From Pusillimonas sp. MFBS29 (GTDB lineage Bacteria > Pseudomonadota > Gammaproteobacteria > Burkholderiales > Burkholderiaceae_B), in assembly GCF_020687695.1 (NCBI RefSeq), contig NZ_JAJEWL010000002.1, positions 310,001-374,000 of the forward strand: a DNA stretch of 64,000 bases, in the 5' to 3' direction. The notes beneath the pieces were generated by a model that searched no databases, was not told the origin of the DNA, and saw only the letters and a list, made by a program, of their open reading frames with translations. Made by a program: the position numbers and the translations under genes. Within the stretch, counting starts at the first letter, position 1. Each line of letters begins with the position of its first letter. Below, piece after piece: positions 1 through 64,000 of the stretch.

Positions 1-50
1 GGTTCGGGTGGGTCAGGTAGCCGCAGGTTTTTACAATAGGTTTTTGCTCC

Positions 51-887
51 ATGGGATTGTTCTCACGTAAAGAGGCCGCTTCTGATTCCGGTCGCCGGCC
101 CACATCGCGCGCATCATTGTCCAGTGAAGCTCAGGCCAACGAATTGCGTGGTCGTGCACGACGCAGGCTGATTGGGGCGTTGGCGCTGGTGCTGGCGGCC
201 GTTATCGTCGTACCCATGCTTTTCGATTCTTCCGTACCCGAGGAAGAGGTCCGCACACCCGTTGTGGTACCCGCCATAGTTCCGCCGGCCACCGATAATA
301 ATGTGGCGCTTGCTCCCACGGCTCCCGATGTATCCGGCACCAATACGCCAGCCAATGCCGGCACTGTAGTCCAGGATCCGGGCAGTGGCACTGTTCAGCA
401 ACCCGAGCCGGCGCAGCCTGAACCAGCTCCGGAAGAACCTAAACCTGAGCCGGCACCTGCCGAGTCTGAACCGGCCACACCCGAGCCGGCCAAGCCCGAA
501 CCGTCCAGGCCTGAGCCTGAACCGGCCAAGCCTGCTCCGGCGCCAGCCCCCAAGCCAAGCAAACCCCAAACCGAACGTACCGACGACGGCTCGGTCGCCA
601 TTGCCTTGCTGGAAGGGCGCAGCCCCGCGGCCAGCAAACCTGCACCTTCTGCAGGAAACTACATACTGCAGATCGCGGCCTACACCAACCAGGACGATGC
701 AAATGTCCGGCGCGATCGGCTCATTTCTGCGGGCGTGACCAACACTTATGTTGAGAAAGCCACCTCCGGCGGCAAGCCAACTTATCGCCTGCGGGTGGGG
801 CCTTTCCCCTCGCAGGAAGCCGCGCAGGCGGCACAGGCCCGGTTGCGGGCGCTGGGATATGACAACGGCTTTATTTCCACCAAGTGA
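51..887 (+). CDS. SPOR-domain cell-division/peptidoglycan-binding protein (DedD-like)
   Basis: 278 aa. The sequence shows a basic N-terminal cytoplasmic segment, one membrane helix at about residues 40-58, a long Pro/Glu/Ala-rich periplasmic linker at about 117-172, and a C-terminal SPOR domain at about 201-278. SPOR domains bind denuded septal peptidoglycan, and DedD/FtsN-like proteins of this shape act at the division site. It lies directly upstream of cvpA and purF, an order common in beta- and gammaproteobacteria, and its stop overlaps the cvpA start. The linker repeats Pro-Glu-Pro units and is probably an extended spacer. Family assignment is firm; the exact division role is inferred. 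Confidence 0.88.
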   Translation: MGLFSRKEAASDSGRRPTSRASLSSEAQANELRGRARRRLIGALALVLAAVIVVPMLFDSSVPEEEVRTPVVVPAIVPPATDNNVALAPTAPDVSGTNTPANAGTVVQDPGSGTVQQPEPAQPEPAPEEPKPEPAPAESEPATPEPAKPEPSRPEPEPAKPAPAPAPKPSKPQTERTDDGSVAIALLEGRSPAASKPAPSAGNYILQIAAYTNQDDANVRRDRLISAGVTNTYVEKATSGGKPTYRLRVGPFPSQEAAQAAQARLRALGYDNGFISTK

Positions 888-1372
888 CCAGCTTCGACTA
901 CCTGGTGTTGGCCATCCTGGGCGCGTCGGCCGTCCTGGGGTTGCTGCGCGGCCTGGTCAAGGAAGTCTTGTCGTTGCTGGCCTGTGTGGTGGCGTTTCTG
1001 TCAGCCATCTGGTGGGGCCCCGAAGTATCGATCTGGCTCACTAATCTGATTGAAAACAACTTGTTGCGAACGGCGGTTGCCTATGGCGTGGTATTCATCG
1101 TCATGATGCTGCTGGTAGGGTTGGTCAACATCACGCTGACCACGCTTATTAACAAAACCGGCCTGGGTCAGGCCGATCATGGGCTGGGCGGTTTATTCGG
1201 TTTGTTGCGGGGTGCGCTGATCGTATTGGTATTGGTGGCGTTGGCCGGTTATACCGAGCTGCCAGCCGAGCCCTGGTGGCGCGACGCCAAATTTTCAGGC
1301 CTGGTTGTCCAGGGCCTGCAACAGATCAAGCTGATGCTGCCTCCGTCCTTGTCGTCATGGTTACCTTATTGA
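884..1372 (+). CDS. cvpA: CvpA family inner-membrane protein
   Basis: 162 aa, starting with GTG inside a GTGA overlap with the stop of the SPOR gene, which suggests translational coupling. The protein has about four hydrophobic segments and the CvpA signature near its N-terminus (FDYLVLAILGASAVLGLLRG). CvpA was named for colicin V production; in other bacteria it is linked to envelope homeostasis. The cvpA-purF neighbourhood is conserved. No catalytic residues are known. Confidence 0.9.
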   Translation: MTSFDYLVLAILGASAVLGLLRGLVKEVLSLLACVVAFLSAIWWGPEVSIWLTNLIENNLLRTAVAYGVVFIVMMLLVGLVNITLTTLINKTGLGQADHGLGGLFGLLRGALIVLVLVALAGYTELPAEPWWRDAKFSGLVVQGLQQIKLMLPPSLSSWLPY

Positions 1373-1393
1373 TATCCTTTTCAGGAAAGTAAA

Positions 1394-2911
1394 ATGTGTG
1401 GAATTGTTGGGGTTGCCGCCAAAACCCCTGTAAATCAGCTGATTTACGATAGTCTGCTTTTGTTGCAGCACCGTGGCCAGGACGCAGCGGGCATAGCCAC
1501 CGCACAAGAGCAGTTCTTTAATATGTTCAAGGCCCATGGCCTGGTGCGCGATGTTTTCCGCACACGCAACATGCGCGCATTACCTGGTTGCAGCGGCCTG
1601 GGCCAGGTACGTTACCCCACGGCAGGATCCAGCGAGAGCGTAGACGAGGCCCAGCCTTTTTATGTCAATGCGCCTTTCGGCATTACATTTGTGCACAACG
1701 GCAACCTGACCAACTGGCGTGAATTGCGCGAAGAGTTGTTCCGCATAGACCGGCGCCATATCAATACCAATTCCGACTCCGAAGTCCTGCTCAATGTGTT
1801 CGCTCACGAGCTGCACCTGGCCGCCAGCGGCGGCGCACTCGATGAAGACGCTATTTTCAAGGCGGTGGCATCGGTGCACAGACGCGCTAAAGGTGCTTAT
1901 GCCGTGATTGCACAGATTGCCAATTACGGCATGGTCGCATTTCGCGACCCTCATGGAATCAGGCCGCTATGCATGGGCTCGAACGAGACCGGGCAGGGCG
2001 CTGAATGGATGTTCGCCTCCGAGTCCGTGGCCCTGACCGGTTGCGGCTTTACCCTGCAGCGTGACGTTGCACCCGGCGAGGCCGTATTCATCGATCTGGA
2101 CGGCAAGGTCAGCAGCCGCCAGTGTGCGACGGATCCGGTACATACCCCCTGCGTATTTGAATACGTATATTTTGCAAGGCCGGACTCCCTGATGGACGGT
2201 GTTTCCATCTACGATGCCAGGCTGAATATGGGCGAGTATCTGGGCGATAACGTGGCCAAGTCCTTGCGTCTGGGCGATATCGACGTGGTCATGCCCATAC
2301 CCGATTCTTCACGTCCGTCTGCCATGCAGCTGGCAGCGCGACTTGATCTGAGCTACCGCGAAGGCTTCATCAAGAATCGCTATATTGGTCGTACGTTCAT
2401 TATGCCGGGCCAGGCAGTACGCAAGAAGTCAGTGCGCCAGAAACTCAGTGCAATCGATATGGAATTTCGGGGCAAGAATGTGCTGCTGGTCGATGATTCC
2501 ATCGTGCGCGGCACCACTAGCCGTGAAATTGTCGATATGGCCAGGGCGGCCGGTGCGAACAAGGTGTACTTCGCCTCAGCGGCGCCGGCGGTGCGCTTCC
2601 CCAATGTGTATGGCATAGACATGCCCACACAGGCCGAGCTGATTGCCACCGGGCGAGATACCGAGGAAATTGCACGGGAAATTGGCGCCGATGGTCTGGT
2701 CTACCAGGACCTGCATGATCTGGAGCAATCCATACGCGACCTGAATCCGGCCATGACACAGTTCGAGTCGTCGTGCTTCAACGGACGCTACATTACCGGC
2801 GATATCGACCAGGCCTATCTCGAACGGCTCAGTGCCAGCCGTGGCCAAAGGCCTCAAGCCGGTGAAATGGCCACCAGCAACGATATGTCGGCCAATAACG
2901 ATTACGAATGA
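1394..2911 (+). CDS. purF: amidophosphoribosyltransferase
   Basis: 505 aa, the usual length. It catalyses the first committed step of purine synthesis, making 5-phosphoribosylamine from PRPP and glutamine. The class II glutamine amidotransferase nucleophile is Cys2 (MCGIVGV), exposed after removal of Met1. The C-terminal phosphoribosyltransferase domain carries the PRPP-binding loop [13 protein letters not shown]. It follows cvpA by about 20 bases, so the three genes look like one operon. Its stop codon abuts the convergent dsbB stop with no spacer. Confidence 0.97.
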
Positions 2912-3400
2912 TCAGACCGGGGCGTGGTCAGGGCGCATGAGCAGGGCGGCTACGCCCAGTGCTGTGATGACCAGGAACAGGCCCAGGCTCCATAAGGCGT
3001 ATTCAATTCCCAGCAGATCAACGCGGGCATCCATGCACGAGGCAAAGATGCCGAACAGCCAAGGGACGTTGGCATCCAGACCGCTATTGACCATGAAGCG
3101 GTCGGCGAACGTCATGTCGCAGGAAAACATCTTCGCTGCCACCGTGTACTGATACCAGGCGGCCAGGACGCCAGATATGCCCAGCAGAGTGACCAGCATC
3201 CCGGCCAGGCGTCGCAGGCCCGCGGCAATTCGGCCCGCCAGCAGGCCGAGCCAGCAGGTCAGGGCGATCACCACCAGCACCAGTCTTTGCAAGACACACC
3301 AGGCGCAGGGTTGCATGTCGAACACGTGCTGGGAAACCAGGGCGAATGTCAGGGCAGCAACGCAAAGCAGGGCGATCAGGTGCAGGATTCTGGATGGCAT
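2912..3400 (-). CDS. dsbB: disulfide bond formation protein B
   Basis: 162 aa with four predicted membrane helices. It re-oxidises periplasmic DsbA and passes electrons to quinone. The two essential cysteine pairs are present: Cys32/Cys35 in the first periplasmic loop (CAWC) and Cys94/Cys122 in the second. The reading frame is open up to 3526, but an ATG at 3400 gives the normal DsbB N-terminus (MPSRILHLI) and sits one base after the glnD stop, so coupling to glnD is likely. The gene is convergent with purF. Confidence 0.93.
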   Translation of the reverse strand: MPSRILHLIALLCVAALTFALVSQHVFDMQPCAWCVLQRLVLVVIALTCWLGLLAGRIAAGLRRLAGMLVTLLGISGVLAAWYQYTVAAKMFSCDMTFADRFMVNSGLDANVPWLFGIFASCMDARVDLLGIEYALWSLGLFLVITALGVAALLMRPDHAPV

Positions 3401-3401
3401 G

Positions 3402-6029
3402 TCAGTCGGTGTATTCAGTAGCTGGAGTGAGTGCAGGTACAGCGCTTCTGGGCTGGGAAGCATCCAGGGCGGCAAGCAGTTTACGTTCGAATTGCAATTG
3501 GACACGCGGATGGGCCAATGATTCACTTTCGATAATGAAAATGTCTTCGACCCGGTCGCCCAGGGTCAGGATCTTGGCCATCTTGAGGGTGATCTCGTGC
3601 TGGGCGAAAACCTGGGACAAGTTGTACAGCAAACCGGGCCGGTCGGCGGCCGTAACTGACAAACGCCAGGACGCACTGCGTTCGTCGGGTTGCAGCTCAA
3701 CGTTGGGAATCATGGGAAATACGCGGGCACGACGTGAACCAGGACGCCAGCTGGCATGACGGGTTGGACGCTCGCCTTCTTCGGAGGGTTGCTGCAGCTG
3801 CCCGGAAAGCTCGTGCTCGATCAACGTTGCGTTGGAGCGGTAATCCTTGTCGTGGGCCGGGAGCAAGACGACGAAGCTGTCCAGTGCCCAGCCATGCTTT
3901 GTCGTGTGTATGCGGGCGTCCTGCACGCTCAGGGAGCGGTGGTCGAAGTAAGCGCAAAGTGACACGAACAGGTCTTTGCGATCCTGGGTGTAGACCATGA
4001 CCTGCAGGGCTTCATTCTGGCCCAGCACTCTTACCTTGACCACGGGTTCGGGAGAGTTCACACGGTAGTACAGATGGCGGGTGTGCCAGGCTATTTCACT
4101 GGCTTCATGCCGCAGGAAATAGGCTACGTCCAGTTCGTCCCAGAATGCATCGCGACTTTCGTCACGCAAGCCCATCAGGCGTATGTCGGTTGCGGCGGCC
4201 GCCTTGCGCTGGGCAAGCACCGTGCCGGTATCGGGCTTTGCTCCGCCGAGGGCGGCAATGGTCTGCTGATACAGATCTTCCAGCAGCTTGCCTTTCCAGG
4301 AATTCCAGACTTTGGGACTGGTGCCGCGTATGTCGGCGACCGTGAGCAAATACAGTGCCGTGAGCTGACGCTCATTGCGCACGCAGCGCGCAAACTCGTG
4401 AACCACATCAGGGTCGCTCAGGTCTCTTTTTTGCGCGACGGTAGACATCAGCAGGTGCTGTCTGACCAGGAAGATGACCAGCTCCCGGTCTTCGCCGTCT
4501 ATGCCGTGGTCGTTGCAGAAACGGCGTACGTCTATGGCACCCAGTTCGGAGTGATCGCCGCCACGCCCCTTGGCAATGTCATGAAACAGCGCAGCCACGT
4601 AGAGCAGCCAATGCCGGTCAAAATTGGCAATCAGATGGCTGGCCAGCGGGTACTCCTGGGCATGTTCGGGCATGGTAAAGCGGCGCAGGTTGCGTACGAC
4701 CATCAGAATATGCTGATCCACCGTATAGGCATGAAACAGATCATGCTGCATCTGGCCGACGATGCGCCGGAATACCGGCAGATAACGAGGCAGGATGTTC
4801 ATCATCGTCATGCGCCGCAAGGCGTGCACGATACCGCGTGGCTGTTGCAGTATCTGTATGAACTGATGCCGGTTTACTGGATTGCGCCGGAATTGCGCAT
4901 CGATGCGACGGCGGGCATGCCACATGGCGCGCAGCGCCTGTGCCGACATGCCGACGATTTCCTGGCGTTCCTGCATGACCAGAAAGACGCGGAACAGCAA
5001 GGCCGGATTGCGCTCGAAGCCATCATCACGACGCAGGCTCAGGCGGTTCCGGACAATGCAGAAGTGATCGTCTATGTTTCGTATCTGAACGTCCGGCATG
5101 GGAAACAGCAGCTCTTCTATGCTTTGCATAAGCATCGCATTGAGCTGGCTTACCACGCGAGCTGCCCAGTAGTAGCGCTGCATCAGGATTTCGCTGGGAC
5201 GGCGGGTTTTGCTGGCCTCAAATCCGTAAATGGCTGCAAGTTTGGGCTGCAGGTCAAAAAGAACGCGATCTTCACGCCGGCCGGCCAGCAGATGCAGTTC
5301 GATGCGCAGCCGCTTGAACGCCTGGTCAGCACGGCGCAGCGCCCGAAACTCGGCCACCGTCAGAAGGTCTGATTTGGCAATTTCACGCCAGGTACGGCCC
5401 TGGCCGGCTGCCTGGGCCAGCCACTGAACCACCTGTAGGTCGCGCAACCCTCCGGGCGCTTCCTTGCAATTGGGTTCCAGGGCATAGGGGGTATCCTGGT
5501 GGCGGGCATGGCGCTGCTGCATCTCCGAGCGCTTGGCCTGAAAAAAAGTTTGTGCGTCGAGCTGTTCCTGCATTCTATGGCGCAGCTGTGCCACAAGGTT
5601 CTTGCTACCCAGCAGCCAGCGTGCTTCCATCAGCGAGGTTTCCACGGTGATGTCGTTGGCGGCTTCCTGCCTGCACTCGGAAATGGTGCGCACGCTGTGG
5701 CCCGGTTCGACACCCAGATCCCACATGGCCGCCACGAAAGCCTCTATCATGCGTGTGCTCTCGCTGCTGGGCTGTTCGCTGAGCAGGATCAGCACATCGA
5801 CATCAGAATAAGGATACAGCTCCCCGCGCCCATAGCCGCCGACGGCAACCAGGGCCGCACCGGCGGGTAAGGGGTAGATTCGTACCAGATCCCGTAAGGT
5901 CTGGTCGGTGGCGCGCCGCAGTGCCGTCAACAGGGCATCGGGGCGCAGATGCTGGCGAAATGCGGCGATGGCTTCTGCCTTGCGGGCGGCCAGCTGGTCG
6001 CGCAGGTCGGCTACTGCCTGCCCATGCAT
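3402..6029 (-). CDS. glnD: bifunctional PII uridylyltransferase/uridylyl-removing enzyme
   Basis: 875 aa from the ATG at 6029. The frame stays open to 6449, but that extension runs antiparallel through map and is not GlnD-like. Domains in order: nucleotidyltransferase with GGYGRGE at 64-70 and the metal-binding DVD at 76-78; an HD phosphohydrolase domain (HDIAKGRGGDHS); and two C-terminal ACT domains. GlnD senses glutamine and uridylylates or deuridylylates PII, controlling nitrogen assimilation. An AAAGGCG ribosome-binding site precedes the chosen start. It lies 23 bases after map. Confidence 0.95.
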   Translation of the reverse strand: MHGQAVADLRDQLAARKAEAIAAFRQHLRPDALLTALRRATDQTLRDLVRIYPLPAGAALVAVGGYGRGELYPYSDVDVLILLSEQPSSESTRMIEAFVAAMWDLGVEPGHSVRTISECRQEAANDITVETSLMEARWLLGSKNLVAQLRHRMQEQLDAQTFFQAKRSEMQQRHARHQDTPYALEPNCKEAPGGLRDLQVVQWLAQAAGQGRTWREIAKSDLLTVAEFRALRRADQAFKRLRIELHLLAGRREDRVLFDLQPKLAAIYGFEASKTRRPSEILMQRYYWAARVVSQLNAMLMQSIEELLFPMPDVQIRNIDDHFCIVRNRLSLRRDDGFERNPALLFRVFLVMQERQEIVGMSAQALRAMWHARRRIDAQFRRNPVNRHQFIQILQQPRGIVHALRRMTMMNILPRYLPVFRRIVGQMQHDLFHAYTVDQHILMVVRNLRRFTMPEHAQEYPLASHLIANFDRHWLLYVAALFHDIAKGRGGDHSELGAIDVRRFCNDHGIDGEDRELVIFLVRQHLLMSTVAQKRDLSDPDVVHEFARCVRNERQLTALYLLTVADIRGTSPKVWNSWKGKLLEDLYQQTIAALGGAKPDTGTVLAQRKAAAATDIRLMGLRDESRDAFWDELDVAYFLRHEASEIAWHTRHLYYRVNSPEPVVKVRVLGQNEALQVMVYTQDRKDLFVSLCAYFDHRSLSVQDARIHTTKHGWALDSFVVLLPAHDKDYRSNATLIEHELSGQLQQPSEEGERPTRHASWRPGSRRARVFPMIPNVELQPDERSASWRLSVTAADRPGLLYNLSQVFAQHEITLKMAKILTLGDRVEDIFIIESESLAHPRVQLQFERKLLAALDASQPRSAVPALTPATEYTD

Positions 6030-6052
6030 GGTTGAGTCGCCTTTATACAGGA

Positions 6053-6859
6053 TCAGACTGCCCGGATCAGGGCAGGAGGCTCGCGCATGCCTTCGGAAAC
6101 AGTCAGAACCTCGTAACCCGTGTCGGTTACCAGAATGCTGTGCTCCCATTGGGCGGACAGGCTGTGGTCGCGGGTTACGACCGTCCAGCCATCGGCCAGG
6201 GTGCGGATTTCCTTGCGGCCGGCATTGAGCATGGGTTCGATGGTGAAGATCATGCCTGCTTCGAGCTTCTGGCCTGCACCGGGCTTGCCATAATGCAGGA
6301 CCTGGGGATCCTGGTGAAACTTGCGCCCTACACCGTGGCCGCAGTACTCGCGCACCACCGAAAATCCGTTTTTCTCGGCATGCTGCTGTATGGCGTGGCC
6401 GATGTCTCCGAGGGTTGCCCCGGGGCGGACTTGCTCTATGCCCAGCCACATGCTTTCGTAGGTGGTTTCGGTAAGGCGCCGCGCCAGGATGGAAGGCTCG
6501 CCTATGTAGTACATGCGGCTGGTGTCGCCGAACCAGCCGTCCTTGATGACCGTGACGTCGATATTCATGATGTCACCGTTCTTCAGAACTTTGTCGCCAG
6601 GTATGCCATGGCAGATGACATGGTTCACCGATGTGCAGATGGAGGCGGGGAAGGGCGTGTAGCCAGGAGGCGCGTAACCCACCGTGGCGGACTTGACGTT
6701 CAGCTCGTTGGTGATGAAATCCATGCACAGTCTGTCGAGTTCGCCCGTGGTGATTCCGGCGCGTACATGCGGCTCCAGGTAGTCCAGCGTGGCGGCGGCG
6801 GCCTGGCAGGCGGCGCGCATTTTATTCAGATCTGTAGGGTCGGTAACGAGACTGCTCAT
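6053..6859 (-). CDS. map: type I methionine aminopeptidase
   Basis: 268 aa, normal for type I enzymes. It removes the initiator methionine from nascent proteins. The metal-ligand pattern is visible: Asp in NIDVTV, Asp in GWFGDTS, His in GHGVGRKFH, Glu in FTIEPML, and Glu in WEHSILVT. It is transcribed divergently from rpsB, an arrangement common in proteobacteria, and lies upstream of glnD on the same strand. Confidence 0.96.
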   Translation of the reverse strand: MSSLVTDPTDLNKMRAACQAAAATLDYLEPHVRAGITTGELDRLCMDFITNELNVKSATVGYAPPGYTPFPASICTSVNHVICHGIPGDKVLKNGDIMNIDVTVIKDGWFGDTSRMYYIGEPSILARRLTETTYESMWLGIEQVRPGATLGDIGHAIQQHAEKNGFSVVREYCGHGVGRKFHQDPQVLHYGKPGAGQKLEAGMIFTIEPMLNAGRKEIRTLADGWTVVTRDHSLSAQWEHSILVTDTGYEVLTVSEGMREPPALIRAV

Positions 6860-6866
6860 GGATGGC

Positions 6867-6896
6867 TTGAATTGATTGGTGAAAAAATAGTAGAAT
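6867..6896 (+). promoter_or_regulatory. candidate sigma-70 promoter of rpsB
   Basis: TTGAAT (6867-6872) and TAGAAT (6891-6896) are separated by 18 bases in the map-rpsB intergenic region. They would give an rpsB leader of roughly 165 bases containing the inverted repeat at 6932-6970. Read by eye only. Confidence 0.4.
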
Positions 6897-6931
6897 TATA
6901 GGCTTTCTTGGAATTTCAAGAAGAGCATTGC

Positions 6932-6970
6932 CCCGGGAAACACTAGTGGTTTCACTAGCGGTTTACCGGG
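6932..6970 (+). promoter_or_regulatory. inverted repeat in the rpsB leader
   Basis: A near-perfect inverted repeat: the left arm begins CCCGGGAAAC and continues ACTAGTG; the right arm is CACTAGCGGTTTACCGGG. It would fold into a long hairpin about 100 bases before the rpsB ATG. There is no U-tract after it, so it is not a classical terminator. In E. coli the rpsB 5' leader mediates autoregulation by S2; a similar role here is inference. Confidence 0.5.
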
Positions 6971-7066
6971 AACCCAAAATCGCGTGTTGGGCGACAAAAG
7001 GGTGTTCGGTAATTAAAGTATATCGGATACACGCCTGGCACAAGACCAAACCCTTGGAGAATTCAA

Positions 7067-7816
7067 ATGTCTTTAATGCGTGAAATGCTGGAAGCCGGTG
7101 TGCACTTTGGCCACCAAACCCGTTACTGGAACCCCAAGATGGCACCGTACATCTTCGGTCACCGTAACAAGATCCACATCGTCAACCTCGAACAGACCGT
7201 CGTCAAGTATCAGGAAGCAGCCAAATTCGTGCGCCAGCTGGCAGCACGTGGCGGCAACATCCTGTTCGTTGGCACCAAGCGCGCTGCACGCGAGCTGGTG
7301 GCCGCCGAAGCCGCACGTTGCGGCATGCCTTATGTCGACAGCCGCTGGCTGGGTGGCATGATGACCAACTTCAAGACCGTCAAGACTTCGGTCAAGCGTC
7401 TGAAAGAAATGGAAGCGCAAGTTGCTGAAGGCGCAACCGAGCGCATGAGCAAGAAAGAAGCGCTGATGTTCGAACGTGAGCTCGAAAAGCTGAACAAGGG
7501 CATTGGTGGCATCAAAGACATGAACACGCTGCCTGATGCTTTGTTTGTCATCGACGTTGGCTATCATAAAATTGCCGTTGCCGAGGCACGCACGCTGGGC
7601 ATTCCCGTTGTGGCCGTTGTTGATACCAACCACTCGCCCGACGGCGTTGACTACGTCATCCCTGGTAACGATGACTCCGCCAAGGCTATTGCCTTGTATG
7701 CGCGTGGCATGGCTGACGCTGTACTGGAAGGCCGCGAGCAGAACCTGAACGGTCTGGTCGAAGAGCTGGCCGAAGGCGACGAAGAGTTTGTCGAGATCGA
7801 AGAAGAGCGCGAATAA
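7067..7816 (+). CDS. rpsB: 30S ribosomal protein S2
   Basis: 249 aa. It starts [23 protein letters not shown], a near-invariant S2 N-terminus, and ends in an acidic tail. The ribosome-binding site is TTGGAG, ten bases before the ATG. It is the first gene of the conserved rpsB-tsf-pyrH-frr run. S2 is an essential small-subunit protein assembled late, near the S1 site. Confidence 0.98.
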
Positions 7817-7824
7817 GCGTTAAT

Positions 7825-7904
7825 GCCCGGCCAGCGCCGGGCCGTGGCTGCTCTTGCGGGCAGCCCCAACGCCTGTTTTGCATCTGCCCCGGTTCAGCCG
7901 GGGC
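7825..7904 (+). terminator. three tandem hairpins between rpsB and tsf
   Basis: Three GC-rich inverted repeats follow the rpsB stop: 7825-7842 (GCCCGGC/GCCGGGC), 7846-7865 (GGCTGC/GCAGCC) and 7886-7904 (GCCCCGG/CCGGGGC). The third is followed by GTGTTTTAGT. They are placed to act as a partial terminator or processing site that would lower tsf relative to rpsB transcripts. Seen by eye; function inferred. Confidence 0.5.
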
Positions 7905-7929
7905 GTGTTTTAGTCAACTGGAGAAAATA

Positions 7930-8808
7930 GTGGCTCAAATTACCGCATCCATGGTTAAAGAACTGCGCGAGAAAACCGACGCTCCCATGATGGAGTGCAA
8001 AAAGGCACTGACCGAAGCCGACGGCGATCTGGCGCGTGCTGAAGAGATTCTCCGCGTAAAGCTGGGCAACAAGGCCAGCAAAGCTGCTACACGTATTACC
8101 GCTGAAGGCCTCATCGGCCTGCATATTGCCGCAGACGGCAAACGCGGAACCGTCGTCGAAGTCAATTGTGAAACTGACTTTGTTGCCAAGAACGACGACT
8201 TCATCGGCTTCATCAACGAAGTGGCCGAGCTCATTACCGAAAAGAATCCCGCCGACGTCGCTGCCCTGGGTGAACTGCCCATGCGTGATGGTACCGTCGA
8301 AAGCGTTCGCGCCGCACTGGTCGGCAAAATTGGCGAAAACATGAGCGTGCGTCGCTTTGAACGTTACGAAACAGCCAACCAACTGGCCAGCTACGTACAC
8401 GGTGGCCGGATCGGTGTACTGGTCGATATCAACGGTACCGAAGAAGTGGGCAAAGACGTGGCCATGCACATTGCTGCGACCAAGCCCAAGGCTCTGGACG
8501 CCAGCGGTGTCGCCCCCGAAGTCATTGCAGCCGAACGCTCCGTCGCCGAGCAGAAAGCCGCAGAATCGGGCAAGCCCGCCGAGATCGTGACCAAGATGGT
8601 CGAAGGCTCGATCCAGAAGTTCCTGAAAGAAGTTACCTTGCTGTCCCAGCCGTTCGTCAAGAACGACAAACAAACCGTTGAGCAGATGCTCAAGGAAAAA
8701 GGCGCCAGTATTTCCCGCTACGCCTTGTATGTCGTGGGTGAAGGCATAGAGAAAAAGTCGGAAGACTTCGCAGCAGAAGTCGCCGCAGCCGCTGCCGGTA
8801 ACGCTTAG
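7930..8808 (+). CDS. tsf: elongation factor Ts
   Basis: 292 aa. The start is GTG ([20 protein letters not shown]), nine bases after a CTGGAG ribosome-binding site. The N-terminal UBA-like domain carries [12 protein letters not shown], matching the TD-G-MM-CK-AL signature of EF-Ts. It exchanges GDP for GTP on EF-Tu. It is separated from rpsB by 113 bases filled with hairpins. Confidence 0.98.
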
Positions 8809-8828
8809 TAGCGCATTCGGCTAAAAAA

Positions 8829-8856
8829 TCGGGCTTTCGGCATCACGAAAGCCCGA
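8829..8856. terminator. perfect 11-bp stem between tsf and pyrH
   Basis: TCGGGCTTTCG at 8829-8839 pairs perfectly with CGAAAGCCCGA at 8846-8856 around a 6-base loop. Six A residues precede it on the plus strand (8823-8828), so the U-tract of an intrinsic terminator exists only for minus-strand transcription. On the plus strand it may still attenuate read-through from tsf into pyrH. Confidence 0.6.
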
Positions 8857-8901
8857 CTCTGGCTTAAACTCTCGTTGGTTTGTTTACCTGGGATACTACC
8901 T

Positions 8902-9618
8902 ATGACCACCCGATCGTATAAGCGTGTTCTTCTCAAACTTTCCGGCGAGGCGCTGATGGGGGAAGACGCGTTTGGGATCAATCGCGCCACCATCTTGCGC
9001 ATGACTGAAGAAATAGCCGAAGTCGCCGCAATGGGCGTCGAGCTGGCGATAGTCATCGGTGGCGGCAATATTTTCCGTGGTGTTGCGCCTGGCGCACAAG
9101 GCATGGACCGCGCAACGGCCGACTACATGGGTATGATGGCGACCGTCATGAATGCCCTGGCCCTGCAAGATGCACTCAAGAACCGCGGTATCGATGCCCG
9201 CGTGCAGTCTGCACTGAATATCGACCAGGTCGTCGAGCGCTATATACGGCCGAAGGCATTGCGATACCTGGAAGAAGGCAAGGTTGTTATCTTTGCCGCC
9301 GGCACCGGCAACCCTTTCTTTACCACCGATACGGCGGCCGCATTGCGCGGCGCGGAAATCGGTGCTGAAATCGTACTCAAGGCAACCAAGGTCGACGGCA
9401 TATACAGCGCCGACCCCAACAAGGATCCGGAAGCCACTCGCTATGCGCGCATCAGCTTCGACGAAGCCATTGTGCGCCGGCTGGAAGTGATGGACGCCAC
9501 GGCGTTTGCGCTTTGCCGTGATCAGAAGTTGCCCATCAAGGTATTTTCCATCAATAAGTCCGGCGCCCTGAAACGGGCAGTTTCGGGCGGAGATGAAGGC
9601 ACACTGGTGCACGTTTGA
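8902..9618 (+). CDS. pyrH: UMP kinase
   Basis: 238 aa from the ATG at 8902 ([20 protein letters not shown]). An upstream TTG at 8875 is in frame but would add an unusual extension. This is the bacterial hexameric amino-acid-kinase-type UMP kinase, forming UDP for nucleotide and peptidoglycan precursor synthesis. The glycine-rich GGGNIFRG segment and [13 protein letters not shown] are typical of the family. It lies between tsf and frr as in most proteobacteria. Confidence 0.97.
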
Positions 9619-9631
9619 CAAAGGAATAATA

Positions 9632-10192
9632 ATGAGTCTTGCAGAAATCAAACAGTCGGCAGAGTCCCGTATGGGCAAGTCCATAGAGAACCTCAAGGTC
9701 AGTCTGTCCAAGATTCGTACCGGTCGGGCCCACGCCGGCATACTCGATCATGTTCAAGTCGAATACTACGGTTCCCCCGTGCCGGTCAGCCAGGTTGCCA
9801 ACATCAACCTGGTCGATGCCCGCACCATCAGTGTGCAGGTTTGGGAAAAGAATATGGCTGCTCCGGTGGAAAAGGCCATACGCGACTCCGACCTGGGCCT
9901 GAACCCGATTTCCATGGGTGACAGCATACGTGTGCCGATGCCTGCTCTTACCGAAGAGCGTCGGCGCGATCTGACCAAGGTCGTACGCAACGAAGGCGAA
10001 GATGCAAAGGTTGCCGTGCGCAATCTGCGACGCGATGCCAACGACAGCTTGAAAAAGCTGGTCAAGGACAAGGAAATCTCTGAAGACGACGAGCGTCGCA
10101 TGCAGGATGAAGTGCAAAAGCTCACCGATAAGCACGTGGCTGAAGTCGATAAGCTCGTCGCCCAGAAAGAAGCCGAGATCATGACGGTTTAA
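9632..10192 (+). CDS. frr: ribosome recycling factor
   Basis: 186 aa from the ATG at 9632, preceded by AAGGAA. With EF-G it splits post-termination ribosomes. The family pattern [15 protein letters not shown] is near the N-terminus, and the two-domain length matches E. coli RRF (185 aa). It lies 13 bases after pyrH. Confidence 0.97.
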
Positions 10193-10223
10193 CCGTCGTG
10201 TCCAGGCATCGGATATTCCCTAC

Positions 10224-10976
10224 ATGGTAAGAAGCTCAACGCTGTCTATCCCCGAGAGCAATGACATACCGCAGCACCTGGCCATTATCATGGACGGCAA
10301 CGGGCGTTGGGCGACCAAACGTTTTCTTCCTCGTACAGCCGGCCATTTCCGTGGCGTGCAGGCTGTACGTCGTGTCGTCGAAGCCTGCGGAGAGCGGGGC
10401 GTCAAGTATCTGACGCTATTTGCTTTCAGCTCCGAAAACTGGCGCCGCCCCAAAGAAGAAGTCTCGGTACTGATGCGGCTGTTCATGCAGACGCTCGACA
10501 AAGAAATCAGCAAGCTGGAAAACCAGGGTGTGCGCCTGCATATCGTGGGTGATCTATCTGCTTTCGAGCCCAAGCTGCAGGAAATGATAAAGGAAGCGCA
10601 GGCGCGTACGGCGGGCAACGATGCCTTGCATCTGACCATCGCGGCCAATTATGGCGGACGCTGGGATATCCTGCAGGCCTTGCGCAAGCTGATGATCGCC
10701 AAACCCGAACTTGCCGCTCAATCTGACGCCATTGCTGAAAGCGAGCTTGCTCCATATTTGTCGATGGCCTACGCGCCTGAGCCTGATCTGTTCATACGAA
10801 CAGGCGGTGAACAGCGTATTTCCAACTTCCTGATTTGGCAACTGGCCTATACTGAGCTGTATTTTTCTGACGATTTCTGGCCTGATTTTGGCGCCAAGGA
10901 ATTGGATGCCGCCTTCGAGTGGTATCGCACGCGGGAAAGACGTTTCGGGCGCACCAGTGCCCAGCTCGCCAAGTAA
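10224..10976 (+). CDS. uppS: undecaprenyl diphosphate synthase (cis-prenyltransferase)
   Basis: 250 aa. It makes the C55 carrier lipid for peptidoglycan and O-antigen from FPP and IPP. The catalytic Asp lies in MDGNGRWA, and the IPP-binding region [20 protein letters not shown] is intact. It starts 31 bases after frr and precedes cdsA by 21 bases. In the same block dxr feeds the isoprenoid pathway that supplies its substrates. Confidence 0.96.
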
Positions 10977-10997
10977 GCCAGGGGGAGGTTCCCTTAT

Positions 10998-11852
10998 ATG
11001 TTAAAGCAGCGTGTCGTCACAGCGGTGATTCTGCTGGCAGTGTTGCTGGCTTCCTTGATGGCATCCAGCCCGTGGCCGCTGGTGCTGCTTTTTGTTCTGA
11101 CAGCCGTTTGTGCACTGTGGGAATGGTTGCGCCTGACGTGGCCCGGCGCAGGGCATGTCGTGCCTCCCGTTGCCGCTGCATTGTGTGGCATTGTGCTCCT
11201 GGGGTTGGCCTGGCAATGGCTTAATAAAGCATCCCCGACACCATCCATCCCGGCGCATTCCATATTTGGTGGATATTTGCTCCCCCTTGTTTCAGTCCTG
11301 TGGGTGGGGCTGGCAACGGCTCTGGTCGTCCAGGGCCAGGCCACGCGGCGCTCGGGCGGCGTTTGGCTTAGTCTGTTCGGCCTTCTGGCTGTCGTGGCCG
11401 TGTGGTTTGCACTGGTCCAGATGTATTTGCACCGAGGCGCCTGGTTTCTGGTGTCCCTGATGGCACTTATCTGGTTTGCGGATATTGCCGCCTACTTTAC
11501 CGGTAAGGCGTTTGGGCGCCACAAGCTTGCACCGCGGGTCAGTCCGGGAAAAACCTGGGAAGGTGCGGCGGGTGGTGTGCTGGCTGCAACGGCCTGGGTC
11601 TTGCTCAGCGCCTGGTGGCCAGGTAGTTTTGGCGATGCAATGCTGCAGCGCTGGCCCTGGTGGATGGTTGCCTTGATTGCCGTCTTTCTTGCTGCTCTGT
11701 CGATTATCGGCGACCTGTTCGAGTCGTTGCTCAAGCGCAGGGCGGGTGTCAAGGACTCCAGCCAGCTGCTGCCCGGTCACGGCGGCGTATACGATCGCAT
11801 CGACGCCTTGCTGCCCGTAGCCCCCATTGCACTGCTGATTACCGGAGTCTGA
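10998..11852 (+). CDS. cdsA: phosphatidate cytidylyltransferase (CDP-diglyceride synthase)
   Basis: 284 aa polytopic membrane protein with about eight hydrophobic segments. It makes CDP-diacylglycerol, the precursor of all phospholipids. The C-terminal signature is visible: [20 protein letters not shown] then GVYDR. An AGGGGGAGG ribosome-binding site precedes the ATG. The stop is five bases before the dxr start. Confidence 0.95.
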
Positions 11853-11857
11853 TATTC

Positions 11858-13060
11858 ATGAAGTTTCAACAACTATGCGTGCTGGGCTCTACGGGATCCA
11901 TAGGCGAAAGTACGCTGGACGTTGCCTTGCGCCATCCCGAGACCATGGCTGTTTATGCCTTGAGCGCATACAGTCGCATGGAAAAACTCGCCGAGCAAGC
12001 CCGGATTGCGCGGGCCAAGATTGTGATCGTTCCGACCGAACAGGCGCGTGACCGTTTTCGCCAGGCCTGGGCCGGCGATGGTGCTGGTCCCGAAATCCGT
12101 ATCGGCGCGCAAGCGCTGGTGGATACCGTTCTCGATTCCGAGGTAACTACGGTGATGGCCGCTATTGTGGGCGCGGCAGGCCTGCCTTCGGCGCTGGCAG
12201 CGGCTAAAGCCGGAAAGCGCATACTTCTGGCCAACAAAGAGGCGCTGGTTGCCGCCGGCGGGCTCTTTATGCGCACCGCCCGGGAAAACGGCGCTGAGCT
12301 TTTGCCCATAGACAGCGAACACAACGCCATTTTTCAGTGTATGCCCCAGGTAACACGCGCCACGATACCGACCGAACCGGCTGCCGGCGTACGACGCTTG
12401 TTGCTGACCGGATCTGGTGGTCCTTTTCGTCAGACCGCGATCGATCAGCTGGCCGGTGTTACACCTGACCAGGCTTGCGCGCATCCGAACTGGAGCATGG
12501 GGCGCAAGATATCCGTGGATTCGGCCACTATGCTCAACAAGGGCCTGGAAGTCATCGAGGCCCATTGGCTGTTCGCGATGCCCGTTGACCGCATAAAGGT
12601 GGTGATTCACCCGCAGAGCATGGTCCATTCCATGGTGGAGTACGAAGATGGCTCCATACTCGCTCAATTAGGTCAGCCTGATATGCGCACGCCTATCGCC
12701 TATGGCCTGGGTTTTCCCGAGCGCATAGACAGCGGAGTCGGCCTGTTGCAACTGGCCATGCTGGGACGGCTGGATTTCGAAGAGCCGGATTTCGAGCGCT
12801 TTCCCTGTCTGCGTCTGTCCTTTGACGCGCTCAAGACAGGGCAGGCCGCTTGTGTGGCGCTCAATGCAGCCAATGAGATCGCAGTTGACTGCTTTCTGAA
12901 ACAGCAAATTCGCTATACTGAAATCGCGCCGGTTATAGAATCCTGTCTGGAACGCATAACGGGTCGTTCCGATACCAGCCTCGATTCCCTCGACGACGTT
13001 CTGGCGCTTGACGCCCATACGCGTGGCATTGCCACCGAGCTTTGCCAGCTTAAGGCCTGA
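11858..13060 (+). CDS. dxr: 1-deoxy-D-xylulose 5-phosphate reductoisomerase
   Basis: 400 aa from the ATG at 11858, which gives the standard N-terminus [19 protein letters not shown] with its NADPH-binding glycines. It converts DXP to MEP, the first committed step of the non-mevalonate isoprenoid pathway. Active-site stretches [19 protein letters not shown] and [20 protein letters not shown] are intact. The frame is open upstream within cdsA, but that part does not resemble Dxr. Confidence 0.97.
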
Positions 13061-13103
13061 CTACCCCTTTAACAGGTGCCAGACCGGATTCTTCAGGAAC
13101 TTC

Positions 13104-14438
13104 ATGTTATTTACCTTGCTTGCCTTTGCCATTGCGCTGGGCGTATTGATTACGTTTCACGAGCTGGGCCACTATTGGGTGGCACGGCTGTGCGGCGTTC
13201 GCATCCTGCGATTCTCGGTAGGGTTCGGCAAGGTGGTGTTGCGTCGCACGGATCGCCACGGCACGGAGTGGGCCTTGTCGGCCATTCCACTGGGCGGATA
13301 CGTCAAGATGCTGGACGATGCCCAGCCCGGTGACCCTCCTTCCGTAGCTGCCCAGGCGTTCAACCGGAAGAGCCTGAAACAGCGCAGTGCAATCGTCCTG
13401 GCAGGTCCCGTTGCCAATCTGGTGCTGGCCGCACTGCTTTATGCCGGCCTGAATCTTGCCGGCACCAGCGAACCCGCGGCGATCCTGGCCGAGCCGCCGG
13501 CGAATAGCTTGGCCGCACAGGCCGGCATTATGGCCAATGACCGCGTGATCGCCGTTAATCAGCAGGCGGTGCAATCGTGGGGCGAGGCGCGCTGGCAGCT
13601 AATGGACGCCCTGAGCAGCGGTGGAAAGGCCGAGTTACGGGTGGAAACGGCAGAAGGCTTGCAGCGCGAGCGTATCCTGCATTTTCCGCCCGCTGCCATC
13701 GAGCCCGATGGCGCCGACCTGATGGCCGAGGCCGGCTTGTCGCTGGCCACACCCAAGCCCAGAGTCACAGGCGTTAATGCGGGCGAGCCCGGTGAGCAGG
13801 CCGGTTTACAAGCTGGTGACGTCATCGTCAAGGTGGGTGAGCTTGATCAGCCCAGCGCCGGTGCCATGGTCGAAGAAGTCAAGAAGCACCCCGGGCAGGT
13901 CTTGCCAGTTACGGTGCTGCGCGATGGTGCAGCCCTGACCCTTAGTGTTCTGCCCCTGGCGCAAACGGGGCCCGACGGTCAGGTAACCGGTCGCATAGGC
14001 GTCATGCTGGGTGCAGACTTTCCGATGGTGACGGTGCGCTACGGTTTGTTCGAGAGTCTTGCGCGGGGCGTATCGCGTACTTTCGAGACTGTGTGGTTTT
14101 CCCTTAAGATGATGGGGCGCATGATTGTCGGCGACGTGTCGCTGCGCAACGTGAGCGGCCCGGTAACCATTGCCGACTATGCCGGACAGACAGCGCGAAT
14201 AGGTTTTGCTGCCTACATAGGGTTTCTTGCACTTATTAGTGTTAGCATCGGCGTGTTAAATTTATTACCCATCCCCATGCTGGATGGCGGGCACTTGATG
14301 TATTACATTCTTGAAGGTGTACGGGGTCGACCCATTCCCGACAAGTGGCTTGAAAACGGTCAGCGCATTGGCTTGGGCTTGTTGGCAGCCCTGATGAGTC
14401 TGGCGTTTTTCAACGATTTTTCCCGCCTTTTCAGCTAG
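13104..14438 (+). CDS. rseP: site-2 regulated intramembrane zinc protease
   Basis: 444 aa from the ATG at 13104. The zinc-binding HELGH is at residues 19-23 in the first membrane helix, and the C-terminal LDGGH motif supplies the third ligand. Two PDZ domains lie between. RseP cleaves anti-sigma-E factors during envelope stress and clears signal-peptide remnants. It directly precedes bamA, the usual order, which ties envelope stress sensing to outer-membrane assembly. Confidence 0.96.
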   Translation: MLFTLLAFAIALGVLITFHELGHYWVARLCGVRILRFSVGFGKVVLRRTDRHGTEWALSAIPLGGYVKMLDDAQPGDPPSVAAQAFNRKSLKQRSAIVLAGPVANLVLAALLYAGLNLAGTSEPAAILAEPPANSLAAQAGIMANDRVIAVNQQAVQSWGEARWQLMDALSSGGKAELRVETAEGLQRERILHFPPAAIEPDGADLMAEAGLSLATPKPRVTGVNAGEPGEQAGLQAGDVIVKVGELDQPSAGAMVEEVKKHPGQVLPVTVLRDGAALTLSVLPLAQTGPDGQVTGRIGVMLGADFPMVTVRYGLFESLARGVSRTFETVWFSLKMMGRMIVGDVSLRNVSGPVTIADYAGQTARIGFAAYIGFLALISVSIGVLNLLPIPMLDGGHLMYYILEGVRGRPIPDKWLENGQRIGLGLLAALMSLAFFNDFSRLFS

Positions 14439-14491
14439 CGGCTTTCTGTCTTACAATCTTCCACCATTTAATCGTCCAAGGATGCACCAGG

Positions 14492-16828
14492 ATGTCGTTT
14501 AGCCGGAAATTATCCTTTTCCAAGCGCGCACTGCCTGCTTTACTGGCTGCTTTGCTCATTCCCAGTTTCGCCAGTGCGTTTACGCCCTTTGTCGTGCGTG
14601 ACATTCAGGTTAATGGCATACAACGCGTCGATGCAGGCACGGTCTTCAGCTACCTGCCAGTACGGGTCGGTGAAGAATTCACCGAAGTGCAGGCGTCCGA
14701 GGCCATCCAGCGTCTGTACTCCACCGGCTTTTTCAGTGACGTAAAAATCGACACGGCCAACGATGTCCTGGTGGTAACGGTCGAAGAGCGCCCGACCATT
14801 GCATCGGTTTCATTCAATGGCATGCGCGAGTTCGACGCGCCGGGCATTACCAAGTCGCTGGCACAGGTCGGTTTCGGCCAGGGTCGCGTGTTTGATCGCT
14901 CCATGCTTGAGCGCGCCGAATTTGAGCTTAAGCAGCAGTATCTTTCCAAAGGCAAGTACGGGGTTGAAATCAATCCCATCATTACGCCCTTGCCGCGCAA
15001 TCGTGTCGGGGTGAGTTTCGATATTTTCGAAGGCGACCTGGCCAAGATCAGCGAAATCCAGATTGTCGGCAACGAGGCATTTTCCGAAGACGACCTGCTC
15101 GACGAAATGGAGCTCACGACGTCGGGCATGATGACCTGGTATACCGGCACCGACAAATACTCCCGTGAAAAACTCGAAGGCGATGTCGAGCGCATACGTT
15201 CCTTCTATCTTGATCGCGGTTATCTGGAATATTCGGCCGAACCGCCGCAGGTAACTATTTCGCCTGATCGCGAAAGCATCTTCGTGAACCTGACGCTGCA
15301 CGAGGGCCAGCCCTATGTCGTGCGCAGCGTGAAACTGGCAGGCGACCTGATCGGCCTGGAAGAGCAGATTCAGCCGCTTATCCAGGTCAAGGAAGGCCAG
15401 GTTTTCTCGGCCTCTGACACCAACGCCACCGTCAAGGCCGTTACCGATTACCTGGGCAGCCTGGGCTATGCGTTTGCCAACGTCAACCCTAATCCGGCAC
15501 TCGATCGCGAAGCCCATGAAACCGACCTGACCTTCTATGTGGATCCAGGCCGCCGTGTTTATGTGCGCCGCATCCAGATCGGCGGCAATACCCGTACCCG
15601 CGACGAAGTCATACGGCGTGAAATGCGTCAGCAGGAAGCTGCCTGGTACGATTCGAACAGCATCAAGGCTTCGCGTGAACGTATCGATCGTCTGGGTTAC
15701 TTCAACGATATCAACGTGCACACTACGCCGGTGGCGGGTTCTCCCGACCAGATCGACGTTAACGTTGATGTCGTGGAAAAGCCCACGGGCCTGATCAACC
15801 TGGGTGTGGGCTATGGTTCAACCGACAAGGTGATTCTGTCGGCCGGTGTCAGCCAGGACAACATTTTCGGCAGTGGCAATACCTTGTCATTGCAAATGAA
15901 TACCAGCCAGACCAACCGGGCGGCGATCATTTCGCACACCAATCCGTACTGGACCCAAGACGGCATCAGCAAGACCACCTCGCTGTACTACCGTCGTACC
16001 ACGCCTTATGAAAACAGCGATGCCACCGGTGATTATCGCGTTACCGCGTTCGGGGCAGGGCTGAATTTCGGGGTGCCCATTTCAGAATACGATCGTGTTT
16101 TTGCCGGCGTGAGCTTCGAGCGCAACGAGATCAGCCATTTCCGCGACAGTGCACCACAAGCTTATCGTGACTACGTCGACGAGTACGGCGAGAAGGCCAA
16201 CTCCTTCATATTCAACCTGGGCTGGTCCAAAGATACGCGCGATAGCGCAATCGCTCCAACGCGTGGCAGCTATACAAGGCTGTCTGCCGACGTTTCCACC
16301 ATGGATCTTCGGTACTACATGCTCAGTGCCCAGCAGCAATATTATCTGCCGCTGGGTCGCTCCTATACGCTGGCATTCAATGGTCTGGCCGACTGGGGCA
16401 AAAGCTACAGCGACAAGTCCTTTCCTGTCATCAAGAACATATACGGTGGCGGCATAGGTTCCGTACGCGGTTACGAAGGTGCGTCACTGGGCCCGCGCGA
16501 TACACTAACGAACGACTACCTGGGCGGTTCCCGTCGTCTGGCGGCAAATATCCAGCTTTATCTGCCATTTCCCGGTGCAACGCGTGATCGTACCTTGCGC
16601 TGGTTCCTGTTCACCGATGCAGGTCAGGTTGCCAGTACCGATGGCGGTTGCGCCCAAGGGGTCAACAATCAGGTGGAAGATCCTTGCGGCTGGAAATACT
16701 CTGCAGGTATAGGTCTGTCGTGGCAGTCACCTCTGGGGCCGCTGCAGCTGTCTTTTGCCCGTGCGCTGAACGCGAAACCAGGCGACGACAAGCAGGCGTT
16801 CCAGTTCCAGATCGGCACAGGTTTTTGA
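14492..16828 (+). CDS. bamA: outer-membrane protein assembly factor BamA
   Basis: 778 aa. A signal peptide (cleavage near ASAF, about residue 28) is followed by POTRA repeats spanning roughly residues 30-430 and a C-terminal Omp85 beta-barrel. The barrel contains the conserved VRGYEG motif, and the protein ends in a typical aromatic residue (GTGF). It is the core of the BAM complex that inserts beta-barrel proteins. It lies between rseP and skp. Confidence 0.97.
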   Translation: MSFSRKLSFSKRALPALLAALLIPSFASAFTPFVVRDIQVNGIQRVDAGTVFSYLPVRVGEEFTEVQASEAIQRLYSTGFFSDVKIDTANDVLVVTVEERPTIASVSFNGMREFDAPGITKSLAQVGFGQGRVFDRSMLERAEFELKQQYLSKGKYGVEINPIITPLPRNRVGVSFDIFEGDLAKISEIQIVGNEAFSEDDLLDEMELTTSGMMTWYTGTDKYSREKLEGDVERIRSFYLDRGYLEYSAEPPQVTISPDRESIFVNLTLHEGQPYVVRSVKLAGDLIGLEEQIQPLIQVKEGQVFSASDTNATVKAVTDYLGSLGYAFANVNPNPALDREAHETDLTFYVDPGRRVYVRRIQIGGNTRTRDEVIRREMRQQEAAWYDSNSIKASRERIDRLGYFNDINVHTTPVAGSPDQIDVNVDVVEKPTGLINLGVGYGSTDKVILSAGVSQDNIFGSGNTLSLQMNTSQTNRAAIISHTNPYWTQDGISKTTSLYYRRTTPYENSDATGDYRVTAFGAGLNFGVPISEYDRVFAGVSFERNEISHFRDSAPQAYRDYVDEYGEKANSFIFNLGWSKDTRDSAIAPTRGSYTRLSADVSTMDLRYYMLSAQQQYYLPLGRSYTLAFNGLADWGKSYSDKSFPVIKNIYGGGIGSVRGYEGASLGPRDTLTNDYLGGSRRLAANIQLYLPFPGATRDRTLRWFLFTDAGQVASTDGGCAQGVNNQVEDPCGWKYSAGIGLSWQSPLGPLQLSFARALNAKPGDDKQAFQFQIGTGF

Positions 16829-16890
16829 TGTACTCTATTTAGTGGCACAATAACTCTTTTATCTCTGCTAATTCGCAAGGTAGATTTTTC

Positions 16891-17454
16891 ATGAAGTCTC
16901 AATTCGCATTAAAACTTACCACCTTAAGCCGCAACATCGGCCGGGCCAATCGTGCACTGACACTTGCAGCCGTGCTGGGTGTTGGCGCGGCCATCGTGGC
17001 GGTACCGGCGCCAGCCCAGGCGCAGGCAACCAAGATTGGCTTTGTGAGCACCGAGCGCATCCTGCGCGACTCCAAGCCAGCCAAGGCAGCGCAGGCCAAG
17101 ATCGAAGCCGAATTCAAAAAGCGCGATACCGAACTGCAGAACATGGCCAACCGTTTGCGCAGCGAAGCACAAAAATTCGACAAAGATGCACCAGTGTTGT
17201 CTGAATCCGAGCGTATCAAGCGCCAGCGTGCGCTTGCCGATCTCGATTCCGACCTTCAACGCAAGCGTCGCGAGTTCCAGGAAGACTTCAACCGTCGCCG
17301 CAACGAAGAGTTCTCCGGAATCGTCGAAAAGGCCGATGCAGCCATCAAGCAAATTGCCGAACAGCAGAACTACGACCTGATTATCCAGGATGCGGTTACT
17401 GTCAGCCCACGCGTCGACATCACCGACCAGGTCATGAAAGCACTCGGCGGCTAA
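16891..17454 (+). CDS. skp: periplasmic chaperone Skp/OmpH
   Basis: 187 aa with a long signal region (predicted cleavage after AQA, about residue 46) and a mature part dominated by charged coiled coil at about 70-165. Skp forms trimers that carry unfolded outer-membrane proteins to BamA, encoded just upstream. It ends six bases before lpxD. Confidence 0.94.
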   Translation: MKSQFALKLTTLSRNIGRANRALTLAAVLGVGAAIVAVPAPAQAQATKIGFVSTERILRDSKPAKAAQAKIEAEFKKRDTELQNMANRLRSEAQKFDKDAPVLSESERIKRQRALADLDSDLQRKRREFQEDFNRRRNEEFSGIVEKADAAIKQIAEQQNYDLIIQDAVTVSPRVDITDQVMKALGG

Positions 17455-17460
17455 TACAAG

Positions 17461-18555
17461 ATGCCGGTATTGTTAGCGCCTGAGCAGGCGCCCACCCTGC
17501 AAGCACTGCTGGCCCAGGCCAATGTCGCAGGTCTGGATTGCATACCGGTCGAAACCAAGGACGCAGCCCAGACCCGTATCCGGGGCCTGGGCTCCTTGCT
17601 TTCTGCCGGTCCTGAAGAAATCAGTTTTCTGTCCAACCCGCGGATGCTGGGGCAATTGCAGCAATCCCGTGCGGCGGCGGTTATCCTGACCCAGGCCGCA
17701 TACGACACCCTGGATTCAGGCAGTTATACATTTCAGCCGGTTCTGTGCAGCGAGCCTTATCTGATGTATGCCTTGCTGGCACAGTGGTTCGACAGACATC
17801 GCATCAAGAATCTGCCGGCGGGTATCCACCCGAGCGCCATCATTGCGCCAACTGCACAAATTGCAGCCGGTGTTGCTGTGGGCCCGCATTGCGTGATCGA
17901 AGATGGTGTACGCATAGGGCAGGGCACACGTCTTGGGCCTGGTTGCATCATTGGAGCAAACTCGGTAATCGGAGCCGATTGCCTGTTGCATGGCCGGGTA
18001 ACGCTGTACCACAACGTTACCATCGGCGATCGCGCCATTTTGCATTCGGGCTGCGTATTGGGCGCTGATGGCTTCGGCTTTGCGCCCGACCCCCGGCAGG
18101 AAAGCGGCGCCTGGGCCAAGATAGCGCAGATTGGTGGTGTTGTGCTGGGCAATGATGTTGAAATCGGGGCCAACACAACGGTTGATCGCGGTGCAATCGA
18201 AAACACCCTTATAGGTGACGGCGTCAAGCTCGATAACCAGATCATGATCGGCCACAACTGCCTGATTGGCGACCACACCGCCATGGCGGCTTGTGTGGGC
18301 GTTGCCGGGTCAACGGTCATCGGCAAGCGCTGCACGATAGGCGGAGCGGCAATGCTGTCCGGGCACCTGACCCTGGGCGACGACGTGAACGTCTCGGGCG
18401 GCACGGCGATTACCTCGAGCATCAGTGAACCCGGACGTTACACTGGCGTCTACCCCTATGCCGAGCACGTTCAGTGGCAACGCAATGCCGCTGTTCTGCC
18501 CCAGCTGAGTACGTTGCGCCGACGCATCAGAGCACTGGAAAAACAACAATCTTAA
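17461..18555 (+). CDS. lpxD: UDP-3-O-(3-hydroxyacyl)glucosamine N-acyltransferase
   Basis: 364 aa. An N-terminal uridine-binding domain precedes a left-handed beta-helix of hexapeptide repeats from about residue 120. The catalytic-His region [14 protein letters not shown] is present. It adds the second acyl chain in lipid A synthesis. It heads the compact lpxD-fabZ-lpxA-lpxB cluster. No strong ribosome-binding site is seen in the 6-base gap after skp, so coupling is likely. Confidence 0.96.
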
Positions 18556-18599
18556 ACAAACTTTCGTATCGTACGAATTTATTTGCAGGATATAAGAAG

Positions 18600-19052
18600 A
18601 TGGAACTGGACATCAATCAGATCATGGCCAGGCTGCCGCATCGATACCCGATGCTGCTGGTTGATCGTGTGCTGGAAATGGTACCGGGAAAAAGCATAGT
18701 GGCCATCAAGAATGTCTCGATGAACGAGCCGTTCTTCACCGGTCACTTTCCTCATCATCCGGTTATGCCCGGCGTACTCATCATCGAGGCGCTGGCACAA
18801 GCTGCCGCATTGTTTTCCTTCGAGGATGACGCCGGCGTCAGTCCGGCAGACAAAAAGATCGCGTACTATCTCGTTGGCGTCGACGGTGCACGTTTTCGCA
18901 AGCCTGTTGTGCCGGGCGACCAGTTGCGTCTGGAAGTCACCGCCGACCGCATCAGCCGTTCCATCTGCAAGTACTCGGCCTGCGCCACGGTCGACGGGCA
19001 GGTCGTTGCAGAAGCAAAGATCATGTGCGCAATACGTGTGCTGGAAGACTAG
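18600..19052 (+). CDS. fabZ: 3-hydroxyacyl-ACP dehydratase FabZ
   Basis: 150 aa from the ATG at 18600; the frame is open further upstream inside lpxD, but [20 protein letters not shown] is the family N-terminus. The catalytic pair His49 and Glu63 has the same spacing as E. coli His54/Glu68, within [10 protein letters not shown]. It dehydrates 3-hydroxyacyl-ACP in fatty-acid synthesis. It uses the same 3-hydroxyacyl-ACP pool as LpxA and LpxD, which flank it. Confidence 0.97.
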
Positions 19053-19054
19053 TC

Positions 19055-19849
19055 ATGTCCAGCCTGATACACCCCACTGCGATTATTGCTCCGGGCGCCC
19101 GCATTGCAGATGACGTGCAGGTCGGTCCCTACAGCATCATCGGAGAAAATGTCGTCATCGGTTCGGGTACGGTGGTGGGGCCGCATTGCGTGATCGATGG
19201 CCACACGACTATAGGCGCCAATAATAATTTTTACCGGTTTTGCTCTATAGGCGGTATGCCGCAAGACAAAAAGTATGCGGGCGAACCCACGCGCCTCGAG
19301 ATCGGCGACGGCAATACCGTACGGGAATACGTCACTATCAATACCGGGACTGCACAGGATGTAGGCGTTACCCGCCTCGGAGACGATAACTGGATCATGG
19401 CGTATGTGCATATAGCGCACGATTGCCAGATTGGGCACCACACCGTAATCGCAAACGGCGTGCAACTTGCCGGCCACATTCATATTGGCGACTGGGCGAT
19501 TCTGGGTGGGCTGACCGCCATACATCAGTTCGTGCGCGTCGGTGCCCATGCCATGGTTGGGGGCACCAGTTCCATCCGTCAGGACATCCCGCCTTATCTG
19601 ATTGGTGCAGGCGATCCGTTCAGGCCGGTTGGCATCAACTCCGAGGGCCTGAGCCGACGCGGGTTCACTCCTGAAGCCATTTCGGCACTGAAAGAGTCCT
19701 ACAAGCTGCTGTACCGACGCAATCTTAACGTCGAGCAGGCTATTGAGCAGATGCGTCAGCTTCAGCAAGCGCAACCCCAGGCAAGCGATGCCATCCAGCT
19801 CATGGTGGATTTTCTCGCGAGCTCGACCCGGGGCATAGTGCGCTCATGA
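19055..19849 (+). CDS. lpxA: UDP-N-acetylglucosamine O-acyltransferase
   Basis: 264 aa from the ATG at 19055, two bases after the fabZ stop. A left-handed beta-helix of hexapeptide repeats fills the N-terminal two thirds, with the helical C-terminal domain after about 190. The catalytic-His region VHIAHDCQIG and the conserved IHQFVRVG are present. It catalyses the first step of lipid A synthesis. Confidence 0.97.
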   Translation: MSSLIHPTAIIAPGARIADDVQVGPYSIIGENVVIGSGTVVGPHCVIDGHTTIGANNNFYRFCSIGGMPQDKKYAGEPTRLEIGDGNTVREYVTINTGTAQDVGVTRLGDDNWIMAYVHIAHDCQIGHHTVIANGVQLAGHIHIGDWAILGGLTAIHQFVRVGAHAMVGGTSSIRQDIPPYLIGAGDPFRPVGINSEGLSRRGFTPEAISALKESYKLLYRRNLNVEQAIEQMRQLQQAQPQASDAIQLMVDFLASSTRGIVRS

Positions 19850-21078
19850 ACATGCGTGTCGGTATGGTCGCCGGCGAACCCTCCGGTGATCTGCTGGCCG
19901 CGCGCATTATCCGCGGGATCAGCCGTCACGACACCGGCAGCCAATGCCAGGGCATAGGCGGCCCGGCCATGGTTCAGCAAGGTTTCGACGTCTGGGCGCC
20001 CATGGATGCCTTGACCGTTTTCGGTTATGTAGATGCGCTCAAACGCATGCCCAGTCTGCTGAACACGTATTTCAAGGTGAAAAAGCGCTGGCTGGACAAC
20101 AAACCGGATGTGTTTGTCGGCATTGATGCACCTGACTTCAATTTGCGCCTGGAGCATCAGTTGCGGCAGGCCGGCATACCTACGGTGCACTTTGTGGGCC
20201 CGTCAATCTGGGCCTGGCGCTATGAGCGCATACACAAGATACGCCAGGCTGTGTCGCACATGCTGGTGCTGTTTCCTTTCGAGGAAGAAATATACAAAAA
20301 GGAAGGCGTGCCTGTAACCTATGTCGGGCATCCTTTGGCCGAGGTCATCCCCATGAAGCCCGATAAGCCGGCTGCGCGCCGTTATCTGGGCGTAGACCCC
20401 GGCGCCCGCGTTCTGGCGCTTATGCCGGGCAGCCGCGCTTCGGAAATCCGTCTGCTGGGGCCACGCTTTTTGCAAGCTGCACAAATCCTGCTCAGGCAAG
20501 ATCCTGCGCTGCAGATACTCGTACCCATGGTCAATTCCGAACGCCGAAAAGAGTTCGAGGCCCTGCTGCGGGAATATCCGGTTGCCAACTGCCATATTGT
20601 TGCGCAGTCTGGCGACGATAAGGCGCGGGCCGCAACTCCAGAGCTGGCACAGCCAGGCAATGCGTCCACCACAGACTTTGCAGGGCGTCCCGCTGCCTGG
20701 AACGTCATGGAGGCCGCAGATGCGGTCCTGGTGGCCAGCGGTACAGCAACGCTCGAGGCAGCATTGTTCAAGCGGCCCATGGTGATTTCCTATGTGCTTT
20801 CACCCATGATGAAACGTATGATGGAATGGAAGTCAGGGCAGGCGCGTCCTTATGTGCCATGGGTAGGCTTGCCCAATGTGCTGGCCCGTGATTTTGTCGT
20901 GCCCGAGCTGCTGCAAGACGATGCAACGCCCCAGGCGCTGGCCGAAGCCAGCTGGAAGGCGCTGACCGATGCTCCGTACGCCCGGCAGGTTTCCGGGCGC
21001 TTTGAACAAATCCACGAATCGTTGTGGCGCAATACGCCGGAGCTGGCTGCTCGCGCCATTGTCCAACAGGTTCGCTAA
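19846..21078 (+). CDS. lpxB: lipid-A-disaccharide synthase
   Basis: 410 aa, longer than E. coli LpxB (382 aa). It overlaps lpxA by an ATGA. The GT19 family N-terminus [16 protein letters not shown] and core stretches VGPSIWAWR and MPGSRASEI are present. It joins UDP-diacylglucosamine and lipid X to form the lipid A disaccharide. A low-complexity Ala/Pro/Gly segment at about residues 255-285 accounts for most of the extra length. The following [10 protein letters not shown] motif is intact, so the enzyme is probably active. Confidence 0.95.
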
Positions 21079-21086
21079 GGCAACAG

Positions 21087-21767
21087 ATGGCAAACAACAA
21101 CGGTCAAATGTACCCACAAGCTGGCAGCCAGTTTGATCTGTTTGGTGCCGGTCCCGCTGTCCTGAATGTGGCGGGTATCGATGAAGCCGGGCGTGGTCCT
21201 CTGGCCGGGCCGGTGTTTGCGGCTGCCGTCATTCTCGATCCGGATCGTCCCATCACAGGGCTGGCGGACTCCAAGAAGCTGAGTGCAGCGCGTCGTGAAG
21301 GGCTGGCCCTGATCGTGCAGGAGCGGGCATTGGCCTGGTGTATCGCCAGTGCAAGCGTCGAGGAAATTGATGCGCTGAATATTCTGCAGGCAACCATGCT
21401 GGCCATGCGCCGCGCATGTGAAGGGCTGTCCTTGCTTCCTGGTCAGGTGCTGATTGACGGCAACCGGGTTCCCCAGGGTTTATCGTGCGCAGCACAGGCT
21501 ATAGTGGGCGGCGATGACAGCGTGGCAGAGATCTCGGCAGCATCCATACTGGCCAAAACCGCCCGGGATGCCGATTGTCTGCTGCTGCACCAGACCTATC
21601 CGGATTACGGGTTCGACCAGCATAAAGGCTACGGAACCGCATTGCATCTGAGCCGCCTGCAGGCACACGGACCGTGTCCGGCACACCGGCGCAGCTTTGC
21701 ACCGGTCAGGAAGCTGCTGCAGGATTCGGAAAGCCCCGGCGCGACAGTCAGTGTTGCCGTTCAATAA
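21087..21767 (+). CDS. rnhB: ribonuclease HII
   Basis: 226 aa from the ATG at 21087. The catalytic signature [12 protein letters not shown] has Asp32-Glu33, with further acidic residues in LIDGNRVP and the [15 protein letters not shown] helix. It nicks RNA in RNA-DNA hybrids and removes misincorporated ribonucleotides. It closes the lpx cluster, as in many proteobacteria. The roughly 25 residues before the core are not conserved. Confidence 0.95.
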
Positions 21768-21785
21768 ATCAGGAGATACGTTTCC

Positions 21786-22583
21786 ATGAAGCATATTTCC
21801 TCGCGCGATAACGCTGTTTACAAGCAGTTGTCGCGTCTGGCTGCAGGCAAAAGGGAAAAGGGTGCAGACGGCCACGTCGTGCAACGCGTGGTACTTGAGG
21901 GCGTGCATCTTTGTCAGGCCTGGCTGCAGCACGTGGGTGTCCCGGAACTGGCTTTGTTTGACCTGCAAAAGCTTGAAACGCAGTCTGAGTTGCAAGCGCT
22001 TGCCAATGTTTTGCCCGCTGGTGCCTGCCTTAGCTGCGAACCCCGTCTGGCGGCAGGCTTGTCGCAGGTGGGCCACGGGCAGGGCGTCTATTTTCTGGCT
22101 ACAACACCAACGCCCACCTTGCCTGATCATATAGACCACAATTGCCTGTGGCTGGATCATCTGCAGGATCCGGGTAACGTAGGCACGTTGCTGCGCACGG
22201 CCGCTGCGGCAGGCATACAGCATGCCTATCTGTCTGCAGGCTGTGCCTCGGCCTGGTCGCCCAAGGTGCTGCGCAGCGCGCAGGGCGCGCATTTCGTGAT
22301 GACGATACACGAGCATATGGATCTGGCAGCGCTGCGCAAGCGCCTGGATGTGCCACTGGTTGCGACGGCACTGCATGACGCGCAGTCTTTATACGATGTT
22401 GCATTACCTGCCGAGTGCGCCTGGGTTTTCGGCAATGAGGGGCAGGGGGTGGATCCGGCCTTGCTGGCTCAGGCCGACATACGGGTATTCATTCCGCAGG
22501 CAGCCGATGTGGAGTCGCTGAATGTGGCGGTTGCAGCCGGTGTGTGCCTGTTTGAGCAGCGCCGTGTCATATTGCACGCGTGA
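21786..22583 (+). CDS. TrmH/SpoU-family RNA 2'-O-methyltransferase
   Basis: 265 aa. A divergent N-terminal substrate-binding domain is followed by the SPOUT domain from about residue 110. The three family motifs are visible: LQDPGNVGTLLRTAAA, VFGNEGQGV and ESLNVAVAAGVCLFEQ. Such enzymes use SAM to methylate a ribose in rRNA or tRNA. The target is not readable from sequence; an RlmB-like 23S role is one option. An AGGAG ribosome-binding site precedes the ATG, 18 bases after rnhB. Confidence 0.88.
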   Translation: MKHISSRDNAVYKQLSRLAAGKREKGADGHVVQRVVLEGVHLCQAWLQHVGVPELALFDLQKLETQSELQALANVLPAGACLSCEPRLAAGLSQVGHGQGVYFLATTPTPTLPDHIDHNCLWLDHLQDPGNVGTLLRTAAAAGIQHAYLSAGCASAWSPKVLRSAQGAHFVMTIHEHMDLAALRKRLDVPLVATALHDAQSLYDVALPAECAWVFGNEGQGVDPALLAQADIRVFIPQAADVESLNVAVAAGVCLFEQRRVILHA

Positions 22584-22741
22584 CGGATGGTGTGGGCCGG
22601 GCTTTGCTCCTCGTGACTGGTTCGGCGCCTGCGCAGCACCCTGGCTCCCGCAAGAAACCAAGCAGCCTGTGCAAAAAGAAGCCTGGCGATCAAAGAATCA
22701 AACCGCACAGCGAATATCAACGCCCATTAGCACCCGAATCG

Positions 22742-23575
22742 TCAGAACATCCGCCGATTTAGCCCCACTTCATCGAGCACCTTGGTGGAAATTTCTTCAA
22801 TAGACCGCGTCGTGGTGGACAGCCAGGGAATATTTTCCATGCGCATCAGGCGCTCCGCCTCGGCCACCTCATCCCGGCATTGCTTGATCGAGGAATACTG
22901 ACTGTTCGGGCGCCGCTCGTTGCGCACTTCTGCCAGGCGCTCGGGTTGTATGGACAGCCCGAACAGCTTCTTGCGATAGGGCGCCAGCGTGGCGGGCAGG
23001 GAGCCTCGGTCGAAATCCTCGGGAATCAGAGGAAAATTGGCTGCCTTGACCGCATACTGCATGGCAAGGTAAAGACTCGTAGGCGTCTTACCGCAGCGGG
23101 ACACCCCCACCAGGATGACATCAGCCTGCTCCAGCCCGTGTATGAACTGCCCATCATCGTGGGCCAGGCTGAAATTGATGGCTTCGATGCGATTGGCGTA
23201 CTGCTTCGACATGCCGCCCATATGTGAACGGCCCACCGAATGACTGGACTTCACTCCCAGCGCAGTTTCGATATGTTGCACAAAAGTGCTGAACAGATCC
23301 AGGAAAGTGCAGTTCGCTTCACGTATGCTTTGGGAGATGGCTGGATTGACCAGCGTGCTGAATACCAGAGGCGGAGCGTTTTGTTCTTCCGCGCAGCGAT
23401 TGATCCGCACCGCGGCAGCCTCTGCTTTTTCCACGCTGTCGATATATGGAATACGGATCGCCTGGAAAGAGAACTGGTCAAATTGCGACAGCACTGAGTT
23501 GCTGAATGTTTCGGCGGTAATACCCGTGCTGTCAGAGACAACAAATACGGTTCTTTCAATCAGGGAATCAGACAT
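22742..23575 (-). CDS. ppsR: PEP synthase regulatory protein (kinase/pyrophosphorylase, DUF299)
   Basis: 277 aa. It carries the family P-loop GVSRCGKT at 157-164 and the conserved TPTSLYLA. PpsR-type enzymes phosphorylate PEP synthase with ADP and reverse this with phosphate, switching it off and on. The divergent position opposite ppsA is the classic arrangement and supports the assignment. The 158-base gap before it, after the methyltransferase gene, holds nothing I recognise. Confidence 0.95.
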   Translation of the reverse strand: MSDSLIERTVFVVSDSTGITAETFSNSVLSQFDQFSFQAIRIPYIDSVEKAEAAAVRINRCAEEQNAPPLVFSTLVNPAISQSIREANCTFLDLFSTFVQHIETALGVKSSHSVGRSHMGGMSKQYANRIEAINFSLAHDDGQFIHGLEQADVILVGVSRCGKTPTSLYLAMQYAVKAANFPLIPEDFDRGSLPATLAPYRKKLFGLSIQPERLAEVRNERRPNSQYSSIKQCRDEVAEAERLMRMENIPWLSTTTRSIEEISTKVLDEVGLNRRMF

Positions 23576-23650
23576 GGAATAAAGTCAGCGCACAAGGCGC
23601 TATAAACGGTACAATCGCAAAGATTAACAGTCACCGAACCGGCAGGCAAG

Positions 23651-23721
23651 GCTGGTTTGCTTAGTGCACCGCTTACCAAGGGTTTTCCTTGCGGAAATTC
23701 TGGCGCGCTAAGCAAACAAGC
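23651..23721 (+). promoter_or_regulatory. long inverted repeat in the ppsR-ppsA intergenic region
   Basis: The arm at 23651-23667 (GCTGGTTTGCTTAGTGC) pairs with 23705-23721 (GCGCTAAGCAAACAAGC), with 15 of 17 positions matching. An inner stem CAAGG/CCTTG lies at 23677-23681 and 23687-23691. It ends 27 bases before the ppsA ATG. It could be an RNA leader of ppsA or a spaced operator for both divergent genes. A TACAAT at 23610-23615 is a possible -10 for ppsA. Confidence 0.5.
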
Positions 23722-23748
23722 TTTCTTTTATATAGTTAAGGTGACTTT

Positions 23749-26118
23749 ATGTCTTATGTAGTGTCTTTCGAGCAGCTCCGCATGACGGATGTCGACTCGG
23801 TCGGAGGAAAAAACGCATCACTAGGTGAAATGATCAGTCAGTTGGCCGGCGCCGGGGTAAGGGTCCCAGGCGGGTTCGCGACCACTGCCGACGCATTTCG
23901 CGATTTTCTGAAATCCACCAGGCTCGATGAGCGCATTGCAGAGCGTCTTAAAACCCTCAATGCCGACGATGTACGCGAACTGGCCCAGGGCGGTGCCGAA
24001 ATCCGTCAATGGATCATCGACACTCCGTTTCCTGCCGAACTCGAACAGGCCATTCGCAGTGCTTTTGCCGAACTCGACGCAGACGGCCAGGGTTCGTTTG
24101 CCGTGCGCTCTTCGGCAACGGCCGAAGATCTGCCCGACGCTTCCTTTGCAGGCCAGCAGGAAACCTTCCTGAATGTGGTCGGCATCGACGACATTCTGGA
24201 AAAAATCCGCCACGTGTTCGCGTCGCTTTACAACGATCGAGCCATTTCGTATCGCGTCCATAAAGGCTATGCCCACACGGAAGTTGCTCTTTCGGCCGGC
24301 ATACAGCGCATGGTGCGCTCCGACCGCGGCAGCGCCGGCGTGATGTTCACGCTTGACACGGAATCGGGCTTTAACGACGTTGTGTTCATCACCTCGTCTT
24401 ACGGCCTGGGCGAAACCGTGGTGCAGGGCGCCGTCAACCCCGACGAGTTCTATGTATTCAAGCCTACATTGGCTTCGGGTCACTATCCCATCATCAGCCG
24501 CCGTATTGGTTCCAAGCTTATCAAGATGGAATTCGACGAAGCGCGCACATCCGGACATGCCGTGCGCACGGTCGACGTGCCGGTTTCCGAACGCAACCGC
24601 TATTCGCTGACCGACGAGGAAGTCATTGAGCTTGCCCGCTACGCAGTCATCATCGAAGAACACTATCAGCGCCCCATGGATATTGAATGGGGCCGTGATG
24701 GCATCGACGGCAAGATCTACATTCTGCAGGCTCGTCCGGAAACCGTGAAGTCGCAGCAAGGACGCAGCGATGTGCAGGAACGCTATCGCCTGAAAGCCAC
24801 CGGCGACGTGCTGGTAACCGGCCGGGCCATCGGCCAGAAGATTGGTTCGGGCCAGGTACGTATCGTGGCCGACGTTTCCGAAATGGACAAGGTCCAGGCC
24901 GGCGACATCCTGGTCACCGACATGACCGATCCCAACTGGGAGCCCGTCATGAAGCTGGCTTCGGCTATTGTCACCAACCGTGGCGGCCGCACCTGCCATG
25001 CGGCGATTATTGCTCGTGAACTGGGTATTCCGGCTGTCGTTGGCTGCGCCAATGCCACCGATATCCTCGACAATGGTCGCGAAGTGACCGTATCGTGTGC
25101 TGAAGGCGACGAAGGCCGCATCTACGAAGGGCTGATCGAAACCGAGATAGAAGAAGTCCGCTGGGGCGAAATGCCAGATATCGGCCTGAAGGTCATGATG
25201 AACGTGGGTAACCCGCAGCTGGCCTTCGACTTCTCGCAGATTCCCAACCATGGCGTGGGTCTGGCCCGTCTTGAATTCATCATCAACAACAACATCAACG
25301 TGCACCCCAAGGCAGTGCTCGACTACCCCAATGTCGATGCCGAGCTCAAGCAGGCCGTTGAATCGGCTGCCCGTGGCTATGCCAGCCCGCGCGCCTTTTT
25401 CGTTGAAAAGCTTGCCGAAGGGATCAGCACACTGGCTGCTGCGTTCTACCCCAAACCCGTCATCGTTCGTTTGTCTGACTTCAAGTCCAACGAATACCGC
25501 AAGCTGGTGGGCGGTTCGCGCTACGAACCCGAAGAAGAAAACCCCATGCTGGGCTTCCGTGGCGCATCGCGCTACATTTCCCAGGAGTTCGAAGAATGCT
25601 TCAAGATGGAATGCGAAGCACTCAAGAAGGTGCGCGACGAAATGGGCCTGACCAACGTCGAGATCATGGTGCCTTTCGTACGCACCTTGCCTCAGGCAGC
25701 CAAGGTCGTCGATCTGCTGGCCAGCCATGGTCTGGCACGGGGTGAAAACGGCCTGCGCCTGATCATGATGTGCGAAGTACCTTCCAACGCCATTCTGGCC
25801 GAACAGTTCCTGCAATACTTCGACGGCTTCTCCATCGGTTCGAACGACATGACCCAACTTACCTTGGGCCTGGATCGTGACTCGGGCATGGAGTTGCTGG
25901 CGGCCGACTTCGACGAGCGCGATGAAGCGGTGCAGTTCATGCTTCGCCGGGCCATCCAGGCTTGCCTGTCTGCGGGTAAATACGTGGGTATTTGCGGTCA
26001 AGGCCCCAGCGACCATCCCGACCTGGCCAACTGGCTGCGCGATGAAGGCATTCTGTCCATGTCGCTGAATCCGGATACCGTGGTCGACACCTGGCAGCGT
26101 CTGGCCAAACCGAACTAG
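23749..26118 (+). CDS. ppsA: phosphoenolpyruvate synthase
   Basis: 789 aa, normal for PEP synthase. It converts pyruvate and ATP to PEP, AMP and phosphate for gluconeogenesis. Domains in order: N-terminal nucleotide-binding domain ([11 protein letters not shown]), the phosphohistidine domain with catalytic His417 ([14 protein letters not shown]), and a C-terminal PEP/pyruvate barrel ([18 protein letters not shown]). Its activity switch is probably the divergent ppsR product. A strong hairpin follows the stop. Confidence 0.97.
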
Positions 26119-26140
26119 TCTGGCAAAACAGAGCTGTAAC

Positions 26141-26179
26141 ACGACAAAGCCGGTGTGTGGCCCACACCGGCTTTGTCGT
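26141..26179. terminator. bidirectional terminator between ppsA and the tetR-type gene
   Basis: A perfect 17-bp stem (26141-26157 with 26163-26179; arm ACGACAAAGCCGGTGTG) and a 5-base loop lie between two convergent genes. There is no long U-run, but the stem is strong on both strands. Confidence 0.8.
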
Positions 26180-26201
26180 TAATGGCTGGTATCCGCAGGG
26201 T

Positions 26202-26804
26202 TCAGCGCGTGCTGCCGTAGGCATGCAGGAAAATATCTATGATGCAATCTGCCTTTTCCCTGGCCTCCGATGCGCTCATGCGCTGATGGGCACCCAGCAG
26301 GTTGCGTATCATTTCAGCCTCGCACAGGCAGCGCAGATGCATGGCCATCCTGTCGGCATCCACATCGCGCAAGCTGCCTTTTTTGATTTCCTCTTGCAGT
26401 TTGCTGGAGATTTCCGTCCAGACGTGCTGTGTGCCGCTTTCGTAGAAGCGCCGGCCCACGTCGGTGGTGCCGCCCACTGAAATGGCCACGCGCAGGATCT
26501 CTACGGTTTCGGGCGCGTTGACCAGCGTGAGCAACGAGGCCACGAAGCTATGCAATTGCTGGCTGAAATCACCTTCAGTCTGCAGCAATTGCAGGACATT
26601 CTCGGCGTGCTGCTCAGCCGAGTGCAGCATGGCCTCGAGCAGCAACTCTTCCTTCGACGAAAAATAGTTGTACAGCGTTGCCTTCGATCCGCCCACCCTT
26701 GCTGCGATCTGCGACATGGATGCGGCATCAAACCCCACTTCACGGAAAACTTCCAGGGCAACGCTCATGATTGCATCTTTTCGGGCTTCGCTCTTGGTTC
26801 TCAT
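26202..26804 (-). CDS. TetR/AcrR-family transcriptional repressor
   Basis: 200 aa. The N-terminal TetR helix-turn-helix lies at about residues 12-55 (SMSQIAARVGGSKATLYNYF). The C-terminal helical domain is TetR_C-like and probably binds the inducing ligand. It is divergent from an RND efflux operon, so repression of that operon and of itself is the natural inference. A palindrome at 26876-26890 is the likely operator. Confidence 0.92.
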   Translation of the reverse strand: MRTKSEARKDAIMSVALEVFREVGFDAASMSQIAARVGGSKATLYNYFSSKEELLLEAMLHSAEQHAENVLQLLQTEGDFSQQLHSFVASLLTLVNAPETVEILRVAISVGGTTDVGRRFYESGTQHVWTEISSKLQEEIKKGSLRDVDADRMAMHLRCLCEAEMIRNLLGAHQRMSASEAREKADCIIDIFLHAYGSTR

Positions 26805-26843
26805 GGTCGCCTCTTTATTTCTGAACTAATCCGTACAGTTTTG

Positions 26844-26890
26844 CTTGACAGGAGGTTTTTGTCAAGCTTAAACTGACCGTACAGTACGGT
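26844..26890. promoter_or_regulatory. candidate divergent promoters and TetR operator
   Basis: CTTGACA (26844-26850) and TGTCAAG (26860-26866) form an inverted repeat, putting a TTGACA -35-like hexamer on each strand. Ten bases on, ACCGTACAGTACGGT (26876-26890) is a 15-base palindrome with one central base. A related half-site, CCGTACAG, lies at 26831-26838. This fits a TetR-family operator covering the efflux promoter. Confidence 0.6.
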
Positions 26891-26979
26891 TATAAATCTA
26901 AAGTTCCGGACCGGATATGTCCGCAAATCTGCATGCGGATCTATCCGGTCCGGTGCCTTTCAACTCTTGAGATGCATCC

Positions 26980-28188
26980 ATGAAGCCCAGTTACCGATTT
27001 TCCCTCAGCAAAACCGCCGCGCTATTGGTGATGGCCGCCACACTGGCCGCTTGCGGCCAGCCCGAGCAGGCGCCACCGGCCGCCGCAGCCCCTGAAGTGG
27101 GGGTACATACCGTGCAGACCGAACCCCTGACCCTGGTCACGGTGTTGCCTGGCCGCAGCGCGGCGTTTCGCATCGCCGAAGTGCGGCCGCAGGTCAATGG
27201 CATAGTCGAGAAGCGATTGTTCGAGGAAGGGGCCGAAGTAGAGAAGGGGCAGCAGCTGTATCAGATCGACGATGCGGTGCATCAGGCCGAATATGATCGT
27301 GCCAGGGCCAATCTGGTTACGACCGAACGTCTGGCCAAACGCTATCAGCGCCTGCAGAAAACCAGCGCCATCAGTCAACAGCAGTATGACGACGCCATGG
27401 CCGCCTGGAAGCAGGCCCAGGCACAGGCCGAGCTGGCACGTATCAACGTGGTCTACACCAAGGTGCTTGCACCGATTTCGGGTCGGGCCGGGCGCTCCAC
27501 CGTTAGCGAGGGAGCGCTGGTGACCAATGGACAGGCCACGGAAATGGTGACCGTGCAGCAGATCGATCCCATTTATGTCGATGTGCAGCAGCCGGTGACC
27601 GAGGTGCTGCGCCTGCGCAAGGAAATGGCCAACGGCCGGCTTGAGCTGGCGGGTGCCGACCAGGCAAAAGCTTCCTTGCGTCTGGAGGACGGCAGTATCT
27701 ATCCGCATGCCGGCACATTGCAATTCTCGGAGGTCACGGTCGATCCTGGAACCAGCTCCGTCACTTTGCGGGCGGAGTTCCCCAATCCCGACGGCGATCT
27801 GCTGCCCGGTATGTTTGTCTAGGCGCAGTTGAACGAGGGTGTGCGCAACGATGCGCTCCTGGTGCCCCAGCAAGCCGTCATGCGTGACCAGAAAGGTGAT
27901 CCCTTCGTCTGGGTCGTGGACGCAGACAGCAAGGCGCAGCGGCGTTCCATCGTGACGCTCAGGACGGTGGGCAATCAGTGGCTGGTCGGTGGGGGACTGA
28001 GCAGTGGCGAGCAGGTAGTGACCGAGGGTGTGCAACGCGTGCGCCAGGACATGGAAGTGGTTGCCAAACCGGCCGAGAACGTATCGGTTGTGATGGACTT
28101 TTCCGATGTGGACGAGTCTGCTTCGGCTGCCCAAACCGAAGCAAAAGACCAGGCCGCAGTGTCCGGCAAGCCTGACACAAACGCTTAA
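26980..28188 (+). pseudogene. RND efflux periplasmic adaptor (AcrA/MexA-like) interrupted by an in-frame TAG
   Basis: The frame runs 26980-28188 but contains TAG at 27820-27822, after residue 280 (LLPGMFV-stop-AQLNEGV). The downstream part stays in the same frame and continues the adaptor's beta-barrel and membrane-proximal domains, so this is a nonsense change, not a frameshift. Upstream: signal peptide with lipobox LAAC (Cys25), lipoyl halves, and a coiled-coil hairpin at about 105-145. Full length would be about 402 residues. A CAG (Gln) or AAG (Lys) codon could become TAG by one change. It is a pseudogene, a suppressed gene or a base-call error; the intact acrB-like and outer-membrane genes argue against long decay. 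Confidence 0.85.
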
Positions 28189-28199
28189 GAGGACGCTGA

Positions 28200-31100
28200 A
28201 TGTCAAAGTTTTTCATAGACAGGCCCATTTTTGCCTGGGTCCTGGCCATCGTGATCATGCTGGCCGGTGCGTTGTCCATATTCGGCATGCCCGTGAACCA
28301 GTACCCCAATATCGCCGCGCCGGCCATTTCGGTGAGCGTGACCTATCCCGGTGCATCGGCACAAACCGTGCAAGATTCAGTGGTGCAGGTGATCGAGCAG
28401 AAAATGAACGGCCTGGATGGCTTGCGCTATATGTCTTCCGAAAGCAACTCGGACGGCAGCATGAGCATCATCCTGACCTTCGAGCAGGGCATTGACTCTG
28501 ATATTGCCCAGGTCCAGGTGCAGAACAAGCTGCAGCTGGCGACGCCGCTGTTGCCCGAAGAGGTGCAGCGCCAGGGCATACGCGTGGCCAAGCACCAATC
28601 CAACTTCATGCTGGTGGTGGGGCTGGTGGATGAAAGCGGACGCATGGATGCCGCCGACTTGTCCGACTACATCGCCACCAACTGGCAGGATTCGCTATCC
28701 CGTGTTGAAGGGGTGGGCGACTTCATGTTGTTCGGTTCGCAGTACGCCATGCGCATCTGGCTGGATCCGCAAAAGCTGAACAGCTTTGCGCTGACACCGG
28801 GCGATGTGGCCAATGCCATCCGCAGCCAGAACGTGCAGGTGTCTTCGGGCCAGTTGGGCGGCTTGCCGACCACCAAGGGCGTACAGCTGTCAGCCACCAT
28901 TATCGGCAAGACCCGTCTGCAGACCATCCCTCAGTTCGAAGACATTCTGCTCAAGGTCAACCCTGACGGTTCACAGGTTCGCTTGCGCGACGTGGCCAAA
29001 ATCAATCTGGGCGCCGAAAACTTTGCAATCTCGGGCCAGTACAACGGCAAGCCCTCGTCGGGCCTGGCCTTGCGCCTGGCCACGGGCGGCAACCTGCTGG
29101 ACACGGTCGAACGTGTGGAAGCCACCATTGCAAAACTCGAACCCTTCTTGCCGGACGGCCTGAAGATTACTTATCCCTACGACACCACGCCGGTCGTGGA
29201 GGCATCGATCGAATCGGTCGTGCACACCTTGTTTGAAGCCATTGTTCTGGTCTTCCTGGTGATGTATCTGTTCCTGCAGAATTTCCGGGCCACCCTGATA
29301 CCCACGCTGGCCGTGCCGGTGGTGTTGCTGGGCACCTTCGGAATTCTGTCTGCCTTCGGCTTTACCATCAATATCCTGACCATGTACGCCATGGTGCTGG
29401 CCATAGGCCTGCTGGTGGACGATGCCATTGTGGTGGTCGAGAACGTCGAGCGGGTGATGGTCGAAGAGAAACTCTCGGCCCGCGATGCCACCCGCAAGTC
29501 CATGGGGCAGATTCAGGGCGCGCTGGTGGGCATTGGCGTGGTGCTGTCCGCCGTGTTTGTGCCGATGGCATTCTTTGGCGGTTCGGCGGGTATTATCTAC
29601 AAGCAATTCGCCATTACCATCGTGTCGGCCATGGGCCTGTCGGTGCTGGTGGCACTGGTGTTTACGCCGGCCTTGTGCGCCACCATGCTCAAGCCTTCGG
29701 CAGCCGATCATCACAACAAAAAAGGATTCTTCGGCTGGTTCAACCGCATGTTCGATCGCGGCAACGACCGCTATCAGCGCGGCGTGTCGGGCATGATCAG
29801 GCATCGCGGGCGCTATATGGTGATCTTTCTGCTTATTGTCGGCGGCCTGGCGGTGCTGTTCACGCGCATTCCGACGACCTTCCTGCCGGAAGAAGATCAA
29901 TCCATCATGTTCGTACAGGTGCAGACGCCTGCCAACTCCAGCGCCGAGCGTACCCAGGCCGCTCTGGATGAAGTGAACCAGTACCTGCTTGAAGACGAAG
30001 CGGGCACGGTCGATTCCGTCATGGCGGTCAAGGGCTTCAGCTTTGCCGGGCGCGGCCAGAACTCGGGCGTTGCATTCGTCAAGCTCAAGTCCTGGGAAGA
30101 TCGTCAGGGCGACGCTACCGACGTATTCAGCCTGACACAGCGGGCCAATGCGCGCCTGTCCCGGATCACGGATGCGACCGCGTTTGCCTTCGTGCCGCCC
30201 GCCATTATTGAAATGGGTAACGCCACCGGTTTTGACTTCTACCTGCAGAACATGGGCGGCCTGAGTCACGACGAAATGATGGCCGCGCGCGACCAGCTGC
30301 TGCAGCTGGCTGCCCAGGACCCGGCGCTGATGATGGTGCGCCACAACGGCCTGAGCGACGAACCGCAATACCAGGTGTTGATCGACGATGAAAAAGTTCG
30401 CGCGTTGCAGCTGAACCTGTCCGATGTCAATGAAACGATGTCCGCCGCCTGGGGTTCCATGTATGTGAATGATTTCCTCGATCGCGGCCGGGTCAAGCGT
30501 GTGTATATCCAGGGCGAGATGGATTCACGTCTTGCACCCGAGGATTTCGGCAAGTGGTATGTGCGCAATGCCGAAGGCGATATGGTGCCGTTCTCGGCCT
30601 TCGCCACCGGCGAATGGACTTACGGCTCGCCCAAGCTGCAACGCTTCAACGGCGTACCGGCCATACAGATACAGGGCGCGCCCGCGCCTGGATACAGCAC
30701 GGGCGAGGCCATGCAAGCGGTCGAACGCCTGGTTGACCAACTGCCTGAAGGTGTGGACATCGCGTATAACGGCCTGTCATACGAAGAGCGCCAGACCGGT
30801 TCGCAGGCCCCCATGCTTTATGCCCTGACGGTGCTGATCGTGTTCCTGAGCTTGGCCGCGCTGTATGAAAGCTGGTCGGTGCCGGCCTCCGTCATGCTGG
30901 TGGTGCCGCTCGGCGTGATCGGGGCTGTCATCGCCACCTTGCTCAGGGGCTTGTCCAACGACGTTTTCTTCCAGATCGGTTTGCTGACCACGGTGGGCCT
31001 GTCGGCCAAGAACGCGATCCTGATCGTGGAGTTTGCCAAGCAGCTTTACGAGCAGGAAGGGCGCACGCTGGTCCAGGCCGCTGTTGAGGCAGCCAGGCTG

Positions 31101-31346
31101 CGCCTGAGACCCATCATCATGACCTCGCTGGCCTTTACCTTCGGTGTATTGCCCATGGCGCTGGCCAGCGGAGCCGGCGAAGGCAGCCAGCACGCCATCG
31201 CCACTGGCGTGGTGGGCGGCATGATCACGGCGACAGTGCTGGCCATATTCTTCATCCCGCTGTTCTTTGTGGTGGTGATGTCGTTGACGAAGAAAAAATC
31301 ATCGGTGGCCGGCAGTCAGCCCGCCCTGGAAGGAGCGCAGTCATGA
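28200..31346 (+). CDS. RND multidrug efflux pump, inner-membrane transporter (AcrB/MexB-like, HAE1)
   Basis: 1048 aa, the normal HAE1 length. The start [20 protein letters not shown] is typical. The proton-relay residues are visible: adjacent Asp in [18 protein letters not shown] (TM4) and Lys in [13 protein letters not shown] (TM10). Twelve membrane segments and two large periplasmic loops are expected. It would form a tripartite pump with the adaptor upstream and the outer-membrane channel downstream. It starts 11 bases after the adaptor and overlaps the channel gene by ATGA. Confidence 0.96.
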
Positions 31347-32785
31347 GATTTGCAATGATCACGTCGGGGGTGGCCATCAGCGTGCTGTTGCAAGCCTGCT
31401 CCATGACGCCCAAGTACGAACAGCCGGCCCAGCCGGTGGAAACGGCGGCCTGGCCGCAGGGGCAGGCCTATGGTGAAGCGCCGGCACAAGAGGGCAGGGC
31501 TGCAGCCGATATAGGCTGGCAGACTTTCTTCAAGGATCCCGCCCTGAAGCGGCTGATTGCCGTTGCCCTGGACAACAACCGTGATTTGCGTGTGGCCGCC
31601 CTGACGGTCGATGCTTATCGGGCCCAGTACCGTATTCAGCGTTCCGAGCTGTTCCCCACGCTGGATGCGGCGGGCAATGGCAGCCGCCAGCGCCTGCCGG
31701 CCGACTTGTCGCCCGCCGGTGTGGCGGGCATTTCCTCGCAATATGACGTGGGCGCGGCCATGTCGTACGAACTGGATTTCTTTGGCCGGGTTCGCAGCCT
31801 GAACCAGCAGGCCCTGGAAGAATACCTGGCGACCGGGCAGGCACAGCGCAGCGTCCATATAAGCCTTGTGGCCGATGTGGCACAGGCCTATCTGGCCTGG
31901 CAAGCCGATCAGGCATTGCTGGAGGTGGCGCAGCGCACGCTGCAGACCAACGAGAAAACGCTGGCCTTGATACAAAGCAGCTTCGATGTGGGTGTGGCCT
32001 CGGCACTGGAGGTGCGCCAGGCGCGCACCACAGTGGACGAAGCGCGTGCCTACGTGCAGCGCTATACACGCCAGGTGGCGGTGGATGTGAACGGCCTCAG
32101 GATGCTGATGGGTGGTCCATTGCCCGCCGATATGCCGCAGGGCCTGAAGCTGGACAGCCAGGTATTTGCCGCCGTGCCGGCCGGCCTGCCTTCCGATTTG
32201 ATGCAGCGCAGGCCCGATATCCTGGCAGCCGAGCATCGCCTGATCGGGGCCAATGCCAATATCGGCGCGGCTCGTGCCGCGTTCTTTCCGCGCATCAGCC
32301 TGACCGGTGCTGCGGGTACCGCCAGTTCGCAAATGTCCGGCTTGTTTGAAGGCGGTTCCGGAACCTGGTCCTTCATGCCCGGCATCTCCGTTCCCATTTT
32401 CAATGCCGGCCGCCTGCGCGCCAATCTGGATTACGCCGAAATCCAGAGTGATATTCGTGTGGCCCAGTATGAGCAGGCCATACAGAACGCTTTTCGCGAA
32501 GTCTCGGACAGCCTGGCCGCACGCGGCACCTACGGCAAACAGCTGCAAGCACAGCGCGAACTGGTTGAAAATACCAGCGAGTATTTCAAACTGGCCCAAC
32601 AGCGTTACGATGAAGGGGTGGACAGCTATCTGAACGTGCTGGATGCCCAGCGTTTGCTGTTCACTTCGCAGCAGCAGTATATTCAGGATCGTCTGGCACA
32701 GTTGAACAGCGAGGTCGATCTGTATAAGGCGTTGGGCGGCGGCTGGCTGGAAACCGATGCTGCGAATGTCGTACATTCCGGCTAG
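31343..32785 (+). CDS. outer-membrane efflux channel lipoprotein (OprM/NodT family)
   Basis: 480 aa. It starts inside an ATGA overlap with the pump gene. The signal peptide ends in a lipobox (LLQAC, Cys19). Two tandem TolC-like repeats follow, with the repeated alpha-helical barrel and [21 protein letters not shown] typical of NodT proteins. It exports pump substrates across the outer membrane. It is the third gene of the tetR-linked operon. Confidence 0.94.
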
Positions 32786-32805
32786 CACGCGTATCAGGGG
32801 CGCAG

Positions 32806-34113
32806 ATGGACGAACAGGCACATAAGGTAGTGATTGTCGGCGGCGGTGCGGGTGGCCTTGAGCTGGCCGCCAAGCTGGGGCGCAAATACGGGCCTGCCCA
32901 CGTACTGCTGGTCGACAAAGACGGCGGCCATATCTGGAAGCCTTCCTTGCACGAAGTCGCAGCCGGAACGCTGGACATCCACCGCGAAGGCCTTTCGTAT
33001 TTCATGCTGGCCAAGGATTGTGGTTTCACCTTTATTTATGGCGAGCTTGAAGCGGTCGACCGGCAAGCCAGGCTGCTGAAGCTCAAGCCCGTTCTGTCCG
33101 ACTCGCAAGACGAGGTCTTCCCCGCCAGAAGCATAGCCTACGATACGCTGGTCATGGCGGTGGGCAGCAAATCCAACTTCTTTGGTACGCCGGGCGCGGC
33201 CGAGTTCGCGATAGCACTTGACTCCACCGCCGAAGCCGAGCGTTTTCGCCTGCGCCTGCTGCATCAGCTGGTGCTGGCAAGCCGAAGAAAGGCGGCAGAG
33301 CCCGGCTATAAGTTGAATATAGGTATTGTCGGCGGCGGCGCCACCGGCGTTGAGCTGGCGGCCGAGTTGCTCGAAGCCTGCGCCGATGCATCGTTTTACG
33401 GCCTGAACGACCTGGACCCCGCCGCCGACATACGCATTACCCTGCTTGAAGGCAGCCCGCGCATTTTGTCGGCCTTGCCGGAAAAACTATCGACCGCGGC
33501 GCAAAAGCTGCTGGAAAGCAGGGGGGTTGTGGTCAAGACATCAGTGCGTGTCGCATCCGTGGCGGCAGACGAGTTGACTGACAGCGAAGGCAATCGCTAT
33601 CCGGCTGATCTCTGTGTCTGGGCGGCGGGCATCGAAGCGCCGGCCTGGCTGTCCGGGCTTGGGCTCGAATTCAATCGCAATAATCAATTGGTCGTGGACG
33701 GTAGCCTGCGCAGTACCGATCCGTCCATCTACGCCCTGGGTGATTGTGCCCAGGCACCCTGGATCGGCGAAGACCGCCCGCTGCCCGCCCGCGCCCAGGT
33801 CGCACATCAGCAAGCCAGCTTTCTGCTCGATACCATGCATGAGCGCATCATGGGCCGGCAACCCCGTGATCGCCAGTTCCAGTTTCGCGATTACGGTTCG
33901 CTGGTCTCGGTAGGGCATAGCCGCGGAGTAGGCAATCTGATGGGTGTGCTGTCGGGGAAAAGCTGGTTTGTTGAAGGTTTGCTGGCCCGGCTTATGTACA
34001 TGAGCCTGCATTTGATGCACCACCTCGCAGTGCTCGGTCCGGTGCGTACCGGCACACTGGCCATAGGGCGCCTGTTCATGAAACGCGCTGCGCCGCGTGT
34101 CAAGCTGCACTGA
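32806..34113 (+). CDS. ndh: type II NADH:quinone oxidoreductase
   Basis: 435 aa. Two Rossmann nucleotide-binding motifs are visible: VIVGGGAGGLELAAKLG for FAD at about residue 10, and IGIVGGGATGVELAAELLE for NADH at about 170. YALGDCAQ near residue 310 contacts FAD. NDH-2 oxidises NADH without pumping protons. A hydrophobic amphipathic C-terminal region likely attaches it to the membrane. It lies 20 bases after the efflux operon but is functionally unrelated. Confidence 0.92.
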   Translation: MDEQAHKVVIVGGGAGGLELAAKLGRKYGPAHVLLVDKDGGHIWKPSLHEVAAGTLDIHREGLSYFMLAKDCGFTFIYGELEAVDRQARLLKLKPVLSDSQDEVFPARSIAYDTLVMAVGSKSNFFGTPGAAEFAIALDSTAEAERFRLRLLHQLVLASRRKAAEPGYKLNIGIVGGGATGVELAAELLEACADASFYGLNDLDPAADIRITLLEGSPRILSALPEKLSTAAQKLLESRGVVVKTSVRVASVAADELTDSEGNRYPADLCVWAAGIEAPAWLSGLGLEFNRNNQLVVDGSLRSTDPSIYALGDCAQAPWIGEDRPLPARAQVAHQQASFLLDTMHERIMGRQPRDRQFQFRDYGSLVSVGHSRGVGNLMGVLSGKSWFVEGLLARLMYMSLHLMHHLAVLGPVRTGTLAIGRLFMKRAAPRVKLH

Positions 34114-34170
34114 GTCCGTCGCGCCGGCGCACTACAATCAGGCCTTGCAGTGTGGCAAGGAGTAGCGAGA

Positions 34171-34854
34171 ATGAGATTTTATGCGCGGCTGAATTCGCCT
34201 TTGGGCGCTATGTTGCTCAGCTCAAACGGCACGCATCTTGACGGCCTGTACTTCGACGACCAGAAGGATCGGCCGCCGGTCGATGGCTTGGCGCCCGTGA
34301 AAGCGGGCAAGGCTGATCCGACGGCAGGCATGATGGCGGGCGCAGCCATCAAAGACTTCAAGGCGTACAAGAAAGCGGTTCAAGCCGATCTCTTCGATAA
34401 TGAAGACCAGAACACCACCGGCCCGGCCGGTGGCGGCCCAGGGGCGGCGTGGGATGCGCAGCAGTGCCTGGTCGTCATGCAGCCCGACACGCCCGCCGGC
34501 GCCCTGAGTGTGTTTCAGCAAACCCTGGCTGAGCTGCAGGAATACTTCAACGGGGATCGCAGGGTATTTGGCGTTCCCTTGCATCTGCATGGAACCGACT
34601 TCCAGATCAAGGTCTGGGAGGCACTGCTTGCCATTCCTTACGGTGAATATGTTTCTTACGGCGATGTCGCCCTGTCGGCAGGCCTGACGGCGCAGCATGG
34701 GCGTCCGGTGGGAACGGCTGTGGGGCGCAATCCCGTCAGCATTATCGTGCCTTGCCACAGGGTGCTGGCCGGCAGCGGGCGCCTGAACGGCTATACCGGC
34801 GGGCTTGAGCGCAAATTCGCCCTGCTGGAGCTGGAAGGTTTCACCCTGGCATAG
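34171..34854 (+). CDS. ogt: methylated-DNA--protein-cysteine methyltransferase with internal insertion
   Basis: 227 aa from the ATG at 34171, longer than the usual 160-180. The acceptor cysteine is Cys195 in IIVPCHRVL, with the helix-turn-helix region YGEYVSYGDVA and the Asn hinge in GRLNGYTGG. It removes alkyl groups from O6-guanine. Residues about 34-100 form an extra charged/Gly-rich segment that interrupts the N-terminal ribonuclease-like fold. A GTG at 34150 is in frame, but the ATG follows a better AAGGAG site. Confidence 0.93.
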   Translation: MRFYARLNSPLGAMLLSSNGTHLDGLYFDDQKDRPPVDGLAPVKAGKADPTAGMMAGAAIKDFKAYKKAVQADLFDNEDQNTTGPAGGGPGAAWDAQQCLVVMQPDTPAGALSVFQQTLAELQEYFNGDRRVFGVPLHLHGTDFQIKVWEALLAIPYGEYVSYGDVALSAGLTAQHGRPVGTAVGRNPVSIIVPCHRVLAGSGRLNGYTGGLERKFALLELEGFTLA

Positions 34855-34886
34855 GAGCGTGGCGGCGCCGGCCCCGCAAATGCGTT

Positions 34887-35351
34887 CTAGTCACCCTTTC
34901 GGTTGCGGGTGTCGTGCTTCATGATGCGTTCTTTTTCCCGCTGCCAGTCTTTATCGCGTGCAGTGTTGCGCTTGTCGTGCATTTTCTTGCCGCGTCCCAG
35001 CCCGATATCAAGCTTGATGCGCCCGTTCTTGTAGTGCAGGTTCAGCGGTACAAGCGTATAGCCGCGCTGTTCCACCTTGCCTATCAGTTTGCTGATTTCT
35101 TCCGCCTTGAGCAGCAGCTTGCGCGTACGGGTGGAATTAGGATGGATATGCGTGGAAGCGGTAGGCAAGGGGCTGACGTGCATATTGATGATCCAGATCT
35201 CGCCGTCTCGTACGATAACGTAGCTTTCCTTCAGCTGCACATGCCCGGCACGTATTGCTTTTACTTCCCATCCTTCCAGCACAAGACCCGCTTCGTAGCG
35301 TTCTTCGATGAAGTAATCGTGCGTTGCTTTGCGGTTATCGACAATGCTCAT
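34887..35351 (-). CDS. smpB: SsrA-binding protein
   Basis: 154 aa. SmpB binds tmRNA and brings it to stalled ribosomes in trans-translation. The OB-fold core ([18 protein letters not shown]) and the basic C-terminal tail ([19 protein letters not shown]) are both present. It is divergent from ratA, a widely conserved smpB-ratA-rnfH arrangement. No ssrA gene was seen in this window. Confidence 0.97.
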
Positions 35352-35410
35352 GAATCACAATATGGCTGTAGACTGTAAAATCCATACATTCTATCCATTA
35401 ACGACTTTCG

Positions 35411-35845
35411 ATGCATAAAGTACAGCGTTCTGTTCTCGTCCCGCATAGCAGTGCACAAATGTTCGATCTGGTGGCCGATGTGGCCAAGTATCCTGAATTC
35501 ATGCCCTGGTGTGGTGGTACCACCGTGCACAAGCACGATGAAAATGGAATGGAGGCTTCTGTCACCATCAATATTGCCGGCATCCGGCAAACCTTCACCA
35601 CCCGCAACGAGCATCAGTATCCCGAGCTCATCACCATACATCTGGTCGACGGCCCATTTTCGATGCTGACCGGCACCTGGGCGTTCCAGGCCTTGGCTCC
35701 AGACGCCTGCAAGGTGGTCTACACCATGGAATATGCCTTTTCCAGCCGTGCCCTCGAGGCCGTGGTCGGCCCCATATTCAATCGTATTGCCAGCAGCTTC
35801 ATCGACTCCTTCACGCAACGTGCGCAGGCCGTTTATGGGCACTGA
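35411..35845 (+). CDS. ratA: RatA/COQ10-type START-domain protein
   Basis: 144 aa. MHKVQRSVLVPHSSAQMFDLVADVAKYPEF is typical of the polyketide-cyclase/START family that includes E. coli RatA and mitochondrial Coq10. E. coli RatA was reported to block 70S association; the family is also linked to ubiquinone binding, so the name is by homology. It is divergent from smpB, and its end overlaps the rnfH gene by 11 bases. Confidence 0.9.
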   Translation: MHKVQRSVLVPHSSAQMFDLVADVAKYPEFMPWCGGTTVHKHDENGMEASVTINIAGIRQTFTTRNEHQYPELITIHLVDGPFSMLTGTWAFQALAPDACKVVYTMEYAFSSRALEAVVGPIFNRIASSFIDSFTQRAQAVYGH

Positions 35846-36149
35846 TATTGATGTTCAGGTGGTCTATGCGCAGGCGGGTTCCGTGTGGCAGGCCAGGCTG
35901 ACATTACCGGCAGGCAGCACGGTAGGGCAGGCTATTGATGCCAGCGGTTTCGCACGCAGCAATCCAGACTATCCGCAAGCTGTACTGGCTGTCGGCATAT
36001 ACGGGCAGACCTGCACGCTCGATCGCCAACTGGCCCCGGGAGACCGTGTCGAAATATACCGGCCCTTGAATTTTGACCCCATGGAGTCCCGCCGGCGACG
36101 GGCGCAGCACCGCAAGGCGTTCATGACCAAGCGATTGTCACGCACATGA
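35835..36149 (+). CDS. rnfH: RnfH/RatB family ubiquitin-like protein (UPF0125)
   Basis: 104 aa from the ATG at 35835, inside the end of ratA. The family stretch GDRVEIYRPLNFDPMESRRRRAQHR is easily recognised, split here as GDRVEIYRPL and DPMESRRRRA. It has a beta-grasp fold; its function is not well established. In E. coli the pair was called ratA-ratB, a proposed toxin-antitoxin pair. Start choice rests on the loss of similarity further upstream. Confidence 0.9.
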   Translation: MGTDIDVQVVYAQAGSVWQARLTLPAGSTVGQAIDASGFARSNPDYPQAVLAVGIYGQTCTLDRQLAPGDRVEIYRPLNFDPMESRRRRAQHRKAFMTKRLSRT

Positions 36150-36195
36150 CAATAATAATAATGACAAGGCGCTATGGTTTCAGGGGTAACGGATA

Positions 36196-36208
36196 AGACT
36201 TATAGTCT
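36196..36208. promoter_or_regulatory. short palindrome upstream of the valine operon
   Basis: AGACTTATAGTCT is a perfect 5-bp inverted repeat with a 3-base centre, 36 bases before the acyl-CoA dehydrogenase ATG. It could be an operator or overlap a -10 element (TATAGT). Weak evidence. Confidence 0.3.
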
Positions 36209-36244
36209 GACTGAACAAATCGAATTGCAGAATGGAGACAACAT

Positions 36245-37399
36245 ATGGAATTTCGTCTTAGCGACGAGCAGCAGGCTTTTGCACAAGCCGCGCGTGATTT
36301 TGCCGAGGGCGAACTGGCCCCGAACGCCGCTCACTGGGATGCCGAAGGCATTTTCCCGCGCGATGCCTTTGCACGCGCCGGCGAATTGGGTTTCTGCGCC
36401 ATTTACGCTCCTGAAACCATAGGCGGGCTGGGCCTGCCGCGCCTTGACGCAACACTGGTCTTCGAGGAAATGGCCGCCTACGACCCATCCACAACTGCCT
36501 TCCTGACCATACACAATATGGCTACTTGGATGATAGGCTCATGGGCGAGCGATTCGCTGCGTGATACCTGGGGGCCACAATTGGCCACGGGTGAAAAGCT
36601 CGCGTCTTACTGCCTGACCGAACCGGGCTCGGGCTCCGATGCCGCCTCACTGTCGACCCGTGCCGAGAAGAAGGGCGCCGCCTATGTGCTGAACGGCGCC
36701 AAGGCGTTTATTTCCGGTGCCGGTGACACCGACATGCTGGTGGTCATGGCGCGCACGGGCGATAACGGGCCCCGCGGCATTTCCGCTTTTGCCGTACCGG
36801 CCGACACACCCGGCATCACCTACGGGCGTAAGGAAGACAAGATGGGCTGGAACAGTCAGTCCACTCGTCCCATCACTTTCGATAACGCCGAGGTGCCCGC
36901 CGAGAACTTGCTGGGAAGCGAAGGGGAGGGTTTCAAGTTTGCCATGAAGGGGCTGGATGGCGGGCGTATCAATATTGCCACCTGCTCGGTTGGCGCGGCC
37001 CAGGGTGCCTACGAAACCGCCCGCAACTACATGGGTGAACGCAAGCAGTTCGGCAAGGCATTGGCTGATTTCCAGGCCTTGCAGTTCAAGCTGGTCGACA
37101 TGCTTACGCATATCGTCGCATCACGCCAGATGGTACGCCTGGCGGCAGCCAAGCTTGATATGCAGGATCCCAATGCATCGTCTTATTGCGCCATGGCCAA
37201 ACGTCTGGCAACCGACCTGTGCTTTCAGGCCTGCCTTGATGCCCAACAGATCCATGGGGGTTATGGTTACCTGAAAGACTACCCGCTGGAGCGGCTAGTG
37301 CGCGATACGCGGGTACACCAAATACTCGAAGGCACAAATGAAATCATGCGCGTCATCGTGGCGCGGCAACTACTGGAAAAAGGAGCAGACATCCGATGA
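36245..37399 (+). CDS. acyl-CoA dehydrogenase, probably isobutyryl-CoA dehydrogenase
   Basis: 384 aa. FAD-binding residues lie in YCLTEPGSGSDA; the catalytic-base region near the C-terminus is DYPLERLVRDTRVHQILEGT, and GYGYLKDYP is typical of short/branched-chain enzymes. The two genes that follow encode the next soluble enzymes of valine breakdown, so isobutyryl-CoA to methacrylyl-CoA is the best inferred reaction. A GGAG site precedes the ATG. The stop overlaps the next start by ATGA. Confidence 0.9.
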   Translation: MEFRLSDEQQAFAQAARDFAEGELAPNAAHWDAEGIFPRDAFARAGELGFCAIYAPETIGGLGLPRLDATLVFEEMAAYDPSTTAFLTIHNMATWMIGSWASDSLRDTWGPQLATGEKLASYCLTEPGSGSDAASLSTRAEKKGAAYVLNGAKAFISGAGDTDMLVVMARTGDNGPRGISAFAVPADTPGITYGRKEDKMGWNSQSTRPITFDNAEVPAENLLGSEGEGFKFAMKGLDGGRINIATCSVGAAQGAYETARNYMGERKQFGKALADFQALQFKLVDMLTHIVASRQMVRLAAAKLDMQDPNASSYCAMAKRLATDLCFQACLDAQQIHGGYGYLKDYPLERLVRDTRVHQILEGTNEIMRVIVARQLLEKGADIR

Positions 37400-38541
37400 A
37401 TTCCCCGGTCTTGTTCGAAGAATTGGATACGGCCGATGGCCGCAAGGTAGCAGTCGCCACGCTGAATGCGCCACAAACGCTCAATGGCCTGTCGCTCGAT
37501 ATGTGCAAGTTGCTGGCCAGCCAATTGCGGCAGTGGGAAGATGATACGCAAATTGCACTCGTGCTGTTGCGCGGTGCCGGCGAGAAGGCCTTTTGCGCCG
37601 GCGGCGATCTGCACGGCATCTATCAGGGCATGAAGGACAACAGCAGCGGCCAGGCATGGGACAACACCTACGCGCGCGAGTTCTTCGATGTCGAATACCG
37701 GCTTGACTACCATATTCATACCTACTCCAAGCCCTTGCTGTGCTGGGGCAACGGTATTGTCATGGGTGGCGGGGTAGGTCTCATGATGGGCGCCAGCCAT
37801 CGGGTGGCTACCCAAACCACGCGGTTTGCCATGCCTGAAATCTCCATAGGCCTGTTTCCCGACGTGGGCGGTACGTGGATGCTGGCACGCCTGCCAGGCG
37901 GGATAGGCCTGTTTCTGGCCCTGACCGGTGCGCAACTGGGTGCGGCCGACTGCACGATGCTGGGCCTGGCAGACTACACGCTGGCAGCAGAAGAATGGGA
38001 CGCCTTGCTTGCCGCCATCCAGACATCGTCATGGTCGGCCGAGCGAACTCAGAATGATGTGTTGTTGCGTAATGTGCTGCTGGGCTTGCAGGGCACCGGA
38101 TCCGGACAGCCGGGCCCATTGAGCACCCATTATGATTTGATCAGGCAATCCTGCGATGGTGCTGATTTTGCACGCATTTGTGAAAACATCGCCGGCTTGG
38201 CCCAAAGCGACGATCCCTGGCTGAAAAGGGCAGGAGCTACGTTTGTGGCGGGCTCTCCCGGCTCTGCCCGGCTGAGTTTCGAATTGCTGCGTCGCGTACG
38301 ACTGATGTCACTGGCAGATGTCTTCCGGCAGGAATATATCGTCAGCCTGCAATGCGGCGTGCATGGCGACTTGCAGGAAGGCATACGCGCCCTGATCATC
38401 GACAAGGACAAGCAACCAAAATGGTCGCCGGCAACCCACGATGCGGCCACCGACGCCTGGGTGCAACGCTTTTTTGCCATTCCCTGGCCTGCCCACGAGG
38501 CAAACCCGCTGGCCGATCTGGGCCGTCAAGCCACCACATAA
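37396..38541 (+). CDS. enoyl-CoA hydratase/isomerase family, probable 3-hydroxyisobutyryl-CoA hydrolase
   Basis: 381 aa, the length of ECH_2-type HIBYL-CoA hydrolases rather than about 260 aa enoyl-CoA hydratases. Oxyanion-hole regions GAGEKAFCAGGDL and GGGVGLMMGASHRVA are visible, as is EISIGLFPDVGGTW, characteristic of the hydrolase subgroup. It would release free 3-hydroxyisobutyrate, the substrate of the downstream dehydrogenase. It is translationally coupled to the upstream gene by ATGA. Confidence 0.9.
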   Translation: MNSPVLFEELDTADGRKVAVATLNAPQTLNGLSLDMCKLLASQLRQWEDDTQIALVLLRGAGEKAFCAGGDLHGIYQGMKDNSSGQAWDNTYAREFFDVEYRLDYHIHTYSKPLLCWGNGIVMGGGVGLMMGASHRVATQTTRFAMPEISIGLFPDVGGTWMLARLPGGIGLFLALTGAQLGAADCTMLGLADYTLAAEEWDALLAAIQTSSWSAERTQNDVLLRNVLLGLQGTGSGQPGPLSTHYDLIRQSCDGADFARICENIAGLAQSDDPWLKRAGATFVAGSPGSARLSFELLRRVRLMSLADVFRQEYIVSLQCGVHGDLQEGIRALIIDKDKQPKWSPATHDAATDAWVQRFFAIPWPAHEANPLADLGRQATT

Positions 38542-38579
38542 CATCATCGAACCAGGAATATTTTCCAAGGAGACAAAAA

Positions 38580-39464
38580 ATGAGTCGTATCGCATTTATT
38601 GGTTTAGGCAATATGGGCGGTCCCATGGCCTTGAACCTGATCAAGGCAGGGCATGATCTGGTGGTTTTTGACCTGGCCGCCGCCGCAGTCAAGGCAGCGG
38701 CCGATGCCGGCGCAAAAGCGGTGGCTTCTGCTCAAGAGGCGGTGAAAGACGCCGAAGTCGTGGTAACCATGTTGCCGGCCAGCAAGCACGTAGAAGGCGT
38801 GTACCTGGGTGAGCCGGCCTTGATTGACCACATCGCCGCAGGCACGCTGGTGCTTGAATGCAGCACCATCGCCCCCGAATCCGCACGCAAGGTGGCCGAT
38901 GCCGCACGCGGCAAAGGCATACGCATGATCGATGCACCGGTTTCCGGCGGCACCGGTGGTGCGGTGGCGGGTACGCTGACCTTTATCGTGGGTGGCGAAG
39001 CCGAAGACCTCGAAGCAGCCAGACCCTATCTTGAAAAAATGGGCAAGAACATTTTTCATGCCGGAGCCGCCGGTGCGGGTCAGGTTGCCAAGATCTGCAA
39101 CAACATGCTGCTGGGTATCCTGATGGCAGGCACATCCGAGGCGCTGGCCCTGGGCGCAGCCAATGGGCTCGACCCCAAGGTGCTGTCCGACATCATTGCG
39201 AAAAGCTCAGGGCGAAACTGGGCGACGGAACTGTACAACCCCTGGCCCGGAGTGATGGAGCATGCGCCGGCCTCGAAGAACTATGCCGGCGGTTTTGGTG
39301 TAGACCTCATGCTAAAGGACCTGGGCCTGGCGGCTGAATCGGCGCTAAATTCGCGTGCTTCGGTTCCTTTGGGCGAGCTGGCACGGAATCTTTATTCGCT
39401 GCACAGCTCCCAGGGTAGCGGCGGGCTGGATTTTTCCAGCATATTGAACCTGTACAAAAAGTAA
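38580..39464 (+). CDS. mmsB: 3-hydroxyisobutyrate dehydrogenase
   Basis: 294 aa from the ATG at 38580, preceded by AAGGAG. The NAD-binding motif FIGLGNMGGPMALNL opens the protein. The substrate motif DAPVSGGTGGA and the catalytic-Lys region GQVAKICNNMLLG are present. It oxidises 3-hydroxyisobutyrate to methylmalonate semialdehyde. No mmsA dehydrogenase was seen nearby, so that last step must be encoded elsewhere. Confidence 0.94.
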   Translation: MSRIAFIGLGNMGGPMALNLIKAGHDLVVFDLAAAAVKAAADAGAKAVASAQEAVKDAEVVVTMLPASKHVEGVYLGEPALIDHIAAGTLVLECSTIAPESARKVADAARGKGIRMIDAPVSGGTGGAVAGTLTFIVGGEAEDLEAARPYLEKMGKNIFHAGAAGAGQVAKICNNMLLGILMAGTSEALALGAANGLDPKVLSDIIAKSSGRNWATELYNPWPGVMEHAPASKNYAGGFGVDLMLKDLGLAAESALNSRASVPLGELARNLYSLHSSQGSGGLDFSSILNLYKK

Positions 39465-39489
39465 GGGCCGCCGCATGCGGTAAGCATGG

Positions 39490-40506
39490 CTAGGGTGTAA
39501 CGATGTCGTAGGGAAGCATCTGCACGTTTATCGCAGGGCCTTCGGCGCTGCCAAGGCGGAAATCGGCCTGGCCCAGGTCCGCCAGTTGCACCTCCATCAG
39601 AACGTGCACGGCATCGCTTGCTGATTGCCCGTCGCTCTGATCGCCGGCCGCCGCTTTGGCGGCATTCACGATCCGCCCGACGGGATTCTGGGGGTTGTTG
39701 GCATCGAAAGTGTCGGTGCCTGACAAGGTTTCGGCCTGCAGGTCTGTTCCATTGTGTATCAGCCCATAGGCCATGCGACGCTTGACGGTGCCGCGATAGT
39801 GGCTGCGGGCGACGACTTCCTGGCCTGGATAGCAGCCCTTGGTGAAGCTGACTCCGTCGATCAGATCGAGGTTCAGCGTTTGGGGAATGAATACGTCTTG
39901 TATCGCAGCCTGCACCCAGGGCAAACCGGCCGCAATATCTTGCGCCTGCCATGCGGTGCGTGCCGCTTGTGAAGGCTGTTCTGTTGCCATGTCGGTTGCG
40001 GTAACCAGCCACCATCTGGCGCTGGCGCCCTTGGCACTGATTGCTGCGATCCAGTCGCCGGCCTCGGTATGTACGACCGCCCATGGGGCAGGATCTTCGG
40101 GCAGGGCGGCGGCCTGCTCCAGCAAACCGGCCTGCGACCCGGCCGGGGTATTTGCATCAGCGGTGCCCGTCGATGCACCGACGCCCAGCACGCTCAGGTT
40201 GGTGACGCTGATCTTTACTTTGGCCCTGAGGACAAACATGGAAAGCCGTTTGGCTACCGCATCGGCGATATCGGCCTTGATCAAGGCACGCAAGGTGGGA
40301 ACTTCGCTGCCGGATAGCGGCCATACCACCATGGTGCCCAGCAAACGGCCTTTGGCCGTGCAGAATCCGGCCAGGTGGGCGTGGCCCGGAGACAGGCCGG
40401 CGATATCGTGACTAAGCTGGCCATGCAGAAAAGTGACGGCATCCGGGCCGGTGATTTCAATGACAGCCAAATCGGCCAGGGAAACGACATAACGGGAAAT
40501 ACTCAT
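39490..40506 (-). CDS. ygfZ: YgfZ/GcvT-type folate-binding protein
   Basis: 338 aa from the ATG at 40506; a TTG at 40515 is also in frame. The signature KGCYPGQEVVAR with its conserved cysteine is present. YgfZ proteins use tetrahydrofolate to support repair or assembly of certain iron-sulfur enzymes. The gene is convergent with mmsB (25-base gap) and divergent from mltG, which it often neighbours in related genomes. Confidence 0.92.
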   Translation of the reverse strand: MSISRYVVSLADLAVIEITGPDAVTFLHGQLSHDIAGLSPGHAHLAGFCTAKGRLLGTMVVWPLSGSEVPTLRALIKADIADAVAKRLSMFVLRAKVKISVTNLSVLGVGASTGTADANTPAGSQAGLLEQAAALPEDPAPWAVVHTEAGDWIAAISAKGASARWWLVTATDMATEQPSQAARTAWQAQDIAAGLPWVQAAIQDVFIPQTLNLDLIDGVSFTKGCYPGQEVVARSHYRGTVKRRMAYGLIHNGTDLQAETLSGTDTFDANNPQNPVGRIVNAAKAAAGDQSDGQSASDAVHVLMEVQLADLGQADFRLGSAEGPAINVQMLPYDIVTP

Positions 40507-40647
40507 GACTGACAACTCTTCAATTCAACAGGACACCAGCGTTTATGATAATGGGCTTTAATGAAACGTGCCGCGCTCTGGCTGCCGTGGCCCATTTGAC
40601 GACAATTTACTGCGCCGCCAGATAGGCTGGGCTACACTCTGGTGCTC

Positions 40648-41658
40648 ATGAAAAAACTCAAATTGATAATTTTGTATCTGCTGCTGGCAACGGCCCTGGC
40701 GGCCGCAGCCATCAGCGCCGGCGCCTGGTACTGGGCTGAGCGGCCCGTTGACCTGGCTGCAGACCGGGTCAACTACGTGATTGAGCCGGGAAGCCGCCCA
40801 CGTGCCATAGCAAGGACTATGAATCAGGCAGGCATACAGGTCAATCCTGACGCATTTGCCCTGCTGGCAAGGCTCACGGGCCTGGACAAACAGCTGCAAG
40901 CCGGGGCTTATGAAGCCGTTCAGGGTGATGGGCCGCGGGTATTGCTCGAACGCATGGCCAACGGCGACATGACTCAGACACGGCTGACGCTGGTGGAAGG
41001 GTGGACCTACAAACGCATCCGCCAGGCTTTGCGGGACGACCCCAAGGTGAAACAAACCCTGGAAGGTGTCAGCGATGAAGAGTTGCTGGAGCGCCTGGGT
41101 GCGTCATCGTCCAGCACCGAAGGGCTGTTTTTTCCTGATACCTATGTATTTGCGCCCGGCACATCTGACTTTGACGTGCTGCGACGTGCCTATCATGCCC
41201 AGCACCAGTTGCTGGAGCGCCTCTGGAACGAACGTGACCCCGATTTACCTCTGCAAACGCCCTACGAAGCCTTGATTCTGGCCTCGATAGTGGAAAAGGA
41301 AACCGGGCACAGCAACGATCGCAGCCGGGTTGCAGGCGTATTTGTGAACCGCCTCAGGTTAGGCATGCCCCTGCAGACGGATCCGACCGTGATCTATGGC
41401 ATGGGCGATGCCTATCAGGGCAGGATCCGTAAAAAAGACCTCACGACCGACACGCCCTGGAACACCTACACGCGCAACGGCCTGCCTCCTACGCCGATTG
41501 CCAGCCCCGGGCGCGCGGCGCTGCTGGCGGTACTGCATCCCGAAGAGCACAAATTTCTGTATTTTGTCTCGCGGGGCGACGGTACCAGCGAGTTTTCGCC
41601 CAATCTGGCTGCCCACAATCGAGCAGTTGCCAAATACATTCTGGGGCGGCGAAATTGA
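40648..41658 (+). CDS. mltG: endolytic murein transglycosylase
   Basis: 336 aa from the ATG at 40648 (MKKLKLIILYLLLATAL); a GTG two codons earlier is possible. One N-terminal membrane helix anchors a periplasmic YceG/MltG domain. The catalytic Glu lies in ILASIVEKETG, and GMPLQTDPTVIYG and PTPIASPGRAAL are conserved. It cleaves nascent glycan strands and is thought to set their length. mltG-tmk-holB-tatD is a common order, seen here too. Confidence 0.95.
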   Translation: MKKLKLIILYLLLATALAAAAISAGAWYWAERPVDLAADRVNYVIEPGSRPRAIARTMNQAGIQVNPDAFALLARLTGLDKQLQAGAYEAVQGDGPRVLLERMANGDMTQTRLTLVEGWTYKRIRQALRDDPKVKQTLEGVSDEELLERLGASSSSTEGLFFPDTYVFAPGTSDFDVLRRAYHAQHQLLERLWNERDPDLPLQTPYEALILASIVEKETGHSNDRSRVAGVFVNRLRLGMPLQTDPTVIYGMGDAYQGRIRKKDLTTDTPWNTYTRNGLPPTPIASPGRAALLAVLHPEEHKFLYFVSRGDGTSEFSPNLAAHNRAVAKYILGRRN

Positions 41659-42305
41659 GCAGGGGCTGCATGATAGTGGTCGACGGAGGCAATGGCGCCG
41701 GAAAAGGCACCTGTTTGCGTGATATCGAGGCTTATTTGAGCACCCGGGGGCTCGAGGCAGTAATGACCCGGGAGCCTGGTGGAACACCCATAGGCGAGAA
41801 GATCCGGGATATTCTGCTGGACAACTCTGCAGCCGAAATGTGCGACGTAACTGAGTTGATGCTGTTTGCCGCGGCCCGTGCACAGCACGTGCGCGAGAAG
41901 ATCATCCCCGCCCTTGAGGCTGGAAAAATCGTCGTATCCGATCGTTTTGACTCGGCTACCATCAGTTTTCAGCATTATGCGCGTGGTCTGGACCTTGATT
42001 TGATCAACTGTCTGAATGATATGGCGGTCGCAGGGCTGAAGCCCGATTTCACCATTATCCTTGACCTGGATCCGGCAGTTGGGCTGCAAAGAGTGACGTC
42101 CAGAGGCAGTGAACTTGACCGGATGGAGAAGGAAAACCTGGCGTTTCTCGAACGCGCCAGGCACGGCTATATAGAGCAGGCCAGGCTGGCACCCGGGCGC
42201 TTTGCGATTGTGGATGCCGCACAGCCTTACGAACAAGTGCGCGGCGAAATCCGGGAGCTGGTTCGACAAGTACTGATCAGGCACGGGCAGGGTGGCCATG
42301 AGTGA
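41655..42305 (+). CDS. tmk: thymidylate kinase, divergent
   Basis: 216 aa from a TTG that overlaps the mltG stop; an ATG five codons later is an alternative. It phosphorylates dTMP. TREPGGTPIGEKIR, SDRFDSATISFQ and the LID-like ELDRMEKENLAFLERAR identify it. The P-loop reads DGGNGAGKGT instead of the common EGxDGAGKS/TT, and the DR(F) region lacks the usual Tyr-Gln-Gly triplet. Gene context (mltG-tmk-holB) supports the assignment. It may be a divergent lineage or a replacement. Confidence 0.88.
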   Translation: MSRGCMIVVDGGNGAGKGTCLRDIEAYLSTRGLEAVMTREPGGTPIGEKIRDILLDNSAAEMCDVTELMLFAAARAQHVREKIIPALEAGKIVVSDRFDSATISFQHYARGLDLDLINCLNDMAVAGLKPDFTIILDLDPAVGLQRVTSRGSELDRMEKENLAFLERARHGYIEQARLAPGRFAIVDAAQPYEQVRGEIRELVRQVLIRHGQGGHE

Positions 42306-43350
42306 TTTCGTTTCCTTTTTGCCATGGCAGGAAAAACAGGCGGCAGCGTGGCTGGGGCAACGTGAACGCTTTGCACATGCCTGGCTGATCCACGGACTCC
42401 CAGGCATAGGAAAACGTCAGTTTGCGCTGGCGGCTGCAGCGAGTCTGCTGTGCGAATCGCCTGCGGGTGGTTTTGCCTGCGGCCAGTGCGCGGCCTGTCT
42501 CTGGCTGAAAAGTGGCAGTCACCCCGACATGCGGCGCATTCGCCCTGAAGCCATGGCACTGGAAGAGGGCGAGGCCGGTGCCGTGTCGGACGACAGCGCG
42601 CCAGCGGGTGGCGCAAAGAAGACGCCGTCCAAAGACATTAAAGTCGAGCAACTCAGGGCACTGCACAACTGGTTCAACACGGCAACTCACCGAGGAGGCT
42701 GGCGTGTAGCGCTCATTTATCCGGCTCGGGCCATGAACGCCGTTACAGCAAATGCCTTGCTGAAAGTGCTCGAAGAGCCGCCCGAGCATACAATTTTCCT
42801 GCTGGTGGCCGATGCGCCCGACCGGCTTTTGCCTACCCTGGTATCGCGTTGCCGTCGCCTTCCGCTTTCGGTGCCCGGGCCGGGCGAAAGCCTCCCATGG
42901 CTGCAGGCCCATGGCGTGTCCGAAGCGGAGCAATGGCTTGCGGTCGCAGGTGGCGCCCCCTTGCTGGCCCAAGAGCTGGCGCAGTCTGGCGACAAGCCGT
43001 ATCCTGAGTGGCTGGCCCGATTATTGGGCGACCTCGCCGCTGCCCGTACAGCTGATATTGGCGCATTGGCAGATCAACTGGAGGCTCAGGCCCCCGAAGC
43101 CTGGATAGACACCTTGCAGCGGGCTTTCCTGGATTTGATGCTGGCCGCATCGGGTGCATCTTTGCGTTATTTTCCTGCGCTGGAGAAGCAGGTTGCCGCT
43201 GTCGCCGCCGGGGCGTCTCCGGCTCGTCTTGCCGAGACGGCAAAATGGCTCGCCCAGCAGCGCGCGGTAGCAGGCCATCCCTTGAACGCCAAGTTGTTTG
43301 TGCACAGCACCCTGCAACGAGTTGCGCTGGCTTGTGCTCCGGCAACTTAA
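42298..43350 (+). CDS. holB: DNA polymerase III subunit delta'
   Basis: 350 aa from the ATG at 42298; it overlaps tmk by eight bases. The AAA+ domain shows HGLPGIGKRQFA and a zinc-binding cysteine set (Cys52, 61, 64, 67 in CGQCAACLW). It is a clamp-loader subunit. A charged insertion around residues 85-115 precedes the conserved region VALIYPARAMNAVTANALLK. SRC-type sensor residues occur in TLVSRCRRL. Confidence 0.93.
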   Translation: MSDFVSFLPWQEKQAAAWLGQRERFAHAWLIHGLPGIGKRQFALAAAASLLCESPAGGFACGQCAACLWLKSGSHPDMRRIRPEAMALEEGEAGAVSDDSAPAGGAKKTPSKDIKVEQLRALHNWFNTATHRGGWRVALIYPARAMNAVTANALLKVLEEPPEHTIFLLVADAPDRLLPTLVSRCRRLPLSVPGPGESLPWLQAHGVSEAEQWLAVAGGAPLLAQELAQSGDKPYPEWLARLLGDLAAARTADIGALADQLEAQAPEAWIDTLQRAFLDLMLAASGASLRYFPALEKQVAAVAAGASPARLAETAKWLAQQRAVAGHPLNAKLFVHSTLQRVALACAPAT

Positions 43351-43371
43351 GGATTTTCGTTAGAAGCTATT

Positions 43372-44142
43372 ATGTTTGTTGATTCCCATTGTCATTTGAA
43401 TTTTCCCGAGCTGGCGGACAACCTGCCGGAAATCCTGGATCGTATGGTTCAGAACCAGGTCACCCATGCGCTGGTGGTAAGCGTGAACATGCCGGACTGG
43501 CCCGGATTGATGGACCTGGTGGCGCCCCATGATCATCTGTACGCCTCGGTAGGCGTGCATCCCGATTATGAAGATACGCCTGAACCCGGCGTGGACCAGC
43601 TGTGCGAATTGGCCCAGGAACCCAAGGTTGTGGCGATCGGAGAAACCGGACTGGACTACTTTCGGTTGTCTGAGCCGCTGGAATGGCAACGTGAGCGATT
43701 CCGCACTCATATCAGGGCCAGCAGGCAGAGCGGGCTGCCATTGATCATACATACCCGTGCCGCCAGCGCGGATACCTTGCGTATCATGAAGGAAGAGGGC
43801 GCTGACGAGATCGGTGGCGTCATGCATTGTTTTACCGAGTCCTGGGAGGTTGCCCAGGCTGCCATGGAACTGAATTTCTATATTTCGCTCTCTGGAATAG
43901 TGACATTCAAAAAAGCCCAGGACCTTCAGGACCTGGCGCGGAAAATGCCGCTCGACCGGTTGTTGATAGAGACGGATTCACCATTTCTGGCACCAGTGCC
44001 ACACAGGGGAAAGACCAATGATCCCTCTAAAGTCATGCATGTGGCAGAGAAAATTGCTGAGCTAAAGGGCGTAACTTTGGCTGAAATTGCACAACATACA
44101 ACAGATAATTTCTTCAAATTATTCAATAAGATAGACAGGTAA
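43372..44142 (+). CDS. tatD: TatD-family metal-dependent DNase
   Basis: 256 aa. Metal ligands are visible: the two His of FVDSHCHLNFP, the Glu of AIGETGLDYF, His in LIIHTRAA, His in VMHCFTES, and Asp in LIETDSPFL. TatD-type enzymes act as 3'-5' exonucleases or deoxyribonucleases. It lies 21 bases after holB and ends the mltG-tmk-holB-tatD run. Confidence 0.93.
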   Translation: MFVDSHCHLNFPELADNLPEILDRMVQNQVTHALVVSVNMPDWPGLMDLVAPHDHLYASVGVHPDYEDTPEPGVDQLCELAQEPKVVAIGETGLDYFRLSEPLEWQRERFRTHIRASRQSGLPLIIHTRAASADTLRIMKEEGADEIGGVMHCFTESWEVAQAAMELNFYISLSGIVTFKKAQDLQDLARKMPLDRLLIETDSPFLAPVPHRGKTNDPSKVMHVAEKIAELKGVTLAEIAQHTTDNFFKLFNKIDR

Positions 44143-44242
44143 TCTAATATTAATTATTTAAAGTAGTTTATTAGACGTAATTTATTTAAAGTTAAATATC
44201 CAAAGTAAATTATCCAGACTTAATTCTCAGGTAGGTGCAATC
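44143..44242. other. AT-rich intergenic stretch
   Basis: About 100 bases of strikingly AT-rich sequence between tatD and the ankyrin gene. TTATTTAAAGT occurs twice. It probably holds the ankyrin-gene promoter. No terminator hairpin was seen. Confidence 0.45.
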
Positions 44243-45070
44243 ATGACCAGTCATCACACTAGCCGGATCATCGATACAAGGCAATTTTATTGCCTGATTC
44301 TGTGTTTGCTCGCTGGCCTGGTGCTGTCGGGTGCCGCCTTGGCCGCCAATCCTGCAAACTGGTGGAACGATATTGCCAATGACCGTGTGTCCGAGGTGAA
44401 GAAAGCATTGAGTCGTGGCGCTGATCCGAACTCGATCAGCCCGGATGGCCAGCCTGCAATCATGCAGGCCATCCGGGACGGCTCCTGGAAGGTATACGAC
44501 CTGCTTGCCGCCAATCCCAAGACGGTGCGTAACGCCATTAACGTCAATCGTGAGACTCCGCTGATGTACCTTGCTGTAGCCGGTGAAACGCAGCGTGCGC
44601 AAGACCTGATCAACCGTGGGGCGTTGGTCAATCGTCTGGGATGGACTCCTTTGCAGTATGCAGCCTCGAAGGGACACCTTGAGACGGTCAGGATGCTGGT
44701 CGCGAACAAAGCGATTGTGAACGCGCCCGGGCCGGACGGAACGACCGCACTCATGATGGCCGCTTACGCCGGCAGCGAACCCGTGGTCCAGTATCTGCTT
44801 GACGTTGGTGCAGACGTCACGATGAAAACGACGCAGCAGTATGATGCGGCATTTTGGGCACGCCTGAAAAACCATAATACGTTGGCAGGCAAGCTGGACG
44901 CGCTGTCCGCCAAGGTGATGGCCGAACGCAGCGGCCAGCGTGGCACCGGGGCCGGTCAGACTATGCAAGCAAGCAAGCCGGCACCCCAAGCCAGCGTCAA
45001 GAAGCCTTCAGATAATTCAACGTCACGTTATTTCGACCTGGATCGCTTTAACGAAAATCCCGAGCCCTGA
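44243..45070 (+). CDS. secreted ankyrin-repeat protein
   Basis: 275 aa. A signal peptide (LLAGLVLSGAALA, cleavage near residue 34) precedes about four ankyrin repeats at roughly 45-200 (for example TPLQYAASKGHLETVRMLV, TALMMAAYAGSEPVVQYLL). The C-terminus is Gln/Ala/Lys-rich and unlike any enzyme I recognise. Periplasmic ankyrin proteins next to catalases protect against peroxide in some bacteria; here the neighbours downstream include peroxidases, but they are on the opposite strand. Partner unknown. Confidence 0.82.
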   Translation: MTSHHTSRIIDTRQFYCLILCLLAGLVLSGAALAANPANWWNDIANDRVSEVKKALSRGADPNSISPDGQPAIMQAIRDGSWKVYDLLAANPKTVRNAINVNRETPLMYLAVAGETQRAQDLINRGALVNRLGWTPLQYAASKGHLETVRMLVANKAIVNAPGPDGTTALMMAAYAGSEPVVQYLLDVGADVTMKTTQQYDAAFWARLKNHNTLAGKLDALSAKVMAERSGQRGTGAGQTMQASKPAPQASVKKPSDNSTSRYFDLDRFNENPEP

Positions 45071-45078
45071 GCTGCTGG

Positions 45079-45099
45079 CCGCCTGACGCCGTCAGGCGG
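45079..45099. terminator. hairpin between convergent ankyrin and lipoprotein genes
   Basis: CCGCCTGACG (45079-45088) and CGTCAGGCGG (45090-45099) are perfect complements around one base, in practice an 8-bp stem with a 5-base loop. The stem contains the stop codon of the minus-strand lipoprotein gene. There is no U-tract. Confidence 0.5.
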
Positions 45100-45892
45100 G
45101 TGCGGGCATGAATTCCGGTCGCAATATTCCCGACAAGGAAGAATACGGCAGCACGAGCTCGGGCTGACCAGAGGAGTAGGGGGCCAGCTGATAAGAGTCG
45201 TACTTGACGACAAGACCCTGATCAGTGAATCCAAAGTTCTCGCTGACCTGGAATGGCCACATCCGGTTGAATGTTTCCGGATCATGCTGGGCGTCGGGGT
45301 GCGACGCAAGCCAGTTGGCGTGAGCCTGTTTCAGCGCAGCAACGTATCCGTCGTATTGGCCGGGCCGCAGGATGCTGTCCAAGCTCAGCACTTTACCGGT
45401 GTTATTGTCCCAGTTAAGGAATTGGGTAGCCGAAATGCCGTGCGCCGAGCCGGTCTGATACTGCCAGGTGTTCAGCTCGATTACGGTCAGGGAGCGATTC
45501 CGGTAGCGGGCTTTGGCAACCATGACGGTGGAATCCCGCGGGGCGGCTGTTTTCCAGAAATAGTCTTCGTATTCCTTGATGGTGAAATAAGGAGCAGGGC
45601 CGCTGGTGCCGATTCCCGTCATCATGGCCAGCGCGTGATCGACCAGCTCGGTCAGCTTGGGGACGCCCGGAAACACCAGCGAGTTGAGCTCAAGCGTCGG
45701 GCATTCGCCCTTGCAGCCCGGTTTTGTATGTTCCCATTTGAACTCCTGGGTGAACAAACCCTCTTTGCTGGTTTGCTCCCCGATTTCTACAGGTATTCTG
45801 GAAATATTCGCAGAAGGCCCGCTGGTACAAGCAGCCAGTACACCCAAGGCAACAGCGGTCAGGGCGAATCGGAAGACTGGACGTGAATACAT
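45092..45892 (-). CDS. DUF3298/RsiV-like lipoprotein
   Basis: 266 aa. The lipobox LAAC puts the lipidated cysteine at Cys22. The C-terminal half resembles the DUF3298 domain (YQTGSAHGISATQFLNWD, then KVLSLDSIL and ENFGFTDQGLVVKYDSYQLA), also found in RsiV anti-sigma factors and in periplasmic lipoproteins of Pseudomonas. There is no cytoplasmic or sigma-binding part, so it is not itself an anti-sigma factor. Function unknown. Confidence 0.8.
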   Translation of the reverse strand: MYSRPVFRFALTAVALGVLAACTSGPSANISRIPVEIGEQTSKEGLFTQEFKWEHTKPGCKGECPTLELNSLVFPGVPKLTELVDHALAMMTGIGTSGPAPYFTIKEYEDYFWKTAAPRDSTVMVAKARYRNRSLTVIELNTWQYQTGSAHGISATQFLNWDNNTGKVLSLDSILRPGQYDGYVAALKQAHANWLASHPDAQHDPETFNRMWPFQVSENFGFTDQGLVVKYDSYQLAPYSSGQPELVLPYSSLSGILRPEFMPAPA

Positions 45893-45900
45893 GCTGGCCT

Positions 45901-46599
45901 TTATTTGATGGTGCTGGCGTCCTGGCCGAACAACAGTTTGCGGGAGGCATCGTCGCTGACAGAGGGCGCAGTATTGATCTGTTCTGCTTTCTCGTACGCG
46001 CGACGTGTGGCGGGACGCTGTGCGATGGCTTCAAACCAGCGCTTGAGATGAGGGAAATTATTCAAATCCTGTTCCTGGCGCTGGTGCGAAACGATCCATG
46101 GGTAGCAAGCCATGTCGGCAATGGAGTACTCGTGCGCAATGAACTCCCGGTCAGCCAGGTGTTTGTTCAATACTCCGTACAGACGGCCGGTCTCGCGCAC
46201 ATAACGATCGATGGCGTAAGGGATTTTTTCCTGGGCGTAAGTATTGAAGTGGTGATTCTGGCCAGCCATGGGCCCCAGGCCACCCATTTGCCAGAACAAC
46301 CATTGCAAGGCCTCGTTGCGACCACGCAGGCTGGTCGGCAGAAACTGTTTGGTTTTGTCAGCCAGATACAGCAAAATGGCGCCCGATTCGAAAACCGGGA
46401 TTGGATCACCACCGTCGATGGGGGCATGATCGACGATAGCCGGAATGCGATTGTTGGGCGAGATCTTCAGAAATTCGGGCTCGAACTGATCGCCTTTACC
46501 AATATTGATGGGGAACAGGGTATAGGGGATGGCGGCTTCTTCCAGGAAGAGGGTGATCTTGTGGCCATTAGGTGTGGTCCAGTAATACAAATCTATCAT
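45901..46599 (-). CDS. glutathione S-transferase (YfcG/YghU-like)
   Basis: 232 aa. The N-terminal thioredoxin fold reads MIDLYYWTTPNGHKITLFLEE. This TTPNG motif marks the Nu-class disulfide-bond oxidoreductases of the GST superfamily, where Thr/Asn replace the usual Tyr/Ser. GSH-binding residues are in NNRIPAIVDH and VFESGAILLYLA. The start overlaps the glutathione peroxidase stop by four bases, so the two are co-translated, probably for peroxide or disulfide metabolism. Confidence 0.92.
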   Translation of the reverse strand: MIDLYYWTTPNGHKITLFLEEAAIPYTLFPINIGKGDQFEPEFLKISPNNRIPAIVDHAPIDGGDPIPVFESGAILLYLADKTKQFLPTSLRGRNEALQWLFWQMGGLGPMAGQNHHFNTYAQEKIPYAIDRYVRETGRLYGVLNKHLADREFIAHEYSIADMACYPWIVSHQRQEQDLNNFPHLKRWFEAIAQRPATRRAYEKAEQINTAPSVSDDASRKLLFGQDASTIK

Positions 46600-47084
46600 G
46601 AATGCTCCAGGGCTTTTTCAATGTCACGGCGCATGGCCTCGGGTTTCGTGGTGGAGCCATAGCGCTGCAGGACCTCACCATCACGCCCGAGCAGGAACTT
46701 GGTGAAGTTCCATTTAATGCTCTGGCTGCCAAGCACGCCTGATTTTCTGGTTTTTAGCCAGGTATACAAAGGGTGGGCACCCGGGCCGTTGACGTCGATT
46801 TTCTCAAATAGGGGAAAGGTCACACCATATTGCTGTGTGCAGAAGCCGGCTATCTGTGCGGGTTCACCCGGTTCCTGTCGTCCAAACTGATTGCACGGGA
46901 ATCCCAACACAAGCAAGCCTTGATCCCGATAGGTTTCGAACAAGGTTTGCAGCCCCTTGTATTGGGGCGTAAAGCCGCATTCCGACGCTACGTTTACGAT
47001 AAGCAGGACTTTGCCTTGGTAGTCGGAAAAATCTATGGTTTCGCCATCAATGGCAACCGCGGAAAAGGCATACACCGATGTCAT
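46596..47084 (-). CDS. glutathione peroxidase family protein (BtuE-like)
   Basis: 162 aa. The peroxidatic residue is Cys36 in NVASECGFTPQY (cysteine, not selenocysteine). The Gln and Trp of the catalytic set lie in CNQFGRQEPG and IKWNFTKFLL. Bacterial members often use thioredoxin in place of glutathione. It is upstream of and overlaps the GST gene, and 27 bases downstream of the peroxiredoxin gene. Confidence 0.93.
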   Translation of the reverse strand: MTSVYAFSAVAIDGETIDFSDYQGKVLLIVNVASECGFTPQYKGLQTLFETYRDQGLLVLGFPCNQFGRQEPGEPAQIAGFCTQQYGVTFPLFEKIDVNGPGAHPLYTWLKTRKSGVLGSQSIKWNFTKFLLGRDGEVLQRYGSTTKPEAMRRDIEKALEHS

Positions 47085-47111
47085 GCTAGACCTTGCCGGT
47101 ATGGATGAAGA

Positions 47112-47675
47112 TCACTTAACTTTAGCATCTAACGCCCATTGTTTGACGGCCGCCATGGTGTTGGGTACGTGGTCGTCCGGATTGCTGCTGCTGAACGCGT
47201 AATAAATTTTGTGATCGGGAGTAATGACATAGGACACGCGGCCGGCCATATTGGGGCGAAAGGACATGCCCGCATCGTAAGCCTGGATGACTTTGGCGGC
47301 GGGGTCGGCCGCAACCGCAAATTTGCTGCGGCAGGCACTGACGGAAAACTTCTTGAGTTTCTCAAGGTCGTCGGCTGAAACGCCCAGCACAGTTGCGCCG
47401 TATGCCTTGTACTCGTCGGTTGCCTCGGCAAAATTGTGGGCTTCTATGGTACAGCCCTGAGTGAACGCTGCCGGGTAAAAATACAATACAACCGGCCCCT
47501 GTTCGAGTGCCTTGTCCAGGGAAAACTCAAAGGCTTCGCCCGCCAGTGTTGCGGCCAAAGTAAAGGCGGGCGCAGCATCGCCCGGCTTCAATTGTGCCGA
47601 TGCCATGCCTGGTACTGCGCAGGAAAACGCCAGCATGATGAACATTCGAGCCAGAGATGAGTGCAGGAGTTTCAT
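47112..47675 (-). CDS. exported peroxiredoxin (AhpC/TSA family, Bcp-like)
   Basis: 187 aa. A signal peptide (cleavage near MASA, about residue 27) precedes a thioredoxin-fold peroxiredoxin. The peroxidatic cysteine is Cys75 (FTQGCTIEAHNF); Cys115 is a possible resolving partner, further away than the i+5 cysteine of classical Bcp. The protein probably reduces peroxides in the periplasm. It is the first gene of a three-gene redox run with the peroxidase and GST. Confidence 0.88.
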   Translation of the reverse strand: MKLLHSSLARMFIMLAFSCAVPGMASAQLKPGDAAPAFTLAATLAGEAFEFSLDKALEQGPVVLYFYPAAFTQGCTIEAHNFAEATDEYKAYGATVLGVSADDLEKLKKFSVSACRSKFAVAADPAAKVIQAYDAGMSFRPNMAGRVSYVITPDHKIYYAFSSSNPDDHVPNTMAAVKQWALDAKVK

Positions 47676-47859
47676 ATTCAGCCCTTGATCAAGTGTTGTG
47701 AAACGGGTTTTCTTTTATGACTGGCGCATCGCAATCCAGCCAGGACCAGCTAATATGTCATTTTCATGACAAGTAATGTGATCTTGAGCAGACGCTTTGC
47801 GGCTTTCATCATAAACCGCGCTCAGGAGTTCTGGAACCCGGCAGCGTATATCCGAACGT

Positions 47860-48729
47860 ATGACACCTGAAATATTTGGTCTGGTAATCTGTGCAGCCGC
47901 CTTGCATGCGAGCTGGAACCTTATCTCGAAGAAAGCCAATGCCTCGGCAGGCCATTTTGTCTTTGCATACAGGCTGATTTCCGCGCTGCTGTATGCGCCC
48001 TGGGTCGTCTATATTTTCTGGGCAGACGGCATGAACTGGAGCGCAGCCGTCGTTTTCTTCATAGTCCTGTCCAGCCTTCTGCATCTGGGCTACAGCCTTT
48101 GCCTGCAATGGGGTTATCACGCAGCGGACCTGTCCGTGGTGTATCCCATGGCGCGGGGCACCGGTCCGTTACTGTCCAGCCTTGCTGCTTTCATCTGGCT
48201 TGGTGAGCAGCCTTCCACATCAGGCGTGCTGGGCATACTCAGTGTGGTACTGGGCATCTTGCTGATAGCGTCCAACGGGAACATCCGCCGCTTTGCCACG
48301 CCAGCAGCCTGGACCGGTGTGCGCTGGGGTGTGTTCATAGGTTTGTTCATTGCCGCCTACACCGTGGCCGATGCGTACAGCGTAAAGGTATTGCTGGTTG
48401 CGCCCGTGGTGCTGGACTGGTTGTCGGCGCTGGGTAATGCCGTCATTCTGGCACCTCGAGCATGGGTACGCCGGTCATCCATGATGGAGCAGATGCGCGG
48501 CAAGTGGGGCTACGCCCTGGCCGTCGGCGCCTTGTCACCGCTGGCCTATATTCTCGTTCTGTATGCCTTGCAAATGGGGGGAGATGTCAGTCTGGTCGCG
48601 CCGCTCCGTGAAATGTCGCTGATGATCGCCACACTGGCCGGGTTCTTTCTGCTCAAGGAACGCGCTTCGCCCGCACGCGTACTGGGCTGTGCCGTGATCG
48701 TTGCCGGGGTTGTGCTGCTCACGCGCTGA
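47860..48729 (+). CDS. EamA/DMT-family transporter
   Basis: 289 aa with about ten hydrophobic segments in two EamA repeats. Typical stretches are AALHASWNLISKKA at the start and VYPMARGTGPLLSSLAAF in the first repeat. Relatives export amino acids or other small metabolites; the substrate cannot be read. The 184-base gap upstream holds a short inverted repeat (TGTCA-6-TGACA, 47756-47771). Confidence 0.88.
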   Translation: MTPEIFGLVICAAALHASWNLISKKANASAGHFVFAYRLISALLYAPWVVYIFWADGMNWSAAVVFFIVLSSLLHLGYSLCLQWGYHAADLSVVYPMARGTGPLLSSLAAFIWLGEQPSTSGVLGILSVVLGILLIASNGNIRRFATPAAWTGVRWGVFIGLFIAAYTVADAYSVKVLLVAPVVLDWLSALGNAVILAPRAWVRRSSMMEQMRGKWGYALAVGALSPLAYILVLYALQMGGDVSLVAPLREMSLMIATLAGFFLLKERASPARVLGCAVIVAGVVLLTR

Positions 48730-48808
48730 TGGATGCATGCCTGGGAATCGAGTAAGCTTTACCCGTTCCGGAATTCACTAATCATTTTTTGCACGACAGG
48801 ATGGATTG

Positions 48809-50155
48809 ATGAGTCTTTATGCCCAGTTGCAGCAACGCGCAGCCCAGAATAAGCCCATACGCGTAGGGTTGATAGGGGCCGGTAAGTTCGGTGCCATGTA
48901 TTTGTCGCAGATCCCTCGCACGCCCGGCGTCCACCTGCTGGGCATCGCAGATCTTTCTCCCGATGCAGCACGCGTCAACCTGGCCCGGGTTGGCTGGGAG
49001 CCCGGGCAATATGGTGCAGCGTCGGCCCAAGAGGCCTTGCATGACGGCACCAGCTGGATTACCGACGACTGGCGGGCGCTGGTTAATTTGCCAGAGATTG
49101 ATGTCATCGTTGAATGCACCGGTAATCCCATCGCTGCCGTTGAACATTGCCTGGCTGCATTTGAGCAGGGCAAGCATGTAGTCAATGTCACTGTGGAAGC
49201 CGACGCGTTTTGCGGTCCGCTGTTGGGCAGCAAGGCAGCCCAGGCCGGTGTGGTCTATTCACTGGCCTTCGGCGATCAGCCTGCGCTTATTTGCGATCTG
49301 GTCGACTGGGCACGCACTTGCGGGTTTCCTGTCGTTGCAGCCGGGCGCGGGCATAAATGGCTGCCACATTTTTCCGAGTCCACACCGGACACCGTCTGGG
49401 GCCACTATGGTCTGACACCCGAGCAAGCCGAGCGGGGCGGGCTGAATCCGAAAATGTTCAACAGCTTCCTCGATGGCTCCAAGCCCTCGATTGAAAGCTC
49501 TGCGGTAGCCAATGCCACCGGCTTGCGCGTACCGTCCAACGGCTTGCTTTACCCACCCGCCAGTATTGAAGACATACCTTTCGTGACGCGCCCCGTCAGC
49601 GAGGGCGGCGTACTCGAAGGCAAGGGCATGGTTGAAGTGGTTTCATCGCTTGAGGCCGACGGACGCCGCATACCTTACGATATACGCATGGGCGTGTGGG
49701 TTACGGTCGAAGCGGAAACCGACTACATCAAACATTGCTTTGAAGAATACAACGCCCACACCGATCCCAGCGGCCGTTATTTCACCTTGTACAAACGCTG
49801 GCATCTTATTGGCCTGGAAGTCGGGATGTCGGTCGCTTCGGTTGCATTGCGCAAAGAGGCAACCGGGGTGGCCACTTGCTGGCAGGCCGACGTCGTGGCC
49901 ACGGCAAAGCGTGACTTGAAGCCCGGAGAAATGCTGGACGGCGAGGGCGGTTACACGGTTTGGGGCAAACTGCTGCCCGCCCACAAATCAGTCGACTTTG
50001 GCGGTTTGCCACTGGGCTTGGCGCACGGAATCAAAGTGGTGCGACCGGTTGCCAAAGGCCAGTCGCTCAGCTGGGCCGACGTCGACATCGATACCACCAC
50101 CTCGGCTTACCGGATACGCCGGGAAATGGAATCGCTGCTGACGCCACAGCGTTAA
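48809..50155 (+). CDS. NAD(P)-dependent oxidoreductase with C-terminal SAF domain
   Basis: 448 aa from the ATG at 48809. The N-terminal Rossmann motif is VGLIGAGKFGAMYLSQI. The middle has a homoserine-dehydrogenase-like stretch (VIVECTGNPIAAVEHCL, HVVNVTVEADAFCGPLLG). The C-terminus is an SAF domain (AKRDLKPGEMLDGEGGYTVW), a fold of antifreeze and sialate-synthase proteins. Relatives are often mislabelled flagellar FlgA because of SAF. The substrate is unknown, and no pathway neighbour is present; the upstream EamA exporter may be linked. Confidence 0.82.
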   Translation: MSLYAQLQQRAAQNKPIRVGLIGAGKFGAMYLSQIPRTPGVHLLGIADLSPDAARVNLARVGWEPGQYGAASAQEALHDGTSWITDDWRALVNLPEIDVIVECTGNPIAAVEHCLAAFEQGKHVVNVTVEADAFCGPLLGSKAAQAGVVYSLAFGDQPALICDLVDWARTCGFPVVAAGRGHKWLPHFSESTPDTVWGHYGLTPEQAERGGLNPKMFNSFLDGSKPSIESSAVANATGLRVPSNGLLYPPASIEDIPFVTRPVSEGGVLEGKGMVEVVSSLEADGRRIPYDIRMGVWVTVEAETDYIKHCFEEYNAHTDPSGRYFTLYKRWHLIGLEVGMSVASVALRKEATGVATCWQADVVATAKRDLKPGEMLDGEGGYTVWGKLLPAHKSVDFGGLPLGLAHGIKVVRPVAKGQSLSWADVDIDTTTSAYRIRREMESLLTPQR

Positions 50156-50177
50156 TCGCCTGCAGGAAAGCCGGGCT

Positions 50178-50954
50178 TCAGTCCCAGTAGCCCGGTTTGT
50201 CGTAATGCTGATGCAGACGTAACTCGTAGTCGCGGTCCAGTGCAGCGTCTTCGTCATATTCGGGGCTGTTCTTGATCTGATCCCGTGTAAGAGACGTCTG
50301 GACCATAGATCCATTCCAGTCGATGCTGTCTATCCATTGGCTACCCAGCAATACCTTTTTGCCGCCCGGCCACCAGTTGCGGGTATCAACCAGCAGATAG
50401 CGAACAGCCCAGTCTTTGTCATCGAAGAGGAAGTCCTCGACATGACCGATTTCGCTGTCTGTTCCGGCAATCTGGTAACCACTCACATCCTTGCTGCTGC
50501 GCAGATGTACGTCCTCTGGATGCTCTGCAGCGCGCGCCGCGATCACTTCGGGCGGCTCATTTATGGCAGACCGATCCGCCTCGACATCCAGCCCGACCGG
50601 ATAGGTGCTCGTACCCCAAAGATAGGGGCCGGCCCAATAATTGCCAAAGCCGTAGTAACTCGAGTACTCACCTTCAAGCAGACGGGATACGGGTTTATGC
50701 GTGTCGATGTCGGGGCTATTCTTCACCTGTTCACGTGTCAGCGACACATGAACCAATTCGCCCAGATCGTCGACACCGGTAATGGAGTAGGGCGAGATCA
50801 GAACGATACGACTGGATAGCCATGTGCCGGTCTCGACGACCAGATATCGCACACCCCAACGCTCATCATCAAAATAAACTTCCTTCACCTTGCCCAGCTC
50901 ATCGTCGGTGGCCCTGATGGCGTAACCTTTAAGACTATTTACCGTGCGTAACAT
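50178..50954 (-). CDS. PRC-barrel protein with two PRC domains
   Basis: 258 aa from the ATG at 50954, which follows a good AAGGAGAT site; the frame is open upstream to 51011. Two PRC-barrel domains are visible, near residues 1-80 (GKVKEVYFDDERWGVRYLVV) and 145-225 (GHVEDFLFDDKDWAVRYLLV). A Tyr/Gly-rich linker (YYGFGNYWAGPY) separates them. Such proteins occur in many soil bacteria and are often stress-induced. Function unknown. Confidence 0.85.
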   Translation of the reverse strand: MLRTVNSLKGYAIRATDDELGKVKEVYFDDERWGVRYLVVETGTWLSSRIVLISPYSITGVDDLGELVHVSLTREQVKNSPDIDTHKPVSRLLEGEYSSYYGFGNYWAGPYLWGTSTYPVGLDVEADRSAINEPPEVIAARAAEHPEDVHLRSSKDVSGYQIAGTDSEIGHVEDFLFDDKDWAVRYLLVDTRNWWPGGKKVLLGSQWIDSIDWNGSMVQTSLTRDQIKNSPEYDEDAALDRDYELRLHQHYDKPGYWD

Positions 50955-51121
50955 AGATATCTCCTTGTATTGATGCACGCCATCAACCAGCAAATGCCAT
51001 GCCCGCCGCACTGGAGCCTGAGGTTTACGTCGGCATTACCATCCTGTACAGTGTTTTCTGGTGACTTGGCGGCTGGCCCCGATCCCGGTCCGGCCCGTAA
51101 CCGTATAGCGGAGACTCATAC

Positions 51122-52549
51122 ATGGATATCGATGCATTGATGCTGGCCCGTATTCAATTTGGGTTCACGATATCCTTCCACATACTTTTTCCCGCCATCA
51201 CTATCGGACTGGCCAGCTATCTTGCCGTGCTTGAAGGCTGCTGGCTAAAAACCGGACAACAGGTATACCGGCAGCTATACCACTTCTGGATCAAGGTATT
51301 TGCCGTCAACTTCGGCATGGGTGTCGTATCCGGCCTGGTCATGGCTTACCAGTTTGGTACCAACTGGAGCTATTTTTCTGATTTCGCGGGCGGTATCACC
51401 GGGCCGCTGCTGGCCTACGAAGTGCTCACCGCGTTCTTTCTCGAGGCCGGCTTCCTGGGCGTGATGCTGTTCGGATGGAACAGGGTAGGGCCAGGGCTGC
51501 ATTTCTTTTCCACCATCATGGTGGCGCTGGGCACATTGATGTCGGCCACCTGGATACTTGCCTCGAACAGCTGGATGCAGACGCCGGCCGGCTACGAGAT
51601 CATCAACAATCAGGTTGTTCCTGTTGACTGGCTGGCCGTGATTTTCAATCCATCTTTCCCGTATCGCCTGGTGCATATGGTCATTGCAGCATTCCTGGCC
51701 ACTGCCCTGATGGTTGCTGCCTCGGCAGGCTGGCACCTGCTGAAACGCAACGATACACCGGCAATACGAAAAATGCTGTCGATGGCGATGTGGATGATTC
51801 TGATCGTAGCTCCTATCCAGGCTGTGGTCGGTGACTTTCACGGACAAAATACGCTCAAGCATCAGCCGGCCAAGATAGCCGCCATAGAAGGGCATTGGGA
51901 GAATACACCGGGCCAGGCTGTGCCCCTTACGCTGTTCGGCTGGCCCGACATGGAGGAAGAGAAAAATCACTTCGCGCTTGAGATCCCGCACCTGGGCAGC
52001 CTGATTCTTACGCATAGCTGGGACGGCCAGTTTCCGGGCCTGAGGGAGTTTGCCAAAGAAGACCGACCCAATTCCACGGTTGTCTTCTGGTCGTTCCGTA
52101 TCATGGTTGGCCTGGCCTTGCTGATGATAGCCCTGGCATTCTGGGCTGCCTGGGCCAGATACCGTGGTGTGCTCTATCGGTCTCCACGCTTATGGCGATT
52201 TGCCCTGTTGATGGGACCGAGCGGTCTGATTGCCATACTGGCCGGCTGGTATACCACCGAGATCGGCCGCCAACCCTGGATTGTGTACGGACTGATGCGC
52301 ACGTCCGATGCCGTCAGCCCTCACGGTGCCTTCGAGGTGGGGCTGGCGCTGGTCCTGTTCATTATTGTGTATTTCGTGGTTTTTGGAGCGGGCACAATAT
52401 ACATGCTGCGTCTGATACGCAAGGGGCCCGACGAGCACGAACCGCCGCTTCCCGGCGGCCCTGGTGAATCACGCACGCCTTCAAGGCCAATCTCGGCAGC
52501 CAGCGACGACGCCGCAGCTGAGCCCGCTACCTACGTTAAGGATGAATGA
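51122..52549 (+). CDS. cioA: cytochrome bd-type quinol oxidase subunit I (cyanide-insensitive oxidase)
   Basis: 475 aa with nine predicted helices. The GRQPW quinol-oxidase motif is at 382-386. The short Q-loop and the total length match the CIO subclass rather than E. coli CydA (522 aa). It holds hemes b and transfers electrons from quinol to oxygen. It overlaps or abuts the cioB start, and a DUF2474 gene follows, the usual CIO order. Confidence 0.95.
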   Translation: MDIDALMLARIQFGFTISFHILFPAITIGLASYLAVLEGCWLKTGQQVYRQLYHFWIKVFAVNFGMGVVSGLVMAYQFGTNWSYFSDFAGGITGPLLAYEVLTAFFLEAGFLGVMLFGWNRVGPGLHFFSTIMVALGTLMSATWILASNSWMQTPAGYEIINNQVVPVDWLAVIFNPSFPYRLVHMVIAAFLATALMVAASAGWHLLKRNDTPAIRKMLSMAMWMILIVAPIQAVVGDFHGQNTLKHQPAKIAAIEGHWENTPGQAVPLTLFGWPDMEEEKNHFALEIPHLGSLILTHSWDGQFPGLREFAKEDRPNSTVVFWSFRIMVGLALLMIALAFWAAWARYRGVLYRSPRLWRFALLMGPSGLIAILAGWYTTEIGRQPWIVYGLMRTSDAVSPHGAFEVGLALVLFIIVYFVVFGAGTIYMLRLIRKGPDEHEPPLPGGPGESRTPSRPISAASDDAAAEPATYVKDE

Positions 52550-52550
52550 G

Positions 52551-53558
52551 ATGGGCATAGATCTGGCCTTGTTATGGGCAATCATCATTCTTTTTGGTGT
52601 ACTGATGTATGTCATTATGGATGGCTTCGATCTGGGCATAGGCATATTGTTTCCTTTCGTGCCCGGCAAGGAACATCGCGACATCATGATGAACACTGTC
52701 GCTCCAGTCTGGGATGGCAACGAGACCTGGCTGGTTCTGGGTGGTGCAGGGCTGCTTGCTGCCTTTCCGCTGGCTTATTCGGTCGTGCTCAGTGCATTCA
52801 TGCTGCCGCTGATCTTCATGCTGCTGGGCCTGATCTTCCGCGGGGTTGCATTTGAGTTCCGCTTCAAAGCGCACGCCAGCACCCGGCATTGGTGGGACAA
52901 AGCCTTTATTCTCGGATCGATCACCGCCACTTTTTTCCAGGGCGTAACGCTGGGTGCATACATGCATGGTGTGCAGGTGGTCGACCGCAGCTATGTAGGT
53001 GGGCCCTTCGACTGGGTGGCGCCTTTCCCGTTGTTTACAGGACTTGGGCTGCTGGTTGCCTATGCTCTGCTGGGGTGCACCTGGCTGATCTTCAAGACGC
53101 AAGATGACTTGCACGACCGTATGCTGCAACTGGCCAGGCCCCTGACGCTGGTTTTGCTGGGCGTGATAGCCATAATCAGCATCTGGACTCCGCTCACACA
53201 CAGCGCTATCGCCGAACGCTGGTTTACGCTACCGAACCTTTTCTGGTTTGCACCGGTGCCCTTGCTTGTGGTGCTGGCGGCCTGGTATTTGCTGCGCTCC
53301 TTGCAAAAAGAGCCGCATGCCGGTCCCTTCCTGCTGACGCTGGCCCTTGTTTTTCTGGGTTACAGTGGCCTGGGCATCAGCATCTGGCCCAATATCATCC
53401 CGCCGGGCATTTCCATTTGGGACGCATCTGCGCCGCCTCAAAGCCAGGGCTTTGCGCTGGTAGGGGCGTTATTGATCGTACCCATGATACTGATGTACAC
53501 CGCCTGGTCGTACTACGTGTTTCGCGGCAAGGTGGTCTCTGGTGAAGGCTATCATTGA
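52551..53558 (+). CDS. cioB: cytochrome bd-type quinol oxidase subunit II
   Basis: 335 aa from the ATG at 52551, eight bases after AAGGA; an in-frame ATG at 52542 overlaps the cioA end and is also possible. Eight membrane helices are expected. The family stretch YVIMDGFDLGIGILFP and NTVAPVWDGNETWLVLGG are present. It completes the oxidase with cioA. Its TGA overlaps the ATG of a 46-codon gene. Confidence 0.95.
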   Translation: MGIDLALLWAIIILFGVLMYVIMDGFDLGIGILFPFVPGKEHRDIMMNTVAPVWDGNETWLVLGGAGLLAAFPLAYSVVLSAFMLPLIFMLLGLIFRGVAFEFRFKAHASTRHWWDKAFILGSITATFFQGVTLGAYMHGVQVVDRSYVGGPFDWVAPFPLFTGLGLLVAYALLGCTWLIFKTQDDLHDRMLQLARPLTLVLLGVIAIISIWTPLTHSAIAERWFTLPNLFWFAPVPLLVVLAAWYLLRSLQKEPHAGPFLLTLALVFLGYSGLGISIWPNIIPPGISIWDASAPPQSQGFALVGALLIVPMILMYTAWSYYVFRGKVVSGEGYH

Positions 53559-53698
53559 TGAAACAGGCAACCCTCAAACGACTGTGGATCAGGCGCCTGG
53601 GCTGGTTGCTGGGCATCTGGGCGGCCAGCATCGCCGTGCTGGCGCTTGTGGCCTATCTGCTCAGACTGGTCATGAACGCTGTCGGCATGACCGCCTGA
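53558..53698 (+). CDS. small DUF2474-type membrane protein, third gene of the cio operon
   Basis: A 46-codon frame that starts at the ATG overlapping the cioB stop (TGATG). The product begins MKQATLKRLWIRRLGWLLGI, continues as a single membrane helix (WAASIAVLALVAYLL), and ends MNAVGMTA. DUF2474 proteins occur beside cyanide-insensitive oxidases and may play a role like CydX in E. coli. The assignment comes from size, position and the RLGW...IWAAS pattern. Confidence 0.8.
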   Translation: MKQATLKRLWIRRLGWLLGIWAASIAVLALVAYLLRLVMNAVGMTA

Positions 53699-53720
53699 CC
53701 GGCTGTATATCAGGGTTGCT

Positions 53721-53918
53721 TTACACACGCACCGGCGAATAACCGGCTTCCCGTATGGCGGCCTCGATGACCGTTGCGTCGGGTGCGCCGTTAACCAGCA
53801 CGCGGTGACTATCAAGCTTTATGTCCAGTTGGGCCTGCGGCGCTGCTGCCTGCACAGCTTTGGTGATTGCGCTGACGCAGTGACCGCAGGTCATGTCATT
53901 GACTTCGAATTCCAGCAT
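53721..53918 (-). CDS. copZ: heavy-metal-associated (HMA) copper chaperone
   Basis: 65 aa from the ATG at 53918. The metal motif MTCGHC has Cys11 and Cys14, followed by the beta-alpha-beta ferredoxin-like fold typical of CopZ/Atx1. It probably buffers or delivers Cu(I). It lies between the cytochrome bd operon and azurin, a copper protein, on the same strand as azurin. No copper ATPase is adjacent. Confidence 0.9.
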   Translation of the reverse strand: MLEFEVNDMTCGHCVSAITKAVQAAAPQAQLDIKLDSHRVLVNGAPDATVIEAAIREAGYSPVRV

Positions 53919-53957
53919 CGTAAAGACTCCGGTTAAGGCATGGTGATACAAACACGG

Positions 53958-53978
53958 AAGGGCCCGACTGGGGCCCTT
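53958..53978. terminator. hairpin between copZ and azurin
   Basis: AAGGGCCC (53958-53965) and GGGCCCTT (53971-53978) form a perfect 8-bp stem with a 5-base loop, downstream of azurin on the minus strand. No clear U-tract follows. Confidence 0.5.
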
Positions 53979-54023
53979 TGAGTTGGCAGGGCCGGCATAG
54001 GCGGGCCCGGGTACCGGCAATAT

Positions 54024-54473
54024 TTAGCTGGACAGTTTCAGCGTGCCGGTCATGACGGCCCAGTGGCCGGGGAAGGAGCAGAAGAAAGCGTAGTTTTCGC
54101 CTGCTGCCAACTTGCTTACATCGAACTTGACCGATGTGCTTTCACCACCACCGATAACCGGTGTGTAGGCGATAACGCGAGCATCGTCGGGTTTGACATA
54201 GTCGTTATCCAGGCCAGCGGCCATGCCATCAGTAGCGGCGCCTTGCTTGTCGGCTTCTTTGGTAATGACAACGTTGTGACCCATTGCAGCCTTGGGCAGT
54301 TGTCCGGTGTGCTTCAGGTTAATGGTGAACTCAGTGCAAGTTTTGTCGACAACGATTTCCTTGGTGTTGAACTGCATGGCGTCGTTGCCTTCGACGGTAA
54401 TATCACACTGGGCAGCCAGGGCCGGCAGGGTCATAACGGACAGAAGGGCGGCGAAAGTGGCTTTTGCTAGCAT
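54024..54473 (-). CDS. azurin
   Basis: 149 aa precursor from the ATG at 54473, preceded by GGAGAAC. A signal peptide ends at ALA (residue 20), giving mature [11 protein letters not shown]. Type-1 copper ligands are all present: His66, Cys132, His137 and Met141 (46, 112, 117 and 121 in the mature numbering), and the disulfide pair is Cys23/Cys46. Azurin carries electrons in the periplasm, for example to nitrite reductase or peroxidase. An FNR-type site lies about 90 bases upstream. Confidence 0.97.
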
Positions 54474-54521
54474 AAGAGTTCTCCAGTTGGGATAGAAAGT
54501 ATGGGTGCACTGCGTTTCCAT

Positions 54522-54576
54522 GCACTATAGTGCTATTTAACCTCATCAGAATCAGGAAAGTCTTGATTCACGTCAA
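54522..54576 (-). promoter_or_regulatory. FNR/ANR-type site and candidate azurin promoter
   Basis: TTGATTCACGTCAA (54563-54576) matches the FNR consensus TTGATnnnnATCAA at 9 of 10 positions. On the minus strand a TTAAAT hexamer (54540-54535) lies 22 bases after the box, the canonical spacing for a class II FNR promoter (box at -41.5). A perfect palindrome GCACTATAGTGC sits at 54522-54533, near the expected start of transcription. Confidence 0.65.
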
Positions 54577-54609
54577 ATCAGTAGGGGTTTACCATAACAC
54601 GGAGGCATT

Positions 54610-55485
54610 GTGCACGATCTTGTCATCGAAACCAGAGAGCACGACCTGGGCGGAGGATTCAAAGTCGGTCGCGTGCTGCCGTTCCGGCAACGGCGTATGG
54701 TGGGGCCCTTCATTTTCTTTGACCGCATGGGGCCACATGATCTGCCTGCTCCGATCCCCCAGCGCATTGATGTACGGCCGCACCCGCATATCGGCCTGTC
54801 TACAGTCACTTACCTGTTCGAGGGCCAGATGACGCATCGGGACAGCCTGGGCGTAGAGCAGGATATTCTGCCTGGCGCGCTGAACTGGATGACGGCGGGT
54901 TCGGGCATCAGTCATTCCGAGCGATTTGACGGCATGCGTTCCCAGGGTGGTCGCATGGATGGCATACAGGCATGGGTAGCTGTCCCCGAAGCCAATGAAG
55001 AAGATGCACCGGCCTTTGACCATTATGCGTCCGACGCACTGCCGTTATTCAGCGAGAACGGCATGTCGGGGCGCCTGATTGCCGGGAGTGCCTTTGGCAT
55101 GAGTAGCCCCGCCAAAACTCACTCGCCCCTGTTCTACGCCGATGTTGCGCTGCAGTCTGATGCCCGCATGGCGCTTCCGGCCGAGCATCCGGAGCGAGCG
55201 GCTTATATTGTCAGCGGCCTCGTCGAGCACGAGGGGCAACGATATAAGGCAGGTCAGATGCTGGTATTCGCACCCGGGGGTGCTCCCGAGCTTAAAGCGC
55301 TGGGCAATGCCCGCCTGATGGTGCTGGGCGGCGAACCGCTGGGTACACGCCATATATGGTGGAACTTTGTCTCGTCGCGCAAAGAACGCATAGAGCAGGC
55401 CAAGGCCGACTGGCTGGCCGGTCGCATTGCCTTGCCCGAGCACGACAGCAGCGAATTCATCCCCTTGCCGCAAACGGTGGCTTAA
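54610..55485 (+). CDS. pirin family protein
   Basis: 291 aa, starting at GTG four bases after GGAGG. Bicupin fold: the N-terminal cupin contains the metal-ligand stretch RPHPHIGLSTVTYLFEG and the family motif SGISHSER. Bacterial pirins include quercetin dioxygenases and redox-responsive regulators of pyruvate metabolism; which applies is not known here. Its 3' end overlaps the convergent glycosyltransferase gene by 29 bases. The FNR-type box lies upstream. Confidence 0.92.
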   Translation: MHDLVIETREHDLGGGFKVGRVLPFRQRRMVGPFIFFDRMGPHDLPAPIPQRIDVRPHPHIGLSTVTYLFEGQMTHRDSLGVEQDILPGALNWMTAGSGISHSERFDGMRSQGGRMDGIQAWVAVPEANEEDAPAFDHYASDALPLFSENGMSGRLIAGSAFGMSSPAKTHSPLFYADVALQSDARMALPAEHPERAAYIVSGLVEHEGQRYKAGQMLVFAPGGAPELKALGNARLMVLGGEPLGTRHIWWNFVSSRKERIEQAKADWLAGRIALPEHDSSEFIPLPQTVA

Positions 55486-56521
55486 CCTCCGCTTGCTGGC
55501 CGGCAGTGCGGGCAGGGCGTTCTATCGGATGCAGGTGTGAAAGGAATGTCTCGGTGCAGGCACGCCATGAGAACTTTTCGGCGTGGCTGCGAGCTAGCTC
55601 ACGGGGAATTTCCAGCGCCCTCATGCAGGCCGATTGCAAATCCTCATCCATTACGCCGGCGGCGGACTCGCCCAGAACATCAATGGGGCCGGTCACCGGA
55701 TATGCTGCCACCGGGCAGCCGCAGGCCATGGCTTCCAGCAGTACCAGGCCGAAAGTATCGGTGCGGCTGGGAAATACAAAGACGTTGGCGGCGTTATACA
55801 GGCTGGCCAGGGTTTTCTGGTCCATCACACCCGTGAAACGCACATCGGGATAGCGCGTCTTGAGTTCGGCGAGCAAAGGGCCGTCGCCAGCCACCCACTT
55901 TGTTCCCGGCAGATCCAGCTTGAGGAAAGCCTCGATATTCTTTTCGACGGCAACCCGTCCTACACATAAGAATACCGGCGGTTTTTCCTGATGTGGCAGA
56001 ACCGGGCCCGGCTTGAAAATGTCCAGATCGACGCCACGAGACCAGAGCACGACCTGCTGGTCTGGAAAGCCATAGATCAGCAAATCACGCCTGACGACTT
56101 CTGTGGGTACCATGACGGCACTCGACGGACCGTGGAACCAGCGCAGGAAGCGATAAGTCAGCCCCAGTGGCAGTCGGGTACGTGCGTGTACATATTCAGG
56201 GAAACGGGTGTGGTAAGCCGTGGTAAAAGGTAGCTTGTTGCGCAATGCGTAAGCCCTGGCCGCCATGCCTAGCGGGCCTTCGGTGGCAATGTGCAAGGCA
56301 TCGGCATCCGCGGCTTCAAGACGGGCGTTTACCTTGCTGCCGGGCAACAGCGAAAGGCGGATTTCAGTGTAGGTCGGGCAGGGCAGTGTACGAAACTCCA
56401 AGGGCGTCAGCAGGTCGACATCGTGGCCCATGCGGGTCAGTTCATTGGTTGTCTGGGTCAGCGTGCGAACCACACCATTGACCTGCGGACGCCAGGCATC
56501 CGTAACGATGACTATCTTCAA
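55457..56521 (-). CDS. GT4-family glycosyltransferase
   Basis: 354 aa. The N-terminal domain opens MKIVIVTDAWRPQVNGVVRT, like GDP-mannose-dependent alpha-mannosyltransferases of the MgtA type. The C-terminal GT-B domain has PSRTDTFGLVLLEAMACGCP, the nucleotide-sugar binding motif. It overlaps the metallophosphoesterase gene by four bases, so they are co-translated. Substrate could be a glycolipid. The overlap with pirin at the other end is 29 bases. Confidence 0.9.
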   Translation of the reverse strand: MKIVIVTDAWRPQVNGVVRTLTQTTNELTRMGHDVDLLTPLEFRTLPCPTYTEIRLSLLPGSKVNARLEAADADALHIATEGPLGMAARAYALRNKLPFTTAYHTRFPEYVHARTRLPLGLTYRFLRWFHGPSSAVMVPTEVVRRDLLIYGFPDQQVVLWSRGVDLDIFKPGPVLPHQEKPPVFLCVGRVAVEKNIEAFLKLDLPGTKWVAGDGPLLAELKTRYPDVRFTGVMDQKTLASLYNAANVFVFPSRTDTFGLVLLEAMACGCPVAAYPVTGPIDVLGESAAGVMDEDLQSACMRALEIPRELARSHAEKFSWRACTETFLSHLHPIERPARTAGQQAEVKPPFAARG

Positions 56522-57396
56522 TTTGACGTGACTCCTTCTACGGTTTCCGTTTCCACATTCGGGGGAACAGCTTGCTGTGTCAGGGTTGTGGCCGGGGCTG
56601 GTGCCGACTGTCGGGCCCGGGCTTTTCGTGGTTTGGGGCTGGCCTCAGGTATCCAGGTAATGATCTCCAGGCTGCCATCCAGATGTTCGACCAATGCGGT
56701 CAGACTCTCTACCCAGTCGCCGTCGTTGCAGTAAAGTATGCCGTCCACCTCGCGGATCTGCGCCTTGTGGATATGGCCGCACACCACTCCGTCGAATCCA
56801 CGGCGCCTGGCTTCTTTAATCAAGGCATCCTCAAATGCAGTGATGAATGAGACCGCATCCTTGACCTTGTGTTTCAGGTATTGGGAAAGCGACCAGTAGC
56901 CCAGGCCCATGTGGGCACGGGCACGGTTGAACCACACATTGCCCGCAAGCACCAGGCTGTACAGCCTATCACCCAGATAGGCGAGCCAGGGCGCATACTG
57001 AATAACACCGTCGAACAGATCGCCATGGGTGATCAGCAGGCACTGACCCTTGAGTGTGGTGTGTTCGGCTTCCAGATGGACTTCTATTCCGCCGAAATGC
57101 TCGCCGGTGTACTGGCGGGCAAAGGAGTCGTGATTACCGGGAACATATACCACACGGGTACCCTTGCGCGCCTTGCGCAGGATTTTCTGCACCACGTCGT
57201 TGTGTGATTGTGGCCAGTACCATTTTTTCTTTAACTGCCAGCCATCGATGATATCGCCCACCAGATACAGCGTCTCGGACTCATGCTGTTTGAGGAACTC
57301 CAGCAGGGCCGCAGCCTGACAGCCAGCGGTACCCAGGTGCAGATCGGAGATCCAGATTGTTCTATAGTTTCTGGCCGTGTCGTTTGCTTGTATCAA
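56518..57396 (-). CDS. UDP-2,3-diacylglucosamine diphosphatase-like metallophosphoesterase
   Basis: 292 aa. Calcineurin-like metal motifs are all visible: SDLHLG, GDIIDGW, GNHD, THGDLFDG and GHIHKA. The group is related to LpxH/LpxI-type phosphatases but carries an alpha-helical cap at about 155-200. It is often paired with a GT4 glycosyltransferase, as here, suggesting joint action on a glycolipid. An about 45-residue Ala/Pro/Thr-rich C-terminal tail is not part of the catalytic fold. Confidence 0.9.
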   Translation of the reverse strand: MIQANDTARNYRTIWISDLHLGTAGCQAAALLEFLKQHESETLYLVGDIIDGWQLKKKWYWPQSHNDVVQKILRKARKGTRVVYVPGNHDSFARQYTGEHFGGIEVHLEAEHTTLKGQCLLITHGDLFDGVIQYAPWLAYLGDRLYSLVLAGNVWFNRARAHMGLGYWSLSQYLKHKVKDAVSFITAFEDALIKEARRRGFDGVVCGHIHKAQIREVDGILYCNDGDWVESLTALVEHLDGSLEIITWIPEASPKPRKARARQSAPAPATTLTQQAVPPNVETETVEGVTSN

Positions 57397-57513
57397 CTCG
57401 AATACACCGGTACGCGATTAATCATGCCAGCATTACAGCAAGCGCACGTGACGAACTGGTGACAAAAACATGTAGCAAGAAAGGGTGTGGCAAGCGTGCG
57501 ACGCAGCCTTCAA

Positions 57514-57561
57514 TATAATGCGCTGTCAGTCTGATCATTGTATGCGGGCCACAGGGCCCGC
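57514..57561 (+). promoter_or_regulatory. candidate promoter and GC hairpin before arsC
   Basis: TATAAT at 57514-57519 is a consensus -10. GCGGGCC (57544-57550) and GGCCCGC (57555-57561) form a perfect 7-bp stem with a 4-base loop, 18 bases before the arsC-type ATG, and so within its leader. Confidence 0.45.
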
Positions 57562-57579
57562 CAAACAGGAAGAATACTC

Positions 57580-57942
57580 ATGGATTCCACCGTTATCTAC
57601 CACAATCCCAAATGCGGCACGTCGCGCAATACGCTGGCCATGATCCGCGAGGCAGGAATTGAGCCTCTGGTTATCGAGTACCTGCAAACACCGCCCGATC
57701 GCGCAACGCTCGTCGATCTGATCCGGCAAGCCGGCCTGACCACGCGCGAGGCCATACGCCAGAAAGAAACGCTCTATACCGAACTGGGCCTGGATGATCC
57801 CGAACTCGGCGACGACCAGCTGCTTGATGCCATGCTGGCTCATCCCATTCTGATCAACAGGCCTTTTGTGCGCACGCCGCTTGGCACGCGTTTATGCCGG
57901 CCCAAAGAGCTTGTTCTTGAGATCCTGCCGGCCGCCGTTTGA
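57580..57942 (+). CDS. arsC: ArsC-family glutaredoxin-type arsenate reductase
   Basis: 120 aa from the ATG at 57580. The catalytic Cys12 lies in HNPKCGTSRNTL, and the arsenate-binding Arg cluster is in NRPFVRTPLGTRLCRP. It reduces arsenate to arsenite with glutathione and glutaredoxin. No arsR, arsB or acr3 gene is nearby, so it may serve general thiol chemistry. It is convergent with the hydroquinone reductase gene. Confidence 0.92.
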   Translation: MDSTVIYHNPKCGTSRNTLAMIREAGIEPLVIEYLQTPPDRATLVDLIRQAGLTTREAIRQKETLYTELGLDDPELGDDQLLDAMLAHPILINRPFVRTPLGTRLCRPKELVLEILPAAV

Positions 57943-57957
57943 AGCGGCGGCGCTTTA

Positions 57958-58941
57958 TCATGCAGCCGGTAATGCCCGGCTGGATGGCTGATTCAGGTTC
58001 AGTACGGGGCCCAACGGCACGATGCCATTAGGGTTGATGGTGGCGTGGCTACCATAGTAGTGCTGTTTGATGTGGTCGAAATCAACCGTTGCAGCCACAC
58101 CCGGCCACTGATACAGCTCGCGCGTATAGCTCCAGAGGTTGGGGTAGTCGACCAGGCGCTTCAGATTGCATTTGAAGTGACCGTGATAGACCGAATCAAA
58201 GCGTATCAGGGTGGTGAACAGGCGCCAGTCGGCTTCGGTGATACGATCGCCCACCAGATAGCGTTGCCTGGACAGCCTGTTTTCCAGCTCGTCCAGGCAG
58301 GCAAACAGCTTGCTGACTTCTTTTTCATAAACTTGTTGTTCGGTCGCAAAACCCGCCTTGTACACACCGTTGTTTACCGCATCGTAAATGCGGGAGTTTA
58401 CTGCGTCGATCTCGGGCAGCAGCTCTTCCGGCGTGTAATCGCCTTCGCGTGCGCAGATACCATCGAATGCTGAATTGAGCATGCGCATGATCTCGGACGA
58501 CTCGTTGTTGACGATGGTGTTGCGCTGAAGATCCCACAGCACGGGGACGGTTACCCGGCCACTGTAATCGGATTGCGCGCGCAAATAGATCTCGTACATA
58601 TAACGCGCATTGCCTACCGGATCGGCCACCACGCCTGGGGCCGGATCGAAGGTCCAGCCGTGCTCGCCCATATAAGGATGGACGATGGACAGGCCTATCA
58701 TTTGGTCCAGGCCTTTAAGCGCACGGATGATCAGCACGCGACTGGCCCAGGGGCAGGCCAGTGATACATACAGGTGGTAGCGGCCGGGTTCGGCCCTGAA
58801 GCCCGCTGCGCCGGTCGGGCCGGCGCTGCCGTCCGGGGTGATCCAGTTACGGAACTGCGCATCGCTGCGTACGAAGCTGCCACCCGTGCTGCTGCTGTCG
58901 TACCATTGATCGTGCCATTTTCCGTTAATCAGAAGCCCCAT
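57958..58941 (-). CDS. glutathionyl-hydroquinone reductase (Xi-class GST)
   Basis: 327 aa from the ATG at 58941. The catalytic Cys63 is in SLACPWASRVLIIR, the Xi-class signature, with further family stretches IGLSIVHPYMGEHGWTF and ITEADWRLFTTLIRFD. It reduces glutathionyl-hydroquinones to free hydroquinones. YqjG of E. coli is the model. The frame is open upstream to 58986, but the family starts near MGLLINGKW. Confidence 0.93.
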   Translation of the reverse strand: MGLLINGKWHDQWYDSSSTGGSFVRSDAQFRNWITPDGSAGPTGAAGFRAEPGRYHLYVSLACPWASRVLIIRALKGLDQMIGLSIVHPYMGEHGWTFDPAPGVVADPVGNARYMYEIYLRAQSDYSGRVTVPVLWDLQRNTIVNNESSEIMRMLNSAFDGICAREGDYTPEELLPEIDAVNSRIYDAVNNGVYKAGFATEQQVYEKEVSKLFACLDELENRLSRQRYLVGDRITEADWRLFTTLIRFDSVYHGHFKCNLKRLVDYPNLWSYTRELYQWPGVAATVDFDHIKQHYYGSHATINPNGIVPLGPVLNLNQPSSRALPAA

Positions 58942-59018
58942 TTCAGTTCCTTGTGTCGAGCCAGGCTTGCGCCACCACGCGTACATCAGGGCGGCCGGGC
59001 AGGCCGCCTGCTTGTGAG

Positions 59019-59588
59019 TTACTGAGCTACGGCTTCCAGGGCGATGTCCAGCGTTACTTCATCACCCACGCCAGGAGCGAATTTTCCGGCATTGAATTCC
59101 GTGCGCTTGATGACGGCCGTTGCGTTGGCGCCGATGGCGTCTTTCTTCAGCATGGGGTGTGGGCCCTTGTAGAAGGAAGTTATGGTCAATGTAACCGGCT
59201 TGGTCACATCCTTGATGGTCAGGTCGCCTTCGACGCTGACGGGCTTGTCACCTTCAAAATTGACCTTGGTCGATTTGAAGGTTGCAGTCGGATATTTGGC
59301 TGTATCCAGAAAGTCGGCGCCTTGAATATGCCCGTCGAACATTTCAAATCCGGTATCTATCGACGTCATGTCTATGGTGATATCGACCTTCGCTTCTTTG
59401 GCTTCCTGGTCGAGCACGACAGTGCCGCTGGTCTTGTTAAAGCGCAAAATCTGCTTGGACATGCCCATGTGGTTATACGAGAACCTGGGGAAAGTATGGG
59501 TCGGATCTACCGAGTAAGTCTGGGGGGCAGACATGGCCTGGCCCGCAAGCAGAGTGGCAAATGCAGCAGCGACAAGAGTCGTTTTCAT
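59019..59588 (-). CDS. YceI family periplasmic protein (1)
   Basis: 189 aa with a signal peptide (ATLLAGQAMSA, cleavage near residue 20). The YceI lipocalin-like barrel starts TYSVDPTHTFPRFSYNHMG, as in polyisoprenoid-binding YceI proteins. It probably carries a polyisoprenoid or quinone in the periplasm. The second YceI gene lies 45 bases upstream on the same strand, so they look co-transcribed. Confidence 0.93.
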   Translation of the reverse strand: MKTTLVAAAFATLLAGQAMSAPQTYSVDPTHTFPRFSYNHMGMSKQILRFNKTSGTVVLDQEAKEAKVDITIDMTSIDTGFEMFDGHIQGADFLDTAKYPTATFKSTKVNFEGDKPVSVEGDLTIKDVTKPVTLTITSFYKGPHPMLKKDAIGANATAVIKRTEFNAGKFAPGVGDEVTLDIALEAVAQ

Positions 59589-59633
59589 AAAGTTTCCTTG
59601 GTTGATCTGATTAAAAAATATTCGAGCTGACGA

Positions 59634-60206
59634 TTATTGTGTGGCGACAATATTAAATTTGATGTCGATCTCGTTGGCGACAATGCTGAAATCCTTCCAT
59701 TGGCCTTCGCCTACGGCAAAGTCGGCACGCTGGAATGTGAAATTACCTTTGAATACGCCGGCATCGCCGTCCTCTTCAAATGTGAAAGGAACCATCACTT
59801 CTTTGGTAGTGCCCTTGATGGACAGATCGCCACTCACTTCATAAGTGCCGTCGCCCGTAACCTGTACCTGCCTGGACACAAAGGTGGCCAAGGGATGTTG
59901 CCCCAGCGCCAGCCATTCGTCTTTCTCGAGCTCGGCGTTGGCTTCGTCGTAGCCGGCATCTATGCTGGCCAGCGTGATTTCAATGGCGACCCTGGCAGCT
60001 TGCGGATTCTTTGGATCAAAGCTGAATTCCGTGGCATTGATCTGACTGAAGCTGCCATCCATCTTTACGCTCATCTGGCTATACCCGAACGTTACAGTGC
60101 TGGCCTCGGAATCCAGGGCCGTATACTGCGCCGCGTGGGCGCCGCCAAACGCGCCCAAGGTGAGGGCGGTAGCGAACGCCAGCCGGCGCAGAATCTTGGC
60201 ATTCAT
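59634..60206 (-). CDS. YceI family periplasmic protein (2)
   Basis: 190 aa from the ATG at 60206, preceded by GGAGAG; an in-frame ATG at 60218 is less likely. A signal peptide (TLGAFGGAHA) is followed by a YceI barrel (TALDSEASTVTFGYSQM). It is distinct from the neighbour in sequence but of the same family. The pair is divergent from a LysR regulator and may be under its control. Confidence 0.93.
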   Translation of the reverse strand: MNAKILRRLAFATALTLGAFGGAHAAQYTALDSEASTVTFGYSQMSVKMDGSFSQINATEFSFDPKNPQAARVAIEITLASIDAGYDEANAELEKDEWLALGQHPLATFVSRQVQVTGDGTYEVSGDLSIKGTTKEVMVPFTFEEDGDAGVFKGNFTFQRADFAVGEGQWKDFSIVANEIDIKFNIVATQ

Positions 60207-60287
60207 ATTGCTCTCCATGAAACTGATTTCTATTTAACATCAGCAGTTTATTAAATTTTAAAATGCAGAAAAACCCCATGTTTTAAC

Positions 60288-60310
60288 TATAATAGTTCCA
60301 TCTTTGGAAC
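60288..60310. promoter_or_regulatory. candidate promoter and operator for the LysR gene
   Basis: A consensus -10 TATAAT (60288-60293) is followed immediately by GTTCCATCTTTGGAAC (60295-60310), a perfect 6-bp inverted repeat with a 4-base centre. The repeat covers the expected start site of the LysR gene, which fits autorepression and control of the divergent yceI pair. Confidence 0.6.
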
Positions 60311-60322
60311 AATAGGAATGCC

Positions 60323-61237
60323 ATGGCGCCTTTTGCACTCTATGCAGACGATTTAATATTGTTTGCTCACATTGTTGATGCCGGCAGCTTTACGGGGGCA
60401 TCCGAGCGTACTGGGCTGCCCAAATCAACCTTGTCGCGCCGCCTGACCGATCTTGAGAACGAACTGGGTGAGCGCCTGCTGCAGCGCAGTACGCGCCGCC
60501 TGGTACTGACGGAATTCGGCGAACGCATACTGGAATATGCACGGCGTCTGCTCGAAGAGACCGAAGCGGCCAGCGCATTGGCCCAACACCGGCAACTGAC
60601 GCCGCAGGGCGTGCTGCGAATTTCCTTGCCCCCGGAGTTCTACGATCTTTCTTTCGTGAGTGTCCTGGCCGAGTTTACTGAACAGTATCCCGATGTACGA
60701 CTCGAACTTGACCTGTCTGCGCGCCGTGTAGACCTGGTCGCTGAGCGTTTTGATGTTGCAGTTCGGGCGGCAACACAACTGCCTGACGACAATACGCTGG
60801 TGGCACGCCTGATCACAGCACTGCAGATGGGCTTGTATGCCAGTCCGGCGTATCTGCGCCGTCATGGCAAGCCACGAAATCCTGCCGAGCTTACTCAGCA
60901 TATCGGCCTGGTGCTGGTTACCAGTGCAGGTGAACAGCAAGCATGGCGGCTGACCCGGGGCACCGAGCGTTGGGAAGGCTTGCCTTTGCACAAGATATCA
61001 GCGAATTCGCTAGGTTTGCAGCAGGCATTGGCGGCAAAGGGTATGGGCATTGTCGGGTTGTCGCACAACTTTGCAAAAAAGCTGGTGGCTGAAGGTGAAC
61101 TGGAAAGAATCTTGCCTGACTGGTGTCTGCCACCAACCAATATATGGTGTGTCACGCCAGGCCGTCGCTTGCTGCCGCAGCGCACACTGGCCTTTATCGA
61201 GATACTGAAAAAGATTCTGGGCGAGGAACAGGCATGA
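60323..61237 (+). CDS. LysR-family transcriptional regulator
   Basis: 304 aa. The N-terminal winged helix-turn-helix lies at about residues 10-65 (GSFTGASERTGLPKSTLSRRL). The C-terminal substrate-binding domain is periplasmic-binding-protein-like; the inducer is unknown. It is divergent from the two yceI genes and followed by azlCD, so either could be its target. Its TGA overlaps an ATG of a 27-codon frame that I do not accept as a gene. Confidence 0.93.
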   Translation: MAPFALYADDLILFAHIVDAGSFTGASERTGLPKSTLSRRLTDLENELGERLLQRSTRRLVLTEFGERILEYARRLLEETEAASALAQHRQLTPQGVLRISLPPEFYDLSFVSVLAEFTEQYPDVRLELDLSARRVDLVAERFDVAVRAATQLPDDNTLVARLITALQMGLYASPAYLRRHGKPRNPAELTQHIGLVLVTSAGEQQAWRLTRGTERWEGLPLHKISANSLGLQQALAAKGMGIVGLSHNFAKKLVAEGELERILPDWCLPPTNIWCVTPGRRLLPQRTLAFIEILKKILGEEQA

Positions 61238-61396
61238 ACAAAACGGGCTGCACGTTTTCCTGTTCCCAGATCCAGCAATTGGTCATTGCCAGGAACCTGT
61301 TGCGCGATATGGATTAGCATGCCAGCCTGTCTGTACATCCTGATATCCTATGATCTGAACCTTCAGGCGCAAACAGACAGGATTAGGAAGAAACAA

Positions 61397-62113
61397 ATGG
61401 CAAATGCCAATACCGAGCTGCATAAGCTCGATGGCTCACTGGTCTGGTCCGGTTTCAAACAGCTCACACCAATGTCCTTCTTTGTGACCGCATTTGGTGC
61501 GGCATTTGGCATTGCGGCGACGCAGGCGGGGCTTAGCGAGCCCCTTATCATCGGCATGAGCATACTGGTTTACGCCGGCGCCGCCCAATTTGCCACACTG
61601 GACTTGTGGGGCGAACAGATACCGTTATTCACCATGATGATCACGGTGTTTGCCATCAACGCCCGCCACTTGCTCATGGGCGCCACCTTGTATCCCTGGC
61701 TGTGCAAGCTTCCGCCTGCAAAACAATACGGCGTGACATCGGTCGTGTCCGACGCCAATTGGGCCATGGCGATGCAGGCCTTCGGGCGCGGGAAGCCTGG
61801 ACTGGGCATCGTGCTGGGTGGTGGCCTTTCGCTTTGGGTGTTCTGGGTGTCCGGCACCGTTATTGGCACTTATTTTGGCAGTGCGATCAGCGATCCGAAA
61901 CGATTGGGCCTGGACATGATTCTGGGGTGCTTTCTGGTCGCCATGATGGCTGGCGGCCAGAAGAACCTGCGTGTGCTCATGATCTGGATCGTGGCCGGCC
62001 TCTCGGCAATGCTGGCGTACTGGTACCTGCCTGAAAACATACACGTGATCATTGGCGCGCTGGCGGGCGGTATCGCCGGCGTGCTTTTAGGAGAGCAGGG
62101 CGATGAATCTTGA
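61397..62113 (+). CDS. azlC: AzlC family branched-chain amino-acid exporter, large subunit
   Basis: 238 aa from the ATG at 61397, after GGAAG. A polytopic membrane protein; the AzlC signature runs TPMSFFVTAFGAAFGIAATQ. With AzlD it exports branched-chain amino acids or analogues. It overlaps azlD by 11 bases. The frame is open upstream to 61286, but no AzlC similarity is seen there. Confidence 0.93.
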   Translation: MANANTELHKLDGSLVWSGFKQLTPMSFFVTAFGAAFGIAATQAGLSEPLIIGMSILVYAGAAQFATLDLWGEQIPLFTMMITVFAINARHLLMGATLYPWLCKLPPAKQYGVTSVVSDANWAMAMQAFGRGKPGLGIVLGGGLSLWVFWVSGTVIGTYFGSAISDPKRLGLDMILGCFLVAMMAGGQKNLRVLMIWIVAGLSAMLAYWYLPENIHVIIGALAGGIAGVLLGEQGDES

Positions 62114-62411
62114 CACAACAGGAACCGGAGCACTGTTTATCGTACTGATCATGGCTATCGTTACGTTAGCCACGCGTTGGGGTGGTGTCTACGTGATGGG
62201 ATTCGTGCCAATCAGCAAACGGGTCAAGCGCTTCATTCAGGCCATGTCGGGCTCTGTGCTGGTGGCAATCGTCACTCCCATGGCTGTTACAGGAGATGTC
62301 GGGGCACAGCTGTCGCTGTTGGCTACGGGAATCGTTATGCTGTCGTTGAAAAGGCCTTTGCTGGCACTTGCCTGCGGAATCGTTGTCGCAGCGCTGGTAC
62401 GGCTTTTTTGA
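62103..62411 (+). CDS. azlD: AzlD family branched-chain amino-acid exporter, small subunit
   Basis: 102 aa with about four membrane segments. The family pattern TLATRWGGVYVMGFVPISKR is near the N-terminus. It begins inside the end of azlC and completes the two-component exporter. The convergent ABC substrate-binding gene follows after 75 bases; no clear terminator hairpin was seen between them. Confidence 0.92.
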   Translation: MNLDTTGTGALFIVLIMAIVTLATRWGGVYVMGFVPISKRVKRFIQAMSGSVLVAIVTPMAVTGDVGAQLSLLATGIVMLSLKRPLLALACGIVVAALVRLF

Positions 62412-62486
62412 ACGGACAATCGCTGGCTGCACTGTTGGCAGCCAGCTTATCTTGCTGATCCTAAAGAACCTTACCGTTCAGGGCAC

Positions 62487-63701
62487 TTATGACTTCAAAG
62501 CGGGGCATTCACTTTCCTCAGGGGAAACATAGGCGTCTTCAGCGGGAATCGTCGCAACAACTTCAGACAGATCCCATTCGCTTTTCCCATCAGTTTTCAC
62601 CTTGAGCATGTACATGTCATGCATCAGGATGCCGTCGCGGCGGATAGTGCCGCCTTTAGCGAAGAAGTCGTCGATCTTCATTTCACCCAGCTTGCTGCGA
62701 ACGGCATCAGTCTCGTCCGTACCGGCTGCTTTAATAGCATTCAAATAAGCGGTGGTTGCTGAGTAAAGGGCGGCATGTGGTCCGGTTGGAGCGGCGTTGC
62801 TCGAAAACTCTGCATAACGCTTCTGCCAATCGCGCGAGGCATCGTCCATATTCCAGTACCAGCTGCCCGTGTAGTGCAGGCCCTTGGTGATCTCTACGCC
62901 CATGCTCTGCACGTCGGACAACAGAACCAGCATACCCGCCAGATCCTGTCCGGATGAGACGATTCCGAATTCGTGCGCCTGCTTGATGGCGTTGACCGTA
63001 TCTGTTCCCGCGTTGGCCAGGCCAATTACCTTGGCGCCCGATGATTGCGCCTGCAACAGGTATGAAGAGAAGTCGGCCGTATTGATAGGCACATTCACGG
63101 TTTGAACGACTTTGCCGCCCAGCTCGTTTACAACCCGTGTAGTATCTTTCGCCAATGCATGCCCGAATGCATAGTCAGCCGCCAGAATAAACCAGGAGTC
63201 ACCGCCATTTTTCACGGTTGCCGAGGCTGTGCCAGTGGCCAGGGCATAGGTGTTGTATCCGTAGTGAATGCCATATTTGGTGCAAGCCTTGCCGGTGATG
63301 TCGACACTACCCGGCCCGGTTCCAATGGTGATCTTCTTCTTTTGAAGGGCCAGCTGTTGCACGGACAGGGCAACAGCTGAATTGGTCAGGTCGGTGATCA
63401 TGTCGACCTGGTCGGTATCGAACCATTTGCGCGCAGTGGCAGAAGCGACGTCGGCTTTGTTCTGATGGTCGGCGTAGATGACTTCTACCTTTTTGCCCAG
63501 TACGGTTCCGCCGAAATCACGGACCGCCATCTCGACGGCGGCGACTGCACCCGGACCGCTGAATCCGCTTGAATACATGCCCGACATGTCGCCAAGCACG
63601 CCAATCTTGACAACATCATCCGAGATTCCGGCAGCAGCGCCGCTTGTACTGAACGCCACCGCTATTGCGAACGATAATGCTTTTATACCAGTTTTCAACA
63701 T
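62487..63701 (-). CDS. branched-chain amino-acid-type ABC transporter substrate-binding protein
   Basis: 404 aa from the ATG at 63701, preceded by AAGGATGAC. A signal peptide (FSTSGAAAG) is followed by a type I periplasmic binding fold (VVKIGVLGDMSGMYS) of the LivJ/urea family. No permease or ATPase gene is visible in the window. Related orphan binding proteins in Bordetella relatives bind many organic acids or amides, so the ligand is open. An FNR-type box lies about 135 bases upstream. Confidence 0.9.
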   Translation of the reverse strand: MLKTGIKALSFAIAVAFSTSGAAAGISDDVVKIGVLGDMSGMYSSGFSGPGAVAAVEMAVRDFGGTVLGKKVEVIYADHQNKADVASATARKWFDTDQVDMITDLTNSAVALSVQQLALQKKKITIGTGPGSVDITGKACTKYGIHYGYNTYALATGTASATVKNGGDSWFILAADYAFGHALAKDTTRVVNELGGKVVQTVNVPINTADFSSYLLQAQSSGAKVIGLANAGTDTVNAIKQAHEFGIVSSGQDLAGMLVLLSDVQSMGVEITKGLHYTGSWYWNMDDASRDWQKRYAEFSSNAAPTGPHAALYSATTAYLNAIKAAGTDETDAVRSKLGEMKIDDFFAKGGTIRRDGILMHDMYMLKVKTDGKSEWDLSEVVATIPAEDAYVSPEESECPALKS

Positions 63702-63986
63702 GTCATCCTTCCTTGTGTTTTTTGTGGTTAATACGACATCAGGCGATGCTTTTCCATAGCCCTGAAGCATCGTAATACGATTTTAATAAGCTGTCTAAAC
63801 AAGCTGAATCAGCATAATTCGAGCCACTGTCAAATTTGATACACATCAAGCCTGGAAGGGCAGAGTTTCCTGAAATTCAATACTGGTTAATTAAATCCAT
63901 CTAGAATCCATGTACACCATACGATCACGATCTGCCACGCTGCGGGTCAAAGGTCGGTTGAAACATCGAAGAATAAGGAGACGTTC
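63702..63986. promoter_or_regulatory. divergent intergenic region with a perfect FNR/ANR box
   Basis: TTGATACACATCAA at 63836-63849 is a perfect FNR-type palindrome, about 135 bases from both the ABC-protein ATG and the ATG at 63987. GCTGAATCAGC (63803-63813) is a second, 11-base palindrome with one central base. No other gene was seen in these 285 bases. Confidence 0.65.
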
Positions 63987-64000
63987 ATGTTAAACAACCA
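63987..64000 (+). CDS. start of a gene cut by the window edge
   Basis: ATG at 63987 follows AAGGAG (63975-63980) at good spacing; only MLNN and part of a fifth codon are visible. The product cannot be identified. It would be divergent from the ABC binding-protein gene. Confidence 0.5.

What the first reader, a model, noticed from the sequence alone, without database searches (positions are those of the whole stretch)
27820..27822. In-frame amber codon in an otherwise intact RND efflux adaptor gene
TAG at codon 281 splits an AcrA-like frame that continues in phase to 28188 with clear adaptor homology. The pump (1048 aa) and outer-membrane genes are intact, as is the TetR regulator. The interruption falls before the last barrel strands and the membrane-proximal domain, so the 280-aa product should not assemble a pump. 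It is either a very recent loss, a strain with amber suppression, or a base-call error.
Basis: partly seen in the sequence, partly recalled or inferred. Interest (0 to 1): 0.65.

Follow-up and report, generated by a model that had tools for sequence, protein, structure and literature searches.

The report
Broken drug-efflux adaptor gene
A bacterium carries an otherwise intact multidrug-efflux operon whose connecting protein is cut short by a stop codon; the sister species has broken the same gene in a different way, so this looks like an ordinary, recent and repeated loss rather than a new genetic trick.

Summary
The TAG at 27820-27822 is real in the assembled sequence: codon 281 of a 402-codon MexA/AcrA-type adaptor frame that stays open downstream. 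TetR regulator, pump and outer-membrane genes are open. Amber suppression is not supported: none of 44 tRNA genes found has a CTA anticodon, RF1 is present, and TAG ends 8 of 59 window genes. New here: in sister species G002 the syntenic operon has an open pump (91% identical) and channel, but its adaptor has lost a different stretch (net 659 bp), out of frame. Neither lesion can derive from the other. Upstream of 97 related pumps in the family, 94 adaptors show no stop or frame break in the matched stretch; broken are this one, G002 and G261. Between G000 and G002 the adaptor tail is about as constrained as an intact control adaptor (pN/pS 0.273 in both), so the losses look recent. Best reading: recent, parallel loss of function through the adaptor of an efflux system, like the known mtrC losses in Neisseria. 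A base-call error in this genome cannot be excluded without reads; efflux was not measured. Low to moderate interest.

The parts
26202..26804 (-). TetR-family regulator (TetR_N + AefR-like TetR_C_7), divergent from the operon, open
   Evidence: 81% identical to the G002 copy
26876..26890 (.). 15-base near-palindrome between TetR and adaptor, identical in G002; probably the TetR operator (role inferred)
26980..27822 (+). adaptor gene up to the stop, 280-aa product; lipoprotein-type signal seen by eye; HlyD_D23 and HlyD_3 matches end at 280 and 277
27820..27822 (+). in-frame TAG, codon 281
27823..28188 (+). rest of the adaptor frame behind the stop (end of barrel, C-terminal part of the membrane-proximal domain), still open
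28200..31346 (+). RND pump, AcrB/MexB type, 1048 aa, open
31343..32785 (+). outer-membrane channel (NodT/OprM type), 480 aa, open

Best explanation
It is a recent loss-of-function (null) allele of the adaptor of a MexAB-OprM/AcrAB-TolC-type operon. Translation ends at the TAG. The 280-aa product lacks the C-terminal part that makes most of the membrane-proximal domain, so it should not couple pump to outer-membrane channel and the tripartite pump should be inactive. The sister species G002 lost the same gene independently through an out-of-frame deletion, so in this lineage the system is, or became, dispensable and is being lost through its adaptor, while the pump and channel genes have not yet decayed. 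Shown: the stop, the second lesion, open neighbours, constraint like that of a control operon, no amber tRNA among those found. Inferred: loss of efflux, dispensability.
For: TAG in an otherwise open adaptor frame. Independent lesion in G002: about 41 codons at the front and 143 at the end remain, a net 659 bp is missing between them (hand arithmetic) and the joint is out of frame; pump 91% and outer-membrane gene 88% identical and open. G000 keeps the stretch that G002 lost, and G002 has a sense codon where G000 has TAG, so the common ancestor was intact. Survey: upstream of 97 related pumps, 94 adaptors have no stop or frame break in the matched stretch; broken are G000, G002 and G261. Tail pN/pS between G000 and G002 0.273 [0.192-0.395] against 0.273 [0.198-0.358] for the same region of the control adaptor; pump 0.092 against 0.085. 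No CTA anticodon among 44 tRNA genes, RF1 present, TAG ends 8 of 59 genes. A review passage calls the membrane-proximal domain essential for assembly and function of AcrAB-TolC (PMC8277102).
Against: No reads, no second strain of the species and no expression data, so a base-call error in G000 stays possible. The tail still looks constrained, with no sign of decay: expected if the loss is recent, but equally expected if there is no loss. With the variable C-terminus left out, the tail ratio is 0.215 [0.120-0.334] against 0.182 [0.107-0.284] in the control, slightly higher but within error. Up to codon 280 the frame has more changes at conserved columns than most homologues (8 of 110; 2 of 38 homologues reach that), which may be lineage distance or earlier relaxation. 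Loss of efflux is not measured.
Confidence: 0.78

Rival explanations
1. Base-call or assembly error: the strain has a normal adaptor and a working pump.
For: One interrupted codon in a 29-contig draft genome, no other lesion in the frame, tail under normal constraint.
Against: G002, a two-contig assembly, has an independent lesion in the same gene. The scan against G002 found no other window gene interrupted by a stop, with one gene of different length not followed up, so errors of this kind are rare here and one would have had to hit the gene that is broken in the sister.
Confidence: 0.15
2. Amber suppression or recoding: TAG is read through and a full adaptor is made.
For: The frame stays open after the stop.
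Against: 44 tRNA genes, none with anticodon CTA. A narrow CTA-loop pattern gave 11 hits, fewer than its reversed control; ARAGORN found no tRNA at the 8 kept as loci and only a TCA tRNA on contig C14, which holds a ninth; two on C16 were not checked. RF1 present; 8 of 59 window genes end in TAG.
Confidence: 0.02
3. The pump and channel stay in use with another adaptor, for example the 47% identical one of the operon 50 kb upstream; the own adaptor became redundant and was then lost twice. (Compatible with the adaptor being null, so it overlaps with the best explanation.)
For: Pump pN/pS 0.092 and channel 0.104 between G000 and G002, not clearly looser than in the control operon (0.085, 0.164). 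Uninterrupted paralogous adaptors exist in both genomes. One adaptor serving two pumps is known: AcrAB and AcrAD complexes are listed in a PMC8277102 passage.
Against: The same constraint is expected if the losses are simply recent; the adaptor tail is no looser than its control either. No direct evidence of pairing.
Confidence: 0.12
4. The downstream 119-codon stretch is translated on its own (TTG at 27829) and works as part of a split adaptor.
For: Tail open in both G000 and G002, constraint like the control.
Against: No signal sequence seen by eye; in G002 the front reading frame is only 50 codons, which leaves nothing adaptor-like to pair with; recent loss explains the constraint; reinitiation not shown.
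Confidence: 0.02

Closest known systems
MexAB-OprM / AcrAB-TolC (HAE-1 RND multidrug efflux operons)
   Same: Adaptor, pump and channel genes in a row with a divergent TetR gene, as next to acrAB (recalled); best solved-structure match of the adaptor is MexA; pump and channel pass the TIGR00915 and TIGR01845 cut-offs.
   Different: The adaptor ends at codon 281; function not shown; the proteins do not reach the cut-offs of the exact MexA, AcrA or AcrB models.
mtrC loss-of-function alleles in Neisseria gonorrhoeae (PMC7431566; start of abstract and passages seen)
   Same: Recurrent truncation of one gene, mtrC, of an RND operon; the paper counts 185 isolates (3.82%) with an mtrC loss-of-function allele. 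That MtrC is the adaptor is recalled.
   Different: There mainly frameshifts in short repeats, enriched in cervical isolates, chiefly in one species (a passage also reports the same frameshift in a meningococcal clade). Here a nonsense codon and a large deletion in two other species, with no known selective cause.

Membership tests
HAE-1 type tripartite RND efflux operon | HAE-1 pump of about 1,000-1,050 aa | tested here: met
   1048 aa, TIGR00915 1734.9 bits against cut-off 940.35
HAE-1 type tripartite RND efflux operon | outer-membrane channel gene | tested here: met
   TIGR01845 450.4 bits against cut-off 210.05
HAE-1 type tripartite RND efflux operon | complete periplasmic adaptor | tested here: not met
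   the 280-aa product reaches only position 240 of 322 of TIGR01730, though above its cut-off (179 against 94.9 bits); the read-through frame reaches 321
HAE-1 type tripartite RND efflux operon | efflux activity | not testable with these tools
   no assay
pseudogene / null allele | disrupting lesion absent from homologues | tested here: met
   sense codon in 38 of 38 and in 92 of 93, one gap
pseudogene / null allele | relaxed constraint after the lesion | tested here: not met
   tail pN/pS like the control (0.273 both; 0.215 against 0.182 without the C-terminus); expected if the loss is recent
pseudogene / null allele | lesion confirmed by reads or a second strain | not testable with these tools
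   no reads or second strain at hand
amber-recoded gene | CTA-anticodon tRNA or loss of RF1 | tested here: not met
   two of 11 pattern hits not checked

The most novel reading that the evidence does not exclude
In this lineage the MexB-like pump and its channel have been handed over to another adaptor (for example the paralogue 50 kb away), making the own adaptor redundant, so that two sister species lost only the adaptor while selection still keeps pump and channel: adaptor swapping caught in progress.
Probability: 0.1. Interest if true: 0.45.

Novelty: new member of a known kind. Interest (0 to 1): 0.28.

Why it matters
If the stop is real, the same efflux adaptor was lost twice, independently and recently, in sister species while the rest of the operon stayed open. 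That parallels the known mtrC losses and suggests that tripartite pumps can be switched off through the adaptor. It also warns that an intact pump gene in a genome is no proof of working efflux.

Tried and rejected
Amber suppression: rejected. Split adaptor by reinitiation: considered, no support. Shared ancestral lesion: rejected, because G000 keeps what G002 lost and the reverse. G003's adaptor (49%) and pump (62%) as syntenic orthologues: rejected by eye from the neighbouring frames.

Excess decay at conserved columns: against 93 family homologues G000 looked divergent before the stop (16 of 108; 1 of 93 reach that) and after it (4 of 20; 6 of 92 reach that), but that set is another clade of adaptors with a longer hairpin (seen in the L243 alignment), so I set it aside (which ended in a script error after most of its output). 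Against 38 MexA-like homologues: before the stop 8 of 110 columns (2 of 38 reach that), or 3 of 92 at the stricter 95% setting (6 of 38); after it 1 of 26 (9 of 38), or 1 of 20 (2 of 38). No clear sign of decay.

Window-against-G002 scan: two first versions flagged many antisense shadow frames and were replaced by a non-overlap version (ATG starts, at least 80 codons). There the window-to-G002 direction flagged 1 of 61, the adaptor. The other direction flagged 5 of 59: the adaptor; three with a longer start choice in G002, whose window genes are open and match over their full length in the first direction (10998-11852, 50178-50954, 54697-55485); and one gene that is shorter in the window (59634-60218, 194 against 329 codons), perhaps a truncation, not followed up.

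The G002 contig length of 3,883,605 bp agrees with my recollection of Pusillimonas sp. T7-7; I saw only that a genome paper exists (reference list passage of PMC3156400), passages of PMC3669393 without a length, and the genome paper itself is not held.

Full report
Observation. The window lies in G000:C2:310001-374000, a 3.42-Mb draft genome in 29 contigs. The frame 26980-28188 reads as one 402-codon adaptor with TAG at codon 281 and no other internal stop. It matches solved MexA over residues 25-372, across the stop. The Pfam matches HlyD_D23 and HlyD_3 end at residues 280 and 277, and the part behind the stop gives a CusB_dom_1 match. [quoted passage not shown]

Surroundings. A divergent TetR gene (26202-26804, minus strand), an intergenic near-palindrome at 26876-26890 that is identical in the sister species, a 1048-aa pump and a 480-aa outer-membrane gene are open.

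Sister species. The genus has three other species held. G002 has the operon in the same place; its pump is 91%, its outer-membrane gene 88% and its TetR 81% identical, all open. Its adaptor is also broken, by another route: about 41 codons at the front and 143 at the end remain, with a net 659 bp missing between them (hand arithmetic), which puts the two parts out of frame; the front frame ends after 50 codons. G002 has a sense codon at the position of the TAG, and G000 has the stretch missing from G002. The lesions are therefore independent and the common ancestor was intact. G003 has a 62% pump with an uninterrupted adaptor in another neighbourhood; in G001 the best pump match is 48%.

How common. 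A pump search over 250 genomes drawn from the family, scoring at most three candidates a genome, gave 99 matches of at least 1,223 bits. I read the upstream stretch of 97; left out were one at a contig edge (G160) and one 55% match (G119:C14). All 97 have an adaptor match. 94 have no stop or frame break over the matched stretch, one of them cut by a contig edge (L284). Three are broken: G000, G002, and L243 of G261 with one stop. The genomes are related, so this is no count of independent events, and single stops in the others were not checked by reads either. G227 has a stop inside the pump (residue 213) with an uninterrupted adaptor; G211 was flagged for a TGA in the pump, but the match, up to residue 1016, has none.

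Age of the loss. Between G000 and G002 the adaptor tail has pN/pS 0.273 (0.192-0.395); the same region of the adaptor in the operon 50 kb upstream, taken as control, has 0.273 (0.198-0.358). Without the variable C-terminus the values are 0.215 and 0.182, with overlapping intervals. The pump has 0.092 against 0.085, the outer-membrane gene 0.104 against 0.164. Neither the tail, the pump nor the channel shows clear relaxation. By hand and roughly: if the tail had drifted neutrally in one species, that phase could fill no more than about a third of its branch.

Sequencing error. No reads are at hand. In the scan against G002 the adaptor was the only one of 61 window frames flagged; in the other direction 5 of 59 were flagged, of which three are start-choice effects and one is a gene shorter in the window that was not followed up. 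A random error would have had to fall in the gene that is broken in the sister.

Suppression. The Rfam tRNA search gives 44 tRNA genes; ARAGORN on all 44 gives no CTA anticodon. A narrow pattern for CTA loops followed by a T-arm gave 11 hits against 76 for its reversed control; ARAGORN found no tRNA at the 8 for which loci were kept; on contig C14, which holds a ninth, it found only a TCA tRNA; two on C16 were not checked. RF1 is present. TAG ends 8 of 59 window genes.

Interpretation. The best account is a recent null allele of the adaptor, the second in this lineage. What makes the system dispensable is unknown. The closest known parallel is recurrent mtrC loss in gonococci (PMC7431566, start of abstract and passages). 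A bolder account, that the pump now works with another adaptor, is not excluded but has no positive evidence.

Literature. Searches for natural adaptor nonsense or pseudogene cases (1 paper, listing and start of abstract only) and for Pusillimonas with RND efflux (4 papers, listing and starts of abstracts only) showed nothing on this operon in what I saw; I claim no more than that.

Noticed in passing
G000:C14:18842-18915 (L172 73-146; L182 842-915): A 74-nt tRNA gene with anticodon TCA (would read UGA), called SeC by ARAGORN although short for selC (length recalled). Neighbours recognised by eye: a metal P-type ATPase, lspA, an IS66-like transposase and an Lnt-like gene. Copies 96-97% identical, all with TCA, lie in four other genomes (G002, G003, G118, G124; three genera with this one's own) with flanks about 94-95% identical: possibly a mobile UGA-suppressor tRNA.
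   Followed up: partly
G000 whole genome: No tRNA-Ser with anticodon TGA among the 44 tRNA genes found; perhaps in an assembly gap or below the search threshold.
   Followed up: no
L243 (G261 adaptor) and L272 (G227 pump, residue 213): Single nonsense codons in other RND operons of the family.
   Followed up: partly
window 59634-60218 (minus strand): Gene of 194 codons in the window matching part of a 329-codon gene in G002; possible truncation in one or extension in the other.
   Followed up: no
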